Translations under genes and position numbers: made by a program | The notes under the pieces: model-generated | The model's database searches: none | What the model saw: only the letters and a program-made list of their open reading frames with translations | What the model was told of the DNA's origin: nothing | From: Hanstruepera marina | GTDB taxonomy: Bacteria > Bacteroidota > Bacteroidia > Flavobacteriales > Flavobacteriaceae | DNA length: 64,000 nt | Direction of reading: 5' to 3' | NCBI RefSeq assembly: GCF_019880635.1 | Contig: NZ_JAINVX010000001.1 | Coordinates: 124,001-188,000, forward strand | Shown: one piece after another, positions 1 to 64,000 of the stretch | Position numbering within the stretch: position 1 is the stretch's first letter | Layout: every line of letters starts with the position of its first letter

Positions 1-205
1 AAACGGTTTTAGTTCTTGGGTCATAATTCAAAATGGATAATTGTGAAGTCCAATTATCAATTTCTGAAATATCTTGAACTTTAAAACTAAAGTTCACTTC
101 GCCTTTCTGGCTTAAATATTCTTCGGCTTTTATTCTGGATTTACTTTGCGAAAACACAATAGAAATACTGAACAAAAAAATAACAAGGGTTAGTTTTGTT
201 TTCAT
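1..205 (-). CDS. Secreted protein, N-terminal part only; possibly an M14-type zinc carboxypeptidase
   Basis: The reading frame starts at an ATG at 205-203 and runs off the left edge, giving 68 residues. The first 19 residues form a Sec signal peptide ending in VFSQ. The following segment contains AEEYLSQKGEVNFSF and a stretch of alternating charged and aromatic residues that resembles the N-terminal prodomain of flavobacterial M14 zinc carboxypeptidases. That family match is from memory and no catalytic residues lie inside the window. The gene is transcribed away from the left edge and has the T9SS metalloprotease gene behind it on the same strand, separated by that gene's terminator. The signal peptide is clear; the enzyme identity is a guess. 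Confidence 0.6.
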   Translation of the reverse strand, partial: MKTKLTLVIFLFSISIVFSQSKSRIKAEEYLSQKGEVNFSFKVQDISEIDNWTSQLSILNYDPRTKTV

Positions 206-303
206 CTTTTAGTTGGATTTGTTGTCATAAAATTAATGTTTTATAGAATTTAAACCATTGCTCTTTATAAGATTTATAAACAAGTTATGAAGTATTATAT
301 AAA

Positions 304-332
304 AAAAGTCCAGATTAATAATCTGGACTTTT
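304..332 (-). terminator. Rho-independent terminator of the T9SS metalloprotease gene
   Basis: A perfect 13-bp inverted repeat (304-316 with 320-332, core GTCCAGATT/AATCTGGAC) has a 3-nt loop. On the minus strand it is followed by a run of U from the A-tract at 301-307. It sits 24 bases past the stop codon of the 1589-residue protein. Confidence 0.85.
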
Positions 333-355
333 CTATATAGGCAATAAAACAAATG

Positions 356-3300
356 CTATTGCTTTATGAATTTTTTAGTGACAACTTCTTCACCTTCATT
401 TACTTTAATAAAGTAAACACCAGCTTCCAAAGTACTCACATCCACATTGGAAATAGAGTTGCCTTTTGAAACCGTTTGTCCTAACATATTAACAATTGTG
501 TAAGATGCATCTTGGTTTCCAGGTAATTTTACATTCAGTATATTTCCTTTTACCGGATTTGGATACACCAGAATATCTTGATCTCCATAGGAATCCTCAA
601 CTTCCATTGTTCTAATAGCAATCAATTGATTGATGTCTCCTCTACCAGAATTGGTTCCAGTAATGGTTACTTGATCAATATAAATTTGATCGTTATTTCC
701 TGACGCATCACATTGGAATCTGAATCCAGCATTGGACACAAATGCATATTGCGCAGGCGTAATTGTAATTGTACCTCGATAGAAAGTGTTGTTATTAATC
801 CCAGAGCCACTAACGTAAGTTGCTACTGTATTCCAAGATGAACCGTCAAAATAACGCAGCCAGAAATCTTCACCATTTTCCATGCTATTTACATAGAAAT
901 AGAAGTCAACTACAACTTGAGAGTAAGGTGTAACATTAATATTTGAAAGTGTCATAGCCGAAGCGGTTCCAGAATTATCTCTAATTCTAATTGAAAAACT
1001 CCCTTCGTAAGAATTAGATCCTGAATATCTTGCACAATCACTTCCGCCATCTGCCCAGCCATCCCAGCCAGTTTCAAAATAACCTTCATTTAAAACAACA
1101 TCTGTAACTTGGCATGGCGCACAAAATGATCCACCACAATCTACACCAGTTTCGTCACCATTCTGAATACCGTCGTTACACGTTGGCGCAGCAAGTGTTG
1201 TTACATTTACAGTATTACTTGCAGATGAACTATTTCCTGCCGCATCATTAGCAATCACATAAAACGTATAACTTGTACTTTCAGAAAGTCCTATAACCTG
1301 ATAGGTTGTTCCAGTGACATTTGCAACAAAACTTCCGTCTTGATAGACATCATAATCGGTTACACCAACATTATCTGTTGCACCAGTCCATGACAAATCA
1401 GTACTGTCTTCAGTTGTATTTGAAGCTGAAAGTGTAGCCGCTGTCGGTGCTTGTGTGTCAGGTGCTGGTGGACCAGCTACTGAAACGTTATCGATAGCAA
1501 TATCAGCTTGCCAAGTACTTCCAATAAATCTGTTGAATCGTAATTGAACTCCTCTGCCAGTATAAGCATTCAAGCTAACATCTACATCCAACCATGTATT
1601 TCCTTGGTTGCCTGTTTGACTCCAAATACTTGTCCAAGTGTCTCCTTCATCATCACTAATTTCTAAATCAATTGAGCCCATGTCAGAGGCTCCATACATA
1701 TGATATGAGAAACTAAAAGTGGCTTCGGTCATTCCAGTCAAATCAAAACAAGGTGAATTCAGTATTGCTCTAACACTTGGGTAATTTGGACTTGATGCTT
1801 CAACATATAGATAATATGTTCCATCAGCAGCACTTGAAGGCCCTGTGTTAGATGATGGTGTCCCTCCTGAATTTAAAGACCAATTTATATCATCAGCTGA
1901 TGACTGTGTCCATGCTCCTAATGTATTTTCAAAACTTTCGCTGTAAGGAAAAGAATTGATTCCTCCTGAACAACCATTTGAAGGTTCAGAAACATTTACT
2001 GTTCTTATTACCTCATCAGCTGCATTCCCTGAAGAGTCACTTACATTGTAAGTCACCACGTATGTTCCTGCTGTATTACCATCAACTGTATCTCCAGCAA
2101 TGACAATATTTGCTGAAATATCGCCATCTAAATTGTCCGTTGCAGTTGCGCCCAATTCTGTATAAGAATCTCCAACTGTTAAGTTGATTACTGAAGCTCC
2201 ATTCAAACTAATTATTGGAGCTGTTGTGTCTGGATTTACATTAACTGTTCGTGTAACTTGAGTAGCAGCATTACCAGCAGCGTCACTAACATTATATGTA
2301 ATTACATACGTTCCTACCGTATTTGAATCAACACTATCTCCACCTATTACAATATTTGCTGAAATATCACCATCAACATTATCCGTTGCTGTAGCACCCA
2401 ATTCAGTATAGCTTTCGCCTAATTCTAAATCTATAGTTGAAGAACCATTCAATGTTATTACTGGTGGAGTAGTATCTGGTCCTGAACCTTCTATAATTAC
2501 AGTATAATCTTCAACCTCACCATATTGGAAAGTTTCACAGGCTGTAGGAACTCCATTATACTTCATTGAAACACGCATTCTGGTTGCATTTTCAACCGCA
2601 GTTGAAGGAATAGTAAAACTACCGCTAACTGGTGTTGCTTGTGTAGCAGCTTGTGACCAAACTTGTTCTCCTGCATCATCAAAATCACCATCACGGTTAT
2701 AGTCTATCCAAACCGAATAGCCTTCAGAATAAACCGTGCCTGTCCAAGTAGGAGTAACAGTAATAGTGTATTGGGTATCTTTTGTTAAAGTAGTTGAAAT
2801 ACTTGTGAAATCTGTATAAAATTGTCCGCCAGAAGAATTGTCAATAGTATTTAACTGTACTCTTCCTATATATTCATCATTAATATTTGTACTTGCCGAA
2901 CTACAATAGTTTAATTGCACATCAGTAGTCGTGAAATTAATAGTACTACTATAGGCTGAAGTAGACGTATCTGGACAAATACTCTGAACTTGTGCTTCAT
3001 ATTGCGTTAAAGGGCTTAAACCCGAAACTTGCGTTGACACACCAGCTACATTTACTGTTGTCCAAGTGCCTGAACCTACTTCGCGATATTGTAAATTGTA
3101 TGTTGCTCCAGGAACAGCATCCCAACTTAATGTTGCTGAACTATCTGTTACTCCAGAAGCGTTTAAGCCTGTTGGTACCGTTGCATTACAAACAACCTGA
3201 CCTGCTATGGTAAAGTTTGAATTAGAGATATCAAAGAAAATATTATTTGATCCCCTTACCATTACACGGTTTTGAGTTCCTTGATTATTAGGAACAACTA

Positions 3301-5125
3301 CATCATGTGAACCATCATTAGGAACGCCGGCTGCTAAAGCTATTGGATATGTATCGCCTCCATCGGTTGATAAGAAAATATCAACATTTGCAGCATTTAC
3401 GCCATTTCCTGTTGTTCCCGCTACATTCCAAGTTACTGTTTGTGTTGATCCCGCATTCCAAGTCACATTCGTATTTGGTGAACTCACTACAAAAGGTCCA
3501 GCTGTACCATTAACAGTAACTACCATATCGTCACTATTGTTAGTTCCACCACCTGCAACATTATCTCTTACGGTTAATCTAAAATTCAACGTTCTTGCCA
3601 CATTAGGAACTGCTTCCCATTGCCAAGAAGTAGCACCAGACTTGATAGTTGACAATCTTGGGAAATAACGTTTGTTATCAGTTGTTGGCTCATAAGCTCT
3701 AAATGCAACACCTGTTGTAGCTGTTGTACTTGGATAAGTGGTTGATGCATTATTTTCATCCATTTGTTCCCAAGAGTAAGACAATACATCTCCGGCATCA
3801 GCGTCTGAAGCTGTACCCTCCAAAACAAAAGCTGTTCCTTTTGGAATGGTATAATTAGCTCCTGCATTTACTGAAGGAACAGAATTTCCTGTATTTGTGT
3901 TGGTTTGACAACTTGTACTCTTTACATAGTCTGTTACTTGTTCTATTGAAACAGCGTGGAAGTTAGGGTGAACATTTGCTTGCACATCTGTAGCTCCCGT
4001 AATTCCCGCATAACTCATAATAGTAGAACCACTTCCAGGTTCAACTTGAACGTTAGTCCCTTCGTTTCCATTAAAAGTCCAAGTATGATTAGCTCCAAAT
4101 TGGTGTCCCATTTCGTGAGCCACATAATCTACATCAAAAAAATCACCATCTGGAACAGTTGCCGATGTCCAACCACTACCTTTTTGGTTATTAACACAAA
4201 CGCAACCTATACAACCTGCATTTCCATTATTTTGAAGATTAGCGAATAAGTGTCCAATATCATAATTAGCTTCACCTATTACACTTGTTAATGTATTTTG
4301 TAATGCACTATTATATCCTGATGTTGTATTACCATAAGGATCAGAGGATGTACTGGTGTAAATCACATCATCAGTATTGGCAATAAGAATCATGGTAACA
4401 TTGAAATCTACTTCAAAAATTCCATTTACACGAGTCATAGTATTATTAATGGCAGCTAAAGCTTGAGCTTTTGTTCCTCCGTGATATTGCGTGTATTCTC
4501 CTGTAGCAGAAACAGCCAATCTATAAGTTCTTAAAATACTATCATCAGCATTTCGCATCATTGTTGATGATGAACCTGTTACTTGTTGGTTTAAACTTTC
4601 CGAAATTTCACATTCAAATTGATCCTGCCTATTTACACGTTCAGCACGAGTGAAGACGGTATATAATTGGCCGTCTTCAGAAATAGATTCAATAAAAGTG
4701 GCTGGAGCGTTGGCAGATAATCGCATACTCTGGAAACCCATAGGCGACATGCTAAATCTTATAATAGCTGACGGGTCATCAATTCCTTGACCAGCATAGG
4801 AGCGGATATCTGGGTACCTCGGTTGTAAATCGGGATGCAGATTGGACGCCTCAAATATTCTGAAACGTTCCATAATGCCTTCTGAATTTGGGAAAGACAA
4901 TATAACATTGGATTGTCTTGAAAATTCATTTCGCTTAGGTGATGGAATTAAGGCTTGTTGGAGACCATTAACATCCAAACTAAACGTTTGAGTTTTAGGT
5001 AAAGCTTGTTTGCTTTCCTTAATTGAAGTCGAAATTTTTACCACTTCTTTTTTCCAAAAAGATTTGTTTTGGGAAAAAACAAATCCTGTACTCATTAAAA
5101 TAATGAATAGTAGTGTTTTTTTCAT
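356..5125 (-). CDS. Secreted multidomain reprolysin-like zinc metalloprotease with T9SS type A sorting domain
   Basis: This 1589-residue exoprotein probably degrades proteins outside the cell after export by the type IX secretion system. Residues 1-19 are a signal peptide and about 20-180 look like a propeptide. The catalytic domain (about 195-410) carries the extended zinc motif [11 protein letters not shown] at 337-347, giving H337, H341 and H347 as ligands and E338 as catalytic base, followed by a met-turn-like SIMSY. Then come Ig-like segments, a fibronectin III domain (about 650-735), a GEVED domain ending in YGEVEDY, two tandem 82-residue DUF5011 Ig-like modules, a MAM-like domain with FPYSESFE, a second fibronectin III domain, a Cys-rich [11 protein letters not shown] segment and a C-terminal sorting domain with VYPNP and KKFIKQ. 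The gene is monocistronic. Substrate is unknown. Confidence 0.92.
1988..2233 (-). repeat. Second copy of an in-gene DUF5011 module repeat
   Basis: This 82-codon stretch encodes an Ig-like module with [12 protein letters not shown] and [10 protein letters not shown]. It follows the first copy with no linker and matches it closely at protein level, pointing to internal duplication. Confidence 0.75.
2234..2479 (-). repeat. First copy of an in-gene DUF5011 module repeat
   Basis: This is the N-terminal partner of the adjacent 82-codon module, also starting with PDTT and holding [12 protein letters not shown]. Both copies keep the same length and phase, so the duplication was in frame. Confidence 0.75.
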
Positions 5126-5288
5126 GATTGTTTAAAATTTTGGTAATTTTATTGAATAATTGGTCGTGAAAATATCAATTATTTGTTAATATGAAAATTT
5201 TTAAAACCCATTTTCGATTAAAAACAATTAAAAAAAAATAAGTACGGAAAAACCGTAAAATAAAATGTGAAAATGGCTACATTTACTC

Positions 5289-6980
5289 ATGCAAATGGCA
5301 TCAGTACTTAACGTAAAAAATTTATCCATTTCTTTTTTTAACAATCAAATTGAGAAAGAAATCATTCACAATATTTCATACGATTTAAACCCAAATGAAA
5401 TACTTGGAATTGTTGGTGAGTCAGGTTCAGGAAAATCGGTTTCTACTTTAGCTGTTTTAGGATTGCTCCCAAAGAAAATTTCAAAAATTACTCAAGGGAG
5501 TATAATTTTTAATGACTACGATCTAACAAAACTAGCCTCAAAAGATTTTCAAAGTATTCGGGGAAATGACATTGCTATGATTTTTCAAGAGCCTATGAGT
5601 TCCTTGAACCCATCCATGCGATGTGGAAAACAGGTTTCAGAAATTCTGATACAACATACTTCACTTTCTAAAGAAGAAGTAAAAAACGAAACGTTAAACC
5701 TTTTTGAAAAAGTAAAATTGCCTAATCCCGAACGGGTTTTTAAAGCTTATCCTCATGAAATTTCAGGTGGACAGAAACAACGGGTTATGATAGCTATGGC
5801 TATTGCATGCAAGCCAAAAATTTTAATAGCAGATGAGCCAACTACGGCTTTGGACGTAACCGTACAGAAAGAAATTATACAATTGCTTAAACAATTGCAG
5901 GAAGAGGACCAAATGAGTATTCTTTTCATCTCTCATGATCTAGCATTGGTTTCTGAAATTTCTGATCGTGTTTTGGTCATGTACCAAGGCCAAATAGTTG
6001 AGCAAGGCCCAGTAACAGAAATCTTCAATAACCCCAAACACACCTATACCAAAGCACTTATCAATTCAAGGCCGCCTTTGGACGTTAGATATAGACGTTT
6101 GGCTACCATAAAAGATTTTATGGATGAGTCTGTTGACAAAACTATTGTCACCAAAGTACAACGTGAAGCCAATCATAAAGCATTATATTCTAAACCGCCT
6201 CTCCTTGAGGTCATTAATTTAGAAAAAGAATATCTTTCAAAATCGGGCTGGTTTTCTAAACCTGAAAGTTTTAAAGCTGTTAATAGGGTTAGCTTTAAAT
6301 TATATGAAGGTGAGACTTTAGGGCTTGTTGGAGAATCTGGCTGTGGCAAATCTACCTTATCTAATGCTATTTTACTATTGGATAAAGCAACTAGTGGTAC
6401 TATTTTATATAAGGGTGTTGACATTACCAATTTATCAAAACAAGCCACTAGAAATTTAAGAAAGGATATTCAAATTATTTTTCAAGATCCTTTTGCTTCA
6501 TTAAATCCACGTATTCCTGTTGGCAGGGCCATTATGGAACCTATGAAAATTCATAATATTGGAACTTCAGATAAGGAACGAAAAAACCTTGTTTATGAGT
6601 TACTGGAAAAAGTTGGGCTGGATTCCAGTTTTTTTAATAGATATCCGCATGAGTTTTCTGGTGGTCAACGCCAACGTATTGGTATTGCAAGAGCCATTGC
6701 TTTGCAGCCTAAATTAATTATTTGTGATGAGTCGGTTTCTGCTTTGGATATATCGGTTCAAGCTCAAGTTTTAAACTTATTAAATGACCTGAAAGAAAAT
6801 TATGATTTTACCTATATTTTTATTTCACATGATTTAGCCGTTGTAAAGTATATGTCGGACAATTTAATTGTAATGAATAAAGGTGAAATTGAAGAAATGA
6901 ATGATGCAGATATCATCTACGAAAATCCTAAAAAAGATTATACCAAAAAACTTATTCATGCTATTCCAAAAGGGCTATAG
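5289..6980 (+). CDS. ABC transporter ATP-binding protein with two fused ATPase domains (oligopeptide/dipeptide type)
   Basis: The 563-residue protein is a head-to-tail fusion of two ATPases like those energising Dpp/Opp/Yej peptide importers. The first domain has Walker A GESGSGKS at 43-50, signature SGGQKQR at 159-165 and Walker B ILIADE at 178-183. The second has Walker A GESGCGKS at 348-355, signature SGGQRQR and Walker B LIICDE. Each half ends in the oligopeptide-type C-terminal extension. No permease or binding-protein gene is adjacent, so the partner subunits must be elsewhere. The start could be the ATG at 5289 or, perhaps better, the one at 5295 (MASVLNVKNL). The family is certain; the substrate is not. 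Confidence 0.9.
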   Translation: MQMASVLNVKNLSISFFNNQIEKEIIHNISYDLNPNEILGIVGESGSGKSVSTLAVLGLLPKKISKITQGSIIFNDYDLTKLASKDFQSIRGNDIAMIFQEPMSSLNPSMRCGKQVSEILIQHTSLSKEEVKNETLNLFEKVKLPNPERVFKAYPHEISGGQKQRVMIAMAIACKPKILIADEPTTALDVTVQKEIIQLLKQLQEEDQMSILFISHDLALVSEISDRVLVMYQGQIVEQGPVTEIFNNPKHTYTKALINSRPPLDVRYRRLATIKDFMDESVDKTIVTKVQREANHKALYSKPPLLEVINLEKEYLSKSGWFSKPESFKAVNRVSFKLYEGETLGLVGESGCGKSTLSNAILLLDKATSGTILYKGVDITNLSKQATRNLRKDIQIIFQDPFASLNPRIPVGRAIMEPMKIHNIGTSDKERKNLVYELLEKVGLDSSFFNRYPHEFSGGQRQRIGIARAIALQPKLIICDESVSALDISVQAQVLNLLNDLKENYDFTYIFISHDLAVVKYMSDNLIVMNKGEIEEMNDADIIYENPKKDYTKKLIHAIPKGL

Positions 6981-7374
6981 CATGAATAACTTTTTTGTAA
7001 GATACATTAAGCTTTTAATGAATCGTTTGGTTTGTTGTACTTTCACATGCAAACCATTTTCATAAGTAGGTTGTTCAGTTAGATTTGATGCAAAATTCAT
7101 AACGTAGGTTTTTGGTAGATTTGGGTTTCTTTCTTTCACAGGGATTATAATAGATTTGGGGAAAATTATAATCCAAGTTTCCAAAAGAAGCTGGTTAATC
7201 TGTTCAATAAATTTGGGATTGCTAATATGAAACTTATTTTCAATAAATCAGCTTAAATGCATTATTTTTCGATGAAATGCATATTTTTTTAACATTTAAC
7301 ATGAATTTAAGTCTTTTTTCTTACAATTTTTATGTTTCTAATTTTATTTTTTTACATTTAAATAAAAAATTGCG
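6981..7374. other. 394-bp intergenic region, no functional gene identified
   Basis: Between the double ATPase gene and the lipoprotein gene I find no RNA gene or convincing promoter. On the minus strand there is a frame open for about 90 codons, ending at a TAG at 6978-6980, with normal-looking residue composition. It has no ATG near its beginning and is preceded by a TGA, so it may be a decayed gene end. An inverted repeat ATGCATT/AATGCAT (7257-7263 with 7276-7282) followed by a T-run could be a weak plus-strand terminator. Confidence 0.5.
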
Positions 7375-8022
7375 ATGAAAAAATTAGCCTTTTTTGCATT
7401 AGGTTTGCTATGCCTAAATTGCACCACTATACAATATGATGTTTCTACCCGATTGGTATTTGAAGGTCAGGTTAACGACAGACAAGGAAATCCGATATCA
7501 AATAATGATATAGAAGCATGGATTAAGAATTCTAATGATATTGACCTTATTGGTTTTACTACATCAAACTCTAACGGACATTTTGAATTGGTAATTCCAA
7601 GTCCTAAAAACGAGACTGATTTTGAAATTACAGTAAAAGGTAATTCAATCTACAGAGGGAAAGAATATGTAAACATCTACCGTTCAGATTTTCAAGACTA
7701 TTATTTTAACCTTGACGAAATAATACTTATAGAGTTTGATGACATTTCTGAATTAATAATAACGCTTAACCAATCAAATCAAGAAAACACTATTACTAAC
7801 ATTGACGTTTCTGGTATTATTGCTGATCAAACCATATGGGTCAATCCAGTACAAGAAGAATATCCAGAATACTACCATGATAGTTATTACAGACAAGTAG
7901 CCAAAAATCAAACGCTTAATTTACATTATGAAGTGCGCAACACAACCGGACAAACTAATCAATTCAATGAAATTATAAATGTTGGTTCTGACGACACTAC
8001 TACTTATGTTATTAATTATTAA
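7375..8022 (+). CDS. Lipoprotein with a carboxypeptidase-regulatory-like beta-sandwich domain
   Basis: The 215-residue protein begins with a type II signal peptide ending in a lipobox-like LNC (Cys 16), so it should be lipid-anchored in the envelope. Residues about 27-85 (VFEGQVNDRQGNPI, then GFTTSNSNGHFELVI) look like a carboxypeptidase-regulatory/transthyretin-like fold, which in Bacteroidota often sits on surface proteins. The rest has no recognisable motif. The stop is 2 bases ahead of the start of the next gene, an outer-membrane protein, so the two are almost certainly co-transcribed and may act together. A near-consensus -7 box TACATTTA lies at 7353-7360. Function is unknown. Confidence 0.75.
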   Translation: MKKLAFFALGLLCLNCTTIQYDVSTRLVFEGQVNDRQGNPISNNDIEAWIKNSNDIDLIGFTTSNSNGHFELVIPSPKNETDFEITVKGNSIYRGKEYVNIYRSDFQDYYFNLDEIILIEFDDISELIITLNQSNQENTITNIDVSGIIADQTIWVNPVQEEYPEYYHDSYYRQVAKNQTLNLHYEVRNTTGQTNQFNEIINVGSDDTTTYVINY

Positions 8023-8024
8023 GA

Positions 8025-8666
8025 ATGAAAAAGCTTTTATTACTATTAATCGTTATACCTCAACTATTGTTTTCTCAAGAAAATGAGGAAAATAAAATTA
8101 TAGATACGGAAAAAGAACAAACGTTTTTTTATAAACCGCAATTTTATTTCTATGTGAGTCACCATATTAATTCTGGGGAACATTTTTTAGCAGATGGTCA
8201 CAAACCTGATTTCCTTGGAGGTGGCTTACAAATAAACTTCATGAAATATCATAATGTAAAGTTTGGTCTGGGCTGGGAATATCATGAATATAATGTAATA
8301 GACAAAAGTACTATAGGAAACATAAACAGTTCATTTTATCATGCTGCATATGCAAAATTTCAATATCAATGGGATATTTTAAAAAGGTGGTCTGTTGAGC
8401 CTTATTTAGGATTAGGAGCCACGAGAATTCAACAACGATATAATAATTCTGCCAGAGATGATTTCTATGGTATGAATTTTTACGCAGGTGGTAATTTTAC
8501 TTTGAAGTTAACCAAATTTCTTTCTGTTTTTATAGGAATTAATTACAATAGTATTCGGTTTAATGTAAATACCAACAGAAACTGGGAAGATTACTTTAAT
8601 AAAGTTAATCAAGTACAAATGCAATTTGGAATTATATTTTCAGTTAATGGAAATAAGGGCTTATAA
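8025..8666 (+). CDS. Outer membrane beta-barrel protein, small (OmpW/porin-like fold)
   Basis: The 213-residue protein has a cleavable signal peptide (MKKLLLLLIVIPQLLFSQ) followed by amphipathic strands rich in aromatic residues, for example VKFGLGWEYHEYN, SVEPYLGLGAT and FLSVFIGINYNSIRF. This is the usual look of an 8-strand barrel in Flavobacteriaceae. It does not end in the classical aromatic residue; the tail is VNGNKGL. It forms a two-gene unit with the upstream lipoprotein. The last 6 bases overlap the stop region of the convergent CoA-transferase gene. Ligand or role is not apparent. Confidence 0.75.
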   Translation: MKKLLLLLIVIPQLLFSQENEENKIIDTEKEQTFFYKPQFYFYVSHHINSGEHFLADGHKPDFLGGGLQINFMKYHNVKFGLGWEYHEYNVIDKSTIGNINSSFYHAAYAKFQYQWDILKRWSVEPYLGLGATRIQQRYNNSARDDFYGMNFYAGGNFTLKLTKFLSVFIGINYNSIRFNVNTNRNWEDYFNKVNQVQMQFGIIFSVNGNKGL

Positions 8667-9317
8667 ATTCATTTCAGGAATAGCCCCTTCTACAATTAAG
8701 GTGCCTTCTGTAGCTTTTTGAATATCCTCGACTGAAACACCAGGTGCGCGTTCCAATAATTTAAAACCTGATTCAGTAACTTCTAGAACAGCTAAATTGG
8801 TTACAATCTTTTTAACACAACCAACACCTGTTAATGGCAAGCTACATCTTTTCAGCAATTTAGACTCCCCTGCTTTGTTGGTGTGCATCATGGCAACTAT
8901 TATATTTTCAGCACTGGCTACCAAATCCATAGCTCCACCCATTCCTTTCACCATGCGTCCTGGAATTTTCCAATTGGCAATATCGCCATTTTCAGCAACT
9001 TCCATAGCGCCTAAAATTGTAAGATGTACATGCTGCCCTCTAATCATAGAGAAACTCATAGCCGAATCAAAAAAACTGGCTCCAGGCAATGTGGTTATAG
9101 TTTGTTTCCCAGCATTGATAATATCGGCATCTTCTTCGCCTTCAAAAGGAAATGGTCCCATTCCCAAAACGCCATTTTCACTTTGAAATTCTACTTCTAT
9201 ATCATTTCGTACATAATTAGCTACTAATGTGGGAATGCCTATTCCTAAATTTACGTAGTAACCATCTTGTACCTCTTTTGCTATACGTTTAGCAATCCCA
9301 TTTTTATCTAAAGCCAT
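8661..9317 (-). CDS. scoB: 3-oxoacid CoA-transferase subunit B
   Basis: The 218-residue protein is the beta subunit of a type I CoA-transferase, which moves CoA from succinyl-CoA to a 3-oxoacid such as acetoacetate. The catalytic glutamate is expected in the SENGVLGMGP motif, which is present, and the length matches bacterial ScoB/AtoA (about 215). It begins 2 bases after the stop of the subunit A gene, so the two subunits are made from one mRNA. Its 3' end overlaps the convergent outer-membrane-protein gene by 6 bases. The exact acid (acetoacetate or oxoadipate) cannot be told from this sequence; no degradation genes lie nearby. Confidence 0.9.
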   Translation of the reverse strand: MALDKNGIAKRIAKEVQDGYYVNLGIGIPTLVANYVRNDIEVEFQSENGVLGMGPFPFEGEEDADIINAGKQTITTLPGASFFDSAMSFSMIRGQHVHLTILGAMEVAENGDIANWKIPGRMVKGMGGAMDLVASAENIIVAMMHTNKAGESKLLKRCSLPLTGVGCVKKIVTNLAVLEVTESGFKLLERAPGVSVEDIQKATEGTLIVEGAIPEMNL

Positions 9318-9319
9318 AA

Positions 9320-10021
9320 CTATTCTCTTTTTCTTACTGTACGTTGCTCAATACGTTTCTCATACTTTTCGCCTTGAAAAATACGTTGTACAAAAATTCC
9401 TGGAATATGAATTTGATTAGGATCTAATTCACCAACTGGAACCAATTCTTCAACTTCAGCAACCGTAATTTTTGCAGCACCACACATATTAGGATTAAAA
9501 TTTCTAGCTGTACCCTTAAAAATCAAGTTTCCAGCCGCATCACCTTTCCAAGCCTTTACAAAAGCAAAATCAGCCTTAAAGGCATGTTCCAAAACATACA
9601 TTTTACCATCAAACTCTCGGGTTTCCTTCCCTTCTGCAACTTCAGTTCCATAACCAGCAGGCGTATAAACAGCTGGAAATCCAGCTTGCGCAGCACGACA
9701 TCGTTCGGCTAAAGTGCCTTGTGGAATAAGTTCAACATCCAATTCGCCACTTAACATTTGGCGTTCAAACTCATCGTTCTCTCCCACATACGATGATACC
9801 ATTTTTTTTATTTGATGTTGATGTAATAATAAGCCTAAACCAAAGTCATCTACACCTGCATTATTAGAAATACATGTTAGGCCTTTTACACCAGACTTTA
9901 CTAATGCAGCTATAGCATTTTCTGGGATACCACTTAACCCAAATCCACCAAACATACAGGTCATGTTATCGGAAACACCAGCAATGGCATCTTGCACACC
10001 TGCAACTTGTTTATTAATCAT
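9320..10021 (-). CDS. scoA: 3-oxoacid CoA-transferase subunit A
   Basis: The 233-residue alpha subunit has the glycine-rich CoA-binding motif [14 protein letters not shown] near the N-terminus and the typical [14 protein letters not shown] and NPNMCGAAK segments. Its length fits ScoA-type subunits (about 230-240). It is the first gene of a two-gene operon with subunit B. The upstream neighbour on the same strand ends more than 80 bases away behind a terminator, so this operon should have its own promoter, although I do not see a clear -7 box. Confidence 0.9.
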
Positions 10022-10061
10022 TTTTGTACTGTTTTTTTGCTTGTGGAAAATTACAAAATAA

Positions 10062-10089
10062 AAAAGCCATTCGGAAGTGAATGGCTTTT
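10062..10089 (-). terminator. Rho-independent terminator after the PBP1A gene
   Basis: An 11-bp stem (10062-10072 AAAAGCCATTC with 10079-10089 GAATGGCTTTT) has a 6-nt loop and is followed on the minus strand by a U-rich tail. It lies 15 bases beyond the PBP1A stop and separates the ricT-gldH-PBP1A unit from scoAB. Confidence 0.85.
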
Positions 10090-10103
10090 GATTTTGAGTA
10101 TCT

Positions 10104-12437
10104 TTATCTAAACTCTAATTCTTCAACTTTTTCCTCATCTGGCAACGTCTCTTGCTTTTCTTCTTCTTCGTAAAGCGCGCAATCTACCTCGATAGTTAAT
10201 TCTGTTGGTGCTTCAAAATGTTCTTTTGAAACTTCAAGAGTTTCATCGGCATAACAAGCCTTCATATACAAAGCCCAAATTGGTAGTGCCATAGCAGCAC
10301 CTTGTCCATAAGTTATACTTCTAAAATGTGTGGCACGATCTTCTGCACCAACCCAAACACCTGTTGCTAAATTAGGCACCATACCCATAAACCAACCATC
10401 ACTTTGATTTTGTGTGGTTCCTGTTTTACCAGCAATTGGGTTTTTAAATTCATATGGATAACCCGTAATAATTTCTCTATAATCGGCTCTATACGCGTCA
10501 GCTCCTTTAGTACGCAATCTAACACCTGATCCTGCATCTGTAACACCTTCCATAAGTTTAACAGTAACGTAGGCTGTTTCCTCACTAATAACATCTTTAG
10601 ACTCTGGAGTAAACTGGTATAAAATAGTGCCATTTTTGTCTTCAATATGCGTAACCATAACAGGTTTAGTGTAAACACCTTTATTGGCAAAAGTAGCATA
10701 GGCAGCAACCATTTCGTAAACACTTAAATCTGGCGTCCCCAATGCAATGGAAGGTACTGCCGGAATATTAGATTCTACACCTAGTTTCTCAACTAAATCG
10801 ATTACAGGCTGTGGCCCAACCTTATCCATTAATCGAGCAGAAATAGTATTAACCGAATTAGCCAAAGCGGCTTTTAAGGTTAACTCACCTCCATAATTAC
10901 CATCATCATTTGATGGTGTCCAAGACTCCATTGCACCATGCCTTCCGGCTTCTATGGTAATTTGCGAACGCGGCATTTTATAGCATGGTGATAAATGCAA
11001 TTGATCTATAGCTGTAGCGTAAACAAATGGCTTGAAAGTCGAACCCACTTGACGCTTACCTTGTTTAACATGGTCATACTGAAAATGCTTATAGTTCATT
11101 CCTCCTACCCAAGCCTTAACATGACCAGTTTGTGGATCCATAGACATCATGCCAGGATGTAAAAAAGACTTATAATACCTCATAGAATCTATAGGCTTCA
11201 TTAAGGTATCGATTTCTCCTTTCCAGGAAAAAACGGTCATATTCGTAGGCTTATCAAAAGAAGCTATAATCTCTTCATCTGTCTTGCCGTCACTTTTCAT
11301 AACACGCCATCGTTCAGATTGGCGCATACCGCGCTTCATTAAGCCATCTATTTCACTTTGACTCAACTCCAAAAATGGTGCCGTGGCATTTCGATCTGGG
11401 GTGTTTTGATGATCAAACTCCGCTTGCAACCTTGGCATGTGCTGTTGTACCGCATTCTCGGCATATTGTTGCATACGCGAATCTATAGTTGTATAAACTT
11501 TTAAACCATCGCCATACAAATTGTACTTTTCACCATCTGGTTTTGGGTTGTTTTTAATCCAATCTTTCATAAAGCCGTCTAAATATGCTCTGAAATATGT
11601 GGCAATACCATCGCGATGTGACTGTGGTGAATAACGCAGCCCTAAATCTAAAGCCTGAAGTGAATCTTTGGTTTTTTCTGAAATATAATTGTACTTCTCC
11701 ATTTGGGACAGCACCACATTTCTTCTATTGCGCGTACCAACCGGATTGCGATGCTCTCTTGGATTATACAACGATGAATTCTTGAACATCCCAACCAACA
11801 TAGCCGATTCCTTAACATCCAATTCATGCGGTTCTTTATCGAAATAAATACTAGCTGCAGAACGGATACCATCTGCATTGTTGCCAAAATCATAAATATT
11901 GAAATACATGGCGATGATTTCTTCTTTGGTATATTGCCTTTCCAAACGAATGGCAATAATCCATTCTTTTGCTTTTTGTAATACGCGTTCAATTATGTTA
12001 GAAGAGCCTTCCCCGTGGAATAATTGTTTAGCCAACTGTTGGGAAATGGTACTTGCTCCACCACCACTTCCAAGTTTTACTACAGCTCGTAAAGTGCCTC
12101 GAGCATCTATTCCTGAATGCTCAAAAAAACGTGCATCTTCGGTTGCAACCAATGCATCTACTAAATGCTTTGGTAGTTCATCGTACCCAACAGGAGTTCG
12201 GTTATCATTGAAATAAAATTTACCTAGTGTTTTGCCATCAGAAGAAATAATTTCAGTCGCCAAATTGGTTTTTGGATTTTCTAGAACGGTGTGATCTGGC
12301 ATATCACCAAAAACACCCCATGACGCCAATAAAAATAATAGCACAACACTTAAAATACCTCCTAAAAACAATTTCCAAAACCAACGTACGTACTTCTGAA
12401 AATCTTGAGTTTGTTTTGCTTGTTTCTTTTTAGCCAT
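10104..12437 (-). CDS. Class A penicillin-binding protein 1A (transglycosylase/transpeptidase)
   Basis: The 777-residue bifunctional enzyme polymerises lipid II and cross-links peptidoglycan outside the inner membrane. A single membrane anchor lies at about 23-44. The GT51 transglycosylase domain has the catalytic-glutamate motif [11 protein letters not shown] (Glu 100) and [15 protein letters not shown]. The transpeptidase domain has S466-T-F-K469 as the acylated serine motif, a later SVN and the KTGTT box. The C-terminus is acidic. The start codon lies 1 base after the gldH stop, so ricT, gldH and this gene are co-transcribed, a grouping I remember as common in Flavobacteriia. A terminator follows. 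Confidence 0.95.
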
Positions 12438-12438
12438 A

Positions 12439-12930
12439 TTATTGCCCTATAGGTTTTTCAATTCTAAACCCAACATCAGTAATACCATGCAAATTGACAA
12501 CTCCGTTTACTTTGCCATTCTCACGCATAGCATGTTGGATATTAATGGTATATTCTCCAGACTCGTTAAAAACCACACCTTCTTTATACCACAATTTATT
12601 TTCTTTAACATCAGTAAAGCCTGTTCCTAGCAATTCTCCATTTGGCTTAGCCATACGATATTGCAAGGTGTCTTTAATAGTTTTTCCGTGCGGGAAATTC
12701 ATTTCAACAATTAGATATAAGTTGTTGTATTTGTAATCGTCATTGTTTCTTAAATTCACAAACAAGTTATAAGGCTTTATAGAATCTGGCGGATTAATTT
12801 TAAAACTTACCACAGAATCTTTATGCCACTGGTTTGGGATAGATTTATACACATCAACAACCCGATTAGAATCACAAGATGCTAACAGTAAACAGCTTAA
12901 AATAAGAGCTACAAAAAATCTATTTGGCAT
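12439..12930 (-). CDS. gldH: Gliding motility lipoprotein GldH
   Basis: The 163-residue protein is the lipoprotein GldH, needed for gliding and linked to the type IX secretion machinery in Flavobacterium. I start it at the ATG at 12930-12928, which gives MPNRFFVALILSCLLLASC with a good lipobox. The frame is open further upstream, but those residues only repeat the ricT tail in another frame. The body contains the family blocks NPPDSIKPYNLFVNLRN and EMNFPHGKTIKDTLQY. The start overlaps the last 11 bases of ricT, which suggests translational coupling. The PBP1A gene follows 1 base after the stop. Confidence 0.93.
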   Translation of the reverse strand: MPNRFFVALILSCLLLASCDSNRVVDVYKSIPNQWHKDSVVSFKINPPDSIKPYNLFVNLRNNDDYKYNNLYLIVEMNFPHGKTIKDTLQYRMAKPNGELLGTGFTDVKENKLWYKEGVVFNESGEYTINIQHAMRENGKVNGVVNLHGITDVGFRIEKPIGQ

Positions 12931-14098
12931 TGTTTTTCTTGCTTTGCGGTTTACGACGACGTTTGTTTTTATTTCCTCTATTACTTTTACGTTTATTTCG
13001 CCGTTTTGGACTATCAAATCGCGTTAAACTATCTTGACCAACAACGTTTTCAAATTCAGTTTTAGTATCTTCAACCAAATCTGCTGCGTATTCTTCAAGG
13101 CTTGCTACCTTTTTCTTTTGTTTATTTAATGCTAGTATTTCGTTGGCTTGATCTTTGGTTATTTTGTGCCAATTCATCCATTCGCCTTCATAAGCAAACC
13201 ACATATGGCCTTTAAAAATATCTGTTTTTTGGCAAACTGCTGTTCCTTTTTCCGTATAGAGTTTAACATCAGACTTTGGAAAATCTTTTAAAGCATCTAA
13301 ATAGGTGTCTAACTCATAATTTAAGCAGCATTTTAATTTACCACATTGCCCAGCTAACTTAAGAGGGTTTAACGATAATTGTTGATATCGTGCTGCAGAT
13401 GTACTTACAGAGCGAAAATCTGTTAACCAAGTTGAACAGCATAATTCACGACCACACGAACCTATTCCGCCTAAACGAGCAGCTTCCTGTCGGAAACCAA
13501 CCTGTCGCATCTCTATCCGTGTTTTAAATTCTTTTGCGAATAGTTTAATAAGCTCGCGGAAATCTACGCGCTCTTCTGCCGTATAATAAAATGTTGCCTT
13601 ACTGGCATCGCCTTGGTATTCAATATCTGAAATCTTCATTTGAAGTTTCAAGTCTATAGCAAACTGTCTTGCCTTAACTTTCATAGGTTCTTCCTTATCA
13701 CGAGCTGCAGACCAAATATCTATATCCTTTTGACTGGCTTTTCTATATATCTTAAAAGCCTCTGGGTCATCTTCAGAAAGTTTTTTGCGTTTCATTTGAA
13801 CACGAACCAGCTCGCCTGTTAAGGTAACCATTCCTATATCGTGACCGTACTCGGCTTGTGTTGCAACAACATCGCCTATACTTAAGGTTAAATTTTCGGT
13901 GTTTTTATAGTAGTGCTTTCTACCGTTTTTAAATCGGACCTCAACCCAGTTAAAAGGTTCTACTCCGTTGGGTAATGCCATATTGGCTAACCAATCAAAA
14001 ACCGTTAGCTTGTTACAACTATCGGTTCCACAAGTTCCATTATTCTTGCATCCTTTTGGCTGACCATCTTTTCCTGTTGAACATGTTCCACAAGCCAT
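12920..14098 (-). CDS. ricT: PSP1-domain iron-sulfur protein RicT (YaaT) family
   Basis: The 392-residue protein belongs to the RicT/YaaT family. In Bacillus subtilis RicT works with RicA and RicF in an Fe-S-containing complex affecting RNase Y and mRNA maturation; whether it does this here is inference. The N-terminus is a Bacteroidota-style Cys-rich extension (CGTCSTG, GCKNNGTCGTDSC). The central PSP1 domain contains GSCGRELCCSTWL and AGQCGKLKCCLNYE, the Cys pairs expected to hold the cluster. The last 25 residues are strongly basic (KRRNKRKSNRGNKNKRRRK), consistent with RNA contact. It is first in the ricT-gldH-PBP1A unit. Confidence 0.9.
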   Translation of the reverse strand: MACGTCSTGKDGQPKGCKNNGTCGTDSCNKLTVFDWLANMALPNGVEPFNWVEVRFKNGRKHYYKNTENLTLSIGDVVATQAEYGHDIGMVTLTGELVRVQMKRKKLSEDDPEAFKIYRKASQKDIDIWSAARDKEEPMKVKARQFAIDLKLQMKISDIEYQGDASKATFYYTAEERVDFRELIKLFAKEFKTRIEMRQVGFRQEAARLGGIGSCGRELCCSTWLTDFRSVSTSAARYQQLSLNPLKLAGQCGKLKCCLNYELDTYLDALKDFPKSDVKLYTEKGTAVCQKTDIFKGHMWFAYEGEWMNWHKITKDQANEILALNKQKKKVASLEEYAADLVEDTKTEFENVVGQDSLTRFDSPKRRNKRKSNRGNKNKRRRKPQSKKNNAK

Positions 14099-14203
14099 AA
14101 ATTAAAGATATATATAGATTCTGAACGCAAATTCAGAAGACGATTAATACTAAAAATAAAACGTAAAGATAAGATTATTCTAATGACTTTAAAAAGCGAT
14201 TGT

Positions 14204-15208
14204 TTAATTGAATTCTATTTCGTAATTCAATCGGTTTGACAGCGATCTAAGAGTCGCTTTAGACTTAAAAGCATTTTTAAATAAGGTATTGCTCCAACCT
14301 ATTTTTTTTGAGTAGGCATTAAAGCTTTCATTTTTCCAATCGAACCCATCCTTCCAAAATTTTTGAGGTGAAATATAGCAAAATGTATAATCGAAAATTA
14401 AACTCGACTCATTGGTTTCATCTTTTCTAGGAATTTCTTCTGAAGCCAACAGCATAATATTATTAGCTTTACAGCTCGCCTTAATATTTTGAATGAGCTT
14501 AGGGTAGTCATCTCTAATAGTCTCTAAATCGAAATCAGAATACTCGGTATTACCAATTTTTTGAATAGGGCGAATTTGAAGAATGTCAAAACTATTACCG
14601 TCGAAGTGCTGAAAAAACTCTTGAAGTTCGTAGAAGTTATCTTTATTGAATGTGTAATTGATACGGACTTTAAAATTGTATCGTGATTTTAATTTAGCAA
14701 AGGCCTTAAACGCATTGTGGAACTTTTCATAACTCGCCTTTTTCATAAAACTTTCATAACTGGCTTTTGTAACTCCATGCAATGAAATGGTAAATTCGTT
14801 TAAACCTGCTTTGAGTAGCTTTTCAATTTTTTCTTCATCCAACAAATTGGCATTAGTTGTTATGGAAATATAGGGCACATTATACTTTTTACCCAACGCC
14901 ACAACCTTATCTAAATCTTTATATAGAGTGGGTTCTGTACCACATCCTATTTGAAGTTTTAAAGCACGTTTAAAAATGGTTTTAGCTACTTGATTGAGTT
15001 CTTCCTCCTTAAATTGCCCTTTTAAGGTTTTAACATAATCCGCATCTGTAAAATAGCACATCTTGCACCGCAAATTACAAGCCATAACTGGGTCTAGGTT
15101 TACTGCCAAATAGCGATGGTTAAATTTATGCAGTAGAAATAACCCTAGAAATTTAATTCTATGGCTTTTGATACGTCTGTTTAACTTTAAAAGTTTGTAA
15201 ATGTTCAT
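14204..15208 (-). CDS. Radical SAM protein of unknown substrate in the TrhO/TrhP operon
   Basis: The 334-residue protein has the radical SAM cluster motif C44-NLR-C48-KM-C51 followed by Phe-Thr, so it should bind a 4Fe-4S cluster and cleave S-adenosylmethionine. The central part follows the SPASM/MoaA-like barrel pattern, with GCGTEPTLY in the place of the GGEP motif. The C-terminal part is poor in cysteine (one Cys, in FCYISPQKFW), so a full SPASM set of auxiliary-cluster ligands is missing. Its start overlaps the stop of the ferredoxin gene by 1 base (TAATG), making it the last gene of a tight four-gene operon. The substrate is unknown; given its partners, an RNA-modification role is possible but unproven. 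Confidence 0.85.
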   Translation of the reverse strand: MNIYKLLKLNRRIKSHRIKFLGLFLLHKFNHRYLAVNLDPVMACNLRCKMCYFTDADYVKTLKGQFKEEELNQVAKTIFKRALKLQIGCGTEPTLYKDLDKVVALGKKYNVPYISITTNANLLDEEKIEKLLKAGLNEFTISLHGVTKASYESFMKKASYEKFHNAFKAFAKLKSRYNFKVRINYTFNKDNFYELQEFFQHFDGNSFDILQIRPIQKIGNTEYSDFDLETIRDDYPKLIQNIKASCKANNIMLLASEEIPRKDETNESSLIFDYTFCYISPQKFWKDGFDWKNESFNAYSKKIGWSNTLFKNAFKSKATLRSLSNRLNYEIEFN

Positions 15209-15438
15209 TAATTCAACTTTACGCTTATAATTTTTACTGGACAGGCTTTAGCAGCATTATCACAAGCATTGTAAATTTCGTTGTCATTTGATTTTACAGT
15301 ATAAAATCCTTTTTTGTCTTTAGCATGCAGCAATACTGTTTTTCCGTCTTTTTTTGACATTTGAAACATTTCAGGTGCCATTTCCACGCAATAGTTGCAC
15401 CCAATACACTTATTACGTTGCAAGGTAATAATAACCAT
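15208..15438 (-). CDS. Small 4Fe-4S ferredoxin
   Basis: The 76-residue protein has the pattern C11-x2-C14-x2-C17 and a distant C66-Pro, the ligand set of a single 4Fe-4S ferredoxin; an extra Cys at 59 could form a disulfide. It overlaps both neighbours by 1 base in TAATG junctions, upstream with the U32 gene and downstream with the radical SAM gene, so the three proteins should be made together. The likely job is electron supply to the Fe-S enzyme encoded on either side. The position suggests a dedicated rather than housekeeping ferredoxin. Confidence 0.9.
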   Translation of the reverse strand: MVIITLQRNKCIGCNYCVEMAPEMFQMSKKDGKTVLLHAKDKKGFYTVKSNDNEIYNACDNAAKACPVKIISVKLN

Positions 15439-16685
15439 TAGGCTTCTACTTTATTTTCAACAATTTTATAAAGTTTATCTGAAGGCCGAATTCTAAAATC
15501 TAAAGGCATAGTTACTAAATCGCCTTTTTGACCTTTGTTGTTTTTGGCATCATTGACCATTAAATCTGAAACCTCACATTCTTTGGCCCCAGTTGTTGGC
15601 CCTGTGACCAAGATAGTGTCTCCAATGGCTATATCAAATGCTTCAATTTTAAATTCTCCTATTTTGGCTTTAGGATAAAAATGTGTGCCTTTACCAATAT
15701 AAACTTTCTTTTGGGTGGCGTGAGATCCCGACCCATTGCTCCATTCGCCTAATTTCTGCCCTAAATAATAGCCGCTCCAAAATCCGCGATTATAGACTTT
15801 TTCCAATTCCTGCATCCAAGAAACAACTTTTTCTTTGTCATACGTGCCATTTGCAACACTGTTTATGGCATCTCGATAGCATTTAATGACCTTGGCTACA
15901 TATTCTGGAGCCCTTCCACGACCTTCAATTTTTAAAACTTTTATGCCTGAATCTGCTATTTGGTCAAGAAAATCTATGGTACACAAATCTTTTGGAGACA
16001 TGATATATTCGTTATCCAACTCCATTTCAATACCTGTTTCCTGATCTATTACTGTATATTTTTTTCTGCAATTTTGTTTACAAGCACCTCTATTGGCTGA
16101 CGAATTATAGGCATGTAAACTCATATAACACTTTCCAGAAACCGCCATACATAAAGCACCGTGACCAAAAATTTCTACCTCAACCAACTTGCCAGAAGGC
16201 CCTTTTATTTGCTCTTTTTCTATCTGCTCGGTAATGTTTTTAACCTGTCGCAAACTCAATTCACGACTCAATACCATAGTGTCTGCAAACATGGCATAAA
16301 ACTTAACCGTTTCAATATTAGTAATGTTAATTTGAGTAGAAATGTGTACTTCCATATCAAATTCACGAGCTATTGCAATCACCGCTTGGTCCATTGCAAT
16401 AACTGCAGTAATGTTTGCCTCTTTAGCTTTTTTTACTAAAGTTTTTACGATAGACAAATCATGGTCGTAAATTATGGTATTCAAGGTTAAATAGGTTCGA
16501 ACCCCTTTTTCCTGACAACGTTTAGATATTTCCGGTAAATCGTCTAATGTGAAATTAATAGATGCTCTGGCCCGCATGTTTAATTGTTCGACACCAAAAT
16601 ACACCGAATCTGCACCATTATCTAAAGCTGCCTGAAGTGATTCAAAATTCCCTGCAGGCGCCATTAATTCAATTTTTTGCATCAT
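15438..16685 (-). CDS. trhP: Peptidase U32 family protein, TrhP-like (prephenate-dependent tRNA U34 hydroxylation)
   Basis: The 415-residue protein starts with the U32 hallmark MAPAGNFESLQAALDNGADSV and has four conserved cysteines, C179, C186, C202 and C206 (in LCMAVSGKC and ACKQNC), the Fe-S ligand pattern of TrhP/RlhA proteins. A C-terminal beta domain follows (YIGKGTHFYPKAKIG to LYKIV). The length fits TrhP of E. coli (YegQ) and TrhP2 of B. subtilis (YrrO), which make 5-hydroxyuridine at tRNA position 34 with prephenate as hydroxyl source. Despite the family name a protease role is unlikely. It starts 1 base after the trhO stop. Another U32 subtype (for example RlhA) cannot be fully excluded, but adjacency to trhO favours TrhP. 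Confidence 0.85.
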   Translation of the reverse strand: MMQKIELMAPAGNFESLQAALDNGADSVYFGVEQLNMRARASINFTLDDLPEISKRCQEKGVRTYLTLNTIIYDHDLSIVKTLVKKAKEANITAVIAMDQAVIAIAREFDMEVHISTQINITNIETVKFYAMFADTMVLSRELSLRQVKNITEQIEKEQIKGPSGKLVEVEIFGHGALCMAVSGKCYMSLHAYNSSANRGACKQNCRKKYTVIDQETGIEMELDNEYIMSPKDLCTIDFLDQIADSGIKVLKIEGRGRAPEYVAKVIKCYRDAINSVANGTYDKEKVVSWMQELEKVYNRGFWSGYYLGQKLGEWSNGSGSHATQKKVYIGKGTHFYPKAKIGEFKIEAFDIAIGDTILVTGPTTGAKECEVSDLMVNDAKNNKGQKGDLVTMPLDFRIRPSDKLYKIVENKVEA

Positions 16686-16686
16686 A

Positions 16687-17769
16687 TCAACTTTTAGATT
16701 CCTCTGGTTTTTTCAACACCTCAAATATGTTACGCAAATCTTTTTTATAGGGTAAATGGTCTGCGCGACCTTTCTTGAAAATATCATTACTGTTGCCTTG
16801 CCCTTTTCGCAAAGTTTTTTGTTCTTCGTATGGTAAGTGAATAATTTCCTGGCAGTGGGTTGAACAACAATTTTCCATTTTTTCTTTACATGCCTTACAC
16901 TGAATAAACAATAAATGGCAAGCATCGTTTGCACAGTTGGTGTGCGAGTCAGCTGGTTCTCCACATTGGTGACATTGCGCTATAACATCGTCTGTAATAC
17001 GTTCTGAACGACGCTCGTCAAACACAAAGTTTTTACCAATAAACTTGTTCTCCAATCCTTTTTCTTCAACTTGACGTGTATAATTAATTATACCGCCTTC
17101 TAATTGAAATACTTGTTTGAAGCCTTTATGTTTGTAATAAGCACTCGCTTTTTCACAACGAATACCACCAGTACAATACATAACCAACTTCTTGTCTTCT
17201 TTATGGTTTTTTAAATCTTCTTCAATAATATCAAGAGATTCTCTAAAAGTATCAACATCTGGTGTCACGGCATTTTTAAAATGACCTATTTCACTTTCGT
17301 AATGGTTACGCATATCTACCAAAACCACATCTGGATCTTCTATAAGTTCGTTAAACTGTTCGGCTTGAACGTGAATGCCTTTGTTTGTCACATCAAAGGT
17401 TTCATCGTTTAAACCATCGGCCACAATTTTATCACGTACTTTTACTTTTAATTTAAGAAATGCAAAGTTGTCGTGCTCTATGGCAATATTTAACCGAACA
17501 TTTTCTAAAAATGAAATGGTATCTAAATGGTTCTTGAAGGTCTTAAAATTTTCTGCTGGCACTGAAAGCTGGGCATTTATGCCTTCGTTGGCGACATAAA
17601 TCCGCCCTAAAACATCTAGTTTATTCCATTCAATGAATAAACTATTCCTGAAATCTAAAGGGTCTTCAATTTTGGCGTATTTATAGAAAGAGATGGTAAG
17701 CCTGTCTTTTCCGGCTTTTTCAATTAATGCAGCTCTTTCTTTAGCGCTTAAGTTATTGTACAGTTGCAT
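16687..17769 (-). CDS. trhO: Oxygen-dependent tRNA uridine(34) hydroxylase TrhO (rhodanese-domain, YceA family)
   Basis: The 360-residue protein has the YceA/TrhO layout. An acylphosphatase-like N-terminal domain contains YVANEGINAQLSVP, the rhodanese domain contains VDMRNHYESEIGHFKNA and the active-site loop YCTGGIRCEKAS (Cys 199 catalytic, Cys 205 nearby), and a Cys/His-rich C-terminus (CHQCGEPADSHTNC, CKACKEKMENCC) is probably metal binding. TrhO uses molecular oxygen to hydroxylate wobble U34 of several tRNAs, giving ho5U, the precursor of cmo5U/mo5U. It is the first gene of the four-gene operon, with a -7 box about 40 bases upstream. Confidence 0.93.
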   Translation of the reverse strand: MQLYNNLSAKERAALIEKAGKDRLTISFYKYAKIEDPLDFRNSLFIEWNKLDVLGRIYVANEGINAQLSVPAENFKTFKNHLDTISFLENVRLNIAIEHDNFAFLKLKVKVRDKIVADGLNDETFDVTNKGIHVQAEQFNELIEDPDVVLVDMRNHYESEIGHFKNAVTPDVDTFRESLDIIEEDLKNHKEDKKLVMYCTGGIRCEKASAYYKHKGFKQVFQLEGGIINYTRQVEEKGLENKFIGKNFVFDERRSERITDDVIAQCHQCGEPADSHTNCANDACHLLFIQCKACKEKMENCCSTHCQEIIHLPYEEQKTLRKGQGNSNDIFKKGRADHLPYKKDLRNIFEVLKKPEESKS

Positions 17770-17807
17770 GCTATACTAATGTGTTAAGGTTAAAGATATA
17801 TTTTGCG

Positions 17808-17815
17808 CAAAAATA
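17808..17815 (-). promoter_or_regulatory. trhO: -7 box of the trhO-trhP-ferredoxin-radical SAM operon
   Basis: On the minus strand this reads TATTTTTG, matching the Bacteroidota TAnnTTTG consensus. It would give a 5' leader of about 35 bases before the trhO ATG. No good -33 TTG is visible at the expected spacing. Confidence 0.5.
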
Positions 17816-17858
17816 CAACTTTTAAAATGAATGTGGATTTTCTATTTAAAACCATAAA

Positions 17859-17887
17859 AAAAGCGCCCTGTTTTTCAGGACGCTTTT
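17859..17887 (-). terminator. Rho-independent terminator of the small transcription unit upstream of recA
   Basis: The stem AAAAGCG/CGCTTTT plus CCTG/CAGG has one internal mismatch and a TTTTT loop. On the minus strand it is followed by seven U from the A-tract at 17856-17862. It points leftwards and has no annotated gene in front of it other than the 30-codon reading frame at 17949-18041. Confidence 0.75.
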
Positions 17888-17948
17888 AGTAGACTAACTC
17901 GTTATTAATATTTTTTTCATTCTTCTAAATCAAAAAATATAATAAGAG

Positions 17949-18041
17949 CTAACCTCCATCGGCTTTACAGCTGCTGTTTATAAATACAACCGCTGAAACG
18001 CCTAACGCGTTAATTAATAAAGTTTTTTTAATAAATCTCAT
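17949..18041 (-). CDS. 30-codon lipoprotein-like peptide (unannotated small ORF)
   Basis: The frame from ATG 18041 to TAG 17949 encodes a 30-residue peptide: a basic start (MRFIKK), a hydrophobic core (LLINALGVSAVVFI), then NSSCKADGG. This has the shape of a very short lipoprotein signal peptide with a 6-residue mature part beginning at Cys 25, although the lipobox NSSC is imperfect. It is enclosed by a promoter-like TTG-N21-AACTTTTG (18111-18142) and a strong terminator (17859-17887), all in the same direction, so an RNA of about 225-250 bases is expected. It could instead be a small RNA. I do not recognise a family. Confidence 0.5.
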   Translation of the reverse strand: MRFIKKTLLINALGVSAVVFINSSCKADGG

Positions 18042-18110
18042 CTGTACAATTTTTAGTTATTAAAAAGGGCAGATGGAATTAATGCAATGGAATTACAATC
18101 GATTTCATAG

Positions 18111-18142
18111 CAAAAGTTTCCCACTTTATATAGTAGATGCAA
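18111..18142 (-). promoter_or_regulatory. Putative promoter of the small transcription unit upstream of recA
   Basis: On the minus strand TTG (18142-18140) is followed after 21 bases by AACTTTTG (18118-18111), one mismatch from TAnnTTTG. Transcription would start about 65 bases before the 30-codon ORF. It overlaps no other gene and is back-to-back with the recA promoter. Confidence 0.4.
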
Positions 18143-18169
18143 AAAGTACAAAAAGGTTGCGTCAGAAAA

Positions 18170-18200
18170 TTGTAATATGATAAAAGTTGTAGTATTTTAG
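18170..18200 (+). promoter_or_regulatory. recA: Putative recA promoter
   Basis: TTG at 18170-18172 is followed by 20 bases and TATTTTAG at 18193-18200, one mismatch from the TAnnTTTG -7 box. The recA leader would be about 25 bases. I see no obvious LexA-type operator. Confidence 0.5.
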
Positions 18201-18228
18201 CTGTCCATTCAGCAAAATTTAAGAGAAA

Positions 18229-19233
18229 ATGAGCAACGAAAAAGACGCAAAATTAAAAGCACTAAAACTTACTTTAGATAAATTAGATAAAGCCTACGGA
18301 AAAGGAACTGTAATGAAAATGAGCGACCAAGCAGTGGTTGATGTCGACTCCATTCCCTCTGGTTCATTAGGCTTAGATATCGCTCTTGGTGTGGGCGGCT
18401 ACCCTAGAGGTCGTGTAATTGAAATTTATGGCCCTGAATCATCTGGTAAAACAACCTTAACACTTCATGCTATAGCTGAAGCGCAAAAAGCTGGAGGCAT
18501 TGCAGCTTTTATAGATGCAGAACATGCTTTTGACAGGTTTTATGCTGAAAAACTAGGTGTTGATATTGACAACTTAATTATATCGCAGCCCGATAATGGC
18601 GAGCAAGCTTTAGAGATCGCAGATAACTTAATACGTTCAGGCGCTATTGATATTGTAGTTATTGACTCGGTAGCAGCTTTAACTCCAAAAAGCGAGATTG
18701 AGGGCGAAATGGGAGATTCTAAAATGGGTTTACATGCCCGATTAATGTCTCAAGCCTTAAGAAAATTAACGGCTTCAATTAGCAAAACCAATTGTACCGT
18801 TATTTTTATTAACCAATTGCGCGAAAAAATTGGTGTTATGTTTGGTAATCCTGAAACCACAACTGGAGGTAATGCATTAAAGTTTTATGCCTCTGTACGT
18901 TTGGACATTAGACGCTCCACACAAATTAAAGAAACCGATGGTAATGTAGCTGGAAATAAAACACGTGTAAAAGTTGTAAAGAATAAAGTAGCGCCTCCTT
19001 TTAAAACAGCAGAGTTCGATATTATGTATGGCGAAGGTGTTTCTAAAGTTGGTGAAATTTTAGATATCGCTGTTGAGCATGAAATTGTTAAGAAAAGTGG
19101 TTCTTGGTTTAGCTATGAAGATACCAAGCTTGGTCAAGGGCGTGATGCTGTAAAAGCTTTAATTAAAGACAATCCTGAACTAATGGACGAACTTGAAGGA
19201 AAAATTCGAGCCATTTTAAATGAATCCAAATAA
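18229..19233 (+). CDS. recA: Recombinase RecA
   Basis: The 334-residue protein is RecA, the ATP-dependent strand-exchange protein of homologous recombination and the trigger of SOS-type responses. Walker [10 protein letters not shown] is at 68-76, Walker B is in [10 protein letters not shown], and the L2 region contains [16 protein letters not shown] with the usual [15 protein letters not shown] following. Length is normal for Bacteroidota; the acidic C-terminal tail is short. It is transcribed alone, with its own promoter and a terminator directly after the stop. Confidence 0.97.
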
Positions 19234-19263
19234 AAAAAATCCCGAAGCTTCGTGATTTTTTTT
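19233..19263 (+). terminator. Rho-independent terminator of recA
   Basis: An A-rich/T-rich stem around the core CGAAGCTTCG begins at the recA stop codon and ends in an eight-T run at 19256-19263. The T-run overlaps the -33 element proposed for the next gene. Confidence 0.75.
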
Positions 19264-19292
19264 GCTTTTAGACGCAACCTTTTTAAACTTTG
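19262..19292 (+). promoter_or_regulatory. Putative promoter of the lipoprotein-sigma-anti-sigma operon
   Basis: TTG at 19262-19264, a 20-base spacer and AAACTTTG at 19285-19292 (one mismatch from TAnnTTTG) form a plausible promoter with a leader of about 40 bases. It lies immediately behind the recA terminator. Confidence 0.45.
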
Positions 19293-19337
19293 TGCATCTA
19301 AAGAGTAAACATGTATATAAAACATTAGAATTTAACC

Positions 19338-19745
19338 ATGAGAAAGCTTGTTGTTTTACTCTTTTCTCTCTTTGCTTTATCGTGTAGTATTGATGATGAT
19401 AATGAGAGAGTTTACAATGTAATACTTCCTGTTGAAGATGCGGTTGTCCCAACAGAGTTTGAGCGCGGTGAAGTTTATGATATTTATCTCAAGTACTTTC
19501 GCCCTACATCCTGTTACGCTTACAATGATGTGTATTATGTAAGAGAAGGTAATGAAAGAATGGTAGCCGTTGTTAATACTGTGTTTGAAGGTGATTATGA
19601 ATGTGTTGAAGTAAATGAATTACTTGACACTCAATTCTCCTTTAAAGCAGGGGAAGAAGACTCTTATGTGTTTAAGTTTTGGCAAGGAGAAGATGATAAT
19701 GGAGACAGTCAGTATCTAATTATTGAAGTCCCCGTGGTAGATTAG
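19338..19745 (+). CDS. Small acidic lipoprotein, first gene of the sigma/anti-sigma operon
   Basis: The 135-residue protein has a type II signal peptide with lipobox ALSC (Cys 16) followed by an acidic stretch SIDDDNE, as in many surface-exposed Bacteroidota lipoproteins. The mature part is about 120 residues with two cysteines (in PTSCYAY and DYECVEV) and looks like one beta-rich domain; I do not recognise the family. The stop is only 18 bases before the proposed sigma-factor start and a promoter lies in front of it, so the three genes probably form one operon. An accessory or sensing role in that pathway is inference. Confidence 0.75.
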   Translation: MRKLVVLLFSLFALSCSIDDDNERVYNVILPVEDAVVPTEFERGEVYDIYLKYFRPTSCYAYNDVYYVREGNERMVAVVNTVFEGDYECVEVNELLDTQFSFKAGEEDSYVFKFWQGEDDNGDSQYLIIEVPVVD

Positions 19746-19763
19746 TAAATGTTTAATTAATAT

Positions 19764-20315
19764 GTGTGTCATGTGAGTTTAAAACAACTCATAAAAAAAT
19801 GTAGTAAAAATGATACTCAAGCTCAAAGCGAATTATACCAACTCTTTTCGAGTAAATTGTTTTCGGTATGCTTGAAGTATTCAAGAAACTATGCTGAAGC
19901 AGAAGATAATCTGCAAGATGCATTTTTGACTATATTTAGTAAAATTGCACAGTATAGAGATAAAGGTTCTTTTGAAGGTTGGCTTAAACGTATTACAATT
20001 AATACCGCCTTGCAGCGCTATAGGAGTCAAGGTGTTTTTGAAATTGTAAACGAAGAATTTATTGAAGATGTTGAATTAGATATTGACGACAATGATATTT
20101 CAATTGATTTTTTGTTGAAAATTATTCAAGAGTTACCTGATAGGTATAGATTGATATTTAATATGTATGTTTTAGATGGTTATTCCCATCATGAAATTGC
20201 AGAAATGCTTTCAATAAGTATGGGAACCTCTAAATCTAATTTAGCTAGAGCTAGAAAGATACTAATAGAAAAAATTGAAGATTATAAAGCGCGATTAAAT
20301 TCGCAATCATTATAA
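19764..20315 (+). CDS. ECF-type RNA polymerase sigma factor
   Basis: The 183-residue protein has the two ECF sigma domains. Region 2 contains LKYSRNYAEAEDNLQDAF and the DNA-melting helix FEGWLKRITINTALQRYR. Region 4 has the helix-turn-helix YSHHEIAEMLSISMGTSKSNL. No ATG is available at the front; the start is GTG 19764 or, giving the more usual MSLKQLI, GTG 19773. Its stop overlaps the start of the next gene by one base (TAATG), the normal arrangement of a sigma factor with its anti-sigma factor. It should direct RNA polymerase to stress or envelope genes when released; its targets are unknown. Confidence 0.93.
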   Translation: MCHVSLKQLIKKCSKNDTQAQSELYQLFSSKLFSVCLKYSRNYAEAEDNLQDAFLTIFSKIAQYRDKGSFEGWLKRITINTALQRYRSQGVFEIVNEEFIEDVELDIDDNDISIDFLLKIIQELPDRYRLIFNMYVLDGYSHHEIAEMLSISMGTSKSNLARARKILIEKIEDYKARLNSQSL

Positions 20316-21949
20316 TGAGCGATAAAAAACACATTGATAGAGTTTTTCAAGAAAAGCTAAAGGACTTTGAGGTTTCTCCCAATCCTGAACTTTGGACAAA
20401 AATTCAAAACGAACTCAAGTTAGAAGACGACCAACCCAAAAAGGTGTTTCCTATTTGGTTGCGTCTAGCTGGTATTGCTGCCGTTTTAGCTATACTATTC
20501 ACAATAGGCTCTTTTGTTTTTGATAGCAATGCATCAAAAAGTAATGATCCTGCAACAAAAACAGTAGATAACAATACAAAACCTTCTTCAGAAAAGAACT
20601 CTAAAGAATTAAATAATAAACTAACAAACAATCCCGAAACATCAACAGCAAATATAGATGATAATGAAGGCAATAATAGCGATATAAATAGTTTAGAAAG
20701 TCATCCTAAAAATTCCAACCCTTCTAATTTAGATAATGATAATACTGCAAACAAAATAGCTTCAGAAAACAACAGAGACAATAAGCCGTCCAAAAACAAA
20801 AGAAATGAGTTTCTAGACAACGAAACAAAATCGGCTCAAGTTTCAGGTATTAGTTCACCTAATAATCATGAATCATCTGAACTAAACAATGCTCCAGATA
20901 CCAGAACAGCTACAAACGACCCGAATTCTGCCAATATCAATACTATAAATAACGTGTCTTCAAATCCTGAAGCAAATCAAACCAAAACAGCACAAGCAAA
21001 AAACAATCTTAAAACTGAATTAGATACAGATGCTGCCAATCGTGCTTTAGGAAAAGAAAATACTCAAAATGCAATTGCCTTAAATGCTATGAAAGGCAAT
21101 AACCCTCATAATGAAAAAGAAAAAGAGGAATCCTTAAAAGTTGGTGATTCATTGAACAGTGAGTCACCTTCTATAGAGGAAGCAATAGCGCAAGCTGAAG
21201 AATTAAATGAAAAAGAAGAAGAGAAAGAAAAATTAGTAAACAGGTGGCAAGTTTATGCAAATGTTGCGCCTGTTTACTATAACTCATTTGGTGAAGGTTC
21301 TCATATTGACGAACAGTTTGTTTCCAATTCAAAAAGTGGTGAGGTAAATATGAGCTATGGTGTTAATGTTAGTTATGCTTTAAGCAAAAAGCTAGCAGTT
21401 CGATCAGGAATAAGTTCTTTAAATTTAAGCTACGATACCGATAATGTTATTTTATATGAAAGTCCTAATAGTGGTACTGGAAATCCTATAAATCCTATGC
21501 GTAACATTAATTTGGCTCCTGGAAGTCAGTCGCTAAATGCCTTTAGTGGTGAAAATTTAGGCTTTCAGCAAATTATAAGCGATTTGTCTAATGCGGCCAT
21601 TAGTCAGCGTTTAAGCTATTACGAAGTTCCTGTTGAACTTGAATATAAATTAGTTAACAATCGTTTTAGCCTTGGTTTAATTGGTGGTGTAAGTACATTT
21701 TTCTTAAATGATAATGAAGTCTATTCTGAATTTGAAGAATATACAACTTATATTGGCGAAGCAAATAATGTAAATAATGTTAGTTTTAGTACTAATTTAG
21801 GTATTGGAATGAATTACAATTTTTCAGAACATTTTAGATTTAATTTAGAACCTACTTTTAAATATCATTTAAATGCGTTTAATAATACCTCTGGTAGTTT
21901 TAGGCCGTATATAATTGGTCTTTATACCGGTTTTAGTTATAAATTTTAG
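20315..21949 (+). CDS. Anti-sigma factor fused to an outer-membrane beta-barrel (dual membrane-spanning type)
   Basis: The 544-residue protein has three parts. Residues 1-45 are cytoplasmic, with an anti-sigma-like helix SPNPELWTKIQNEL. Residues 46-69 are one inner-membrane helix (PIWLRLAGIAAVLAILFTIG). About 70-307 are a low-complexity Asn/Ser/Lys/Glu-rich linker. From about 309 to the last residue Phe 544 the sequence has beta-barrel strands (WQVYANVAPVYYN, KLAVRSGISSLNLSYD, SLGLIGGVSTFFL, IIGLYTGFSYKF) and ends in Phe, as outer-membrane proteins do. One protein would thus reach from cytoplasm to outer membrane and control the sigma factor encoded just upstream. I recall a similar class, Dma, described in Bacteroides thetaiotaomicron. 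Confidence 0.88.
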   Translation: MSDKKHIDRVFQEKLKDFEVSPNPELWTKIQNELKLEDDQPKKVFPIWLRLAGIAAVLAILFTIGSFVFDSNASKSNDPATKTVDNNTKPSSEKNSKELNNKLTNNPETSTANIDDNEGNNSDINSLESHPKNSNPSNLDNDNTANKIASENNRDNKPSKNKRNEFLDNETKSAQVSGISSPNNHESSELNNAPDTRTATNDPNSANINTINNVSSNPEANQTKTAQAKNNLKTELDTDAANRALGKENTQNAIALNAMKGNNPHNEKEKEESLKVGDSLNSESPSIEEAIAQAEELNEKEEEKEKLVNRWQVYANVAPVYYNSFGEGSHIDEQFVSNSKSGEVNMSYGVNVSYALSKKLAVRSGISSLNLSYDTDNVILYESPNSGTGNPINPMRNINLAPGSQSLNAFSGENLGFQQIISDLSNAAISQRLSYYEVPVELEYKLVNNRFSLGLIGGVSTFFLNDNEVYSEFEEYTTYIGEANNVNNVSFSTNLGIGMNYNFSEHFRFNLEPTFKYHLNAFNNTSGSFRPYIIGLYTGFSYKF

Positions 21950-22011
21950 TTTTTAGTTGGTTAGATTGATTGACTTTCCTAGTCTTAAGGGAAAGCAATG
22001 ATGAACAAAAG

Positions 22012-22037
22012 GTCGCTCTTCTGCAGAGCGACTTTTT
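22012..22037 (+). terminator. Rho-independent terminator of the sigma/anti-sigma operon
   Basis: A perfect 8-bp stem GTCGCTCT/AGAGCGAC (22012-22019 with 22025-22032) with a 5-nt loop is followed by five T. It ends inside the stop region of the convergent plsC gene. Confidence 0.85.
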
Positions 22038-22773
22038 AATTTAAGTCATCTTGTAATGTTTTTAAAATCGCTTCTCTAGACTGGGTGTTGAGCCGCTTGG
22101 TATCTGCAATGGTCAATTCTTTTGTCTGAATATGCTCATGTCCAATTACACGCATTTGTCCAGGGCTGCCACTAAAGAACGTGTAACTAAATCGTTTTTT
22201 ATTATCAAGAAAAACAAGAGGGACAATAGGAACTTGATGGTTAATGGCCAATCGAAACGCTCCGTCTTTAAAATCGTCAAGAATTATATGCTCTTCTGGC
22301 ACACCTCCTTCTGGGAAAATACAAATGCTCAAACCTTGTTTCAAACGTTTTTGAGCTCTTAAAAAAACAGCTTTTCTACTCTTTTCTGAACTTCTATCGA
22401 CCAATATGCATGTACGCTTATAGAAAAAACCAAACAAAGGAATTTTTGCCAACTCTTTCTTGCCCACAAATACAAAAGGATTTTTTGAACTTGCAAGCAT
22501 GAGCATAATATCAGCCATAGAGGTATGATTGGCAATAAACATATAGCTCGCCTTCTTTTGAGGTTCCTGCTTCAGATTAATTTTAACCCGAAAGCCCATT
22601 CCAATTAAAATAAAGTAAGCCCAAAAACGGGCGAGTTTAAAAAAAAAGGGATACCAAGACTCTTTAGAAATGGAAACCAACAGTATTGGAAACAAAGCAA
22701 TAATTGGTATAGCTACCAAAATATAAAACCAAATACGATACAAAATCCAAAATAGATACTTGAATATAATCAT
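22036..22773 (-). CDS. plsC: 1-acyl-sn-glycerol-3-phosphate acyltransferase
   Basis: The 245-residue membrane enzyme adds the second acyl chain to lysophosphatidic acid in phospholipid synthesis. It has the acyltransferase motif NHTSMAD (His 83, Asp 88) and the FPEGG motif, after two N-terminal hydrophobic segments. I start it at ATG 22773 (MIIFKYLFW). A TTG three codons upstream could be called as a start but is the last three bases of a perfect -7 box TATTTTTG, so it cannot be the initiator. The C-terminus is converged upon by the sigma operon terminator. Confidence 0.9.
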   Translation of the reverse strand: MIIFKYLFWILYRIWFYILVAIPIIALFPILLVSISKESWYPFFFKLARFWAYFILIGMGFRVKINLKQEPQKKASYMFIANHTSMADIMLMLASSKNPFVFVGKKELAKIPLFGFFYKRTCILVDRSSEKSRKAVFLRAQKRLKQGLSICIFPEGGVPEEHIILDDFKDGAFRLAINHQVPIVPLVFLDNKKRFSYTFFSGSPGQMRVIGHEHIQTKELTIADTKRLNTQSREAILKTLQDDLN

Positions 22774-22779
22774 AGGTGC

Positions 22780-22787
22780 CAAAAATA
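22780..22787 (-). promoter_or_regulatory. plsC: -7 box of plsC, almost touching the start codon
   Basis: On the minus strand this reads TATTTTTG, a full TAnnTTTG match. The start codon is 6 bases downstream, so the mRNA would have a leader of only a few bases. It decides against the upstream TTG start. Confidence 0.55.
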
Positions 22788-22839
22788 ATGATATATATTT
22801 ATTATCTTTAGAAATACTAACTTTAAAAATTAAACTATT

Positions 22840-23082
22840 ATGAGTTTACTTTATGCATTACTTATTGGCGCTATAGCTGGATGGCTGGGCGGAAAATTAA
22901 TGAAAGGTGGTGGGTTTGGATTACTAATAAATATCATTTTAGGTATTATTGGTGGGATTGTAGGAAATTGGGCTTTTGGAGCATTGGGAATTTCAATTTC
23001 TGATGGTGTTTTAGGCGATATTATTACAGGTGCCGTTGGTGCTGTAATTGTACTTTTTGTAGCTGGGTTATTTAAAAAATAA
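22840..23082 (+). CDS. GlsB/YeaQ/YmgE family small stress-response membrane protein
   Basis: The 80-residue protein is almost entirely hydrophobic and glycine-rich, with three predicted membrane segments and the family pattern IGAIAGWLGGKLMKGGG then GIIGGIVGNW. Members are transglycosylase-associated inner-membrane proteins induced by stress; their biochemical role is not settled. A near-consensus -7 box TAACTTTA lies at 22818-22825 and a terminator follows, so it is transcribed alone. The divergent plsC promoter is next to it. Confidence 0.9.
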   Translation: MSLLYALLIGAIAGWLGGKLMKGGGFGLLINIILGIIGGIVGNWAFGALGISISDGVLGDIITGAVGAVIVLFVAGLFKK

Positions 23083-23110
23083 CTTTGCTGATAAAATAAC
23101 TTAAATATAT

Positions 23111-23138
23111 AAAAGTGGTTTAAAAGCCACTTTTTTTT
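23111..23138 (+). terminator. Rho-independent terminator after the GlsB-like gene
   Basis: The stem AAAAGTGGTTT/AAGCCACTTTT with a 2-base spacer between the arms and a following T-run (23131-23138) lies 28 bases past the stop codon. Confidence 0.8.
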
Positions 23139-23153
23139 GTTCGCAACTATAAG

Positions 23154-23161
23154 TACATTTG
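23154..23161 (+). promoter_or_regulatory. trpS: -7 box of trpS
   Basis: TACATTTG is a full match to TAnnTTTG. The nearest TTG upstream is 14 bases away, which is short. The predicted leader of about 40 bases contains the hairpin at 23184-23201. Confidence 0.5.
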
Positions 23162-23183
23162 TCCTATTGATAATCTAAAAAGA

Positions 23184-23201
23184 TTTCTGCTTTTGCAGAA
23201 A
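23184..23201 (+). repeat. Hairpin in the trpS leader, degenerate copy of the ATTCCTGC palindrome
   Basis: The perfect 7-bp stem TTTCTGC/GCAGAAA with a TTTT loop ends 5 bases before the trpS start codon. It resembles the palindrome at 50574-50593 with paired changes in both arms, and it would cover the ribosome binding region when folded. Confidence 0.65.
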
Positions 23202-23206
23202 ATATT

Positions 23207-24175
23207 ATGGCAAGAATATTAACAGGAATACAAAGTACAGGAACACCACATTTAGGAAATATTTTAGGCGCTATTATGCCTGCAATTGACATGGCGAATA
23301 AGCCAGAAAACGATTCATTTCTCTTTATCGCTAATTTACACACACTTACACAAATAAAAAATGCTGAAGAGTTAAGACACAACACGTACTCTGTAGCAGC
23401 TACATGGTTAGCTTTCAGATTAGATATAGAAAAAACAGTATTTTACAGACAAAGCGATGTGCCTCAAGTTACAGAACTTGCATGGTATTTAAATTGTTTT
23501 TTTCCGTTTAAAAGATTGCAATTGGCTCATGGATTTAAAGATAAAGCCGATAGATTAGACGATGTAAACTCGGGCTTATTTATGTATCCTATGTTAATGG
23601 CGGCAGATATTCTGTTGTATGATGCCAACCTTGTACCTGTTGGCAAAGACCAGTTACAGCATATTGAGATGACACGTGATGTAGCTTCACGTTTTCATGC
23701 CAAAATGGGGGAAACCTTTGTATTGCCAGAAGGCAAAATACAGGAGAATACCATGCTTATTCCGGGAACCGATGGTGAAAAAATGAGTAAGAGTCGTGGT
23801 AACATTATCAACATATTTTTAGACGATAAAAAATTGCGTAAGCAAATTATGTCTATTAAAACTGATAGCACACCATTGGAAGATCCTAAAGACTGGAAAA
23901 CCTGTAATTGTTTTGCCTTGTATAACATTTTAGCTTCTGCTGAAGATGTTGCAAAAATGAAAGCCAATTACGAAGCTGGCGGTTATGGTTATGGTCATGC
24001 CAAACAAGAACTTTTTGAATTAATAGTTGAAAAATTTGCAGAACCTCGTAAACGCTATAACCATTATATGGCGAACTTGAACGAAATAGACGAAGCACTA
24101 CAAATTGGTGCTGAAAAAGCAAAGCGAGTAGCTAACGAGGTGCTAAATCGTGTTCGTGGAAAGATTGGGTATTAA
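23207..24175 (+). CDS. trpS: Tryptophan--tRNA ligase
   Basis: The 322-residue class I aminoacyl-tRNA synthetase charges tRNA-Trp. The HIGH-like motif is TPHLGN at 13-18 and the KMSKS motif is intact at 192-196. The tryptophan pocket region FFPFKRLQLAHGFKDKADR is typical. Length is normal. It starts 5 bases after a leader hairpin. Its last 4 bases overlap the end of the convergent dprA gene, so no terminator separates them. Confidence 0.96.
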   Translation: MARILTGIQSTGTPHLGNILGAIMPAIDMANKPENDSFLFIANLHTLTQIKNAEELRHNTYSVAATWLAFRLDIEKTVFYRQSDVPQVTELAWYLNCFFPFKRLQLAHGFKDKADRLDDVNSGLFMYPMLMAADILLYDANLVPVGKDQLQHIEMTRDVASRFHAKMGETFVLPEGKIQENTMLIPGTDGEKMSKSRGNIINIFLDDKKLRKQIMSIKTDSTPLEDPKDWKTCNCFALYNILASAEDVAKMKANYEAGGYGYGHAKQELFELIVEKFAEPRKRYNHYMANLNEIDEALQIGAEKAKRVANEVLNRVRGKIGY

Positions 24176-25275
24176 ATAACCTCAAACAATTTTCCAGGCA
24201 AAGGTCTAACCGCTCCTTTGAGCTCTAGATTAAGTAACACACTAGCTACTTTAAAAATAGGCATGTTGCAATCTAAAGCTATTAAATCTAACTGTTGTTT
24301 TTCTTCAGTCTTTAGATAATTGTAGATAATCTTTTCCTCATCAGTTAACTCAATAAACAGTTGTTTTTGAATAGTTGGTTTTTCTTTTGTTTCCAATTCC
24401 CAATTTAACATATAAGGAATATCCAAAGGGTTTGACAGTAAATGCGCTTTTTGAAATTTAATCAAGTTATTGCAGCCCACGCTTTGTATATCTGTGGTTC
24501 GACCTGGCACAGCAAACACATCCCGATTATAGGAATTTGCAATATCGGCAGTTACCAAACTGCCGCCTTTTTCAGCAGACTCTATAACTATAGTTGCCTC
24601 ACTTAATCCAGCAATTATACGATTGCGTTTTAAAAAATTATTCCTATCAAAAGGATCGCTGCTCCAAAAATCGGTAAAAAACCCACCATGCTTTTCAATA
24701 TCAGCTACATATTTTTTATGTGTTTTAGGATAAATTTGGTTTAAACCATGAGCCAAGCAACCAACGGTTTGTAAATTGTGTTTTAAGGCCGCTTTTTGTG
24801 CCGTAATATCTGTACCATAAGCGAACCCAGAAACAATAACAGGATTAAAAACTGCCAACTCTTCAACCAACCTATTACAAAAATCTAATCCACTACTCGT
24901 AATCTTTCGAGTACCAACAACACTTATGATACGTTTGTTTTTTAGGTTTATATTACCAGACTGAAACAATAAAATAGGGCTGTCTATACAATGTTTTAAC
25001 CGCTCGGGATAATTAGCATCTGTAAAGTATAAGCAGCTAACGTTGTTCTCTTTAATAAAATGTAACTCTTCTTCGGCAGCTGTAAAATGCTGCTTGTTAA
25101 ATATATCGCTAATCACAATGCTCCCAATACCATCAATTTTTAAGAGGTTTTGCTTTTTCTCTTTAAAAATGGCTTCGGCAGACCCACAATGATTAATCAG
25201 TTTTTTAGCTGTAATATCTCCAATATTAGGCACATGCTGCAAGGCTAATATGGGTAATAACTGATTTTCTGTCAT
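24172..25275 (-). CDS. dprA: DNA-processing protein DprA
   Basis: The 367-residue protein loads RecA on incoming single-stranded DNA during natural transformation. It has an N-terminal helix-hairpin-helix region (HVPNIGDITAKKLI and LLKIDGIGSIV), the Rossmann DprA core with VVGTRKITSSG, VSGFAYGTDITAQKAAL and ETV-type IVIESAEKGGSLVTA, and a C-terminal winged-helix part (about 305-367). It is monocistronic here and converges on trpS with a 4-base overlap. No competence genes lie nearby, which is usual for dprA. Confidence 0.95.
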   Translation of the reverse strand: MTENQLLPILALQHVPNIGDITAKKLINHCGSAEAIFKEKKQNLLKIDGIGSIVISDIFNKQHFTAAEEELHFIKENNVSCLYFTDANYPERLKHCIDSPILLFQSGNINLKNKRIISVVGTRKITSSGLDFCNRLVEELAVFNPVIVSGFAYGTDITAQKAALKHNLQTVGCLAHGLNQIYPKTHKKYVADIEKHGGFFTDFWSSDPFDRNNFLKRNRIIAGLSEATIVIESAEKGGSLVTADIANSYNRDVFAVPGRTTDIQSVGCNNLIKFQKAHLLSNPLDIPYMLNWELETKEKPTIQKQLFIELTDEEKIIYNYLKTEEKQQLDLIALDCNMPIFKVASVLLNLELKGAVRPLPGKLFEVI

Positions 25276-25345
25276 GGTATGTAATTGATTTCTAAACTAC
25301 AAGAAAAGAAATTTTAGGATGTTAATAAATACTTAAGGGCTGTTT

Positions 25346-25374
25346 TTGTTCGCTTTTAAATTTTTTTAACTTTG
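25346..25374 (+). promoter_or_regulatory. Promoter of the HU-like/SPOR gene, giving an almost leaderless mRNA
   Basis: TTG at 25346-25348, an 18-base spacer and TAACTTTG at 25367-25374 match the flavobacterial consensus fully. The -7 box ends 5 bases before the ATG, so transcription should begin at or next to the start codon. Confidence 0.6.
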
Positions 25375-25379
25375 TTTTT

Positions 25380-26321
25380 ATGCAATTAGAACCTTACATC
25401 AGCGATTTATTATACCGTTACGAATGTGTTACCATTCCTGAATTTGGCTCATTCTTAACACGTCGAGTTTCGGCTACCATTCATGACTCTACACACGCGT
25501 TTTATCCACCAAAAAAGATATTGTCGTTTAATGAACAGATTCAGAAAAATGACGGTCTATTAACACACTATATTGCCGATGTAGAGAAGATTCCTTACGA
25601 AGAAGCCTCAAAACGTGTTCAAAAACGTGTGAAGTATTTAAAATCGTATTTAGTTGAAGGCGAAACTTTAGATTTTCACAATATTGGTAGCTTATCATTA
25701 AACACTGAAGGCAAAATTTTATTTGAGCCATCTTATCATCTTAATTATTTAACTGATGCCTTTGGCTTATCGCAGTTTGTCTCTCATGAAGTGACTCGTG
25801 AAACTTATAAAGAAGAGGTTGAATACATAGAAAAAGTAGTTCCTATTACTACTATCACACCAGAACGTCGTAAATCGCGTCCTTATCTTAAATATGCCGC
25901 TGTTGCTATTATAGCTTTAGGGTTAGGTGGATTAGGTGCTTCTAAATTTTATGTAGACAATATAAATGAGCACAATAAACTGGCTCAAGAACAAGCTACT
26001 CAAGAATTAGAAAATAAAATTCAAGAGGCTACTTTCGTTATTGATAATCCGCTTCCAGCTGTTACCTTAAATATCACAAAGCTATCTGGCAACTATCATA
26101 TTATTGCCGGTGCTTTTCGTATAGAAGAAAATAGTGATAAAAAAGTCTCGCAATTAAAAGCCCAAGGTTTTAAAGCTCGTAAAATTGGTATCAATAAATA
26201 TGGTTTACACGAAGTTGTTTATGCTAGTTACGATGATAGACTTGAAGCACTAGAAGCTTTAAGAACTATTAAACGCTCCCATAATTCTGAAGCTTGGCTT
26301 TTGGTTAAGGAGCTAGATTAG
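25380..26321 (+). CDS. Membrane-tethered protein: CCDC81-type HU-like domains, TM helix, SPOR domain
   Basis: The 313-residue protein has a cytoplasmic N-terminal part (about 1-130) that resembles the prokaryotic CCDC81-like HU domain pair (YISDLLYRYECVTIPEFGSF, DFHNIGSLSLN). A single membrane helix follows at about 170-187 (LKYAAVAIIALGLGGLGAS), then a coiled linker rich in Gln/Glu, and a C-terminal SPOR domain from about 235 (GNYHIIAGAFRIEENSDKKV to AWLLVKELD). SPOR domains bind denuded peptidoglycan at division sites. The protein could therefore link the nucleoid or another cytoplasmic partner to the septal wall; DNA binding by this HU variant is not established. It is monocistronic. Confidence 0.85.
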   Translation: MQLEPYISDLLYRYECVTIPEFGSFLTRRVSATIHDSTHAFYPPKKILSFNEQIQKNDGLLTHYIADVEKIPYEEASKRVQKRVKYLKSYLVEGETLDFHNIGSLSLNTEGKILFEPSYHLNYLTDAFGLSQFVSHEVTRETYKEEVEYIEKVVPITTITPERRKSRPYLKYAAVAIIALGLGGLGASKFYVDNINEHNKLAQEQATQELENKIQEATFVIDNPLPAVTLNITKLSGNYHIIAGAFRIEENSDKKVSQLKAQGFKARKIGINKYGLHEVVYASYDDRLEALEALRTIKRSHNSEAWLLVKELD

Positions 26322-26331
26322 TTTTTGTTGC

Positions 26332-26408
26332 CTTGTCATGCTGAAATTGGTTCAGCATCTCAATTACCCTAAATACTTTAGATTTCGAAACAAGTTCGGA
26401 ATGACAAG
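26332..26408. repeat. Intergenic palindromic element ending in GGAATGACAAG
   Basis: The outer arms CTTGTCAT and ATGACAAG face each other over 77 bases. Inside are a stem GCTGAA/TTCAGC (26340-26345 with 26351-26356) and TTTCGAAACAAGTTCGGAA. The end shares GGAATGACA with the palindrome at 49524-49548. Elements of this type are scattered in Flavobacteriaceae genomes. Confidence 0.6.
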
Positions 26409-26446
26409 TCATTGATTTGTTATTACAGATTACATTTTTATGACAT

Positions 26447-26471
26447 AAAAGCTATAATCATGAGCTTTTTT
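26447..26471 (+). terminator. Probable terminator of the HU-like/SPOR gene
   Basis: AAAAGCT (26447-26453) pairs with AGCTTTT (26463-26469), followed by more T. The stem is AT-rich, so this is a modest call; it sits just ahead of the next gene's -7 box. Confidence 0.45.
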
Positions 26472-26476
26472 CGTCT

Positions 26477-26484
26477 TACCTTTG
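26477..26484 (+). promoter_or_regulatory. -7 box of the acyl-CoA thioesterase gene
   Basis: TACCTTTG is a full TAnnTTTG match. Its last three bases are the TTG that an automatic caller would use as start codon, so the true start must lie downstream. Confidence 0.55.
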
Positions 26485-26502
26485 CAGCTCAAATTAAGAG
26501 CT

Positions 26503-27012
26503 ATGCAAGCAAAAACACCAGAACAAACTAAAACCATAATGACAGACTTGGTTTTGCCAAGTGAAACAAATCCATTAAATAATTTATTTGGTGGTGAATT
26601 ATTGGCCAGAATGGATCGTTGCGCCAGTATTGCAGCCAGACGTCACAGTCGCCGTATTGTGGTTACTGCTTCTGTAAACCACGTAGCTTTTAATCGTTCA
26701 GTACCATTAGGCAGCGTGGTAACAGTTGAAGCCAAAGTGTCGCGTGCTTTTAAAACCTCTATGGAAGTCTTTTTGGATGTTTGGATAGAAGACCGTGAAT
26801 CTGGACAACGCACCAAAGCCAATGAAGCTATTTATACTTTTGTAGCTGTTGATGAAACAGGGCGACCAGTGGAAATCCCAGAAATTACTCCTGAAACCGA
26901 CTTGGAAAAAGAGCGCTTTGCAGCAGCATTAAGACGTAAGCAATTAAGCTTGGTATTGGCGGGCAAAATGAAGCCTAAAGATGCCACCGAATTAAAGGCG
27001 TTGTTTGAGTAA
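26503..27012 (+). CDS. Acyl-CoA thioesterase (hotdog fold, YciA/BFIT type)
   Basis: The 169-residue enzyme should hydrolyse acyl-CoA thioesters in the cytoplasm. It has the hotdog pattern LPSETNPLNNLFGGELLARMD, with the catalytic-type Asn/Asp residues and the central helix, then NHVAFNRSVPLGSVVTVEAKV. I start it at ATG 26503; the frame is open to a TTG at 26482, but that TTG belongs to the -7 promoter box. The C-terminal 45 residues are a charged extension seen in related bacterial proteins. Chain-length preference is unknown. Confidence 0.88.
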   Translation: MQAKTPEQTKTIMTDLVLPSETNPLNNLFGGELLARMDRCASIAARRHSRRIVVTASVNHVAFNRSVPLGSVVTVEAKVSRAFKTSMEVFLDVWIEDRESGQRTKANEAIYTFVAVDETGRPVEIPEITPETDLEKERFAAALRRKQLSLVLAGKMKPKDATELKALFE

Positions 27013-27030
27013 GTTTTTTTTTTTGAATTA

Positions 27031-27804
27031 TTATTCTTGGTAAGTATAAGTTACCTCAACTAATAAATTCCCATTCGAATATTCTTTTGATGTTAATGGA
27101 TATCCTGCTTCATTATAAGTATATTCAATGTTGACTTCACTCGTTGAAAAATCATCTGAACGAATAGTTTTAGTAATATTGTTAAAGTTATGCCCTATAA
27201 TTTTATTCATTTCTTGATTTTCAAAGGGAGTCTTTAATGGGTTGTTAAAAGTATCATACTCAAAAGTGTAATCAATAATTTCAGTTCCAAAATTACGCTC
27301 GTCATGTCTGCTTTCAATATTACCATTTATATCAAATGAAATATTTGATATTGCAGATTCTTCATTATCTGCATTGAAAAATTGTTTGTTTATTAATTGA
27401 TTATCGCTATTATAATTATAAAGTGTACGAAGAACGTTACCACTAATAGTATGTCTCAATGAAGAAGTAATCAAACCACTAGTAAAGTTAAATTCTGTAT
27501 ATTCAGTACTATCATCAACTGCAATGGTAACCTTCCAAATTTGTCCATTAGAATTATAGGAATAAGTATAGGTAGCCTGCAAATATTGCGAACCGTTCCA
27601 TGCTTCTTCAAGAGCACTTTCTACTTTTTCATCTGAATTGAAGAAATATGTAGTGCTAGTACGTATTTCTTCTTCTGGACGAAAAATTTCTATTTTAACT
27701 AAAGTGCCAATAGCTGCATGGTTTTGGGGTGGATTATCAGAATCATCACTGCTACAGGCCGATACAAAGAGTATAAGGACAACTAAAATTAAAAGTTTTT
27801 TCAT
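27031..27804 (-). CDS. Lipoprotein with YD-repeat-like beta structure
   Basis: The 257-residue protein starts at ATG 27804 with a good lipobox (FVSAC) followed by SSDDSDN, a likely surface-export signal in Bacteroidota. The frame is open 12 codons further up, but those residues do not form part of a signal peptide. The mature part has repeated Tyr/Asn-rich strands such as YTYSYNSNGQI, YNYNSDNQLI, FEYDTFNNPLK and YTYNEAGYPLT, in the style of short YD/RHS-like repeats. I know no function. The next gene upstream on the same strand ends 40 bases away, so it could be the last gene of that operon or separate. Confidence 0.7.
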   Translation of the reverse strand: MKKLLILVVLILFVSACSSDDSDNPPQNHAAIGTLVKIEIFRPEEEIRTSTTYFFNSDEKVESALEEAWNGSQYLQATYTYSYNSNGQIWKVTIAVDDSTEYTEFNFTSGLITSSLRHTISGNVLRTLYNYNSDNQLINKQFFNADNEESAISNISFDINGNIESRHDERNFGTEIIDYTFEYDTFNNPLKTPFENQEMNKIIGHNFNNITKTIRSDDFSTSEVNIEYTYNEAGYPLTSKEYSNGNLLVEVTYTYQE

Positions 27805-27844
27805 TGATGTATTTTTCACCAATATATAACTTTTATACAAGACA

Positions 27845-29071
27845 TTACATCCTATAAATCCATTCGGCTGGATTAACCGTTTTGGTTTCTTTAAAAATTG
27901 AGAAATTTAAAATAGTCTCGCCATTGGAAGGGTTTGTAAATACTTGACCAATAACTTCTTTTGTAGAAACTTTATCACCTTTCTTCACATATATTTTTGC
28001 CATGTTGGAATAGGCAGTTATATAGTTACCATGTTGTATTAAAACGGTTGGATTACCATTTTTTGAGGTAATGATTCGCATAACTTCGCCATTAAAAATA
28101 GCCCGAACATCAGCATTTTTCTCGGTTGCAATACGTACACCGTTACTTTGTATAGTAACCGTTTTAACCACTGGATGCGGTTGTTTACCGTAGCGTACTT
28201 TAACAACGCCTTTTTCTACTGGCCATAATAATTTACCTTTATTAGATACAAAGTCTTTAGCCAATGCTTTAGCTTCAGGTGTAAGCGCAAAGCTTGTAGA
28301 TGTAGCAGTCGATTTTCCTGCTTTTTTATTTGATGCTGCTATGGCCTCACGAATTATTTTTTCAATCTCGCGATCAATTTTATCGGCTTCGCGCTGCTTC
28401 TCTCTAATTTGAGCGGTGTAATTATTTAAATTTTTATTAATAGCAGCCATTAACTGTTGTTGCTGTGCCAATTCGGTTTCTAATTCCCGCTGGGCAATAC
28501 GGTTTTCTTCTATAAGTTTTTGCTTATCGGCTTTTTGCTTTAACAGTGCCTTATTCGTTTCTTGCAGTTCCGTTGTTTTTGTTTTTATGGCTACACCTTG
28601 TTCCTTTTGATAATTGGCATACTGATTTAAATACTGAATACGTTTGTAGGCTTGTTTAAAGTTTGTTGAAGACAATAAAAACATAACACGGCTTTGTTCG
28701 CTTTTACTTTTATAAGACGTGACTATCATTTTGGCATAATTCTCCTTTAAAACTTCTAGTTCATCCCGTAATTCAGTGATTTTGTTTTGGTTATCGTTTA
28801 TTTCGCGTGTTAGCAAGTTAGCTTGCTGATTGGTAACCATGATTAAGTTTTTACGCACGCTAACCTTATAGTTTAAATCTTCTATTAAAGTAGTTTGCGA
28901 TTTTTTCTTTGATTTATCCTTGAATAATAATTCGTTGATTTGCTTGATTTCATTACGCAATTCTTGGCGACGTTCTTCGAGTTCCAATTGCTTTTTGCTT
29001 TGTGAAAAAGACAATGTTGTTGTTAAAAACAACAATAGGAATACGCATACTATTTGGGTTGGTCTATGCAT
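27845..29071 (-). CDS. EnvC-like murein hydrolase activator with degenerate LytM/M23 domain
   Basis: The 408-residue exported protein has a signal peptide (to about residue 24), a long coiled coil (about 25-245) and a C-terminal LytM/M23-like domain (about 280-408). The zinc ligands of active M23 peptidases are missing: the HxxxD position reads GVRIATEKNADV and the HxH position reads ILNFSIF. Like EnvC of E. coli it should therefore activate amidases at the division septum instead of cutting peptidoglycan itself. It follows the DUF4292 lipoprotein gene by 2 bases and ends the large envelope operon. Confidence 0.88.
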   Translation of the reverse strand: MHRPTQIVCVFLLLFLTTTLSFSQSKKQLELEERRQELRNEIKQINELLFKDKSKKKSQTTLIEDLNYKVSVRKNLIMVTNQQANLLTREINDNQNKITELRDELEVLKENYAKMIVTSYKSKSEQSRVMFLLSSTNFKQAYKRIQYLNQYANYQKEQGVAIKTKTTELQETNKALLKQKADKQKLIEENRIAQRELETELAQQQQLMAAINKNLNNYTAQIREKQREADKIDREIEKIIREAIAASNKKAGKSTATSTSFALTPEAKALAKDFVSNKGKLLWPVEKGVVKVRYGKQPHPVVKTVTIQSNGVRIATEKNADVRAIFNGEVMRIITSKNGNPTVLIQHGNYITAYSNMAKIYVKKGDKVSTKEVIGQVFTNPSNGETILNFSIFKETKTVNPAEWIYRM

Positions 29072-29073
29072 TA

Positions 29074-29853
29074 CTAATCTAGAATTATTTCTTCAAAACC
29101 AGAAGGAATCTTAAAGGGATACCGTAAATTTTCGTTTAAACTAACAGATTTAAAACCCATTTCAATGGTGGTTTCTTCATCGCCTTCCAATACAAATATT
29201 TTTAAGTTTTCAGGAACACTCTGTTTGTCCACCATTTGATAAGACAAATAGTCTATTTCTAAAAAACGCGCTTCGTTAGATTGTGAAAGTTGCTGCGAAT
29301 CCATTTTGAAATGCGCTGGGTTTATGATATAAAACAATTCAAAAATACGCATCTGATTTTTGGGTTGAAATAAATACGCTTCATTATGAATAGACATATC
29401 ATGCGTTGTTTTATCTAATTCAAATAAGGCATCACCCAATAACAAATTTTGTACTTTTTTAAAATCTAACTCTGTACCTAACAATTGACTTAAATACCCA
29501 AAATCGCCATCAAAATAGGTGTTGTCCAGTTTATTGTAAAAACTCACTTTTTCAGGAGTAATTTTCGCCCGAATTAGGTTTAAAGCCGAATTTAGCCAAA
29601 TAACCTCATCTTTTTGCATACGCATTGTAATGGTATGCGATTGTGATTTATTGTCTTGTGTATAAATTACCTTTATTTTACACTGTAAGGTTTTAAAATT
29701 TGGCGATTGCTTGGTATGGGCTTTAATGACCTCTTTTGTTGATAGTGATAAATCACTAGCCCCTGGAGCTGTAACAGATTTTGTTGATTTACAACCTAAA
29801 AAAGCTAAAAAACAGAGCGCTACTGTACTTTTAAAAAAGGTGGTCTTATTCAT
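29074..29853 (-). CDS. DUF4292 lipoprotein (LolA/LolB-like fold)
   Basis: The 259-residue lipoprotein has a lipobox FLGC (Cys 21) after a typical signal peptide. The mature part matches DUF4292 by recall: the segments VIWLNSALNLIRAKITPEKVSFYNK and YFDGDFGYLSQLLG fit the open-barrel fold of lipoprotein carriers. A role in moving lipids or lipoproteins through the periplasm is a family-level guess. Its start overlaps the stop of the TPR gene by 1 base (TAATG) and its stop is 2 bases before the EnvC-like gene. Confidence 0.82.
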   Translation of the reverse strand: MNKTTFFKSTVALCFLAFLGCKSTKSVTAPGASDLSLSTKEVIKAHTKQSPNFKTLQCKIKVIYTQDNKSQSHTITMRMQKDEVIWLNSALNLIRAKITPEKVSFYNKLDNTYFDGDFGYLSQLLGTELDFKKVQNLLLGDALFELDKTTHDMSIHNEAYLFQPKNQMRIFELFYIINPAHFKMDSQQLSQSNEARFLEIDYLSYQMVDKQSVPENLKIFVLEGDEETTIEMGFKSVSLNENLRYPFKIPSGFEEIILD

Positions 29854-31214
29854 TAATTTGAGGATTCCAATTGTTTTGCCTTATCACTAAACGCTTTTGC
29901 CTTGCTTGTATTGTTTAACAAGGTATAGGCTGTACTTAATTGATTGTAAAATTGAACTTGCATTTTAGGGTCTTCAATAATATAATCTTGGCCCATTTCA
30001 AGAGTGTCAACAGCATCTTTTGGTTTGTTTAGCTTGTTAAGAGCCACTCCGTTTATTAGATAAAATAATGGCTGCGAAGGAAACTTTTCAAGTGCGTCAC
30101 GACTTTGTACTTCAGCTTGTTCGTAATTCTCCAAATCTATTTGCAGCAATAATATGTTTCTTAAAATACCATAACTGTCGCTGTTTAATGCCAATGCTTT
30201 ATTATAATACTCAAGGGCTTTGGCTTTATCGTCCTTCTTTAAAAAATACTGTGCAACTTCTAAATATGAGGTTTCAGAATTTTCGTCAGTAATCATAGTT
30301 GTTGCCTCAACCAAATCGGCTTCGTACTGCGGGTTTTGAGAAACAAAGTTTACAAAATCAACTAAAACCAATGTCTTTGCATCAGGTTTAATATGCGAAC
30401 TTTGTAATACAATTTTCATGGATTCAATAGCCTTATCTGGGTCGTTATCATCTAAATAAAACTTATAAAGCGCTAGATGTACCAATTGAGAATTGGGCTT
30501 AATCTCCAAAAGCTTTTTAGCAGTTTCAAAAGCTTTCTCTTTTTCATCGTTTTCGCTATAACGATAGATAAGCGCCAAATAGTTTGACTCCTCATCAGGG
30601 TTATCCTCAACACGATCTTCAAGGTTTTCAATTTGTTCTTTTTTACGACCTGTTAGCTCATAAATTTGGTTTCTCAATAAATCGCGTGTTGGTGATAGCC
30701 CATGTTCCTCATCCATTTCGTCTAGAATTTCTAGAGCGTCATCATATTTTTTAATCCGTACATAAAGTGTTGCCAAATCTTCTTTATAATCTGGGTGATA
30801 TTTAACCAGCTGCTTGACTGTTTTTATAGCTTTATCGTAATCATTCTGTTGGGCGTAAATATCATAAAGCTCATCTAAATACCATTCATTATCAGGCTCC
30901 ATCTTTACTGCTTTTTTTAAAGCATCTTCCGCAGCACCAAAATTTTTAAGCTTATTGTAGTTCTTACCCAATTCGTAATAAAATACCGATTTAGAATCAT
31001 CTAAATCTATACACTTTAACAAAGCCGTAACTGCACGGTCGTAATTTTCAATACCTTTTTGTTTTAGGGCTTCAAAGAAATACTCTTGATCTAAATCTTC
31101 AACCTCTCCTAAATCATCATTAGGTGTTTTATTATAATCTATTTGGGCAAAACCTGTTTGGGAATAGCATATTATTCCTAGCAGTAATAGCGTTATGTAG
31201 ATTTTCTGTTTCAT
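29853..31214 (-). CDS. Exported TPR-repeat protein
   Basis: The 453-residue protein starts best at ATG 31214 (MKQKIYITLLLLGIICYSQTG), which gives a clean signal peptide; the open frame 14 codons further up does not. The rest is a chain of about ten tetratricopeptide repeats, for example AVTALLKCIDLDDSKSVFYY, AEDALKKAVKMEPDNEWYLD and ALEYYNKALALNSDSYGILR, so it is a periplasmic or outer-membrane-associated scaffold. It lies between the nucleotidyltransferase gene and DUF4292 in a compact operon. A link to cell wall or lipoprotein work is suggested only by these neighbours. Confidence 0.85.
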   Translation of the reverse strand: MKQKIYITLLLLGIICYSQTGFAQIDYNKTPNDDLGEVEDLDQEYFFEALKQKGIENYDRAVTALLKCIDLDDSKSVFYYELGKNYNKLKNFGAAEDALKKAVKMEPDNEWYLDELYDIYAQQNDYDKAIKTVKQLVKYHPDYKEDLATLYVRIKKYDDALEILDEMDEEHGLSPTRDLLRNQIYELTGRKKEQIENLEDRVEDNPDEESNYLALIYRYSENDEKEKAFETAKKLLEIKPNSQLVHLALYKFYLDDNDPDKAIESMKIVLQSSHIKPDAKTLVLVDFVNFVSQNPQYEADLVEATTMITDENSETSYLEVAQYFLKKDDKAKALEYYNKALALNSDSYGILRNILLLQIDLENYEQAEVQSRDALEKFPSQPLFYLINGVALNKLNKPKDAVDTLEMGQDYIIEDPKMQVQFYNQLSTAYTLLNNTSKAKAFSDKAKQLESSN

Positions 31215-31259
31215 TTTTAAAGCTTCATTAAGCCCAATAGGCAAAAGATATATCAACTT

Positions 31260-32276
31260 TTAGTCCAAGTTAGTATAATCACCTAAACTCACTTTAGTAA
31301 AGTTACCATTAAACTTTACGTGATTTCCTATCATTGCTTCATCTAAATTAGCATTTTTGATGGAGCTATGGCTTTGTATTAAGCTATTTTTAACGGTTGA
31401 CGCTTCAACTGTAGTATTATTTCCGATTGATACATGTGGCCCAATTGTAGCATCTTTAAGTAAAACATTTTCTCCAATAAAGCACGGTTGGATAATTTTT
31501 GAGTTTGTTATTTCTACAGAATCAGCAATTAGCTTTTCATTATCTTCAAATAAGAATTCAAGCATTCTGGCATTGGTTTCCACGGTTACCGTTTTATTTC
31601 CACAATCCATCCATTCATCAACCTTTCCTGTCTTAAAGACCTTGCCTTTAGCCATCATACCTTTAATCCCATCGTTTATTTGATACTCTCCCCCATTTAC
31701 AATATTGTTATCTAAAACGTGCTGTAATTCATCTTTTAAAACGGAAACATCTTTAAAGTAGTATATACCTATGACAGCCAAGTCGCTAACAAAGAATTTA
31801 GATTTTTCAACTAATTCAACAATTTCATTGTTAGCATTAAGCTTTACTACTCCATAAGCTTCAGGGTTATCCACCTGTTTTACCCAAATTACAGAATCGG
31901 CTTCTTCGTCTAAATTAAAATCGGCCCTAATCAACGTATCAGCATAGGCGATGACTGCAGGACCTGATAACGAGTCTTTGGCGCACATAATGGCATGGCC
32001 TGTCCCTAATGGTTGATCTTGTCTATAAATAGTTGGTTTAGCTCCAAGGGATTTAGCTAAATTTTCGAGACTTTCAACAACGTCGTCACCAAAAAAAGCG
32101 GGATCGCCTAAAACAAACGCTATTTCTTCAATGGGTTGGTTTAAAACTTTTGCTATGTCTTTTACCAATCTATGGACAATGGGTTCGCCTGCAACAGGTA
32201 TTAACGGTTTTGGTACAGTTAAACTATGAGGTCTTAAACGAGAACCTCGTCCTGCCATGGGTACTATTATTTTCAT
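31260..32276 (-). CDS. Sugar-phosphate nucleotidyltransferase with left-handed beta-helix tail
   Basis: The 338-residue cytoplasmic enzyme has the nucleotidyltransferase signature MAGRGSRLRP and the downstream KPLIPVAGEPIV, so it should activate a sugar-1-phosphate with an NTP. The C-terminal part (about 250-338) has hexapeptide-like repeats (CFIGENVLLKDATIGPHVSIG, split over several turns) forming a left-handed beta-helix. Whether it makes a GDP-, UDP- or dTDP-sugar cannot be read from the motifs. It is in the envelope operon between dut and the TPR gene, 45 bases ahead of the chosen TPR start. Confidence 0.88.
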   Translation of the reverse strand: MKIIVPMAGRGSRLRPHSLTVPKPLIPVAGEPIVHRLVKDIAKVLNQPIEEIAFVLGDPAFFGDDVVESLENLAKSLGAKPTIYRQDQPLGTGHAIMCAKDSLSGPAVIAYADTLIRADFNLDEEADSVIWVKQVDNPEAYGVVKLNANNEIVELVEKSKFFVSDLAVIGIYYFKDVSVLKDELQHVLDNNIVNGGEYQINDGIKGMMAKGKVFKTGKVDEWMDCGNKTVTVETNARMLEFLFEDNEKLIADSVEITNSKIIQPCFIGENVLLKDATIGPHVSIGNNTTVEASTVKNSLIQSHSSIKNANLDEAMIGNHVKFNGNFTKVSLGDYTNLD

Positions 32277-32287
32277 CTTATTGCTTT

Positions 32288-32722
32288 TTATTTTACTCCT
32301 GTACTTCCAAATCCACCTTCGCCTCTAGACGTTTCTGATAAACTATCAACTTCTTGCCATTCGGCACGTTCGTGTTTGGCTATCACCAATTGTGCAATAC
32401 GCTCGCCGTTATTTATCACAAAATCCTCATTGGATAAATTCACTAAAATGACACCTACTTCTCCTCTGTAATCGGCATCAATGGTCCCTGGTGCATTAAG
32501 CACAGTAATTCCTTTTTTTGCTGCCAGGCCACTGCGAGGTCTTACTTGAGCTTCTATTCCAACTGGTAGCTCTATAAACAAACCCGTACCCACAATACTT
32601 CTTTCAAGTGGCTTAAGAATTCTCGGCTCTGAAAGGTTGGCTCGCAAGTCCATTCCTGCAGAAGCAAGGGTTTCATAATGTGGTAAATCGTGATTGGATT
32701 TATTGATAATTTTAATTTTCAT
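32288..32722 (-). CDS. dut: dUTP diphosphatase
   Basis: The 144-residue trimeric dUTPase removes dUTP and supplies dUMP. All five motifs are visible: [37 protein letters not shown] and the C-terminal [10 protein letters not shown]. Its start overlaps the end of the DUF6090 gene by 11 bases and the nucleotidyltransferase gene follows after 11 bases, so it is embedded in an operon of otherwise envelope-related genes. Confidence 0.95.
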
Positions 32723-33470
32723 GTTTTTCTATTTCTGATTCTAATAAATTGATGATTGATACCATTTCTTCTTCTAAAATTGGTCCTTCTATAAAAATAC
32801 CATTCATATAACCATGAATATAAACCAAAAGGTTTTCGTATTTATTTGATTCTAATACTTGTAGTAGATTTTGCTTAAACTCCATCAGTTCATCTTCAGA
32901 GTGCTCTTTGGTACTATAATAAATACTAAAGTCAATTTTTGAACTATCTATTTGAAAAGGATAAAGATTCCTTTGAGTAAACACCATAGCGTTTGTTTCT
33001 TCTTCTTTATAATCGTTTAACAAGTCTTGAATTATGGCGATTTTTATTTTCAAAGAATCATTAGAAACCAACTCAATTTTTCCAGAATTAATAACTGAAT
33101 TGTAAATACCTTGAAAAGGATCAAATGTATAATTATTATTAATGCTTCTATTTAAGTTTCTTAAACTATCCAAAGACAGCTCCCTAGGATCAGAAGTCAT
33201 CATGGCCTCAATTGCTTTTTTCCGATTTAAATGAAACTTGTACGCTACATCAAATCTTGCCAAGTTTTCTTTAAACTCTTGTAAAAGGCTTTTGAGAACC
33301 TTTAATTCTTCTTTTTCCAATTCCCGGTTGTTATTCCAGTTGCTCACTTGAAGCGCCAATAAAATACCAATCATCACCAAAATAATTTCGCCAATCGCAT
33401 ATTTTAAATAACGCCCTGTTTGGTTATCGTTTAGAAGCTGTTTGCGTATTTTATTGAAGAATTTTAACAT
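32712..33470 (-). CDS. DUF6090 family membrane protein
   Basis: The 252-residue protein has one membrane helix near the N-terminus ([22 protein letters not shown]) after the characteristic NKIRKQLL...GRYLKYA start, then a long charged helical region. This matches DUF6090, a family common in Bacteroidota with no known role. It starts 9 bases after the flippase stop and overlaps dut by 11 bases, so it is translated as part of the operon. The conserved neighbour order suggests an envelope link only by association. Confidence 0.82.
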
Positions 33471-33479
33471 TAAAGATTT

Positions 33480-34940
33480 CTATCTTTTTATTAGTCTCTT
33501 GATTTCATTTTTTTCTGAATAACTAACAACACCCAAAAATACAATTAACAGTGAAAAGCCAATAATATAATCATCTCTAAATTGGTAAAAACTTATAAAT
33601 GAGAACAAAACCGACACGGCCATATACAAACTTATTTTTTTTAGATTGTAAGGTATTGGATAGTATTTTCTGCCAAAATAGTAGGATAGAAACATCATTA
33701 CAGCATAAGCCGATAGGGTTGCAATAGCCGAAGCTTTATAGCTAAATGTTTTAATAAACAGCAAGTTTATAGCAAGTGTGATTAAAGCGCCCACAACGGA
33801 AATATATGCGCCAAATTTTGTTCTATCAGTTATTTTGTACCAAACCGATAAGTTATGATAAATCCCTAAACAAAAATTGGCCAAAAGAATTATAGGCACA
33901 ACCCACATAGCTTCCCAATAGGCTTCACTTCTTACAATAAAAGGCTTGATTAAATCGGCAAAGACCACAACAGCTAAAAAGATTACAGAACCAGCAGCAA
34001 CAAAAAACTCTAATATTCTAGCGTAGTTTTTTTGAGGGTTTTCTGAATTGGCATGACTAAAAAAGAAAGGTTCGATACCTAGCCTATAAGCTGTTGCAAA
34101 AAGTGTCATGAACAAAGCCAATTTATAACAGGCCGAGTACATACCAATCTCTGTCTCTGCTATATTTTCAGGCAATAGTTCTTTTAACAAAATACGGTCG
34201 AATGTTTCATTAATGGAAAAAGCTACACCTGCAATTAAAACTGGATAAGCATAACGCATCATGTGTTTCCAAAGCTTTTTATCGAAAGTGAACTTGACCT
34301 TTACATAAAAAGATGCCATTAACAACAAGGTTAATGCGCTCGCTATTAAGTTAGCTATGAAAATATAGCTGATTTCAAAATTAGGCTTGTAAATTGTTGA
34401 AAAAATATTGCCCTCTTGAGCCAGATCCTTCAACACCAATAAGAAAAATAAATTAAGGCCAAGATTCACTGAAACGTTCAGAATTTTAATAACCGCATAT
34501 CGCATGGGCTTTTGTGTGGCTCGTAACCATGCAAAAGGGATAATGACCAAAGCATCCAACAAAAGAATCCAAATAACAAGAGTTACGTATTTAACATCGA
34601 TGTCAATAAAATTGGCTATCTGATTTTGAAACAACATAGCCACTATAAAAAACCCTAATGAGGAAACCATTAAAGATATTGTAGATGTTCCAACAACCCG
34701 TTCTTTATCTTGTTCTTTGTTGTAATATCTGAAAAAGGCTGTTTCCATGCCATAAGCCAAAACCACATTAAAGAGCACAAACCATGAAAAAATGACATTA
34801 ACTTGACCATACTCTGCAACAGAAGACAACACGCCCTCAGTGGTATAAAGAGGCACTAACAGAAAACTTAACATTCTAGGTAATACAGTTGCTAAACCAT
34901 ATATGAACGTTTGCTTGAAAAGTAATTTGAGTCCGCTCAA
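33480..34940 (-). CDS. Oligosaccharide flippase family (Wzx/MVF-like) membrane protein
   Basis: The 486-residue protein has about 14 hydrophobic segments and the polysaccharide-biosynthesis start LKLLFKQTFIYGLATVLPRM with an early cationic patch, as in Wzx and related lipid-linked sugar flippases. It contains the family-like AFFRYYNKE. It is the first gene of an operon running to the EnvC-like gene at 27845. The transported lipid-linked sugar is unknown; it lies far from the polysaccharide locus at the right end of the window, so it may serve a different glycan. Confidence 0.88.
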   Translation of the reverse strand: MSGLKLLFKQTFIYGLATVLPRMLSFLLVPLYTTEGVLSSVAEYGQVNVIFSWFVLFNVVLAYGMETAFFRYYNKEQDKERVVGTSTISLMVSSLGFFIVAMLFQNQIANFIDIDVKYVTLVIWILLLDALVIIPFAWLRATQKPMRYAVIKILNVSVNLGLNLFFLLVLKDLAQEGNIFSTIYKPNFEISYIFIANLIASALTLLLMASFYVKVKFTFDKKLWKHMMRYAYPVLIAGVAFSINETFDRILLKELLPENIAETEIGMYSACYKLALFMTLFATAYRLGIEPFFFSHANSENPQKNYARILEFFVAAGSVIFLAVVVFADLIKPFIVRSEAYWEAMWVVPIILLANFCLGIYHNLSVWYKITDRTKFGAYISVVGALITLAINLLFIKTFSYKASAIATLSAYAVMMFLSYYFGRKYYPIPYNLKKISLYMAVSVLFSFISFYQFRDDYIIGFSLLIVFLGVVSYSEKNEIKRLIKR

Positions 34941-34999
34941 AGTTTCCTTAATTATGACTCTAAATGTATTGAATTACCAACACCTATAAAAGTATTTAA

Positions 35000-35524
35000 C
35001 TATTGTTTTTGGTTGTTGTTGGGAGCGCTAGGGTAGTATTCTGCTTTCTTTTCAACCACCTCCTCCACTTTATAAAACTTGACATTTCCATTTTCAGTAT
35101 ATTGAATAACACATTCATTATCTTGTAATGTAAACGGAAAGTGGTTGTCATTTTCAGGTAGTTTATTTCCATATTCTTGTTTAGAATCAGCATCCATAAT
35201 AATGTCCTTTTTTTGATTTAAGGGTGTTTTGAAGTTTGCTAAATACCCTATTTTACCTAATATAAGTTTAGCTTTTAACCCTCTAAAATAAACGTTATCA
35301 AACTCAACATGGGTTTTATTTGTTTTTACTAAAACATACATGTGAATTCCAGAACCACCACCTTGGACTCCAGCAACCCATTTTTGAAAATATACTTTAT
35401 CTAATTCAAATGATGGCTTTTCTTCAAAAACGATGGTATTGGTATTAGAAGTTTCTTTTGCGCTTTTACAATTATATAGCATTATAATCGTAAAAAACAC
35501 AATAAAAATGATTAGTGCTCTCAT
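35000..35524 (-). CDS. Lipoprotein, paralogue 1 of a tandem pair
   Basis: The 174-residue protein has a type II signal peptide (lipobox YNC, Cys 19). It aligns along its length with the neighbouring protein encoded at 35576-36049: FELDKVYFQKWVAGVQGGGSG against FQFDRSYYQEWFTGIHVGGTG, VYFRGLKAKL against VYFRNLKGKL, and LQDNECVIQYTENGN against LLDNECVISYYENGI. I do not recognise the family. The gap between the two genes is about 50 bases, so they may share an mRNA. The tandem arrangement points to local duplication followed by divergence. Confidence 0.75.
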   Translation of the reverse strand: MRALIIFIVFFTIIMLYNCKSAKETSNTNTIVFEEKPSFELDKVYFQKWVAGVQGGGSGIHMYVLVKTNKTHVEFDNVYFRGLKAKLILGKIGYLANFKTPLNQKKDIIMDADSKQEYGNKLPENDNHFPFTLQDNECVIQYTENGNVKFYKVEEVVEKKAEYYPSAPNNNQKQ

Positions 35525-35575
35525 GACATGAATTGTTACTGTAAAGATAACTATTCAAATTTGATGCCATGTATA

Positions 35576-36049
35576 TTAATCGTAAGATGTGATGGTCTTA
35601 GGTGGACCTTCTTCATAATAAATACCTTCTCTTTCAGTTATATTAGAAACTTTAACGTATTTCTTTATACCATTTTCGTAATAGCTTATAACACATTCGT
35701 TGTCTAAAAGTTTAAACGGTATATCAACAACAGTTTTTGAAGTATCGTATGGCGATTTGTTTTTTAACAAGGCGACATATAATGCTCGGTCTTTTACTAA
35801 TTTCCCTTTCAAATTTCTAAAGTAAACACTATCAATAACTACACTATTGGCACTGTTTAAATTGGGAAAGAATAAGTTAATTCCTGTTCCACCAACATGT
35901 ATACCAGTAAACCATTCTTGGTAATAACTTCTATCGAATTGAAAAGACACTGAATCTTCTAATCTGTATTTATTGCTAGCGCAATTAAAAACTATAGCCA
36001 GCAAAAGGCACGATATGCATGCTATGCACATTCTTTTTAGGAGTTTCAT
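35576..36049 (-). CDS. Lipoprotein, paralogue 2 of a tandem pair
   Basis: The 157-residue protein has a signal peptide with lipobox FNC (Cys 23) and the same beta-rich body as paralogue 1, including GGTGINLFF, VYFRNLKGKLV and DNECVISYYENG. It is the upstream member of the pair. A near-consensus -7 box (TATATTTA on the minus strand) lies about 30 bases ahead of its start. The ATP synthase operon's terminator lies further upstream. No function is known; the DNECVI block is the best-conserved part between the two. Confidence 0.75.
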   Translation of the reverse strand: MKLLKRMCIACISCLLLAIVFNCASNKYRLEDSVSFQFDRSYYQEWFTGIHVGGTGINLFFPNLNSANSVVIDSVYFRNLKGKLVKDRALYVALLKNKSPYDTSKTVVDIPFKLLDNECVISYYENGIKKYVKVSNITEREGIYYEEGPPKTITSYD

Positions 36050-36103
36050 GACATTGTAGGTTAAGATTTGGACACTAAATATAAAAATAAATTTTTAAGT
36101 GCA

Positions 36104-36136
36104 TAAAAAAGCCTCACTTTCCAGTGAGGCCTTTTT
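36104..36136 (-). terminator. Terminator of the ATP synthase operon
   Basis: A perfect 8-bp stem GCCTCACT/AGTGAGGC (36111-36118 with 36123-36130) has A- and T-tracts outside, so it can work in both directions. For the minus strand it closes the operon about 130 bases past the atpG stop. Confidence 0.8.
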
Positions 36137-36148
36137 GTTTGTTATAAG

Positions 36149-36168
36149 ATTCCTGCCTACACAGGAAT
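36149..36168. repeat. Palindromic repeat ATTCCTG...CAGGAAT, copy downstream of atpG
   Basis: The arms 36149-36155 and 36162-36168 form a 7-bp stem around CCTACA. The core ATTCCTGCCTAC is shared with the copy at 49524-49548. It lies between atpG and the operon terminator. Confidence 0.7.
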
Positions 36169-36171
36169 TTG

Positions 36172-36264
36172 TTAATTGTTTAGCGCTTCCGCTATTTTGT
36201 AAAATTTAGCTGCGCTTAATTGTTCAATGCTACTATTGATAATTTGATTTCGCTTCTGCTCAAT
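36172..36264 (-). other. In-frame open extension beyond the atpG stop codon
   Basis: Directly after the atpG TAG the same frame continues for 30 sense codons to a TAA at 36172-36174. The peptide would contain EQKRNQIINSSIEQLSAAKF and end in AEALNN, strikingly like the AtpG end AEALNN. It may be a decayed duplicate of a 3' end or a read-through tail. Confidence 0.4.
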
Positions 36265-37128
36265 CTAATTATTCAACGCTTCAGCACCACCAACAATTTC
36301 TAATATTTCATTGGTAATGGCCGCTTGACGTGCTTTATTGTATGTTAATTTCAACTGATCTCTTAATTCTGTTGCGTTATCAGTTGCTTTATGCATTGCT
36401 GTCATACGTGCGCCATGCTCACTTGCAAAAGAATCTCTAATAGCTTTAAACAACTGTGTTTTTAAAGACTTAGGAATTAACTGCTCAACAATTTCTGCTT
36501 TTGATGGCTCAAAAATGTAATCTAAATTCACATTTGTATCACCGCCTTCTATTGGCACAATTGGTAAAAACTGTTCTCTAGTCACAATTTGCGTAGCGGC
36601 ATTTTTAAATCGGTTATAAACTATCTCGACTTTATCATACTCGCCTTCAACAAATTTATCCATGATCATTTGAGCAATTTCAGCTACATTATCAAAAGTT
36701 AAATCGTCAAATACTTCGCTATTGTTGGCAATAACTTTATTTGATTTCTTAAAAGCGTCATTAGCTTTTTTACCTATTGCCAAATACGATACGTTTTTAT
36801 TGGAATAAGCTTCTGAAGTCAATTTTGTTACTTCCTTGATGATGTTAGAGTTAAATGCTCCTGCTAAACCTCTGTTTGATGTTATTGCAACGATAAGTAC
36901 ATTATTGACCTCACGTTGTTCGGAGAATTTACTTCCAGAATCGGCATCTAAAGTTGCGCTTAGGCTTTGTAAAAGCTCAGTTAACTTATCTGCATAAGGA
37001 CGCATGGCAGTAATAGCATCTTGAGCCTTCTTTAACTTTGCCGCCGATACCATTTTCATGGCACTGGTAATCTGCATGGTAGAAGACACCGATGATATTC
37101 TGTTACGTATTTCTTTTAAATTTGCCAT
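36265..37128 (-). CDS. atpG: F1Fo ATP synthase subunit gamma
   Basis: The 287-residue protein is the central rotor shaft of F1. It has the N-terminal helix MANLKEIRNRISSVSSTMQITSAMKMVSAAKLKK and the C-terminal helix ending in TNEILEIVGGAEALNN, both typical and at the expected places. It is the last gene of the atpB-E-F-H-A-G operon, 53 bases after atpA. The stop is a TAG followed by an unusual in-frame open stretch. Genes for beta and epsilon are not present in the window, in line with the split arrangement known in Bacteroidota. Confidence 0.96.
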   Translation of the reverse strand: MANLKEIRNRISSVSSTMQITSAMKMVSAAKLKKAQDAITAMRPYADKLTELLQSLSATLDADSGSKFSEQREVNNVLIVAITSNRGLAGAFNSNIIKEVTKLTSEAYSNKNVSYLAIGKKANDAFKKSNKVIANNSEVFDDLTFDNVAEIAQMIMDKFVEGEYDKVEIVYNRFKNAATQIVTREQFLPIVPIEGGDTNVNLDYIFEPSKAEIVEQLIPKSLKTQLFKAIRDSFASEHGARMTAMHKATDNATELRDQLKLTYNKARQAAITNEILEIVGGAEALNN

Positions 37129-37181
37129 ATTAGTCTTTAGTTAATAGTCTATAGTCTCGTTGACTAACGACCAAAGTCTAG

Positions 37182-38762
37182 TTATGCTCTATATTTTCCT
37201 GATAAATCTTTTGCTACAGCTGTTAATGTATCTGTAACCTCATCAGTTAATTTTCCTGATTTTAAAGTATCTAGAATGTTTCTGTGTTTCGCATTCATGA
37301 ATTCAATAAAATCACGTTCAAATTCTTTTACTTTTTCAACAGGCACATCTCTTAATAAGTTTTTAGAACCTGCGTAGATAATGGCGATTTGATCTTCAAC
37401 TGTATATGGATCGTTTTGTGCTTGCTTTAAGATTTCAACGTTACGCTTACCTTTTTCAATTACGTTTAAGGTAGCTGAATCCAAATCTGAACCAAACTTC
37501 GCAAAGGCTTCCAATTCACGGAACTGTGCTTGGTCTAATTTTAAAGTACCTGCTACTTTCTTCATAGACTTAATCTGTGCGTTACCACCAACACGAGATA
37601 CAGAAATACCCACGTTAATTGCTGGACGTACACCAGAGTTGAATAAATCTCCATCTAAGAAAATCTGTCCGTCCGTAATAGAAATTACGTTTGTTGGAAT
37701 GTATGCTGATACGTCACCTGCTTGTGTTTCAATAATTGGTAAAGCTGTTAACGAACCGCCACCTTTTACCATTGGTTTCAAACTGTCTGGTAAATCGTTC
37801 ATTTCTTTAGCAATACTATCGTCGTTAATTACTTTCGCAGAACGCTCTAATAAACGTGAGTGTAAGTAGAAAACGTCTCCAGGATACGCCTCACGTCCTG
37901 GTGGACGACGTAATAATAATGATACCTCACGGTATGCTACCGCTTGCTTTGATAAATCATCATAAATAATTAAAGCTGGACGACCAGTATCTCTAAAATA
38001 CTCACCAATTGCAGCACCTGCCATAGGCGCATATACTTGCATTGGAGCAGGATCTGATGCGTTTGCTGCAACAATAGTAGTATAAGCTAAAGCTCCCTTT
38101 TCTTCTAATGTTTTAGCAATGTTTGCAACCGTAGATGCTTTTTGACCTACAGCAACATATATACAGTATACAGGCTCACCTGCATCATAAAATTCTTTTT
38201 GATTGATAATGGTATCGATACAAACTGTTGTCTTACCTGTTTGACGGTCACCAATTACCAACTCACGTTGTCCACGACCAACAGGAATCATAGCATCAAT
38301 AGACTTAATACCTGTTTGTAACGGTTCGGTTACTGGCTCACGGTAAATAACACCAGGCGCTTTACGCTCTAATGGCATTTCATACGTTTCACCTGCAATT
38401 GGGCCTTTACCATCAATTGGGTTACCTAAAGTATCTACTACACGGCCAACAATACCTTCACCTACGTTAATAGATGCAATACGATTGGTACGTTTTACTG
38501 TAGATCCTTCTTTAATTTCTTTTGAAGGGCCTAATAATACGATACCAACATTATCTTCTTCTAGGTTAAGTACAATTCCTTCTAATCCGCCTTCAAATTC
38601 TACTAACTCACCATATTGCGCGTTAGATAATCCGTAAGCACGTACAATACCATCACCAACAGTTAATACTGTTCCTACTTCGTCTAGAGAAGCACCTGCT
38701 TCAAAACCCGAAAGTTGTTGTTTTAAGATTGCTGATATTTCAGCTGGTTTTACTTCTGCCAT
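37182..38762 (-). CDS. atpA: F1Fo ATP synthase subunit alpha
   Basis: The 526-residue subunit forms the alpha3beta3 head. It has the P-loop GDRQTGKTT, the [12 protein letters not shown] block and the signature [14 protein letters not shown]. Length is slightly above the usual 500-515 residues. It lies between atpH and atpG in the operon with gaps of 33 and 53 bases. The catalytic beta subunit is encoded elsewhere. Confidence 0.97.
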
Positions 38763-38795
38763 CTTTGTTTATTTATAATAGATATTAGATATATC

Positions 38796-39332
38796 TTAAT
38801 TTAATGTAAATTCTCTTTTTAACTTATTTAATTTGTTTTGAATACTTGCGTTGTACTCAACGTCACCAACACGTAAAATGAAACCACCTAAAATGTCTTC
38901 ATCAATAATGTTTTCAACTGTAACGGCTTTATTGGTCAGCTCCTTAATTTTAGCCAACACTTTCATTTCAATATCATTTGTCATTGGAATTGCCGTAGTT
39001 ACAACCGCTTTTTCCTGACCGTTTTGGATATCGAATAACTCTGAATATTTAGTGGCAACTTGCTCAACTAACTCCATACGCTTATTACCCATAAGCACAT
39101 TAAAAAGTTCTTGAGTGATTGTGTTTGAATTTGGAAAAGCTTCTAATAGAATGGTTTTCTTTACTTCTGCCTTTACAATTTCACTCTTTAGCGCATTGCT
39201 TAACTCATTATTTTCTGAAATGGCATTTGCAATAGCTTGCATATCACCATTAACAGCATCAGCAGACTGCTTATCAGTTGCTAAACTTAAAACCGCTTTC
39301 GCGTATCGTATTGCTGCTCTTGTTCCTGCCAT
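38796..39332 (-). CDS. atpH: F1Fo ATP synthase subunit delta
   Basis: The 178-residue peripheral-stalk subunit joins F1 to the b subunits. It has the family start AAIRYAKAVLSLA and the C-terminal signature DILGGFILRVGDVEYNASIQ, which is well conserved. It begins 6 bases after the atpF stop. Nothing unusual. Confidence 0.95.
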   Translation of the reverse strand: MAGTRAAIRYAKAVLSLATDKQSADAVNGDMQAIANAISENNELSNALKSEIVKAEVKKTILLEAFPNSNTITQELFNVLMGNKRMELVEQVATKYSELFDIQNGQEKAVVTTAIPMTNDIEMKVLAKIKELTNKAVTVENIIDEDILGGFILRVGDVEYNASIQNKLNKLKREFTLN

Positions 39333-39338
39333 TATACT

Positions 39339-39839
39339 TTAGTTTAAAGTTGCTTCACCCAACATAGACTCTACCAATTTCATTTGCTTGTCTTTGTTAG
39401 ATAACTCTTCGCGAACTACTTTTTCAGCTATTTCAATTGATAAACTTGCCACTTGAGATTTTAACTCTGCTATAGCCGCTTTCTTTTCAGTCTCTATTGA
39501 TGCTTGAGCTGCAGCAACTAATTTGTTAGCCTCTTCTTTAGCATCTGTCTTAGCATCTTCAATCATTTTAGCTTTCATTTCACGTGCTTCTTTTAACATA
39601 GCCTCACGTTCCAATCTGGCTTCTTTTAATAACTTCTCGTTATCTGCTTGAAGGTTTTGCATTTCTAACTTTGCTTTCTCGGCAGAATCCAATGCGTCTC
39701 TAATACCTTCTTCTCTACTGTTAACTGAATCTAAAATAGGTTTCCAGGCAAACTTCTTTAATAATAAGATAAGTGCTATAAACAACACTGCCTGCCAAAA
39801 AAACAACCCTAGCGAAAAGTCTTCAAATAATTTTTCCAT
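39339..39839 (-). CDS. atpF: F1Fo ATP synthase subunit b
   Basis: The 166-residue subunit has one N-terminal membrane helix (LFFWQAVLFIALILLLKKFAW) and a long charged helix, forming the peripheral stalk that holds F1 still. The pattern WKPILDSVNSREEGIRDAL after the membrane segment is typical. It sits between atpE and atpH. Confidence 0.95.
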   Translation of the reverse strand: MEKLFEDFSLGLFFWQAVLFIALILLLKKFAWKPILDSVNSREEGIRDALDSAEKAKLEMQNLQADNEKLLKEARLEREAMLKEAREMKAKMIEDAKTDAKEEANKLVAAAQASIETEKKAAIAELKSQVASLSIEIAEKVVREELSNKDKQMKLVESMLGEATLN

Positions 39840-39922
39840 AATATATTATCTCTAAAATATTTCTGTTTAATTTTTTAAAAGAACAGTTATAACCAACCGT
39901 TACAACTGTTCTTTAGTTTGTT

Positions 39923-40135
<213 letters not shown>

Positions 40136-40162
40136 TTAAACATTCAATTCAAAAATCACTTA

Positions 40163-41245
40163 CTAGTGATGATCATGCTCCTCAACAGCCATACCAAAGT
40201 ATAATGCTGAAAGCACAGTAAATATATACGCCTGTAATGCTGCTACCAATAATTCTAGAATAGCCAAAACAAACGCTAACAAAAATGATAATCCACTTCC
40301 TAACCAATTTTGAAATAAGAATACCATCCCTATAATACTCATTAATACCACGTGACCTGCTGTAATGTTTGCATATAAACGAATCATTAAAGCAAATGGC
40401 TTAATAATGGTCCCCAATAATTCAATAGGAGCCAAAATAATTTTCATCGGAACCGGAACCCCAGGCATCCAGAAAATATGCTTCCAGTAATTCTTGTTAC
40501 CAGAAACTGTTGTTATGATATACGTGATTAAAGCCAAACATAAAGTAACCGCAATATTATTGGTTACGTTCATACCTATTGGCGTTAATCCAAATAAGTT
40601 CACAATCCACACAAAAAAGAATACGGTTAATAAATAACTCATATATCTTTTGTAATGCTTTTCACCAATGTTTGGTCGGGCTATTTCATCGCGAACATAA
40701 AGTACTATTGGCTCTAAAAAGCGGCCCATCCCTTTTGGCAAACCACCGTTTTTCTTGTAAGATTTTGCCATACGGCTAAACATGAAGAACATGATGGCAA
40801 AAACCATCATAATCATGGTAACGTTTTTAGTGATTGAAAAATCTAATGGCTTTTCGTTGGTAGCATGATGTTCATCGTCATAAGTAATTGTTCCTTCTGC
40901 ATTTGTCTTATAAATCTTACCGTGGTAATTTTTATAGTAGTTGCCGCCTACTTCTGCAACAGTCTCGCCGTGGTGAAATTTAGATGATGAAAACACTTTT
41001 AATCCACCATCCCAAAGAATTACTGGTAATGGAAATCCAAAATGTTTTTCTTCGCCAGAATCTGCTGTCCAAGAAAATAAATTAAAGTCGTAAGAATCTT
41101 TTAAGTGATGCTGAATGTAAGCTTTTACTTCAGACTTTCTATCGCTACCAGAATCGGCATGTCCATGCTCTTCTTGTCCATAAGTAACAAACGATACTAA
41201 AAGTAGTAATAGGATAATTGTTTTTACAGTTATTTTTCTTCGCAT
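40163..41245 (-). CDS. atpB: F1Fo ATP synthase subunit a with exported N-terminal extension
   Basis: The 360-residue subunit contains the membrane part with LMIRLYANITAGHVVL, including the essential Arg, and LVAALQAYIFTVLSALYFGMA near the end. It is about 100 residues longer than the E. coli protein because of an N-terminal signal-peptide-like segment followed by a His/Asp-rich region (EEHGHADSGSD) that should face the periplasm. This extension is common in Bacteroidota as far as I remember; its job is unknown, and metal binding by the His clusters at both ends is only a guess. It is the first gene of the six-gene operon. Confidence 0.95.
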   Translation of the reverse strand: MRRKITVKTIILLLLLVSFVTYGQEEHGHADSGSDRKSEVKAYIQHHLKDSYDFNLFSWTADSGEEKHFGFPLPVILWDGGLKVFSSSKFHHGETVAEVGGNYYKNYHGKIYKTNAEGTITYDDEHHATNEKPLDFSITKNVTMIMMVFAIMFFMFSRMAKSYKKNGGLPKGMGRFLEPIVLYVRDEIARPNIGEKHYKRYMSYLLTVFFFVWIVNLFGLTPIGMNVTNNIAVTLCLALITYIITTVSGNKNYWKHIFWMPGVPVPMKIILAPIELLGTIIKPFALMIRLYANITAGHVVLMSIIGMVFLFQNWLGSGLSFLLAFVLAILELLVAALQAYIFTVLSALYFGMAVEEHDHH

Positions 41246-41279
41246 ATCAAGCTTTCTAATAGTGGCTTAAAAATCGCTG

Positions 41280-41307
41280 CAAAGGTAGGTTTTTATCTCA
41301 AAAACAA
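41280..41307 (-). promoter_or_regulatory. atpB: Promoter of the atpBEFHAG operon
   Basis: On the minus strand TTG (41307-41305), a 17-base spacer and TACCTTTG (41287-41280) form a consensus-type promoter. The leader would be about 30 bases. It lies between atpB and the upstream DUF6168-type gene. Confidence 0.6.
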
Positions 41308-41341
41308 AAACTATTTTTTATTTTATTTTAAGTGTTGATTT

Positions 41342-41737
41342 TTAAGGGTTTTTACCCGACTTATTTAACCATTTTGAAAGGCTTGATATTTCAATAATTA
41401 AACAAACAGCATAGGGTATAAAAAATGCTGCAAATTCAGTTTTGCTAATATTGCCGTCTATTTTGAAAAACGGATAAAATACGATGAAGAAAACAATAAA
41501 TTTCAGGAAACTTCCAAACATAAAAATAAAACCCAACTGATTAAGGTATTTATGTCGTAAACCTAGCATTACAACATAAATAATGAATGCCAAAACATAG
41601 TTTACAATGTAACACGAAACAATTCTGTCAGCGAATAAGGGTAAATCTAAAAGGTATAACGCAAGAATATGCAAAGTAAAAACACAGCATACTACAACTA
41701 ATAGTAATCCTGAAAATTTTAAAACAGCCTGTAGCAT
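41342..41737 (-). CDS. Small four-helix membrane protein next to ATP synthase (DUF6168-type)
   Basis: The 131-residue protein has four hydrophobic segments (about 8-28, 40-60, 68-90 and 103-122) and ends in a basic tail. I believe it belongs to DUF6168, found beside ATP synthase genes in Flavobacteriaceae. Its position takes the place of AtpI, so a helper role in Fo assembly is plausible but unproven. It overlaps the atpZ stop by one base and is separated from atpB by 96 bases that hold a promoter. Confidence 0.75.
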   Translation of the reverse strand: MLQAVLKFSGLLLVVVCCVFTLHILALYLLDLPLFADRIVSCYIVNYVLAFIIYVVMLGLRHKYLNQLGFIFMFGSFLKFIVFFIVFYPFFKIDGNISKTEFAAFFIPYAVCLIIEISSLSKWLNKSGKNP

Positions 41738-41982
41738 TAATTTTTAAGTCTGTTAACTTGCTTTAGTACTACATAAAAAGAAATGGCAACACCAAGCAAG
41801 GTTAAAATAATTGTGTAGAGTTTTTCGCCATTATTGTATTCAGCATCCAACCATTTACCCAAAAGTGCAAACAGATAAATAGTTATGCCCATTTGAAAGG
41901 CAATTCCTGACAGTATAGCTAAATTTTTAAGCTGTTCTTTCGGACCCTTCTGGTTGTTTTGTTTGTGGGGTTTGTCGGTCAC
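41737..41982 (-). CDS. atpZ: AtpZ/AtpI family ATP synthase-associated protein
   Basis: The 81-residue protein has two membrane helices (AILSGIAFQMGITIYLFALL and TIILTLLGVAISFYVVL) around GKWLDAEYNNG, the pattern of AtpZ/AtpI proteins that assist c-ring or magnesium/calcium handling in Fo assembly. The only ATG in front of the first helix is at 41982, which lies 56 bases inside the bactofilin gene in another frame. No alternative start gives a complete protein, so the overlap looks real. Confidence 0.85.
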   Translation of the reverse strand: MTDKPHKQNNQKGPKEQLKNLAILSGIAFQMGITIYLFALLGKWLDAEYNNGEKLYTIILTLLGVAISFYVVLKQVNRLKN

Positions 41983-42361
41983 TTGGTTTTATATCTTTTA
42001 CTGCGCCTTTCATAGCACAATTAACATTAAAAGTTGCACCAGGCTCTACTGCCAACTTACCTAAAATAACTTCGCCTTCAATATGCGCCGAAGATTTTAA
42101 AGTAAGGGTTCCTGATAAAGTAAGCTTTCCTGAAAATTTTCCTTCAAAATAGGCATCTGTGCCCACTAAAGTACCTTTAATAAAACCTGTTTTACCCACA
42201 ACAATTTTTCCTGGAGAACGCAAATTACCTTCTACCTGACCATCAATTCTAAAATCGCCTTCACTTACTAAATCGCCAGTTACTTTTGTCCCTTGAGCGA
42301 TAATATTTTGATTTGAAGTTGTTTCCATAGGTGATTTCTCTTTTTTGCTGTCTGAAAACAT
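41927..42361 (-). CDS. Bactofilin (polymer-forming cytoskeletal protein)
   Basis: The 144-residue protein has the bactofilin core from about 20 to 118, a right-handed beta-helix visible as Gly/Val-rich repeats such as NIIAQGTKVTGDLVSEGDFR, GQVEGNLRSPGKIVVGKTG and GKLTLSGTLTLKS. Bactofilins polymerise without nucleotide and place envelope enzymes or surface structures. The C-terminal tail (about 120-144) is polar and is encoded by the 56 bases shared with atpZ. It lies 20 bases after porW, so it may be co-expressed with this T9SS factor. Confidence 0.9.
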   Translation of the reverse strand: MFSDSKKEKSPMETTSNQNIIAQGTKVTGDLVSEGDFRIDGQVEGNLRSPGKIVVGKTGFIKGTLVGTDAYFEGKFSGKLTLSGTLTLKSSAHIEGEVILGKLAVEPGATFNVNCAMKGAVKDIKPSDRQTPQTKQPEGSERTA

Positions 42362-42381
42362 AATATACTGTTTTAAACTCG

Positions 42382-44943
42382 TTATTCAATATTTAAATAC
42401 GCATCCATGTTTTTATGAACCTGAATGGTTTTATAATTAGAAGATGAAATGGAAAAATGAGGGTTTGTTATTTTGTTCTTCTTCTTTTCTTCTAGCGCTT
42501 GCGCATATCCTAAAGCACCATTTTTGCTAACAAATCCATGAACAATAACAAAGGTTATTGTTGGATTGTAAACATCAACAGAAATAGATAAATCATAAAC
42601 ACGTACTTCCTTAATATTGTTTTCTAATTTCTCCTTGAATTCTGAAATGGCTTCGGTAGTTGGCTTTTCGAAATAGAAAACCAACTTATAATTGTTTTCT
42701 TCAGGGTTATCTGTGAACTCTTTTGAACCTATTTTAGGCAAAGTCTCATCGATAATACGCTGGGCTTGTTGTCCTTCTGGTGTATTGGCATAATTATAAG
42801 CCACAAAATTTAAAGCTTTAGAGTAGGCCTCGTAACCGTACATTCTACCTGTTGCGGTTGCTTTAAGCAGTTCGAATTTTGAAACCATTGCTTCACCCTC
42901 AAACATGGTAATATACTTTTCAGTATCTGTTATGACCTCCTGAAATTGCTGGTTTTCTAATTTTACATATAACTGCTCGTAAATACTTTCAGGGCTGTTT
43001 TCGTCTTTGGTTAATCCTGCTTCTGGGTTATTTAAAATAGCAGCATATCGAGAATCAGGATAATTATTAATTATCTCGTTTTTTGCAATAAGGGCTTCGT
43101 CGTTTTCGCTTTGTAAAACATAAATCTTATACAGATTGTATTTGGAAGGGAGGATTAGTTTTTCCTCAGGACCCATTGTTAATAAGGTCTGAAATTTATC
43201 TTTTGACAAATCGTACTCTTTAAATTTTTCCTTGTAAATAACACCTAGCTGATAGTAAGCATAATTGCGCTCTTTAGATATACTGTCAATCTGCTTTTGT
43301 TCTACAGGAATTTGAGCTATGTAAAATTCTGGATCAAATAATTCGTTTTCATCTACAGTTTCTGTCACTAACTCTTCTTCTTTAGCAGTACTTGTTTTCG
43401 CTTTTTGAGACCAGCGCCAATTATCTTCCAACTTACGGTCGCCCCAAATTTTTATAAACTCATTCTTACCATAAGCCGCTGTAGTGGTATTATAAAAATA
43501 AAACGTTGAGATTTTTCCAGGGTTTGGCCCTTTGGCTGATTTTCCTATAGACTTACCATTGCCAAAGGCATTGTCATTATTAACGGTAACAAGACCTTGA
43601 TTGCGCTTTAACTCTTCTTCTCTAGCTTGCGCTTCTTCATATTCTTGACGCAATTGTTGTGTGTAATCGTCAAAATAGGTTTTGCGTTCAGTTTCAGACA
43701 TGGCAACCAAATTCATTATGCTATCATTGGCAAAAGCTATATCTTCATAATAAATGACATCGTCAAGGTTTTCGCGTTTACGTTTTATAATTCTGAAGGG
43801 CTTACTGTTTTCCTTCATGTTAAGCATGGTGCTATCGTAATAGGCTCCTGCTATTTTATATTCGGCGTAATCGAAAAAGATATCACCCAAATTTTCATAG
43901 TTTTTAGAAACCAAAATCTTATCTGGAGAATTGGTTCGTAACGACTTGTTATAATATTCTACTGCAAGGGAATCATTTTGGTTTTTAATATGATATTCAG
44001 CTATTTGATGATATATCTTTCCTAAAAACGGCCTGTTCTCTCTATCGTCTTCCAATTCATAAAGCAATTCTATTAAGGCTTGTTTATCATCTGTAGTAAA
44101 ATCGAAATTACGTGCTTTACCTATATAAGCCGCTATACGATAGGTACGTGGTGTTTTTCTGTTTAAGTCTATCACCTTATCAAAAGCAATATTGGCGCTA
44201 TCAGTATGGTTAAGCCTATTGTACAACTGCCCTTGAATAAACAAATAACGACCACGTTCTTCATCGTTTTTAGTTTCTACAGCTGCAATTTTCATTTGGG
44301 CAACTGCGCTATCTAACGCTTTAATATTAATATAAGCTTGGGCAAGCATTGACGTTGCGTCTGCTAAATCTTGATCTTTTACTTCTTCTTGATCTAGCAA
44401 ACGTTTCAAATTTTTAATGGCCAACTCATTATTCTCAAGTCGAATATTTGTTTTTTCACGCCAAATTTTAGCTTGAATAATTTTATCACTAGCCGGATAC
44501 TTATAGAGAATGTAATTAAATGCCTGTATTGCTGGCACAAAACGTTGGTCAAAATATCTAGATTTACCCAAAAGCAGGTAGGCTTCGTCTATTTGTGGGT
44601 TTCTTTCTTTACCCTTAATATTCATACCATGCTTTTGTATGGCCTTAATGGCTTTTTCTTCGGCACGTTCAAAATCTTGATTTTTAGATTGACCTGGTAG
44701 AATAATGTCTTCGGAAATCTGCATGCGCTCTATGGGCAGTATTTCCCAATAGTTGTCATCGTACGATTCAATTACGCTTCTTTTACCATCCTCTAAAGCT
44801 AGATAACCATTGTACAGGGTATTGTACTTAGTGGACATGGCGTGATAATTTCGGCTTAAAAAACTGTCTTTTTTTCTTGAACAACCAGAAAAAACGATAG
44901 CAGCAACCAAAAAAGTGACAATTATTTTATAAGATGCTTTCAA
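42382..44943 (-). CDS. porW: Type IX secretion system lipoprotein PorW/SprE with TPR repeats
   Basis: The 853-residue lipoprotein (lipobox FSGC, Cys 20) has the diagnostic start FLSRNYHAMSTKYNTLYNGY and NYWEILPIERMQISEDI, which I recognise from SprE of Flavobacterium johnsoniae, the PorW orthologue. Tetratricopeptide repeats fill about 100-380 and a second set covers about 550-740; a low-complexity part lies between. It is needed for T9SS function and gliding and is thought to connect the inner-membrane motor with the outer-membrane ring. It heads a possible operon with bactofilin and atpZ. Confidence 0.9.
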   Translation of the reverse strand: MKASYKIIVTFLVAAIVFSGCSRKKDSFLSRNYHAMSTKYNTLYNGYLALEDGKRSVIESYDDNYWEILPIERMQISEDIILPGQSKNQDFERAEEKAIKAIQKHGMNIKGKERNPQIDEAYLLLGKSRYFDQRFVPAIQAFNYILYKYPASDKIIQAKIWREKTNIRLENNELAIKNLKRLLDQEEVKDQDLADATSMLAQAYINIKALDSAVAQMKIAAVETKNDEERGRYLFIQGQLYNRLNHTDSANIAFDKVIDLNRKTPRTYRIAAYIGKARNFDFTTDDKQALIELLYELEDDRENRPFLGKIYHQIAEYHIKNQNDSLAVEYYNKSLRTNSPDKILVSKNYENLGDIFFDYAEYKIAGAYYDSTMLNMKENSKPFRIIKRKRENLDDVIYYEDIAFANDSIMNLVAMSETERKTYFDDYTQQLRQEYEEAQAREEELKRNQGLVTVNNDNAFGNGKSIGKSAKGPNPGKISTFYFYNTTTAAYGKNEFIKIWGDRKLEDNWRWSQKAKTSTAKEEELVTETVDENELFDPEFYIAQIPVEQKQIDSISKERNYAYYQLGVIYKEKFKEYDLSKDKFQTLLTMGPEEKLILPSKYNLYKIYVLQSENDEALIAKNEIINNYPDSRYAAILNNPEAGLTKDENSPESIYEQLYVKLENQQFQEVITDTEKYITMFEGEAMVSKFELLKATATGRMYGYEAYSKALNFVAYNYANTPEGQQAQRIIDETLPKIGSKEFTDNPEENNYKLVFYFEKPTTEAISEFKEKLENNIKEVRVYDLSISVDVYNPTITFVIVHGFVSKNGALGYAQALEEKKKNKITNPHFSISSSNYKTIQVHKNMDAYLNIE

Positions 44944-45045
44944 CGTTGGTTTGTTTATTCTTATTAACTATAAACACCTGCTATTATTATGCAGAAACGT
45001 AAAAATAAACATCTTTTTTAATTAACCTATAAAATTAAAGGACTT

Positions 45046-45753
45046 TTACTCGACCTCAACACCAGAGAAATGGGCTTCTAATTCTTTTAAAGTTTCTTTG
45101 CTGGTTATTAGATCTTTAACGATTTTGCCCTTTTCCAAAACCACGATGCGCTCGCAAACATCAGTTACATGCAACAAATCATGACTTGAAATAAGTACGG
45201 TTACACCCTTTTTTTCTGCAAGGTCTTTAATAATGGCTTTAAGCCTGATTTGAGTGGTTGGATCCAAATTAGCAAAAGGTTCGTCAAGGATAATAACTTC
45301 TGGATTTCCAATTAGCGCAGCCACAATCCCTGCTTTCTTTTGGTTTCCTTTACTTAAATCGCGTAAATATTTTTTCTGATTTAAAATTTCACCGTGAAAG
45401 AAATCTTCAAATTGCGCAACCAGTGCATCGACATCTGATTTGTTTTGACCGCGAAGTTCTCCTATAAAATAAAAGTACTCTTCTGCGGTGAGATAGCCAA
45501 TTAGAAAACTCTCGTCAATAAAAGCCGAAGTAAAGGGTTTCCAGTCTTCACTTTCATGAACCAATACATTGTTGTTTTTTATTTGACCCGTTGTTGGCTG
45601 AATAAGATCTAACAACAAACTAAAATAGGTGGTTTTACCAGCGCCATTATTACCCACCAAGCCAAAACTTTGGCCTTTTGGTATATCAAGACTATTAATA
45701 TTTAAAACCTCTACGGCATTATATTTTTTTGAAAGATTGGTTGTTACTATCAT
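45046..45753 (-). CDS. ABC exporter ATP-binding protein
   Basis: The 235-residue ATPase has Walker A GNNGAGKTT, signature LSKGNQKKAG, Walker B VIILDEPFANLDP and the H-loop ISSHD. It follows the DUF5687 permease gene by 23 bases and is the last gene of the PadR operon. It should power that permease; the cargo is unknown. The type resembles the CcmA/multidrug subfamily. Confidence 0.92.
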   Translation of the reverse strand: MIVTTNLSKKYNAVEVLNINSLDIPKGQSFGLVGNNGAGKTTYFSLLLDLIQPTTGQIKNNNVLVHESEDWKPFTSAFIDESFLIGYLTAEEYFYFIGELRGQNKSDVDALVAQFEDFFHGEILNQKKYLRDLSKGNQKKAGIVAALIGNPEVIILDEPFANLDPTTQIRLKAIIKDLAEKKGVTVLISSHDLLHVTDVCERIVVLEKGKIVKDLITSKETLKELEAHFSGVEVE

Positions 45754-45776
45754 GGTTTAAGATGTTTCGAGTGAAT

Positions 45777-47249
45777 TTATTTTTTTTCGCCAAACGCTGC
45801 AATAGTTTTGTATTTACCTGTTTGGTACACCTGCTCTATTTTGCTTAAAAAGAAGCCTTTGAAAATTATCCCTAAAACACCGCTAAAAGCTAAAACAATA
45901 AGTCCTGCTTCAAAGTTTATCAGTTTATAAGGAATATAAAACAAGCCCATAGGCAATAAGAACTTTGGTAAGGCTATTAGCATTTGTGTTGGATTAAAAC
46001 CGTTTGTGTTACTAAAGGCTTTCGCTTTAACGTTAAGTTCAATTGGCACACGGTTTAGTGCTCCTCCAAATAATGTTATAAATGAATTTAGACCAATATT
46101 AAAAAGTGCTCCAGCTGCAATCATTCCAAAAATTTCCCATCCAAAATACAAGTAAGGCGTGCTTAAAACAAAAGAAATTGCAACCGCCACAACCATTAAA
46201 TACCATTTAGATTCTAAATACTTTCTGTAAGGGATATTTTGGCTCATTAACATTTTGTAATATTCGCTATCCCAAGACGGAACAAGTTGACCAAAAGTCA
46301 TTAAAAATCCACCCGTTACAAACATTGAGGCAAAAGCCAACATAGCAGGCATTTCTCGATATACTTCTTGGGTGTAGAAAATAAGCCCGTAAAACAAAAA
46401 TAGAAATGACATCATCATAACCTGTTTTGGACGTGCATTTCGCCAAATAAGTTTCATGTCATTTTTCAGGAAAGGCGCTATACTTCCAAAACGGTTCATC
46501 CAGGATAAATCGGTAGCATTAACTTCTTTTACCTTTTTTGAAACAGCATCATCTAAATAAAAACCACTTTTAATGTATTTGAAGTTTAAATAATATAGGG
46601 TAACCAAAAGGGCCATTGGCACAACAATTAAAAACGGATTATTGTACAAGGTGTTAAAGGCAACGCCTATAGGCTCTGACAAAGCATATATTCCATAATA
46701 CTCCAACCCAATTGCCGCAAAAAGCACAACTACTATTATATAGAAAACGGTATTGCTCTTATTGACCAAAAAATTGAGGTAGTTTATGGATAGAGTTAAA
46801 CATATTATCGCCAAAAACCACAATGCCACATTCAAAATCGGATACCCTTTGATGAGCAAAACTATACTGAATGGCAAAAACAGGAATACTGAAAGAAAAT
46901 TAAAAAACGACAAGGTTGTTTTTCCCAACAGGTAATGGATTACCGTATTGCGTTTTATTGGAATAGTCATTAATGGCTTAACATTCATTACTGGTAGCTG
47001 CTGCATGAAATATCTAATTAACATTTCAAACAAAAACCAATAAATTAAAAAATTGTTAGCCGAAACTATTGGGTCTACATCTGGTATAGCTTTTTTAAGT
47101 ATAAAAAATAATCCAATACCCATAAAAATGGCAATACCGCCAAAATAAAGCGCTGCTAAAATGAGTAGAATTTTTATAGCTAACCCTTTTTGAAAATATG
47201 ATGCTCTAAAAAATTGTTTCCACTCTAATCTAATAAACTGTTTTATCAT
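45777..47249 (-). CDS. DUF5687 family ABC permease
   Basis: The 490-residue membrane protein has about 11 hydrophobic segments and begins with the DUF5687 pattern IKQFIRLEWKQFFRASYFQK. This family is found in Bacteroidota beside ABC ATPases, and the neighbouring gene encodes such an ATPase, so the two should form an exporter. A soluble loop lies at about 230-265 (YIKSGFYLDDAVSKKVKEV). Substrate is unknown. Confidence 0.87.
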   Translation of the reverse strand: MIKQFIRLEWKQFFRASYFQKGLAIKILLILAALYFGGIAIFMGIGLFFILKKAIPDVDPIVSANNFLIYWFLFEMLIRYFMQQLPVMNVKPLMTIPIKRNTVIHYLLGKTTLSFFNFLSVFLFLPFSIVLLIKGYPILNVALWFLAIICLTLSINYLNFLVNKSNTVFYIIVVVLFAAIGLEYYGIYALSEPIGVAFNTLYNNPFLIVVPMALLVTLYYLNFKYIKSGFYLDDAVSKKVKEVNATDLSWMNRFGSIAPFLKNDMKLIWRNARPKQVMMMSFLFLFYGLIFYTQEVYREMPAMLAFASMFVTGGFLMTFGQLVPSWDSEYYKMLMSQNIPYRKYLESKWYLMVVAVAISFVLSTPYLYFGWEIFGMIAAGALFNIGLNSFITLFGGALNRVPIELNVKAKAFSNTNGFNPTQMLIALPKFLLPMGLFYIPYKLINFEAGLIVLAFSGVLGIIFKGFFLSKIEQVYQTGKYKTIAAFGEKK

Positions 47250-47294
47250 AGTTTGGTAGTTATGTAAGCATTAGTATACAAATAAGTGTTTTTG

Positions 47295-47978
47295 TTACAA
47301 GCTATATTCAGGATAGGTTTCTTTTAAGTGTTTTGTGGCGTTGTTTGGTAAGACAACAGTGCTAACATATGTATAAATAATAAGAATCGAAAAAAGTGAT
47401 GCATATAATAATGGCTTTGTTTTTCCTAAAGAATCCAACCCATTTAATAGATTAAATAATTGAGGCATGAAAATTAAACTTCCAACGGAAGCGCTTCTCA
47501 AAATGATATCTTCAAGTAACCAAAGCTTCTCTTTGGCTTTTCGTTTCTGTTTTATTTTGCGATTAATCCTAATAGTTTTAAACACGAGAAACGTACAGAA
47601 AATAAAATATGCTACAAAAAACACATAGCCTCCTATTTCATATGAAAACAATATGAAAAAACTTGAAAACATAATAATTGTAAAAATTATTTGTGGCAAC
47701 CTAAACCAATCTTTAGCATAATGCCATAACAGTTTCGCATATTTTTTGTTCATGGCTTTATGGCGTTGTTCAACAACTTCCATAAAGCCAAATACGCCAA
47801 ACTTTTTAAAAGCCTTATCACGTGCTTGTTCAAAACTTAAGTTTGGATTATCTTCTAAAATCACTTCAATATCGTTTGCCATATGATCTACGAGTTCGGT
47901 TTGTAAATCATAATACTCAACAAAGTGTTTGCGTGTAAAAGCATATAAATTTTCAATATGTTCTTCGGATAACCTCAT
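47295..47978 (-). CDS. Membrane protein with permease-prefix/HAAS-like N-terminal domain
   Basis: The 227-residue protein has a helical cytosolic start (about 1-85) with LQTELVDHMANDIEVILE and FEQARDKAFKKFGVFGFMEVV, the type of domain placed in front of permeases regulated by PadR-like proteins. Four membrane segments follow (about 97-117, 118-135, 160-180 and 190-212). It is between the PadR gene (2 bases) and the DUF5687 permease. It may modulate the transporter; no catalytic motif is visible. Confidence 0.75.
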   Translation of the reverse strand: MRLSEEHIENLYAFTRKHFVEYYDLQTELVDHMANDIEVILEDNPNLSFEQARDKAFKKFGVFGFMEVVEQRHKAMNKKYAKLLWHYAKDWFRLPQIIFTIIMFSSFFILFSYEIGGYVFFVAYFIFCTFLVFKTIRINRKIKQKRKAKEKLWLLEDIILRSASVGSLIFMPQLFNLLNGLDSLGKTKPLLYASLFSILIIYTYVSTVVLPNNATKHLKETYPEYSL

Positions 47979-47980
47979 AT

Positions 47981-48316
47981 TTAAAAACTTAATTTAGGAT
48001 TTAACAAAGCTTGAAGCGTAGCAAGATATTGCTCCAATTCTTCTAGTTTACTTACCGTTTCTTTACTGCCTTTTTCGGTAAGCTTATAATATTTACGCAA
48101 TCTGTTATCTACTTTAGCCACCTCAACTTCCAATAAACCATCGGATTCAAGCTTATGTAGTGATGGGTACAATGCTCCTTCTGTAATCTGTAGTTCTCCT
48201 TTGGTAAGCGCTTTTACTTTTTGTGTGATTTCATAACCATACATTTTGTTATGTTCGCTTAAAAGTTTCAAAATTATGGTGGTTAAACTGCCCTTATATA
48301 ATTTAGAATTTGCCAT
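47981..48316 (-). CDS. PadR family transcriptional regulator
   Basis: The 111-residue winged-helix protein starts at ATG 48316 (MANSKLYKGSLTTIILKLL). It has the PadR pattern YGYEITQKVKAL, ITEGALYPSLHKLESDGLLE and the wing RLRKYYKLTEKG, then a dimerisation helix. The frame is open 21 codons further upstream, but that part crosses the promoter. It is the first gene of the four-gene exporter operon, and a palindrome over its own -7 box suggests autorepression released by a ligand. Confidence 0.92.
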   Translation of the reverse strand: MANSKLYKGSLTTIILKLLSEHNKMYGYEITQKVKALTKGELQITEGALYPSLHKLESDGLLEVEVAKVDNRLRKYYKLTEKGSKETVSKLEELEQYLATLQALLNPKLSF

Positions 48317-48319
48317 AGT

Positions 48320-48327
48320 CAAATATA
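48320..48327 (-). promoter_or_regulatory. -7 box of the PadR exporter operon
   Basis: On the minus strand this reads TATATTTG, a full match to TAnnTTTG. It ends 3 bases before the PadR start codon, so the mRNA should be leaderless or nearly so. No clear -33 TTG. Confidence 0.5.
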
Positions 48328-48349
48328 TACATAAATTTCTTATGCATAT
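48325..48349. promoter_or_regulatory. Probable PadR operator
   Basis: ATATACATAA (48325-48334) and TTATGCATAT (48340-48349) form an inverted repeat with one mismatch and a 5-base centre. It overlaps the upstream edge of the -7 box, so bound PadR would block transcription of its own operon. Confidence 0.55.
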
Positions 48350-48403
48350 AAATCTTACGATTATTTTTTGATATTTCATTATCTAGAAATCAATGGCTTC
48401 ATT

Positions 48404-48411
48404 ATTTTTGT
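48404..48411 (+). promoter_or_regulatory. -7 box of the PaaE-like reductase gene
   Basis: TATTTTTG matches TAnnTTTG fully and lies 13 bases ahead of ATG 48425. It makes the open frame upstream of that ATG unlikely to be translated. Confidence 0.5.
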
Positions 48412-48424
48412 CAAAAATTTTACG

Positions 48425-49483
48425 ATGTCACATTTTCATTCACTCACTATAAAGGAACTTAATCGCGAAACCGATAAAGCTGTAACTATTAGTTTTGATA
48501 TTCCTGAACATTTAAAAACCAACTTTAGTTTTACAGCTGGACAGTATATCACGCTTAAAACCCAAATTAACGGCAATGAGATTCGCCGAGATTATTCCTT
48601 GTGTGTGGCTCCAAAAAGCGGTGAGTTGAAAGTTGCTGTTAAAGAGGTTTTGGATGGTACATTTTCATCTTACGCTAATAATACTTTAAAAGTTGGAGAT
48701 ACGTTGGAGGTTGGCACACCAACAGGTCGTTTTATTTTTGAGCCCAATGATAAGAAAACTAAAAACATTGCCTTATTTGCTGCAGGTAGTGGTATAACAC
48801 CAATTTTGAGTATTATAAAATGTGCTTTAGAGGAAGAAGTACATAGCAAGGTTATTTTGGTTTACGGAAACAAGTCGACTCAAGAAACCATGTTTTTAGA
48901 TGAATTGTTGGAATTACAACACACTTATAAAGACAGGTTCTCTATTCAGTTTATATTTAGTCAAGCCGATGAACCCGATGCTATGTTCGGTCGTATTGAA
49001 AAAAGCACGGTTAATTTCGTTATGAAAAACAAATACAAGCATATTGATGTTGATGCTTACTATTTATGTGGTCCAGAAGCCATGATTCATACCGTAAAAG
49101 ATGTTTTAACGGAGCACAATGCACCAAGCGACCGTATTAATTATGAATTGTTTAAAGCAGCTAAACCTGCCGATGTGTCTAACGATAGTTCAATTCCTGA
49201 AGGTAGAACCCAAATTACTGTTGTTGTAGATGATGAAGAAAGCACTTTTGAAATGTCTCAAAAACAATCTATTCTTGAAGCGGCTTTAGATGAAGATTTA
49301 GATGCGCCTTATTCTTGCCAAGGTGGTATTTGCAGCAGTTGTTTGGCTCGTGTAAAAGAAGGTGAAGCCACCATGCGCCAAAATAACATTTTAACCGATA
49401 ACGAAGTTGCCGAAGGGTTGATTTTAACCTGTCAAGCGCATCCTACCACACCAACAATTGTCGTGGATTATGATGATATTTAG
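48425..49483 (+). CDS. Ferredoxin-NAD(P)H reductase with C-terminal 2Fe-2S domain (PaaE-like)
   Basis: The 352-residue electron-transfer protein has an FAD domain (RRDYSLC motif), an NAD(P) domain (FAAGSGITPILSII, YYLCGPEAMI) and a plant-type 2Fe-2S domain with C298, C303, C306 and C336. This is the layout of PaaE, reductase of the phenylacetyl-CoA epoxidase, and of related oxygenase reductases. No oxygenase subunits are nearby, so the partner is unknown and a general reductase role is possible. I start at ATG 48425 (MSHFHSLTIKEL) because of the promoter just upstream. Confidence 0.88.
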   Translation: MSHFHSLTIKELNRETDKAVTISFDIPEHLKTNFSFTAGQYITLKTQINGNEIRRDYSLCVAPKSGELKVAVKEVLDGTFSSYANNTLKVGDTLEVGTPTGRFIFEPNDKKTKNIALFAAGSGITPILSIIKCALEEEVHSKVILVYGNKSTQETMFLDELLELQHTYKDRFSIQFIFSQADEPDAMFGRIEKSTVNFVMKNKYKHIDVDAYYLCGPEAMIHTVKDVLTEHNAPSDRINYELFKAAKPADVSNDSSIPEGRTQITVVVDDEESTFEMSQKQSILEAALDEDLDAPYSCQGGICSSCLARVKEGEATMRQNNILTDNEVAEGLILTCQAHPTTPTIVVDYDDI

Positions 49484-49485
49484 AT

Positions 49486-49503
49486 ATCCTGTGAAAACAG
49501 GAT
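49486..49503. repeat. Short hairpin ATCCTGT/ACAGGAT downstream of the PaaE-like gene
   Basis: A perfect 7-bp stem with a GAAA loop begins 3 bases after the stop codon. It is related in sequence to the ATTCCTGC palindromes and may protect or end the mRNA. Confidence 0.55.
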
Positions 49504-49523
49504 TCTCTTGATTTAAAATAATG

Positions 49524-49548
49524 GATTCCTGCCTACGCAGGAATGACA
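49524..49548. repeat. Palindromic repeat ATTCCTGC...GCAGGAAT, copy inside the end of the GT9 gene
   Basis: The arms 49525-49532 and 49537-49544 form a perfect 8-bp stem with loop CTAC and are followed by GACA. The minus-strand reading of this element encodes the last four residues (VIPA) and the TAG stop of the glycosyltransferase gene. Confidence 0.75.
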
Positions 49549-50555
49549 GATTTCAACTTATTTACTATCGTTTCAACAGCAATACTTTCAGCGGCATTTT
49601 TATAACCTTCAGGAAATTTATTGCCATAAACAGAGGTTGGAATTTTTGGGTATTGGGTTCTGTCTGCCAGTAAGCAATAATCCGCTGGTTGGTTAAAAGG
49701 TGCAAAACCAGCATAAGGATGTGTCACTCCCCAAATGGTAATTACTGGAATTCCAAAAATAGCAGCCAGATGTGCATTGCCAGAATCCATAGATAGCATA
49801 ACATCTAAATTGGAAATAACATCCAACTCCTCATCAAATGAAAGCTTACCTGCTAAGTTAATAATGCCTTTATCTTCGGATTCAAAATAGTTTAAAATCT
49901 GTATTTCCTTTTTACCACCTCCAAACAACAATACTTGATAATCTACAGATAGTTTTTCAATAACCTGTTCCATTTGCTCCAATGGATACATTTTGCTTTC
50001 ATGAGCTGCAAATGGCGCAATGCCAATACGTTTTTTGTTTGGTTTTCCAATAAGTTTTAAGCAGTTTTCGTTAAGCCGTGAGGCGACAGGAAATGTTGGG
50101 CCGCTCAAATCAATTGGATAGCCTAAGGTTTTAAAAACATCGGCATAGCGTTGATGCGTAGTTTTCAATGGCTTGAAATCTTTGCCTTTTATTAATCGCT
50201 TTTTTTCTTTTCTGCCTTTGTTAATTGTAGCCACTTTGCGAATACCCAACAAAGGCTTTAATACCCTACTACGTAAAACCTTATGTAAATCGGCCACAGC
50301 ATCGCAATTTAGTGGTCTAATTTCTCTAGATAGTTTATAAAGTCCTTTTAAGCCTTTATGTTGGTCTTTTACATGGGCAGGATAAACAGATACATTTTCT
50401 AAATCGCGGAACAGGGGTTTAAAAAAATCCCGAGTTAAAACGGTTAGTTTAACATCGGGATATTGTTTTGTAAAAGCCCGCAAAACAGGAACTGTCATAG
50501 CAACATCTCCCATAGCAGAGAGACGAATGACTAGAATGTGTTTTGGTTTTGGCAT
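49533..50555 (-). CDS. Glycosyltransferase family 9 (heptosyltransferase-like)
   Basis: The 340-residue protein has the family start HILVIRLSAMGDVAMTVPVL and the acceptor/donor loops IAPFAAHESKMYP and LSMDSGNAHLAAIFGIPVI, so it should transfer a heptose or related sugar to lipopolysaccharide core in the cytoplasm. It is downstream of the DUF4254 gene in the same direction, 39 bases apart, with a palindromic repeat between. Its C-terminus comes from an inserted repeat. The sugar is unknown. Confidence 0.9.
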   Translation of the reverse strand: MPKPKHILVIRLSAMGDVAMTVPVLRAFTKQYPDVKLTVLTRDFFKPLFRDLENVSVYPAHVKDQHKGLKGLYKLSREIRPLNCDAVADLHKVLRSRVLKPLLGIRKVATINKGRKEKKRLIKGKDFKPLKTTHQRYADVFKTLGYPIDLSGPTFPVASRLNENCLKLIGKPNKKRIGIAPFAAHESKMYPLEQMEQVIEKLSVDYQVLLFGGGKKEIQILNYFESEDKGIINLAGKLSFDEELDVISNLDVMLSMDSGNAHLAAIFGIPVITIWGVTHPYAGFAPFNQPADYCLLADRTQYPKIPTSVYGNKFPEGYKNAAESIAVETIVNKLKSVIPA

Positions 50556-50573
50556 CTCAACTTATATGATGAG

Positions 50574-50593
50574 ATTCCTGCTTTCGCAGGAAT
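50574..50593. repeat. Palindromic repeat ATTCCTGC...GCAGGAAT, copy between DUF4254 and GT9 genes
   Basis: A perfect 8-bp stem (50574-50581 with 50586-50593) with loop TTTC starts right after the DUF4254 stop codon. Together with the copy at 49524 it brackets the GT9 gene. Confidence 0.75.
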
Positions 50594-50594
50594 T

Positions 50595-51203
50595 TTATTT
50601 CTGTGAACGAAGCACTGGGTTCAGCTCATCGTCGTTGTACATTTTCATTTGCTTGTACACTTTCATATACTTATCGCCTTTTTCAATATCCGATAATAAC
50701 GTGTCAATAGCTGTCGATAAATCTACGCGTTGTTCTAGTAGAACATCTAATTTTTTCTGACAAGCTTCACGATGCGCTTCAGCAGCATCGGTTCGTGTTG
50801 CTTCTTCATTCATGTGATAGATTTTTAAAGCTAGAATGGATAACCTGTCAATTCCCCAAGCTGGACTTTCTGTATTAATTGTAGCGTTAGTTTTAGGAGT
50901 AACATCTTTATATTTTTCTAAAAAATAACTGTCAATATACTCCACCATGTCAGTTCTGTCTTGATTAGAAGCATCAATTTGACGTTTCAGCTTTAAAGCC
51001 GCAACAGGATCGATTTGCGGGTCGCGAATAATATCTTCATAATGCCATTGAACCGTATCTATCCAACATTTTCTATATAGTAAATGCTCTAACAAATTAG
51101 AATCTTTATCGTAAGGGTTTGTAAAGGGCTGGTCAACTGTGTTGATAATGTGATATTTTTCAATAACATCTTGAAATATTTTGTTCGCTTGTTCTGTAAA
51201 CAT
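50595..51203 (-). CDS. DUF4254 family protein
   Basis: The 202-residue soluble, mostly helical protein contains LEHLLYRKCWIDTVQWHYEDIIRDP and SPAWGIDRLSILALKIYHM, which I recognise as DUF4254. The family often accompanies heptosyltransferase genes in Bacteroidota, as here. No catalytic motif is evident. It has a -7 box 20 bases upstream and leads a two-gene unit with GT9. Confidence 0.85.
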   Translation of the reverse strand: MFTEQANKIFQDVIEKYHIINTVDQPFTNPYDKDSNLLEHLLYRKCWIDTVQWHYEDIIRDPQIDPVAALKLKRQIDASNQDRTDMVEYIDSYFLEKYKDVTPKTNATINTESPAWGIDRLSILALKIYHMNEEATRTDAAEAHREACQKKLDVLLEQRVDLSTAIDTLLSDIEKGDKYMKVYKQMKMYNDDELNPVLRSQK

Positions 51204-51222
51204 GATACTGGATTTTAAAACG

Positions 51223-51230
51223 CAAATATA
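51223..51230 (-). promoter_or_regulatory. -7 box of the DUF4254-GT9 unit
   Basis: On the minus strand this reads TATATTTG, a full TAnnTTTG match, 19 bases before the start codon. No -33 TTG at the normal distance. Confidence 0.45.
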
Positions 51231-51277
51231 AACCTATTTATTAACTTTACGATTCATCTTAAACATCAAAAGCAACC

Positions 51278-51937
51278 ATGCATATTCATAACTTATCTGA
51301 TAAAAATTCTATACTCAATACCTTTATTGCAGAAATGCGTGATGTAGACATACAAAAAGACGCTATGCGATTTAGGCGAAATATTGAGCGTACTGGTGAA
51401 ATATTGGGTTATGAATTAAGTCAATCACTTCAATATAAACACATGTCAACAAAAACACCTTTAGGCGAAGCGAGCACGTTATTAATTTCAGATGATATTG
51501 TGTTATGTTCCATTCTACGCGCAGGTGTTCCCTTGCATAACGGATTGTTGAATTATTTTGACACTTCTGAAAATGCTTTTATTTCGGCTTACAGACATCA
51601 TAAACATAATCCTGAAAGTTTTGAAATAATTGTGGAATATTTGGCTTGCCCAACCCTTGAAGGTAAAACATTAATTTTAGCCGATCCTATGTTGGCGACA
51701 GGACAATCTATGTTAGCTACTTTTGAAGCTCTAAAACCATTTGGAACACCAAAATCTGTTCATTTGGTAAGCGTTATAGGTGCGCAACAAGGTGTTGACT
51801 TTGTTTCTAAACACTTTAGCTCTGAAACGCATTTGTGGATTGCTACCATTGATGAAAAACTGAATGAAAAGGGCTATATTGTTCCTGGTTTGGGTGACGC
51901 TGGTGATTTGGCTTTTGGCGAGAAGCTACAAAATTAA
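51278..51937 (+). CDS. upp: Uracil phosphoribosyltransferase
   Basis: The 219-residue enzyme makes UMP from uracil and PRPP in pyrimidine salvage. The PRPP-binding loop LILADPMLATGQS and the uracil-binding tail YIVPGLGDAGDLAFG are intact, and LCSILRAGVPL is typical. It is monocistronic and converges on the DUF6427 gene with a 12-base overlap. Confidence 0.95.
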   Translation: MHIHNLSDKNSILNTFIAEMRDVDIQKDAMRFRRNIERTGEILGYELSQSLQYKHMSTKTPLGEASTLLISDDIVLCSILRAGVPLHNGLLNYFDTSENAFISAYRHHKHNPESFEIIVEYLACPTLEGKTLILADPMLATGQSMLATFEALKPFGTPKSVHLVSVIGAQQGVDFVSKHFSSETHLWIATIDEKLNEKGYIVPGLGDAGDLAFGEKLQN

Positions 51938-52855
51938 ATTAACCAAAGCGGCTACAATTAATACCCATATCAATACTTCCTTAAACCACTTTTCTGAAAC
52001 AATTTCTATATAATTTGCAACTATAATAGCCAATGGCGCCATAACAAAGATAAATTCAGAACCTGATTTGTTAGATGTGATAATAACTATTACAAAAGCA
52101 ATAAGCGCCGCAAATAAAATAAGTAAATATGACGGTCTGTAGCTTTTAGATTTGTTTTTTAGGTTGTTCAAGTAATAGAATAAAGACCATAAAAAATAAC
52201 TGAATAAAATAGTTGCTCCAATAATAATATTTCTTTGATTAAGACTACTGAAATCGAAACTTATATAGGTGTTAAACCGCAAACTATAATCTGATAGGCT
52301 TATGTTAAATACGATTAATGTTGCATAAGCAATAACAGCTACTAATATGACTCCAATTAGCGGAATAAACCAATTTTTAATATCAGAAATTTTATAAAGA
52401 AATAAAGCTGCAAAAATCAAAATAAAAAACAGCACACTCCAAAAATAAAGTAGTGTTGCAAGGCTAATCCAAATGGCAGCATCTAGAATTTTCTTTTTTT
52501 GATATTTTTTTGATCGTAAGCTAATAATACGCCTTAAGGCAAAAAGCACTAACAAGTTTGCAAGTAGTAAATTAGACTTTAAAAAAACTTGGGGTATTAA
52601 CGTGCAGAATAATGCAAAAAACAGAATTTGATAACTATTCTTTTTGGTAAGCTTATTTTTAGAGACCAAAAAGTCTAAAATAAAAACAGAAAACAGTACA
52701 ATTCCAAAAAGAGCAATTTGTTTTAAAACATACCAAATATCAATGGTTACACCTTCTAAATAATCGATTTTTATTGCAGAAAAAACTAAAAAAAGCACCA
52801 CAGCAACAATTACAAAATGTATGGGGTTTGATTTACTAAAAAACTTTGCAATCAT
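51926..52855 (-). CDS. DUF6427 family polytopic membrane protein
   Basis: The 309-residue protein has about ten hydrophobic segments and the start MIAKFFSKSNPIHFVIV, which I recall from DUF6427 proteins beside upp in Flavobacteriaceae. There are few charged residues outside short loops. Function unknown; a transporter or a glycan-related enzyme of the inner membrane are both possible. Confidence 0.8.
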   Translation of the reverse strand: MIAKFFSKSNPIHFVIVAVVLFLVFSAIKIDYLEGVTIDIWYVLKQIALFGIVLFSVFILDFLVSKNKLTKKNSYQILFFALFCTLIPQVFLKSNLLLANLLVLFALRRIISLRSKKYQKKKILDAAIWISLATLLYFWSVLFFILIFAALFLYKISDIKNWFIPLIGVILVAVIAYATLIVFNISLSDYSLRFNTYISFDFSSLNQRNIIIGATILFSYFLWSLFYYLNNLKNKSKSYRPSYLLILFAALIAFVIVIITSNKSGSEFIFVMAPLAIIVANYIEIVSEKWFKEVLIWVLIVAALVNLIL

Positions 52856-52950
52856 ATAATTGAACAGGTTTCTGAAATTCTAACTAGAATTAGCATCGGT
52901 AAATTACTAATATTCTTCTCAATTTATTAAAATTTAAATTTAAAAAAATG

Positions 52951-52958
52951 TAATTTTG
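52951..52958 (+). promoter_or_regulatory. -7 box of the DUF6341-type gene
   Basis: TAATTTTG is a full match to TAnnTTTG, 60 bases upstream of ATG 53019. A -33 TTG is not evident in the AT-rich sequence ahead. Confidence 0.4.
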
Positions 52959-53018
52959 CCCAACATTAGATAGTTAATTATACGCTTTACACTCAATAAA
53001 GCCATAAATTGAAATACA

Positions 53019-53246
53019 ATGAAAGACTTTTTTTACGCTATACAAGATTTATTTGTTAATGTTTTATTTGCGCCTTTTGATGCCTTAAGAACATTAGAAT
53101 TAGACAATTGGTTCGCAGCAAATTTTGTTAGCTGGCTATTTATAGTTGTAGGTTTTGTTGCCTTTGTATATTGGATGTTACAACTTAAGTCGTTTAACGA
53201 TAATAACGAAGAAGATAAGAGCATTACATCACACTCTTATCTATAA
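53019..53246 (+). CDS. Small membrane protein (DUF6341-type)
   Basis: The 75-residue protein has an amphipathic start (MKDFFYAIQDLFVNVLFAPFDALR), one clear membrane helix (about 33-54) and an acidic tail NNEEDKS. I believe this is DUF6341, a short flavobacterial family seen beside purD. It is conserved-looking in composition and has its own -7 box, so it is likely a real gene. It overlaps the convergent purD end by 6 bases. Function unknown. Confidence 0.75.
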   Translation: MKDFFYAIQDLFVNVLFAPFDALRTLELDNWFAANFVSWLFIVVGFVAFVYWMLQLKSFNDNNEEDKSITSHSYL

Positions 53247-54512
53247 ATCAAAACCGATATCTCTACGATAATACATCTTATCAAAATGTAGTTTTTCTAT
53301 ATTTTGATAAGATTTTTTTATGGCCTCATCGTAGGTTTTACCATAACTAGTAATAGCCATAACACGACCTCCTGATGTTACAGTTTTTCCTTCATTAAGT
53401 ATTGCTCCCGCATGAAACGGAATAGAACCTTCAATATTCTCCAAACCTGAAATTTCTTTTCCTTTTTCATAGCCCTCTGGGTAACCACCAGAAACTAACA
53501 TAACTGTAGTTGCAGCACGTTCATCAATTTCAATATTAATACTATCTAGTGTTTGATTGGAGATTGCTTGAAAAATCTCAACTAAATCGTTTTTTAATCT
53601 CGGTAAAACGACTTCGGTTTCAGGATCTCCCATTCTAACATTGTACTCAATAACTTTTGGATCATCACCAACTTTTATCAAGCCAATAAACACAAAACCT
53701 TTATATGGCAAGTTGTCTTTTTGCAAACCAGATATAGTTGGCTTAACGATTTGTTCTTCAATTTTGTTTAAAAAATCTGGTGTTGCAAAAGGAACAGGAG
53801 AAACCGCTCCCATCCCACCAGTGTTTAAACCCGTATCTCCTTCTCCAATACGTTTGTAATCTTTTGCAGTAGGTAACATTTTATAGTTTTTCCCATCTGT
53901 TAAAACAAAACAACTTAACTCAATGCCGTCTAAAAATTCTTCAATGACAACTTTAGAACTTGCACTTCCAAATTTGGCATCAACCAACATGTTTTTTAAT
54001 TCAGTTTTAGCTTCATCTAAATCATTGAGAATTAAAACGCCTTTACCTGCCGCTAGGCCATCTGCCTTCAACACATAAGGTGGTTTTAATGTCTCTAAAA
54101 ATGCAACGCCTTCATTAACATTAGTAGCATTAAAGCTTTGGTATGCCGCAGTAGGAATATTATGGCGCATCATAAACTCTTTTGCAAATTCCTTGCTCCC
54201 TTCCAACTCCGCAGCAGCTTTTTCAGGACCTATAACGGCAACATGCTTTAAATCTGAATCGTTTAAAAAGAAGTCATGAATACCTTGAACCAAAGGGTCT
54301 TCTGGACCAACTACAACCATGTTTACTTGCTTGTTTAAAACCAACGCTTTAACTGCAGGGAAATCGGTTACTGAAACATTTATGTTTTCTGCTATTTCAG
54401 CTGTTCCAGAATTTCCGGGTGCTACATAAAGTTTGTCACATAAAGCACTTTGTGCTGTTTTCCAAGCAAATGTATGCTCTCTTCCTCCTGATCCTAGTAT
54501 TAAAATATTCAT
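53241..54512 (-). CDS. purD: Phosphoribosylamine--glycine ligase
   Basis: The 423-residue ATP-grasp enzyme catalyses the second step of purine synthesis. It starts at ATG 54512 (MNILILGSGGREHTF); the open frame for seven codons upstream is not needed. The motifs NMVVVGPEDPLVQG, VLKADGLAAGKGV, DTGLNTGGMGAVSP and EYNVRMGDPETEVVLPRL are complete. It stands alone and diverges from the polysaccharide operon with promoters overlapping in the gap. Confidence 0.96.
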   Translation of the reverse strand: MNILILGSGGREHTFAWKTAQSALCDKLYVAPGNSGTAEIAENINVSVTDFPAVKALVLNKQVNMVVVGPEDPLVQGIHDFFLNDSDLKHVAVIGPEKAAAELEGSKEFAKEFMMRHNIPTAAYQSFNATNVNEGVAFLETLKPPYVLKADGLAAGKGVLILNDLDEAKTELKNMLVDAKFGSASSKVVIEEFLDGIELSCFVLTDGKNYKMLPTAKDYKRIGEGDTGLNTGGMGAVSPVPFATPDFLNKIEEQIVKPTISGLQKDNLPYKGFVFIGLIKVGDDPKVIEYNVRMGDPETEVVLPRLKNDLVEIFQAISNQTLDSINIEIDERAATTVMLVSGGYPEGYEKGKEISGLENIEGSIPFHAGAILNEGKTVTSGGRVMAITSYGKTYDEAIKKSYQNIEKLHFDKMYYRRDIGFDL

Positions 54513-54530
54513 GTTGTGTTTTGTTTGATG

Positions 54531-54538
54531 CAAAAATA
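54531..54538 (-). promoter_or_regulatory. purD: -7 box of purD
   Basis: On the minus strand this reads TATTTTTG, matching TAnnTTTG, 18 bases before ATG 54512. It is almost next to the -33 element of the divergent CapK-like gene, so the two promoters may interfere. No PurR-like site is known here. Confidence 0.5.
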
Positions 54539-54539
54539 A

Positions 54540-54571
54540 TTGCTTTTACGCTGAAAAAATAATTAGTTTTG
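54540..54571 (+). promoter_or_regulatory. Promoter of the CapK-WecB-GT4 operon
   Basis: TTG at 54540-54542, a 21-base spacer and TAGTTTTG at 54564-54571 match the flavobacterial consensus. The last three bases are the TTG that could be mistaken for a start codon. Confidence 0.65.
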
Positions 54572-54583
54572 GAAAAAGATTTT

Positions 54584-55900
54584 ATGCCTTTTTATAACGC
54601 TGTACTAAAACATCTTATCTTGCCAATTGGTGATGTGGTTTTTGGAGGCACCTATTTAAAGTACCTAAAGACTTGGAGTGAATACGACCAAAAATCGGAA
54701 TCTGAATTACTATCAATCCAAGAGCAAAATTTAAGCGTTATTTTAGAATATGCAAAAAATCATGTCCCCTTTTACAAACAAAGTAAAGCAACAGATTTAA
54801 GCGAGTTTCCCATTCTTACAAAATCTATTTTAAGAGATTCAAGCAAGGAACTAATTTCTGATGAATATAAAGTTGAAAAATTAGATAAGCATTACAGTAG
54901 TGGTAGCTCTGGTATTCAATCATTTACATACATGACCAAAGACCATACGTTTTTTTTACGTGCCTTGCAGACACACTGGTGGCAATGGAGTGGTTACAGT
55001 ATAGGAAACAACTTGCTGCAATTTGGAATTTCTCAAAAACGTTCTTTTTTAAAAACGCTAAAGGATGTATTTTATAAATGCACTTATGTTAAAGCTTTTG
55101 GATTATCTGAAACTGAATTGAAGGAAACACTTATAAAAACATCAGAAAAAAAGCAACTGTTTATTGCTGGGTATCCTTCAGTTATTAATCAGTTGGCCAA
55201 AGTTGCTATTTATGAAAATATAAAAACTGACATTTCGGGAATAATCTGCTTTGGTGATAAACTATTTGAGTCTTACAGAAAAAATATTCATGAGGCGTTT
55301 GGTAGTAACACTAAATTAGTGGATACTTATGGCTGTGCTGAAGGGTTGTTAATGGCTTGTAAGCATGAATTAGATTGTTATTACATTATGTCTCCTCATG
55401 TTTATCTGGAAATTGTTGATGACCTTGGCAATCCTGTTCAGGACGGCAACATGGGCCATGTTTTGGTAACTTGCCTAACCAATAAAGCTATGCCATTAAT
55501 TCGCTATAAACTAGGTGATTTGGCCATTAAACTTCCAAAAGAACATTATCCTAAAAACAGAACTCTAAACTACCCGCTATTGCAAAAAGTAATAGGCAGA
55601 GAGACTGATGTTATTAAAACCAATAAAGGCATTACACTTAACGTACATAGTTTTACGGGTGTGTTAGAATATTATCAGTCTATAAAACAGTATAAAATAA
55701 TTCAGGACAATTTAAAAAGCATCATTATTGAGTATATTGTTGATGAAAAATATAATTTTAATGATTCTGTTTTAGTTGATATAAAAAGTAAACTAAATTC
55801 GTTAACCCATAATTGTTTAGACATCAATTTTAAAAAGGTTTCAAAAATAAAGCCTACAAAATCTGGAAAACCTCAAATTATTGAATCAAATTTGACCTAA
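54584..55900 (+). CDS. CapK-like protein (phenylacetate-CoA ligase/adenylate-forming family)
   Basis: The 438-residue protein is of the CapK/PaaK adenylate-forming family, often found in capsule gene clusters. The P-loop-like segment HYSSGSSGIQSF and the later VDTYGCAEGLLMACKHE and PLIRYKLGDLA fit the family. It probably activates an acid that decorates the polysaccharide; phenylacetate itself is unlikely because no catabolic genes are near. I use ATG 54584 because the in-frame TTG at 54569 is part of the -7 box. The next gene starts immediately after the stop. Confidence 0.85.
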   Translation: MPFYNAVLKHLILPIGDVVFGGTYLKYLKTWSEYDQKSESELLSIQEQNLSVILEYAKNHVPFYKQSKATDLSEFPILTKSILRDSSKELISDEYKVEKLDKHYSSGSSGIQSFTYMTKDHTFFLRALQTHWWQWSGYSIGNNLLQFGISQKRSFLKTLKDVFYKCTYVKAFGLSETELKETLIKTSEKKQLFIAGYPSVINQLAKVAIYENIKTDISGIICFGDKLFESYRKNIHEAFGSNTKLVDTYGCAEGLLMACKHELDCYYIMSPHVYLEIVDDLGNPVQDGNMGHVLVTCLTNKAMPLIRYKLGDLAIKLPKEHYPKNRTLNYPLLQKVIGRETDVIKTNKGITLNVHSFTGVLEYYQSIKQYKIIQDNLKSIIIEYIVDEKYNFNDSVLVDIKSKLNSLTHNCLDINFKKVSKIKPTKSGKPQIIESNLT

Positions 55901-56998
55901 ATGAATATTACTATAATAGCCGGAGCAAGACCTAACTTTATGAAGATAGCACCAATTATTGATGCTATTATACAAAAGCAAAATGAAGGTTTCAATATAC
56001 ATTATCGTTTAGTACACACTGGCCAACATTATGACAAAAATTTAAGTGGCACCTTTTTTGAAGAATTACAAATTCCCTATCCTGATATAAATCTTGAAAC
56101 AAAAAGCGGGACACAAGCCGAACAAACTGCTGCTATTATGATTGGTTTTGAAAAGGAAATTAATCAAAATCCTTGTGATTTAGTTATGGTTGTAGGCGAT
56201 GTCACCTCAACCATGGCATGTGCTATTGTTGCAAAGAAAGCAGAAATTAAAGTTGCTCACGTAGAAGCAGGAATTCGATCTGGCGATATGCGAATGCCTG
56301 AAGAAATTAATAGAATTGTAACCGATAGCCTTACAGACTATTACTTTACAACATCGCATCATGCTAATGAAAATTTATTGAACCTTGGTGTAAATAATGA
56401 CCATGTTTTCTTTGTTGGAAATGTTATGATTGATACACTTTTAAAGAACATGCCGCGTTTTAAGAAACCAGATATTTGGAACCTGTTAAATCTAAAAAAG
56501 AAACATTACTTGGTAATGACTCTTCATAGGCCCAGTAATGTTGATGAAAAAAAGCAACTTAAATCACTAATTACACAAATTGCATCATTAGCAGAAAGCT
56601 ATCCTATTGTCTTCCCTGTTCATCCTAGGACTAAAATAGTACTTGAAAAATTAAATCTAAAATTCCAAAATTTGCACTTTGTAGACCCTTTAGGGTATCT
56701 TGAATTCAATTTTTTAGTAAAAAATGCCCTAGCAGTAATAACCGATTCAGGAGGCATAACCGAAGAAGCAACAGTTATGAAGGTGCCTTGTATTACTCTT
56801 CGCGAAAATACAGAAAGACCTGAAACTTGTGAGATAGGAACAAATATCCTTGTTGGTTCGGATAATAAAAAAATAGAAAACGCATTCAAAACCTTACTTT
56901 CCAATAAATGGAAACAAGGACAAACGCCCGAACTTTGGGATGGTAATTCCGCCAATAGAATTGTAAATCATTTAGTTGAAATTTACAACTTACAATGA
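55901..56998 (+). CDS. wecB: UDP-N-acetylglucosamine 2-epimerase (non-hydrolysing)
   Basis: The 365-residue enzyme interconverts UDP-GlcNAc and UDP-ManNAc for surface polysaccharide synthesis. It has the start GARPNFMKIAPII, the conserved VHTGQHYDKNLSG, VEAGIRSGDMRMPEEINR and VITDSGGITEEA followed by LRENTERPE. Length is typical. It abuts the CapK-like gene and overlaps the GT4 gene by 4 bases (ATGA). Confidence 0.95.
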   Translation: MNITIIAGARPNFMKIAPIIDAIIQKQNEGFNIHYRLVHTGQHYDKNLSGTFFEELQIPYPDINLETKSGTQAEQTAAIMIGFEKEINQNPCDLVMVVGDVTSTMACAIVAKKAEIKVAHVEAGIRSGDMRMPEEINRIVTDSLTDYYFTTSHHANENLLNLGVNNDHVFFVGNVMIDTLLKNMPRFKKPDIWNLLNLKKKHYLVMTLHRPSNVDEKKQLKSLITQIASLAESYPIVFPVHPRTKIVLEKLNLKFQNLHFVDPLGYLEFNFLVKNALAVITDSGGITEEATVMKVPCITLRENTERPETCEIGTNILVGSDNKKIENAFKTLLSNKWKQGQTPELWDGNSANRIVNHLVEIYNLQ

Positions 56999-58152
56999 AA
57001 GAGGTTCTTATTATAACATCATATTATCCACCAGAAACTGGTGCTGCTTCCAATCGCATTTTTCAACTAGCAAAAGGCTTAAAAAAACATAATTTTAATG
57101 TTAGTATATTAACACCTTTGCCCAATTATCCAAAAGGCAAAGTTTTTGATGATTATAAAGGCAAAGTAAGGGTTACTGTAATAGAAAACAGTGTCACAGT
57201 TCATCGGTTATGGATTTATGCGAACAATTCAAAAAATAAGCTTTTGCGCTTGCTTTCAATGTCTTCTTACAGCTTAAGCCTAATTTGGTTTTTCGTTTGG
57301 AATAAAATTCCTGAAAAAGTTATTGTGCAATCACCTCCTTTACTTGTTGCGTTTACCTGTATGCTTTTTTTAAAGAAAAAAAAACGAAAACTAATTTTAA
57401 ATGTAAGTGATTTGTGGCCAATGGCTGGTTTAGAATTAAGTGCTTTTAAAAAAAATTTCAGTTATAAATTGCTAGAAAAAATTGAATATTTCAATTATAA
57501 AACAGCCGATTTGATTTTAGGTCAAAGTGAAGAGATACTATCACATATTAAGAATAAATTTCCTAAAAAACGAACTTTTCTTTATAGGAACTACCCTGAC
57601 TTTGTTCCTCCTAAAAATAGATTCCAACAACCTTCAGAAGGTAAAATAAAATTGGTTTATGCCGGCTTGTTAGGTATAGCTCAAGGTATTTATAAACTCT
57701 GTAAAGAATTGGATTACAGTAATTTAGAGTTTCATATTTTTGGCGCTGGTCCTGAACAAAAATTAATTGAAAGCTTTGTTCGTAAAAATGATAAAACGTC
57801 CATTTTTTATCATGGTGAAATATCAAGGAATGAATTACATTCCAAACTTGCTAAATATGATCTAGCTATTATTCCATTGCTCAATCGAATTTATGGTTCA
57901 GTACCTTCAAAAATATTTGAATACGCTACATTAGGGCTTCCTATGGTTTATTTTGGGGGTGGTGAAGGCGAAAGTATTATTAAAGAAAATGCTCTAGGTT
58001 GGGTTGCCGAGTCTGGAAATTATACACAATTAAATAAATTAATAGCTTCAATTAATACATCAGACCTTCAAATAAAAGCTAGGGTTCAAAAATCCGCTAT
58101 CAGGACGTTTAATTTTAATGCTCAACTCGAGGAATTATCAAAAGAGATTTAA
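56995..58152 (+). CDS. Glycosyltransferase family 4 (WcaI/WbuB-like)
   Basis: The 385-residue protein has the two-Rossmann layout of GT4 enzymes: start ITSYYPPETGAASNRIFQLAKG split by a glycine loop, then LVYAGLLGIAQGIYKLC, FHIFGAGPEQKLIE and SVPSKIFEYATLGLPMVYFGG with the donor-binding Glu region. It resembles WbuB-type N-acetylhexosamine transferases, in line with WecB encoded just upstream. The start overlaps wecB by 4 bases. The end overlaps the convergent sugar transferase gene by 4 bases. Confidence 0.92.
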   Translation: MKEVLIITSYYPPETGAASNRIFQLAKGLKKHNFNVSILTPLPNYPKGKVFDDYKGKVRVTVIENSVTVHRLWIYANNSKNKLLRLLSMSSYSLSLIWFFVWNKIPEKVIVQSPPLLVAFTCMLFLKKKKRKLILNVSDLWPMAGLELSAFKKNFSYKLLEKIEYFNYKTADLILGQSEEILSHIKNKFPKKRTFLYRNYPDFVPPKNRFQQPSEGKIKLVYAGLLGIAQGIYKLCKELDYSNLEFHIFGAGPEQKLIESFVRKNDKTSIFYHGEISRNELHSKLAKYDLAIIPLLNRIYGSVPSKIFEYATLGLPMVYFGGGEGESIIKENALGWVAESGNYTQLNKLIASINTSDLQIKARVQKSAIRTFNFNAQLEELSKEI

Positions 58153-59507
58153 TAAGCCTTATCCTCTCCTCTGACTGCATTAATAAAAGTTTTGAGTATG
58201 ATTTTTAAATCTAGAAGCAAAGACCAGTTTTCTATGTAAAAAATATCATACTTCACACGACCAATAATATCTTTATCCGTTTCAACCTCGCCCCTAAATC
58301 CACTAATTTGAGCAAGCCCTGTTATACCTGGTTTCACAAAGTGGCGGACCATAAACTTATCTATTTTTTTAGCATACATATTAGTATGGCTAACCATATG
58401 TGGCCTTGGCCCTACTACGGACATATCACCAAACAATACATTAAAAAACTGAGGCAATTCGTCAATGCTAGTTTTTCTTATAAACTTACCCACTTTTGTT
58501 ACGCGCTGATCACCTCGTGTAACTTGATATATATGGGCATCTTTATTAGGCATCATAGACCGAAATTTGTAACAATCAAACTCCTTGTAATTAAAACCGT
58601 TCCTGGACTGTTTAAAAAACACAGGCCCTTTTGATTCTATTTTGATTAAAATAGCAATAAGAGGTGTTAGCCATGAGAGAATGAAAATAATGACAAACAA
58701 TGAAAACAAAATATCAAACGTCCTCTTTAAAAACTGATTTACAGAATCGTCTAAAGGGATGTCCCTTAACGAAAGTATTGGTATGTAATCGTAATACTCG
58801 TATTTAAGTTTTTTGGAATAAATCTCCTTATTATCTGGTAAAAATTTTAATATTTTTAAATTATTATCAGCAAAGTGAATTATTCTAGTCATCTGCTGGT
58901 TTGTGATTTCAGAAATTGAACAGTAAATTTCATCTATTGATTCTTCTATTAAAAATTTAAAACAAGTCTCTAAATCAAATTTATTTTTATCTCTTACATT
59001 AAACGTTTTTTTATGGGTATAACCGTATTCGGGGTTTTCATTAAAAAAATTTTCTAAAGCAATAGTTTGTTTGTTTTTTCCTATTATAGCTGTTATTCTA
59101 TAATTTCCTCCAAAGGCAGTTCTATACTTTTGTAAAAGATAATAAAAGGTGAATTTAAATAGTCCAATTAAAGAAAATGCTAAAGCCACATACTTTAGAA
59201 TGGTTTTGGGTTGAATATTTAGCTCATAATAAAACCCTGAATAAGCTAACATAATCATAGTGAACAAAACAAATTGCCGTAAAATTAAAGACAAGATTGT
59301 TATTTCTCTGGTATAGCGGTAAACCTCATAAAATTTTGAATATAGGGAGAGTAAAACCCATGATACAGATATAATAAGACAAAACTTAATTGGGTTAATA
59401 AAGTCAAAAAACCAAAAAACAGCCAAGCCATTTATAATGCCTAAATCTATTGTATAAGAAATAGGTCGAATATAAATGGAATATCTACCATGTCTTATTT
59501 GACTCAT
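58149..59507 (-). CDS. Initiating polyprenyl glycosylphosphotransferase (WcaJ-like)
   Basis: The 452-residue membrane protein starts glycan assembly by moving a sugar-1-phosphate to undecaprenyl phosphate. Four N-terminal membrane helices and a CoA-binding-like central domain (about 140-250) precede the catalytic part with KRTFDILFSLFVIIF, PVFFKQSRNGFNYKEFDCYK and KTSIDELPQFFNVLFGDMS. The first sugar (Glc or Gal) is not decidable. It starts one base into the stop of the UDP-xylose synthase gene and is the last gene of the minus-strand polysaccharide operon. Confidence 0.94.
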   Translation of the reverse strand: MSQIRHGRYSIYIRPISYTIDLGIINGLAVFWFFDFINPIKFCLIISVSWVLLSLYSKFYEVYRYTREITILSLILRQFVLFTMIMLAYSGFYYELNIQPKTILKYVALAFSLIGLFKFTFYYLLQKYRTAFGGNYRITAIIGKNKQTIALENFFNENPEYGYTHKKTFNVRDKNKFDLETCFKFLIEESIDEIYCSISEITNQQMTRIIHFADNNLKILKFLPDNKEIYSKKLKYEYYDYIPILSLRDIPLDDSVNQFLKRTFDILFSLFVIIFILSWLTPLIAILIKIESKGPVFFKQSRNGFNYKEFDCYKFRSMMPNKDAHIYQVTRGDQRVTKVGKFIRKTSIDELPQFFNVLFGDMSVVGPRPHMVSHTNMYAKKIDKFMVRHFVKPGITGLAQISGFRGEVETDKDIIGRVKYDIFYIENWSLLLDLKIILKTFINAVRGEDKAY

Positions 59508-60493
59508 CAGTTCTTTATATGTTTTGAAAAATCTTTATGCTCCCTTTTGTTAAGTTCTTCAGGGGAAAGCTTTTTAAAATACTCAAATGTTTTTTGCATA
59601 CCCTCTTCTCTACCAATTTTAGGGATCCACCCTAACAATTTTTTAGCTAAAGATATATTTGGTTGGCGTTGTAAAGGATCATCAACAGGTAATTCTTTAT
59701 AAATTATTTTCTGTTTAGTTCCTGTTAATTTTATAATTTCTTCCGCAAAATCTTTAATTGAAATCTCATTAGGGTTCCCGATATTAACTGGATAAGAATA
59801 ATCGCTTAAAAGCAATCTAAAAATACCTTCAACTTGATCATCGACATAACAAAACGATCGTGTTTGAGAACCATCACCAAAGACCGTCAAATCTTCACCT
59901 CTTAATGCTTGACCCATGAAGGCTGGAATAACCCTACCGTCATTAAGCCTCATTCTTGGGCCATAGGTGTTAAAAATCCTAACTATTCTGGTTTCTAAAC
60001 CATGAAACCTATGATATGCCATGGTTATCGATTCTTGAAATCGCTTGGCTTCATCATAAACACCTCTGGGGCCAATGGTGTTAACGTTCCCATAATAGTC
60101 TTCCGCTTGCGGATGAACTAAAGGATCTCCATATACTTCAGATGTTGAAGCAATTAAAATTCTTGCCTTTTTAGATTTGGCTAGTCCAAGAAGGTTGTGT
60201 GTGCCTAAAGAGCCTACTTTAAGTGTCTGAATTGGAATTTTTAAATAGTCTATGGGGCTTGCCGGAGAGGCAAAATGCAGTATATAATCTAGATTACCGT
60301 CAACTTTGACAAACTCTGTAACATCATGTTCAAAAAATTCAAAATTAGGATTACTAAATAAGTGAGAAATATTTTTTGAGTCACCTGTTATAAAGTTATC
60401 CATACCAATGACTTGAAATCCTTCATTTAAAAATCGATCGCATAAATGCGAGCCCAAAAAACCGGCTGCTCCAGTAATTAATACTTTCTTCAT
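59507..60493 (-). CDS. UDP-glucuronate decarboxylase (UDP-xylose synthase)
   Basis: The 328-residue short-chain dehydrogenase family enzyme has the NAD motif [10 protein letters not shown], the catalytic YDEAK and the conserved [10 protein letters not shown] and [12 protein letters not shown] stretches typical of UXS. It turns UDP-glucuronate, the product of the enzyme encoded just upstream, into UDP-xylose. It shares one base with each neighbour. A related dTDP-glucose dehydratase is less likely because of the neighbour and motifs. Confidence 0.92.
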
Positions 60494-61803
60494 TAACCTA
60501 CTGTTTTTCTACCTATAGAACTGTAATAAAAGCCTTCTTTTTGCATATCGGAAATATCATAGAGATTTCTACCATCAAAAATAACTGTTTCACGCATAAG
60601 CTGTTTTAATCTATTAAAGTCGGGTGTTCTAAATATACTCCATTCTGTACAAATAATCAAGGCATCAACATCTTCAATAGCATGGTACATGTTTTCAGCA
60701 AATTCAATTCTATTTTCAAACTTACGTGCCACATTCTCCATAGCTTCAGGATCATAAACTTTTATTGAAGCTTCCCTGTTTAATAGTTCATCTATAATGT
60801 ATAGTGCTGGGGCTTCTCTTATATCATCTGTCTCGGGTTTAAACGCCAAACCCCATACGGCTATTTTTTTGCCTTTTAAATTTCCTTTAAAATACGCATT
60901 AATACGGGGTACTAAAATACGTTTTTGCGTATCGTTTACCTTTATAACAGCATTCAATATGTCAAAATCAAAACTGTTTTCTTGACCTGATTTATAGAGT
61001 GCTTTGACATCCTTTGGAAAACAAGAACCTCCATAACCAATACCAGGAAATAAGAATCGCTTTCCTATTCTGGAATCAGTTCCCATTCCGATACGTACTT
61101 TATCAACATCAGCACCAACTTTTTCACAAAAGTTAGCTATTTCATTCATAAATGTAATTTTTGTTGCTAGAAAAGAATTAGCTGCGTATTTAGTTAATTC
61201 TGCTGATTTCTCATCCATTACAATAATTGGGTTTCCAGATCGAACAAAAGGTTTATAGAGCTTTTCCATAAGCTGTGTTGCTCTTTCAGAACTAGAACCA
61301 ATAACAATGCGTTCAGGTTTTAAAAAATCATCAACAGCAAAGCCTTCACGTAGAAATTCAGGATTTGAGACCACATCAAATGGCACACTAGTTTCATTAG
61401 CAATAGTTTGTCTAACACGTTCTGCCGTTCCTACAGGTACGGTGCTTTTATCAACTATAACTTTGTATTCCTTAATAAGCTTGCCAATGTTTTTTGCTGC
61501 TCCTAATACGTAAGATAAATCAGCAGAACCATCCTCGTCTTCTGGCGTGGGCAAAGCTAAAAATATTATGTCGCCATGATCTAGACCTTTTTCTAACGAT
61601 GTTGAAAACTTAAGCCTCTTAGCTTTGATATTTCTCTCAAACAATGAGTCTAAATGAGGCTCATATATAGGAACCTCTCCTGATTGCATTTTTTTGACTT
61701 TATCTTGGTCAATATCTATGCAAAGGACTTCATTTCCTGTTTCTGCCAAACAAGTTCCTGTTACCAAACCTACATAACCTGTACCAATTACTGATATTTT
61801 CAT
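60493..61803 (-). CDS. ugd: UDP-glucose 6-dehydrogenase
   Basis: The 436-residue enzyme oxidises UDP-glucose to UDP-glucuronate in two NAD-linked steps. It has the Rossmann start [19 protein letters not shown], the substrate-binding [18 protein letters not shown] region and the catalytic cysteine in [12 protein letters not shown]. Together with the following UDP-glucuronate decarboxylase gene it gives a complete UDP-glucose to UDP-xylose route in two adjacent genes. Confidence 0.96.
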
Positions 61804-61816
61804 TTATGTTTTTTTG

Positions 61817-62737
61817 TTAATTTAAAAACCATTTTTTCAATGTCTTATCTAAACTACTTGAATAAATTATATTATTTTCTACCTTCTTTATCTTGATAAT
61901 TGCTCTTTTATGAAGTTTATATGTTTTGTTCACAGAAAAGTTATCTAAAGTTACGATAAAAACTTCACCGCTCCATGCTCCACAAACTAATGTATTGTTA
62001 TTAAACCGCATAAAAGTATTGATAAAAGTGTTTTTAATGTTTATTATTTCCTTTTGATTTGTTTTTAAATTTATTTTTATGATTTCACCATCTATATTTG
62101 CATAAACCAGTATACCGTTTTCAATTTTAAAATCTGTTATAAGCGCCTTGCTTCTGTAAATCAGTTTTTTTTCATAATTACGGTAGTCATATTCAAAAAT
62201 ATCTCCTTGATCTGTAGCAAAATAAAGTTTATTATCTTTATTTATTAGCTTTCTTGATAAGGTGTTTAAGTTTAGCTCAATTGTTCTATAAAACCTTGGT
62301 TTATCTTGATAATCAACAAAAATAATTTTTTTATTGGTTAAACTTAAAATGAAGAGTTTTGATTTAGGCAATAATAGAAAATCTAATATCTTACCTTGCT
62401 TATAATAAAATACATCATCAAATTTTCCTGTTTCTTTGTTGTAAAATCTTACAGATGAAACATTTCTTACCAGCTCGTTTGACGCTGTTATTATTTGATT
62501 TGTGTTTTTTGATGTAATCAGTTCTAGTCCATAACCTCCAATAAAATAATCTTTAGATAATTTGGTTTCAATGTCATATAAGTGAACATCCCGTTTTTTA
62601 ATATAAATAATTGAATCTTGTTGTATGAAAAAATCTCGAATCACAAAATCAGCTTCTATAACAGTTTCTGCATTTTGACAAAACACTGGAAAAACTTGAG
62701 CTGATAGTATAAAAAAAAGTAATCTCTTAATTCTCAT
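61817..62737 (-). CDS. Exported beta-propeller (WD40/PQQ-like) protein
   Basis: The 306-residue protein has a signal peptide (LLFFILSAQVFPVFCQ) and six or seven repeated four-strand units such as NNTLVCGAWSGEVFIVTL, DNKLYFATDQGDIFEYD and NGILVYANIDGEIIKINL, so it folds as a propeller. The last unit ends in SSSLDKTLKKW, WD40-like. It lies between the O-antigen ligase gene (11-base overlap) and ugd (13 bases apart) in the glycan operon, which is unusual for such proteins. Role unknown. Confidence 0.75.
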   Translation of the reverse strand: MRIKRLLFFILSAQVFPVFCQNAETVIEADFVIRDFFIQQDSIIYIKKRDVHLYDIETKLSKDYFIGGYGLELITSKNTNQIITASNELVRNVSSVRFYNKETGKFDDVFYYKQGKILDFLLLPKSKLFILSLTNKKIIFVDYQDKPRFYRTIELNLNTLSRKLINKDNKLYFATDQGDIFEYDYRNYEKKLIYRSKALITDFKIENGILVYANIDGEIIKINLKTNQKEIINIKNTFINTFMRFNNNTLVCGAWSGEVFIVTLDNFSVNKTYKLHKRAIIKIKKVENNIIYSSSLDKTLKKWFLN

Positions 62738-63920
62738 TATTCTCTATTTCAACTAGATAGTAATTATAAAAGAAAGTAATGTATACTATTCCATGATGTC
62801 TATCAAAAACGTTTTCAATATAACAAACCGATAAAGCAATAACCAAGAATCCTAAAAACTCTTTGATGCTCGTCTTACTGGTTCTTTCAGAAACCTTTTT
62901 ATAAACATTTACTAAATAAAAAAATAGTATTGAAAAGCCTATCAATCCAAATTTCATAAGAATAGACAAGTACTGATTATGGCTATTTAAATCAGAATCT
63001 AAAAAATAGTATTTCCCATTTAAATAATGTTTATAGTTCAAAATATCTTTTTCGGGTGATGAAAGATTTCCAAAAAAAGGACTACTTTCAAATGTATTAT
63101 AAGACACTTCCCATATCTGAAGCCTGAAATCTAATGCCTTTTCATAACTTACATTTAGCTGCTGGCTAAATGAGAAAACTATGGTAAGTAAAACCATGAA
63201 CGCTGCTGCATAAATAGGAACATTGTTTTTTGAAACTACAGGAAATGCATGAACTATAAAAAGCAATAATATTATAAGCATAGATACTTTACTACCTAAT
63301 ATAAACATAACGCCCAAATAAACTAAAATCACCAAAAATAATCCTAATTTTATGGTCTCTTTAAGTTTCTTGAACTTACTGATTAATAACAGCATTGTAA
63401 AGTTTATGAATGCTAACAAATACATAGAAAGATAAGTATGGTGAATATCTAATGTGTTCAAGAAAGCCTGCCTATTATAAGTGGTTTTGGTAGCAATAGC
63501 GTAAAAAAAGACATACATGACTGCAATTACTGAACCCAAAAAAAATGAAAAAAGAAGTAGTTTGTTTTCTTTTTTACTTCTTAATAAAAAAGGAGTTAAA
63601 AAAAATAACGCATAATGTGCATAACTTTTTTCAAAATGCACAATGGTTATTTCGAACCCTACTTGAATAACAGAATTTACGATAATGTATATAAAAAAAA
63701 CTAATCCGACAATGGATGAGTTTTTAAGCCCTTTTGTCGAAAAAAGCTTGTTTCGCTTCAACAATACCTGAACCATTTTAAGCAATAGAGATGCTAAAAA
63801 TGTAAATGTGCTTAAGTTTATTGAAATTGGGAGCAAGAATAAAGAAAGAGAAAACATCAAAAAAGAAAAATCTCTTTTTGAAATTATTTCTTTTAAAATA
63901 ACTCTTATGATCTTAAGCAT
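62727..63920 (-). CDS. O-antigen ligase/polymerase family membrane protein (WaaL/Wzy-like)
   Basis: The 397-residue protein has about 11 membrane segments and one large periplasmic loop (about 265-315, SYNTFESSPFFGNLSSPEK to DLNSHNQYLSILMKFG) with the NSHNQYL motif of the WaaL/Wzy family. It should either polymerise repeat units or ligate the glycan to lipid A-core; the two cannot be told apart here. Its start overlaps the end of an upstream frame that runs off the window, so the operon continues to the right. Confidence 0.88.
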   Translation of the reverse strand: MLKIIRVILKEIISKRDFSFLMFSLSLFLLPISINLSTFTFLASLLLKMVQVLLKRNKLFSTKGLKNSSIVGLVFFIYIIVNSVIQVGFEITIVHFEKSYAHYALFFLTPFLLRSKKENKLLLFSFFLGSVIAVMYVFFYAIATKTTYNRQAFLNTLDIHHTYLSMYLLAFINFTMLLLISKFKKLKETIKLGLFLVILVYLGVMFILGSKVSMLIILLLFIVHAFPVVSKNNVPIYAAAFMVLLTIVFSFSQQLNVSYEKALDFRLQIWEVSYNTFESSPFFGNLSSPEKDILNYKHYLNGKYYFLDSDLNSHNQYLSILMKFGLIGFSILFFYLVNVYKKVSERTSKTSIKEFLGFLVIALSVCYIENVFDRHHGIVYITFFYNYYLVEIENNEN

Positions 63921-64000
63921 TCTTTTGCTTGTTTTTTTTGTTGAAATATTTCAACCTATAAACTTCTATTAAAAATAAAGGTGTTGAGTACAGATAACGC
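63913..64000 (-). CDS. C-terminal end of an upstream gene of the polysaccharide operon, cut by the window
   Basis: A minus-strand frame enters from the right edge and ends at a TAA at 63915-63913, overlapping the start of the O-antigen ligase gene by 8 bases, as neighbouring genes in this operon do. The 29 visible residues (including STPLFLIEVYRLKYF and a Lys/Asn-rich tail) resemble the basic end of a glycosyltransferase, but this cannot be settled from so little. Confidence 0.5.
   Translation of the reverse strand, partial: RYLYSTPLFLIEVYRLKYFNKKNKQKNA

Follow-up and report, generated by a model that had tools for sequence, protein, structure and literature searches.

A probable Dma-type outer-membrane sensing module with a candidate surface-protein regulon and micropeptide RNA beside recA in Hanstruepera marina

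Background

Why should a lipoprotein gene stand directly ahead of the genes for an ECF sigma factor and for an anti-sigma protein that appears to reach from the inner to the outer membrane? This question is raised by a locus found in the window, i.e. the whole stretch of 64,000 nucleotides of Hanstruepera marina analysed here (contig NZ_JAINVX010000001.1, positions 124,001 to 188,000). The layout recalls the Dma family, described in PMC13088901 as having a sigma-binding N-terminus, one transmembrane helix, a long disordered tether and a C-terminal barrel; there, the dma2 operon is also reported to include an extra small gene of unknown function. An earlier sequence-only reading of the window proposed a flavobacterial version of this class, in which the lipoprotein may be an additional sensor or ligand.

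We computed gene order, predicted architecture, promoter conservation, and motif enrichment and its match with the presence of the sigma factor, as well as the coding signature and hairpin of a divergent micropeptide RNA. The reading that we put forward, and consider probable, is that of a Dma-type module which senses the outer membrane, regulates its own expression and controls a surface-protein regulon together with a micropeptide RNA.

Results

Gene order and conservation of the module

The features of the forward strand are the following:

18229..19233, + strand: recA, between both promoter copies; conserved next to the module, with no role proposed for it in the circuit
19274..19299, + strand: ECF-type promoter GCAACC-N14-GCATCT ahead of the lipoprotein, sigma and anti-sigma genes; exact match, right after the recA terminator
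19338..19745, + strand: gene for a predicted surface lipoprotein of 135 aa, which has an all-beta domain and two conserved Cys outside its lipobox
19773..20315, + strand: ECF sigma factor of 180 aa; comparison places its start at GTG 19773, and the longest frame opens at GTG 19764
20315..21949, + strand: Dma-like anti-sigma protein, 544 aa; from ORF, alignment, AlphaFold2 and Foldseek

The three genes are present as first described. The sigma ORF matches Sigma70_r2 and Sigma70_r4_2 above the Pfam cut-offs, and Pfam and NCBIfam place it as ECF, with no finer group. As the start of the sigma factor in relatives corresponds to GTG 19773 (MSLKQL) and not to the listed GTG 19764, the gap between lipoprotein and sigma genes is probably 27 bases, so that the adjacency initially reported stands and its distance of 18 bases probably does not. 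The one-base overlap of the sigma and anti-sigma genes was confirmed (stop TAA 20313-20315, start ATG 20315).

The order recA-lipoprotein-sigma-anti-sigma holds in 78/80 relatives' loci (in L060, recA lies 1.5 kb away), which bears out the three-gene order whose conservation was to be checked. The sigma gene adjoins the anti-sigma gene in all 80 relatives possessing the latter, with a gap of -4 to 10 bases. In a sample selected independently of the anti-sigma gene, the lipoprotein gene was found at its conserved position directly before the sigma gene, 11-112 bases ahead of it, in 77 of the 82 lipoprotein-bearing family genomes. The family count drew on 110 sigma rows, with further copies from the same genome omitted; for 21 of the 103 sigma-bearing genomes the search gave no lipoprotein, these absences being soft, with only part of the candidates scored in many genomes. 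In L160, the lipoprotein is kept beside recA and the sigma gene is not adjacent. Given these cases, the lipoprotein is not strictly required. The module is flanked by recA and an acyltransferase gene, and not by a TonB-dependent receptor gene.

Predicted architecture of the anti-sigma protein

The structure of the anti-sigma protein was predicted with AlphaFold2 on an alignment of 53 sequences. Residues 1-34 form putative sigma-binding helices (two conserved helices, at 3-19 and 24-33, and an invariant MSDKKHID). They are followed by a hydrophobic helix (47-69), where the 19-residue hydropathy of the protein peaks and which is predicted to span the inner membrane, and by a tether of 217 residues (70-286; 143-279 residues across the alignment), predicted to be disordered, with pLDDT <50 over most of 71-283. 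A further helix (287-304) separates the tether from the C-terminus (311-544), for which eight long strands within 311-543, mostly at pLDDT >90, predict a barrel. Mean identity to the window protein is 67% over residues 1-34, 53% over the barrel and 17% over residues 70-280. The inner-membrane helix and the linker of the sequence-only reading are thus retained, the latter being shorter than the 240 residues given.

An ordinary anti-sigma factor crossing a single membrane, with its C-terminal beta domain in the periplasm, appears highly improbable. The location of the protein is predicted, and a sigma locus of the same genome (L156) has, for a single-helix anti-sigma-like protein of 260 aa, a gene behind which a barrel-like protein is encoded separately, which would favour such a reading; against it stand the predicted OmpA-like barrel of eight strands, the terminal Phe found in 53/53 aligned sequences and the OMP_b-brl matches in 30/53. 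Since the best Foldseek matches of this domain are OmpA barrels (9fzc, E 6.1e-9), the structure prediction yields the outer-membrane barrel ending in Phe that had been proposed and not a soluble periplasmic fold. No FecR domain was matched in the protein.

Frames matching both the N- and C-terminal parts of the anti-sigma profile were retrieved from other genomes of the class (e.g. G128, G105 and G199) and from G159, of the same family. None of these frames is known to be Dma1 or Dma2.

Considering the gene order (78/80), this architecture and the lipoprotein adjacency (77/82), we regard the module as a Dma-type system of flavobacteria, accompanied by a conserved lipoprotein that carries a surface-export signal. 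The interpretation first given is partly supported: the four-part layout was recovered by prediction, and the lipoprotein keeps its position behind a conserved candidate promoter.

The lipoprotein

The lipoprotein ORF (19338-19745) carries a lipobox (...FALSCSIDDD). Among 77 lipoproteins (L008, whose start codon was chosen too late, was left out), Ser occupies position +2 in 61 and at least two acidic residues occur at +2 to +6 in 71. Surface-lipoprotein export signals of Bacteroidota include SDDDD and SDDFE, according to PMC5080379, and the N-termini of these lipoproteins resemble the consensus given there, with polar then acidic residues right after the lipidated Cys. The lipoprotein is therefore predicted, from its N-terminus, to be surface-exposed. 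Among the genomes searched, it was found only in Flavobacteriales.

A NigD identity was considered as Dma1 acts via nigD1, and rejected: Pfam scans of 78 lipoprotein members returned no NigD family, only scattered weak matches, and NigD_C was found in 1/30 class genomes and not in the own genome. Searching PDB sequences gave one match (E 0.71, over residues 1-27) and Foldseek nothing below E 0.015. With VIA-align, many Ig-like folds were matched at Z of at most 6.2, one of them being the B. fragilis lipoprotein 3nqi (Z 5.8, rmsd 3.4, 97 residues); these matches may reflect no more than a common arrangement.

The promoter motif and its candidate regulon

The candidate promoter GCAACC-N14-GCATCT is present upstream of the lipoprotein gene in 78/78 lipoprotein-bearing relatives, 65 of the sites being exact and 13 carrying a single mismatch in the -10 box (alignment A2, 78 rows including the window, L058 left out). 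It lies 19-122 bases before the ATG, with the consensus ACGCAACCtTTt...tgCATCTa; the lipoprotein gene thus appears to stand behind its own promoter, as had been suggested. A second copy occurs in the window on the other side of recA:

18135..18160, - strand: second promoter copy, divergent from recA

This copy is found in 72/79 relatives, of which 60 exact (L020, with recA at a contig edge, was left out). The sequence-only reading mentioned neither this divergent promoter nor the micropeptide, hairpin and regulon motif described below.

Across 120 family genomes, the motif has 219 exact matches vs 5 for the reversed pattern. It was found in 86 of the 103 sigma-bearing genomes vs 2 of the 17 sigma-less ones (Fisher p 1.2e-8, uncorrected for kinship) and, among 60 relatives, in 29/34 with the sigma factor vs 3/26 without it (Fisher, likewise uncorrected). 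Sigma-less genomes are mostly smaller.

In five genomes of the genus, each of the 16 exact sites found away from the recA locus is followed after 8-38 bases by an ORF that has, as judged by eye, an export signal. Ten of these ORFs were classified by eye as lipoproteins (L086, L124-L127, L129, L132 and L134-L136), the automatic pattern having flagged L131, a barrel protein, and missed L132. This makes 10/16 vs 6/56 in the background (Fisher test; one of seven flagged background rows, 41345, discounted), the 16 sites being non-independent and representing about nine gene families by eye. By comparison, none of the seven one-mismatch sites of the own genome has an ORF 8-38 bases downstream, and the motif is absent from both strands of the 4-kb stretches at the two next-best ECF loci of this genome. 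Of the 32 exact sites examined outside the genus, 16 are followed within 45 bases by an ORF of 60 codons, 5 are recA-divergent and 11 belong to neither group, so that some matches are due to chance; these 11 include L116 and L119, with a lipoprotein 48-50 bases off, and L117, with a 30-aa peptide.

These data point to the motif as the code of a small regulon of surface-lipoprotein and other exported-protein genes, presumably read by the sigma factor of the module. We think it unlikely that the motif chiefly serves another regulator, or several ECF factors: a Flavobacterium study does warn that its ECF motif may be common to several sigma factors (PMC9723704), and 17/103 sigma-bearing family genomes lack an exact match, but the way in which the genus sites are oriented and spaced (8-38 bases) with respect to start codons, the presence before the sigma operon itself in 78/78, the association with the sigma ortholog and the absence from two other ECF loci all argue against it.

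The same sites bear on the lipoprotein of the operon. That the Dma-like pair is real, with the lipoprotein as the first regulon output of the operon instead of a sensor or ligand, is a serious possibility to which we give somewhat less than even weight. It would agree with the 16 other genus sites preceding exported-protein genes, 10 of them lipoproteins, with the sigma-bearing genomes in which no lipoprotein was found (21/103, soft absences), with its retention in L160 apart from the sigma gene and with the B. thetaiotaomicron Dma1, reported to act via its target nigD1 (PMC13088901); the nearly strict adjacency to the sigma gene wherever the lipoprotein exists (77/82) speaks against it.

The divergent micropeptide RNA

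Beyond the second promoter copy, the reverse strand carries the features of a short RNA:

18103..18111, - strand: conserved 5' element GCTATGAAA of the short RNA, from alignments of relatives
17949..18041, - strand: micropeptide ORF, 30 aa, MRFIKKTLLINALGVSAVVFINSSCKADGG, from comparison among relatives
17892..17954, - strand: conserved long hairpin including the micropeptide stop codon (folding, 41 relatives, median z -4.4)
17856..17889, - strand: intrinsic-terminator-like hairpin of the micropeptide RNA, before trhO; from sequence, with terminators in relatives' alignments

An ECF-type promoter and a short terminated layout give this RNA the appearance of an ECF-transcribed small RNA. A purely non-coding RNA was rejected for about half of the loci, where the frame encodes 28-30 residues ending in CKADGG; a recognised micropeptide is missing in 33/80 loci. 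In the last six codons of 44 sequences (L077 and L081, with a variant peptide ...CRLDGG, and L020 left out), positions 1 and 2 each differ in 0.8% of pairs vs 17% for position 3. Some third positions (GCC, TGT) hardly vary, so constraint on the RNA itself is possible. In three relatives, the ATG of the 5' element is the start of the micropeptide frame. The 41 folded hairpins come from those loci, among the 72 with the promoter, where both ends were pattern-matched, a selection that favours structure, and their paired changes were judged by eye.

The residues leading up to the Cys (NSSC, NSNC, NGNC) depart from the usual lipobox pattern, which speaks against a canonical lipoprotein and is why we speak of a micropeptide and not of a lipopeptide. 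It belongs to no known family in NCBIfam or PHROGs, Rfam at gathering score gave nothing in 14000-23500, and the string CKADGG was not found in the literature searched.

The divergent promoter might instead drive an attenuator leader of the downstream trhO, which we hold to be rather improbable. The succession of short ORF, stop-codon hairpin and terminator ahead of trhO does resemble an attenuation leader, Rfam Phe_leader matches weakly (28.1 bits vs a cut-off of 55, E 0.037) and an SM6 site is listed for F. psychrophilum yceA, a trhO kind of gene (PMC9723704). Conversely, a TAnnTTTG-type box (consensus from PMC9723704) lies between terminator and trhO in the window, so that trhO may own a promoter, and the micropeptide has no run of one amino acid, its conserved end being the C-terminus.

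Discussion

Sigma binding, reading of the motif, sensing, release and the roles of lipoprotein and micropeptide are what we infer in the circuit proposed here. In the resting state, the anti-sigma protein would keep the sigma factor at the inner membrane through its N-terminal helices, with the tether and barrel anchored in the outer membrane. A disturbance of the outer membrane would be sensed by the barrel, the surface lipoprotein of the operon probably taking part, and would alter the tether, through cutting or lost anchoring, thereby freeing the sigma factor. The latter would then read the GCAACC-N14-GCATCT promoter of its own operon, renewing sensor and lipoprotein, as well as the promoters of the divergent micropeptide RNA beside recA and of a few surface-lipoprotein and other exported-protein genes.

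More tentatively, the divergent RNA could be a dual-function feedback arm, a possibility that we regard as doubtful: freed sigma factor would make a membrane micropeptide that tunes or resets the sensor via the anti-sigma protein or the lipoprotein, and the hairpin would regulate separately, its role outlasting the decay of the peptide in some lineages.

Through a Dma protein, the state of the outer membrane would be signalled directly to a sigma factor by a single polypeptide. In the flavobacteria studied here, sensor and lipoprotein form a fixed pair, the promoter code is nearly strict, surface-protein targets are already listed and a micropeptide is conserved, which makes stimulus, output and feedback testable in marine or soil strains amenable to genetics. 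If the proposed circuit is true, surface-lipoprotein traffic, a hallmark of the phylum, would be under its own dedicated transcriptional control. In F. johnsoniae, 13 of the 16 surface lipoproteins affected by TamL depletion are reported to increase (PMC12045153).

Comparison with known systems

In E. coli, outer-membrane trouble frees the ECF factor sigma-E, which autoregulates and makes small RNAs, and its inhibitor RseA spans one membrane and needs outside sensors. The proposed module would likewise be an outer-membrane-triggered, autoregulating ECF factor with a small RNA, whereas its inhibitor is predicted to end in an outer-membrane barrel of its own and its RNA encodes a peptide. In FecR/FecI surface signalling, a signal also runs from the outer membrane to an ECF factor, as proposed here; the window anti-sigma protein differs by the lack of a FecR domain, and its locus by the lack of a flanking TonB-dependent receptor gene.

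The ECF-type motif SM6 of F. psychrophilum, supported by mapped transcription starts, precedes an ECF/anti-sigma pair, yceA and the small RNA Rfp11; it is described by a CGT box, its targets also include T9SS and Band-7 genes, and several sigma factors may use it (PMC9723704). It resembles the motif studied here in preceding an ECF/anti-sigma pair, a trhO-kind gene and a small RNA, a likeness drawn by gene kind, whereas the account of SM6 given there describes no lipoprotein, Dma layout or micropeptide with it.

The closest parallel is offered by the Dma systems of PMC13088901, compared by their described layout and not by sequence: in both, an ECF sigma gene adjoins a four-part anti-sigma gene, and the dma2 operon, like the window locus, has an extra small gene. 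The window locus differs in opening with a lipoprotein found, among the genomes searched, only in Flavobacteriales and in which no NigD domain was recognised, and in being tied to recA, beyond which the same promoter faces a divergent micropeptide RNA.

Conservation of the gene set beside recA

The gene set is laid out as follows in the window.

18229-19233, + strand: recA, followed by a terminator and then the lipoprotein gene
19338-19745, + strand: lipoprotein gene, 3' of recA and the recA terminator
19773-20315, + strand: ECF sigma gene, its start set by comparison with relatives (the longest frame begins at GTG 19764)
20315-21949, + strand: anti-sigma gene, its start overlapping the sigma stop codon by one base

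The sigma factor was clearly recognised by Pfam, and the three-gene observation of the sequence-only reading, including the one-base overlap, was confirmed. A scan for relatives of the anti-sigma protein, of which 80 of 98 loci were kept, showed the gene order to be conserved: recA, lipoprotein, sigma and anti-sigma follow each other in 78 of the 80 loci (in one, L060, recA lies 1.5 kb off). A recognisable lipoprotein was absent from two Gilvibacter loci among these 80 (L077 and L081), which still have a promoter-like sequence ahead of the sigma gene and encode a variant peptide of 22 aa (...NCRLDGG).

As this first sample had been picked by the anti-sigma protein, sigma and lipoprotein profiles were run against 120 family genomes, each from a different genus. 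A sigma ortholog was retrieved from 103 of them (E at most 1e-60) and the lipoprotein from 82, 77 of which carry it 11-112 bases before the sigma gene. At class level, the lipoprotein was found in 7 of 295 genomes, five from the same family (own genome counted) and two from a different family in the order. In the latter two (L162 and L163), no sigma gene was found near the lipoprotein within the fetched 3.3-kb stretch; a 211-aa methyltransferase-like gene (named by eye) lies on one side and other genes on the opposite one. In one member of the own family (L160), recA and the lipoprotein gene adjoin, with no sigma or anti-sigma genes between the latter and an acyltransferase gene.

The lipoprotein itself was modelled as a confident all-beta domain (mean pLDDT 88.9), its matches being weak and generic Ig-like only. 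All 78 sequences share C16, C59 and C89. In 61 of 77 lipoproteins the residue right after the lipidated Cys is Ser, and at least two acidic residues occur at +2 to +6 in 71 of 77, an N-terminus resembling in sequence the signals for surface export SDDDD of B. fragilis and SDDFE of F. johnsoniae (PMC5080379).

Architecture of the anti-sigma protein

The layout first read from the sequence (cytosolic part, one membrane helix, long linker and C-terminal barrel) was matched by structure prediction. In the model based on an alignment of 53 members, residues 3-33 form two helices and 47-69 a hydrophobic helix, most of 71-283 is disordered, 287-304 is helical and eight long strands lie within 311-543. 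The C-terminus matches an outer-membrane barrel in Pfam weakly, below the cut-off; OMP_b-brl matches at E 0.001 in 30 of the 53 members, and the Foldseek neighbour of the predicted barrel is OmpA (9fzc, E 6.1e-9). Mean identity to the window protein is 67% over residues 1-34, 17% over 70-280, 42% over 281-310 and 53% over the barrel. Tether length varies between 143 and 279 residues. Conserved ends with a variable middle of varying length are the pattern expected of a tether joining two fixed functional ends. Right before the barrel (residues 281-310 of the window protein), a SIEEAI stretch, which opens a helix, and the acidic helix are conserved in a variable surrounding tether; as a guess, this stretch could serve in regulation or be where the protein is cleaved.

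Here and there in the class, frames of 460-520 aa match the Dma-like profile at both of its ends (e.g. genomes G128, G105 and G199). A split order, judged by eye, also occurs in the own genome (L156, G000:C8:324500-328500): an ECF sigma gene, a gene for an anti-sigma-like protein of 260 aa that has a single hydrophobic stretch and lacks a barrel, and then a separate gene for an exported barrel-like protein. It is a possible precursor or breakdown form of the Dma fusion.

Promoter distribution and putative target genes

The promoter first proposed for the lipoprotein gene is indeed conserved, in all 78 relatives having the lipoprotein (65 exact, 13 changed). Its full form is [A/G]CGCAACC-N14-GCATCT, or one change in the first two bases of the -10 box. 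ECF promoters usually contain AAC in the -35 and CATC in the -10 box.

The motif tends to accompany the sigma factor. Among 60 relatives (own genome included; orthologs defined by at least 245 bits), it was found in 29 of 34 genomes with a sigma ortholog vs 3 of 26 without, and among the 120 family genomes in 86 of 103 vs 2 of 17; these sets overlap, both counts ignore kinship, and most genomes without the sigma gene are smaller (the match density is 0.06 per Mb in them vs roughly 0.6 elsewhere if a size of 3.5 Mb is assumed). Matches totalled 85 vs 4 for the reversed pattern in the first set and 219 vs 5 in the second. No such site occurs on either strand of the stretches fetched around the own genome's two next-best sigma genes.

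Four exact copies are present in the own genome: two at the recA locus, one 16 bases before the gene of an exported protein of the DUF11 type (L085, whose relative L123 has a DUF11 match) and one lying 17 bases ahead of a lipoprotein gene (L086). Across five genomes of the genus, an ORF begins 8-38 bases downstream of every one of the 16 exact sites outside the recA locus, which represent about nine gene families when judged by eye, and all 16 proteins bear an export signal (by eye); lipoproteins make up 10 of the 16, compared with 6 among 56 genes of the window (Fisher p 7e-5). Such an ORF start is missing at all seven one-mismatch sites of the own genome. The picture is noisier outside the genus, where 16 of 32 exact sites examined precede such an ORF, 5 are recA-divergent and 11 are neither; these 11 include two with the lipoprotein of the locus 48-50 bases off (L116, L119) and one with a 30-aa peptide ending CRVDGG (L117). 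Five of ten scanned target proteins contain domains (DUF11, carboxypeptidase-regulatory, LRR/DUF7619, barrel and LVIVD-repeat); the scans gave no family match for the other five, save a weak one to TIGR04134.

A predicted divergent RNA and micropeptide

A second promoter copy, directed away from recA, is found in 72 of 79 relatives (60 exact; the L073 copy is doubtful). After the window's copy come GCTATGAAA, an ORF of 30 codons (MRFIKKTLLINALGVSAVVFINSSCKADGG), a hairpin, a terminator and then trhO. On this sequence evidence a divergent RNA and micropeptide are predicted. The genes beyond the terminator are:

14204-17769, - strand (that of the micropeptide RNA): trhO (O2-dependent tRNA uridine-34 hydroxylase, over cut-off), a TrhP-like U32 protein (below cut-off), a small ferredoxin-like protein and a radical SAM protein, nearly end to end

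At 47 of 80 loci (that of the window counted, and two variants), a short ORF was found here whose peptide has a Cys late in its sequence and a terminal GG. Variation in its last six codons is almost confined to third positions (44 sequences), and 10 of 60 genomes contain the peptide end, each a single time and within about 240 bases of the promoter. In the 41 relatives in which both ends of the stop-codon-spanning hairpin are detected by a pattern, it folds with a median z of -4.4 (below -2 in 40), and paired changes can be seen by eye in several lineages. An exact copy of the element GCTATGAA is present in 52 of 72 segments vs 0.15% of shuffles. Loci without the peptide mostly retain promoter, start element and terminator. 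Since in three loci the start of GCTATGAAA is the peptide start itself, peptide-less lineages have probably lost the peptide. In L057, L078, L079 and L039, the ORF is decaying (early stop or altered end) with the promoter in place.

Comparison with known systems

In B. thetaiotaomicron, ECF factors are restrained by Dma proteins reaching from the outer membrane to the cytosol, and the dma2 operon is strongly raised when Dma2 is lost (PMC13088901). The proposed flavobacterial version is well supported in its predicted anatomy (helices, membrane helix, disordered tether, OmpA-like barrel), and its functional side is putative. By analogy, the barrel, perhaps with the lipoprotein, would sense outer-membrane or surface-lipoprotein trouble, and the freed sigma factor would raise its own operon, surface proteins and the micropeptide RNA. 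A natural trigger would be TamL depletion, on which surface lipoproteins rise in F. johnsoniae (13 of the 16 affected); section 9 of that study does not name the sigma/anti-sigma system (PMC12045153). In F. psychrophilum, ECF-type promoters were mapped before an ECF/anti-sigma pair, a yceA gene and the small RNA Rfp11 (PMC9723704); these may be counterparts of parts of the present locus. What is new here is the promoter in common, together with a small putative regulon of surface proteins and a predicted micropeptide RNA next to recA.
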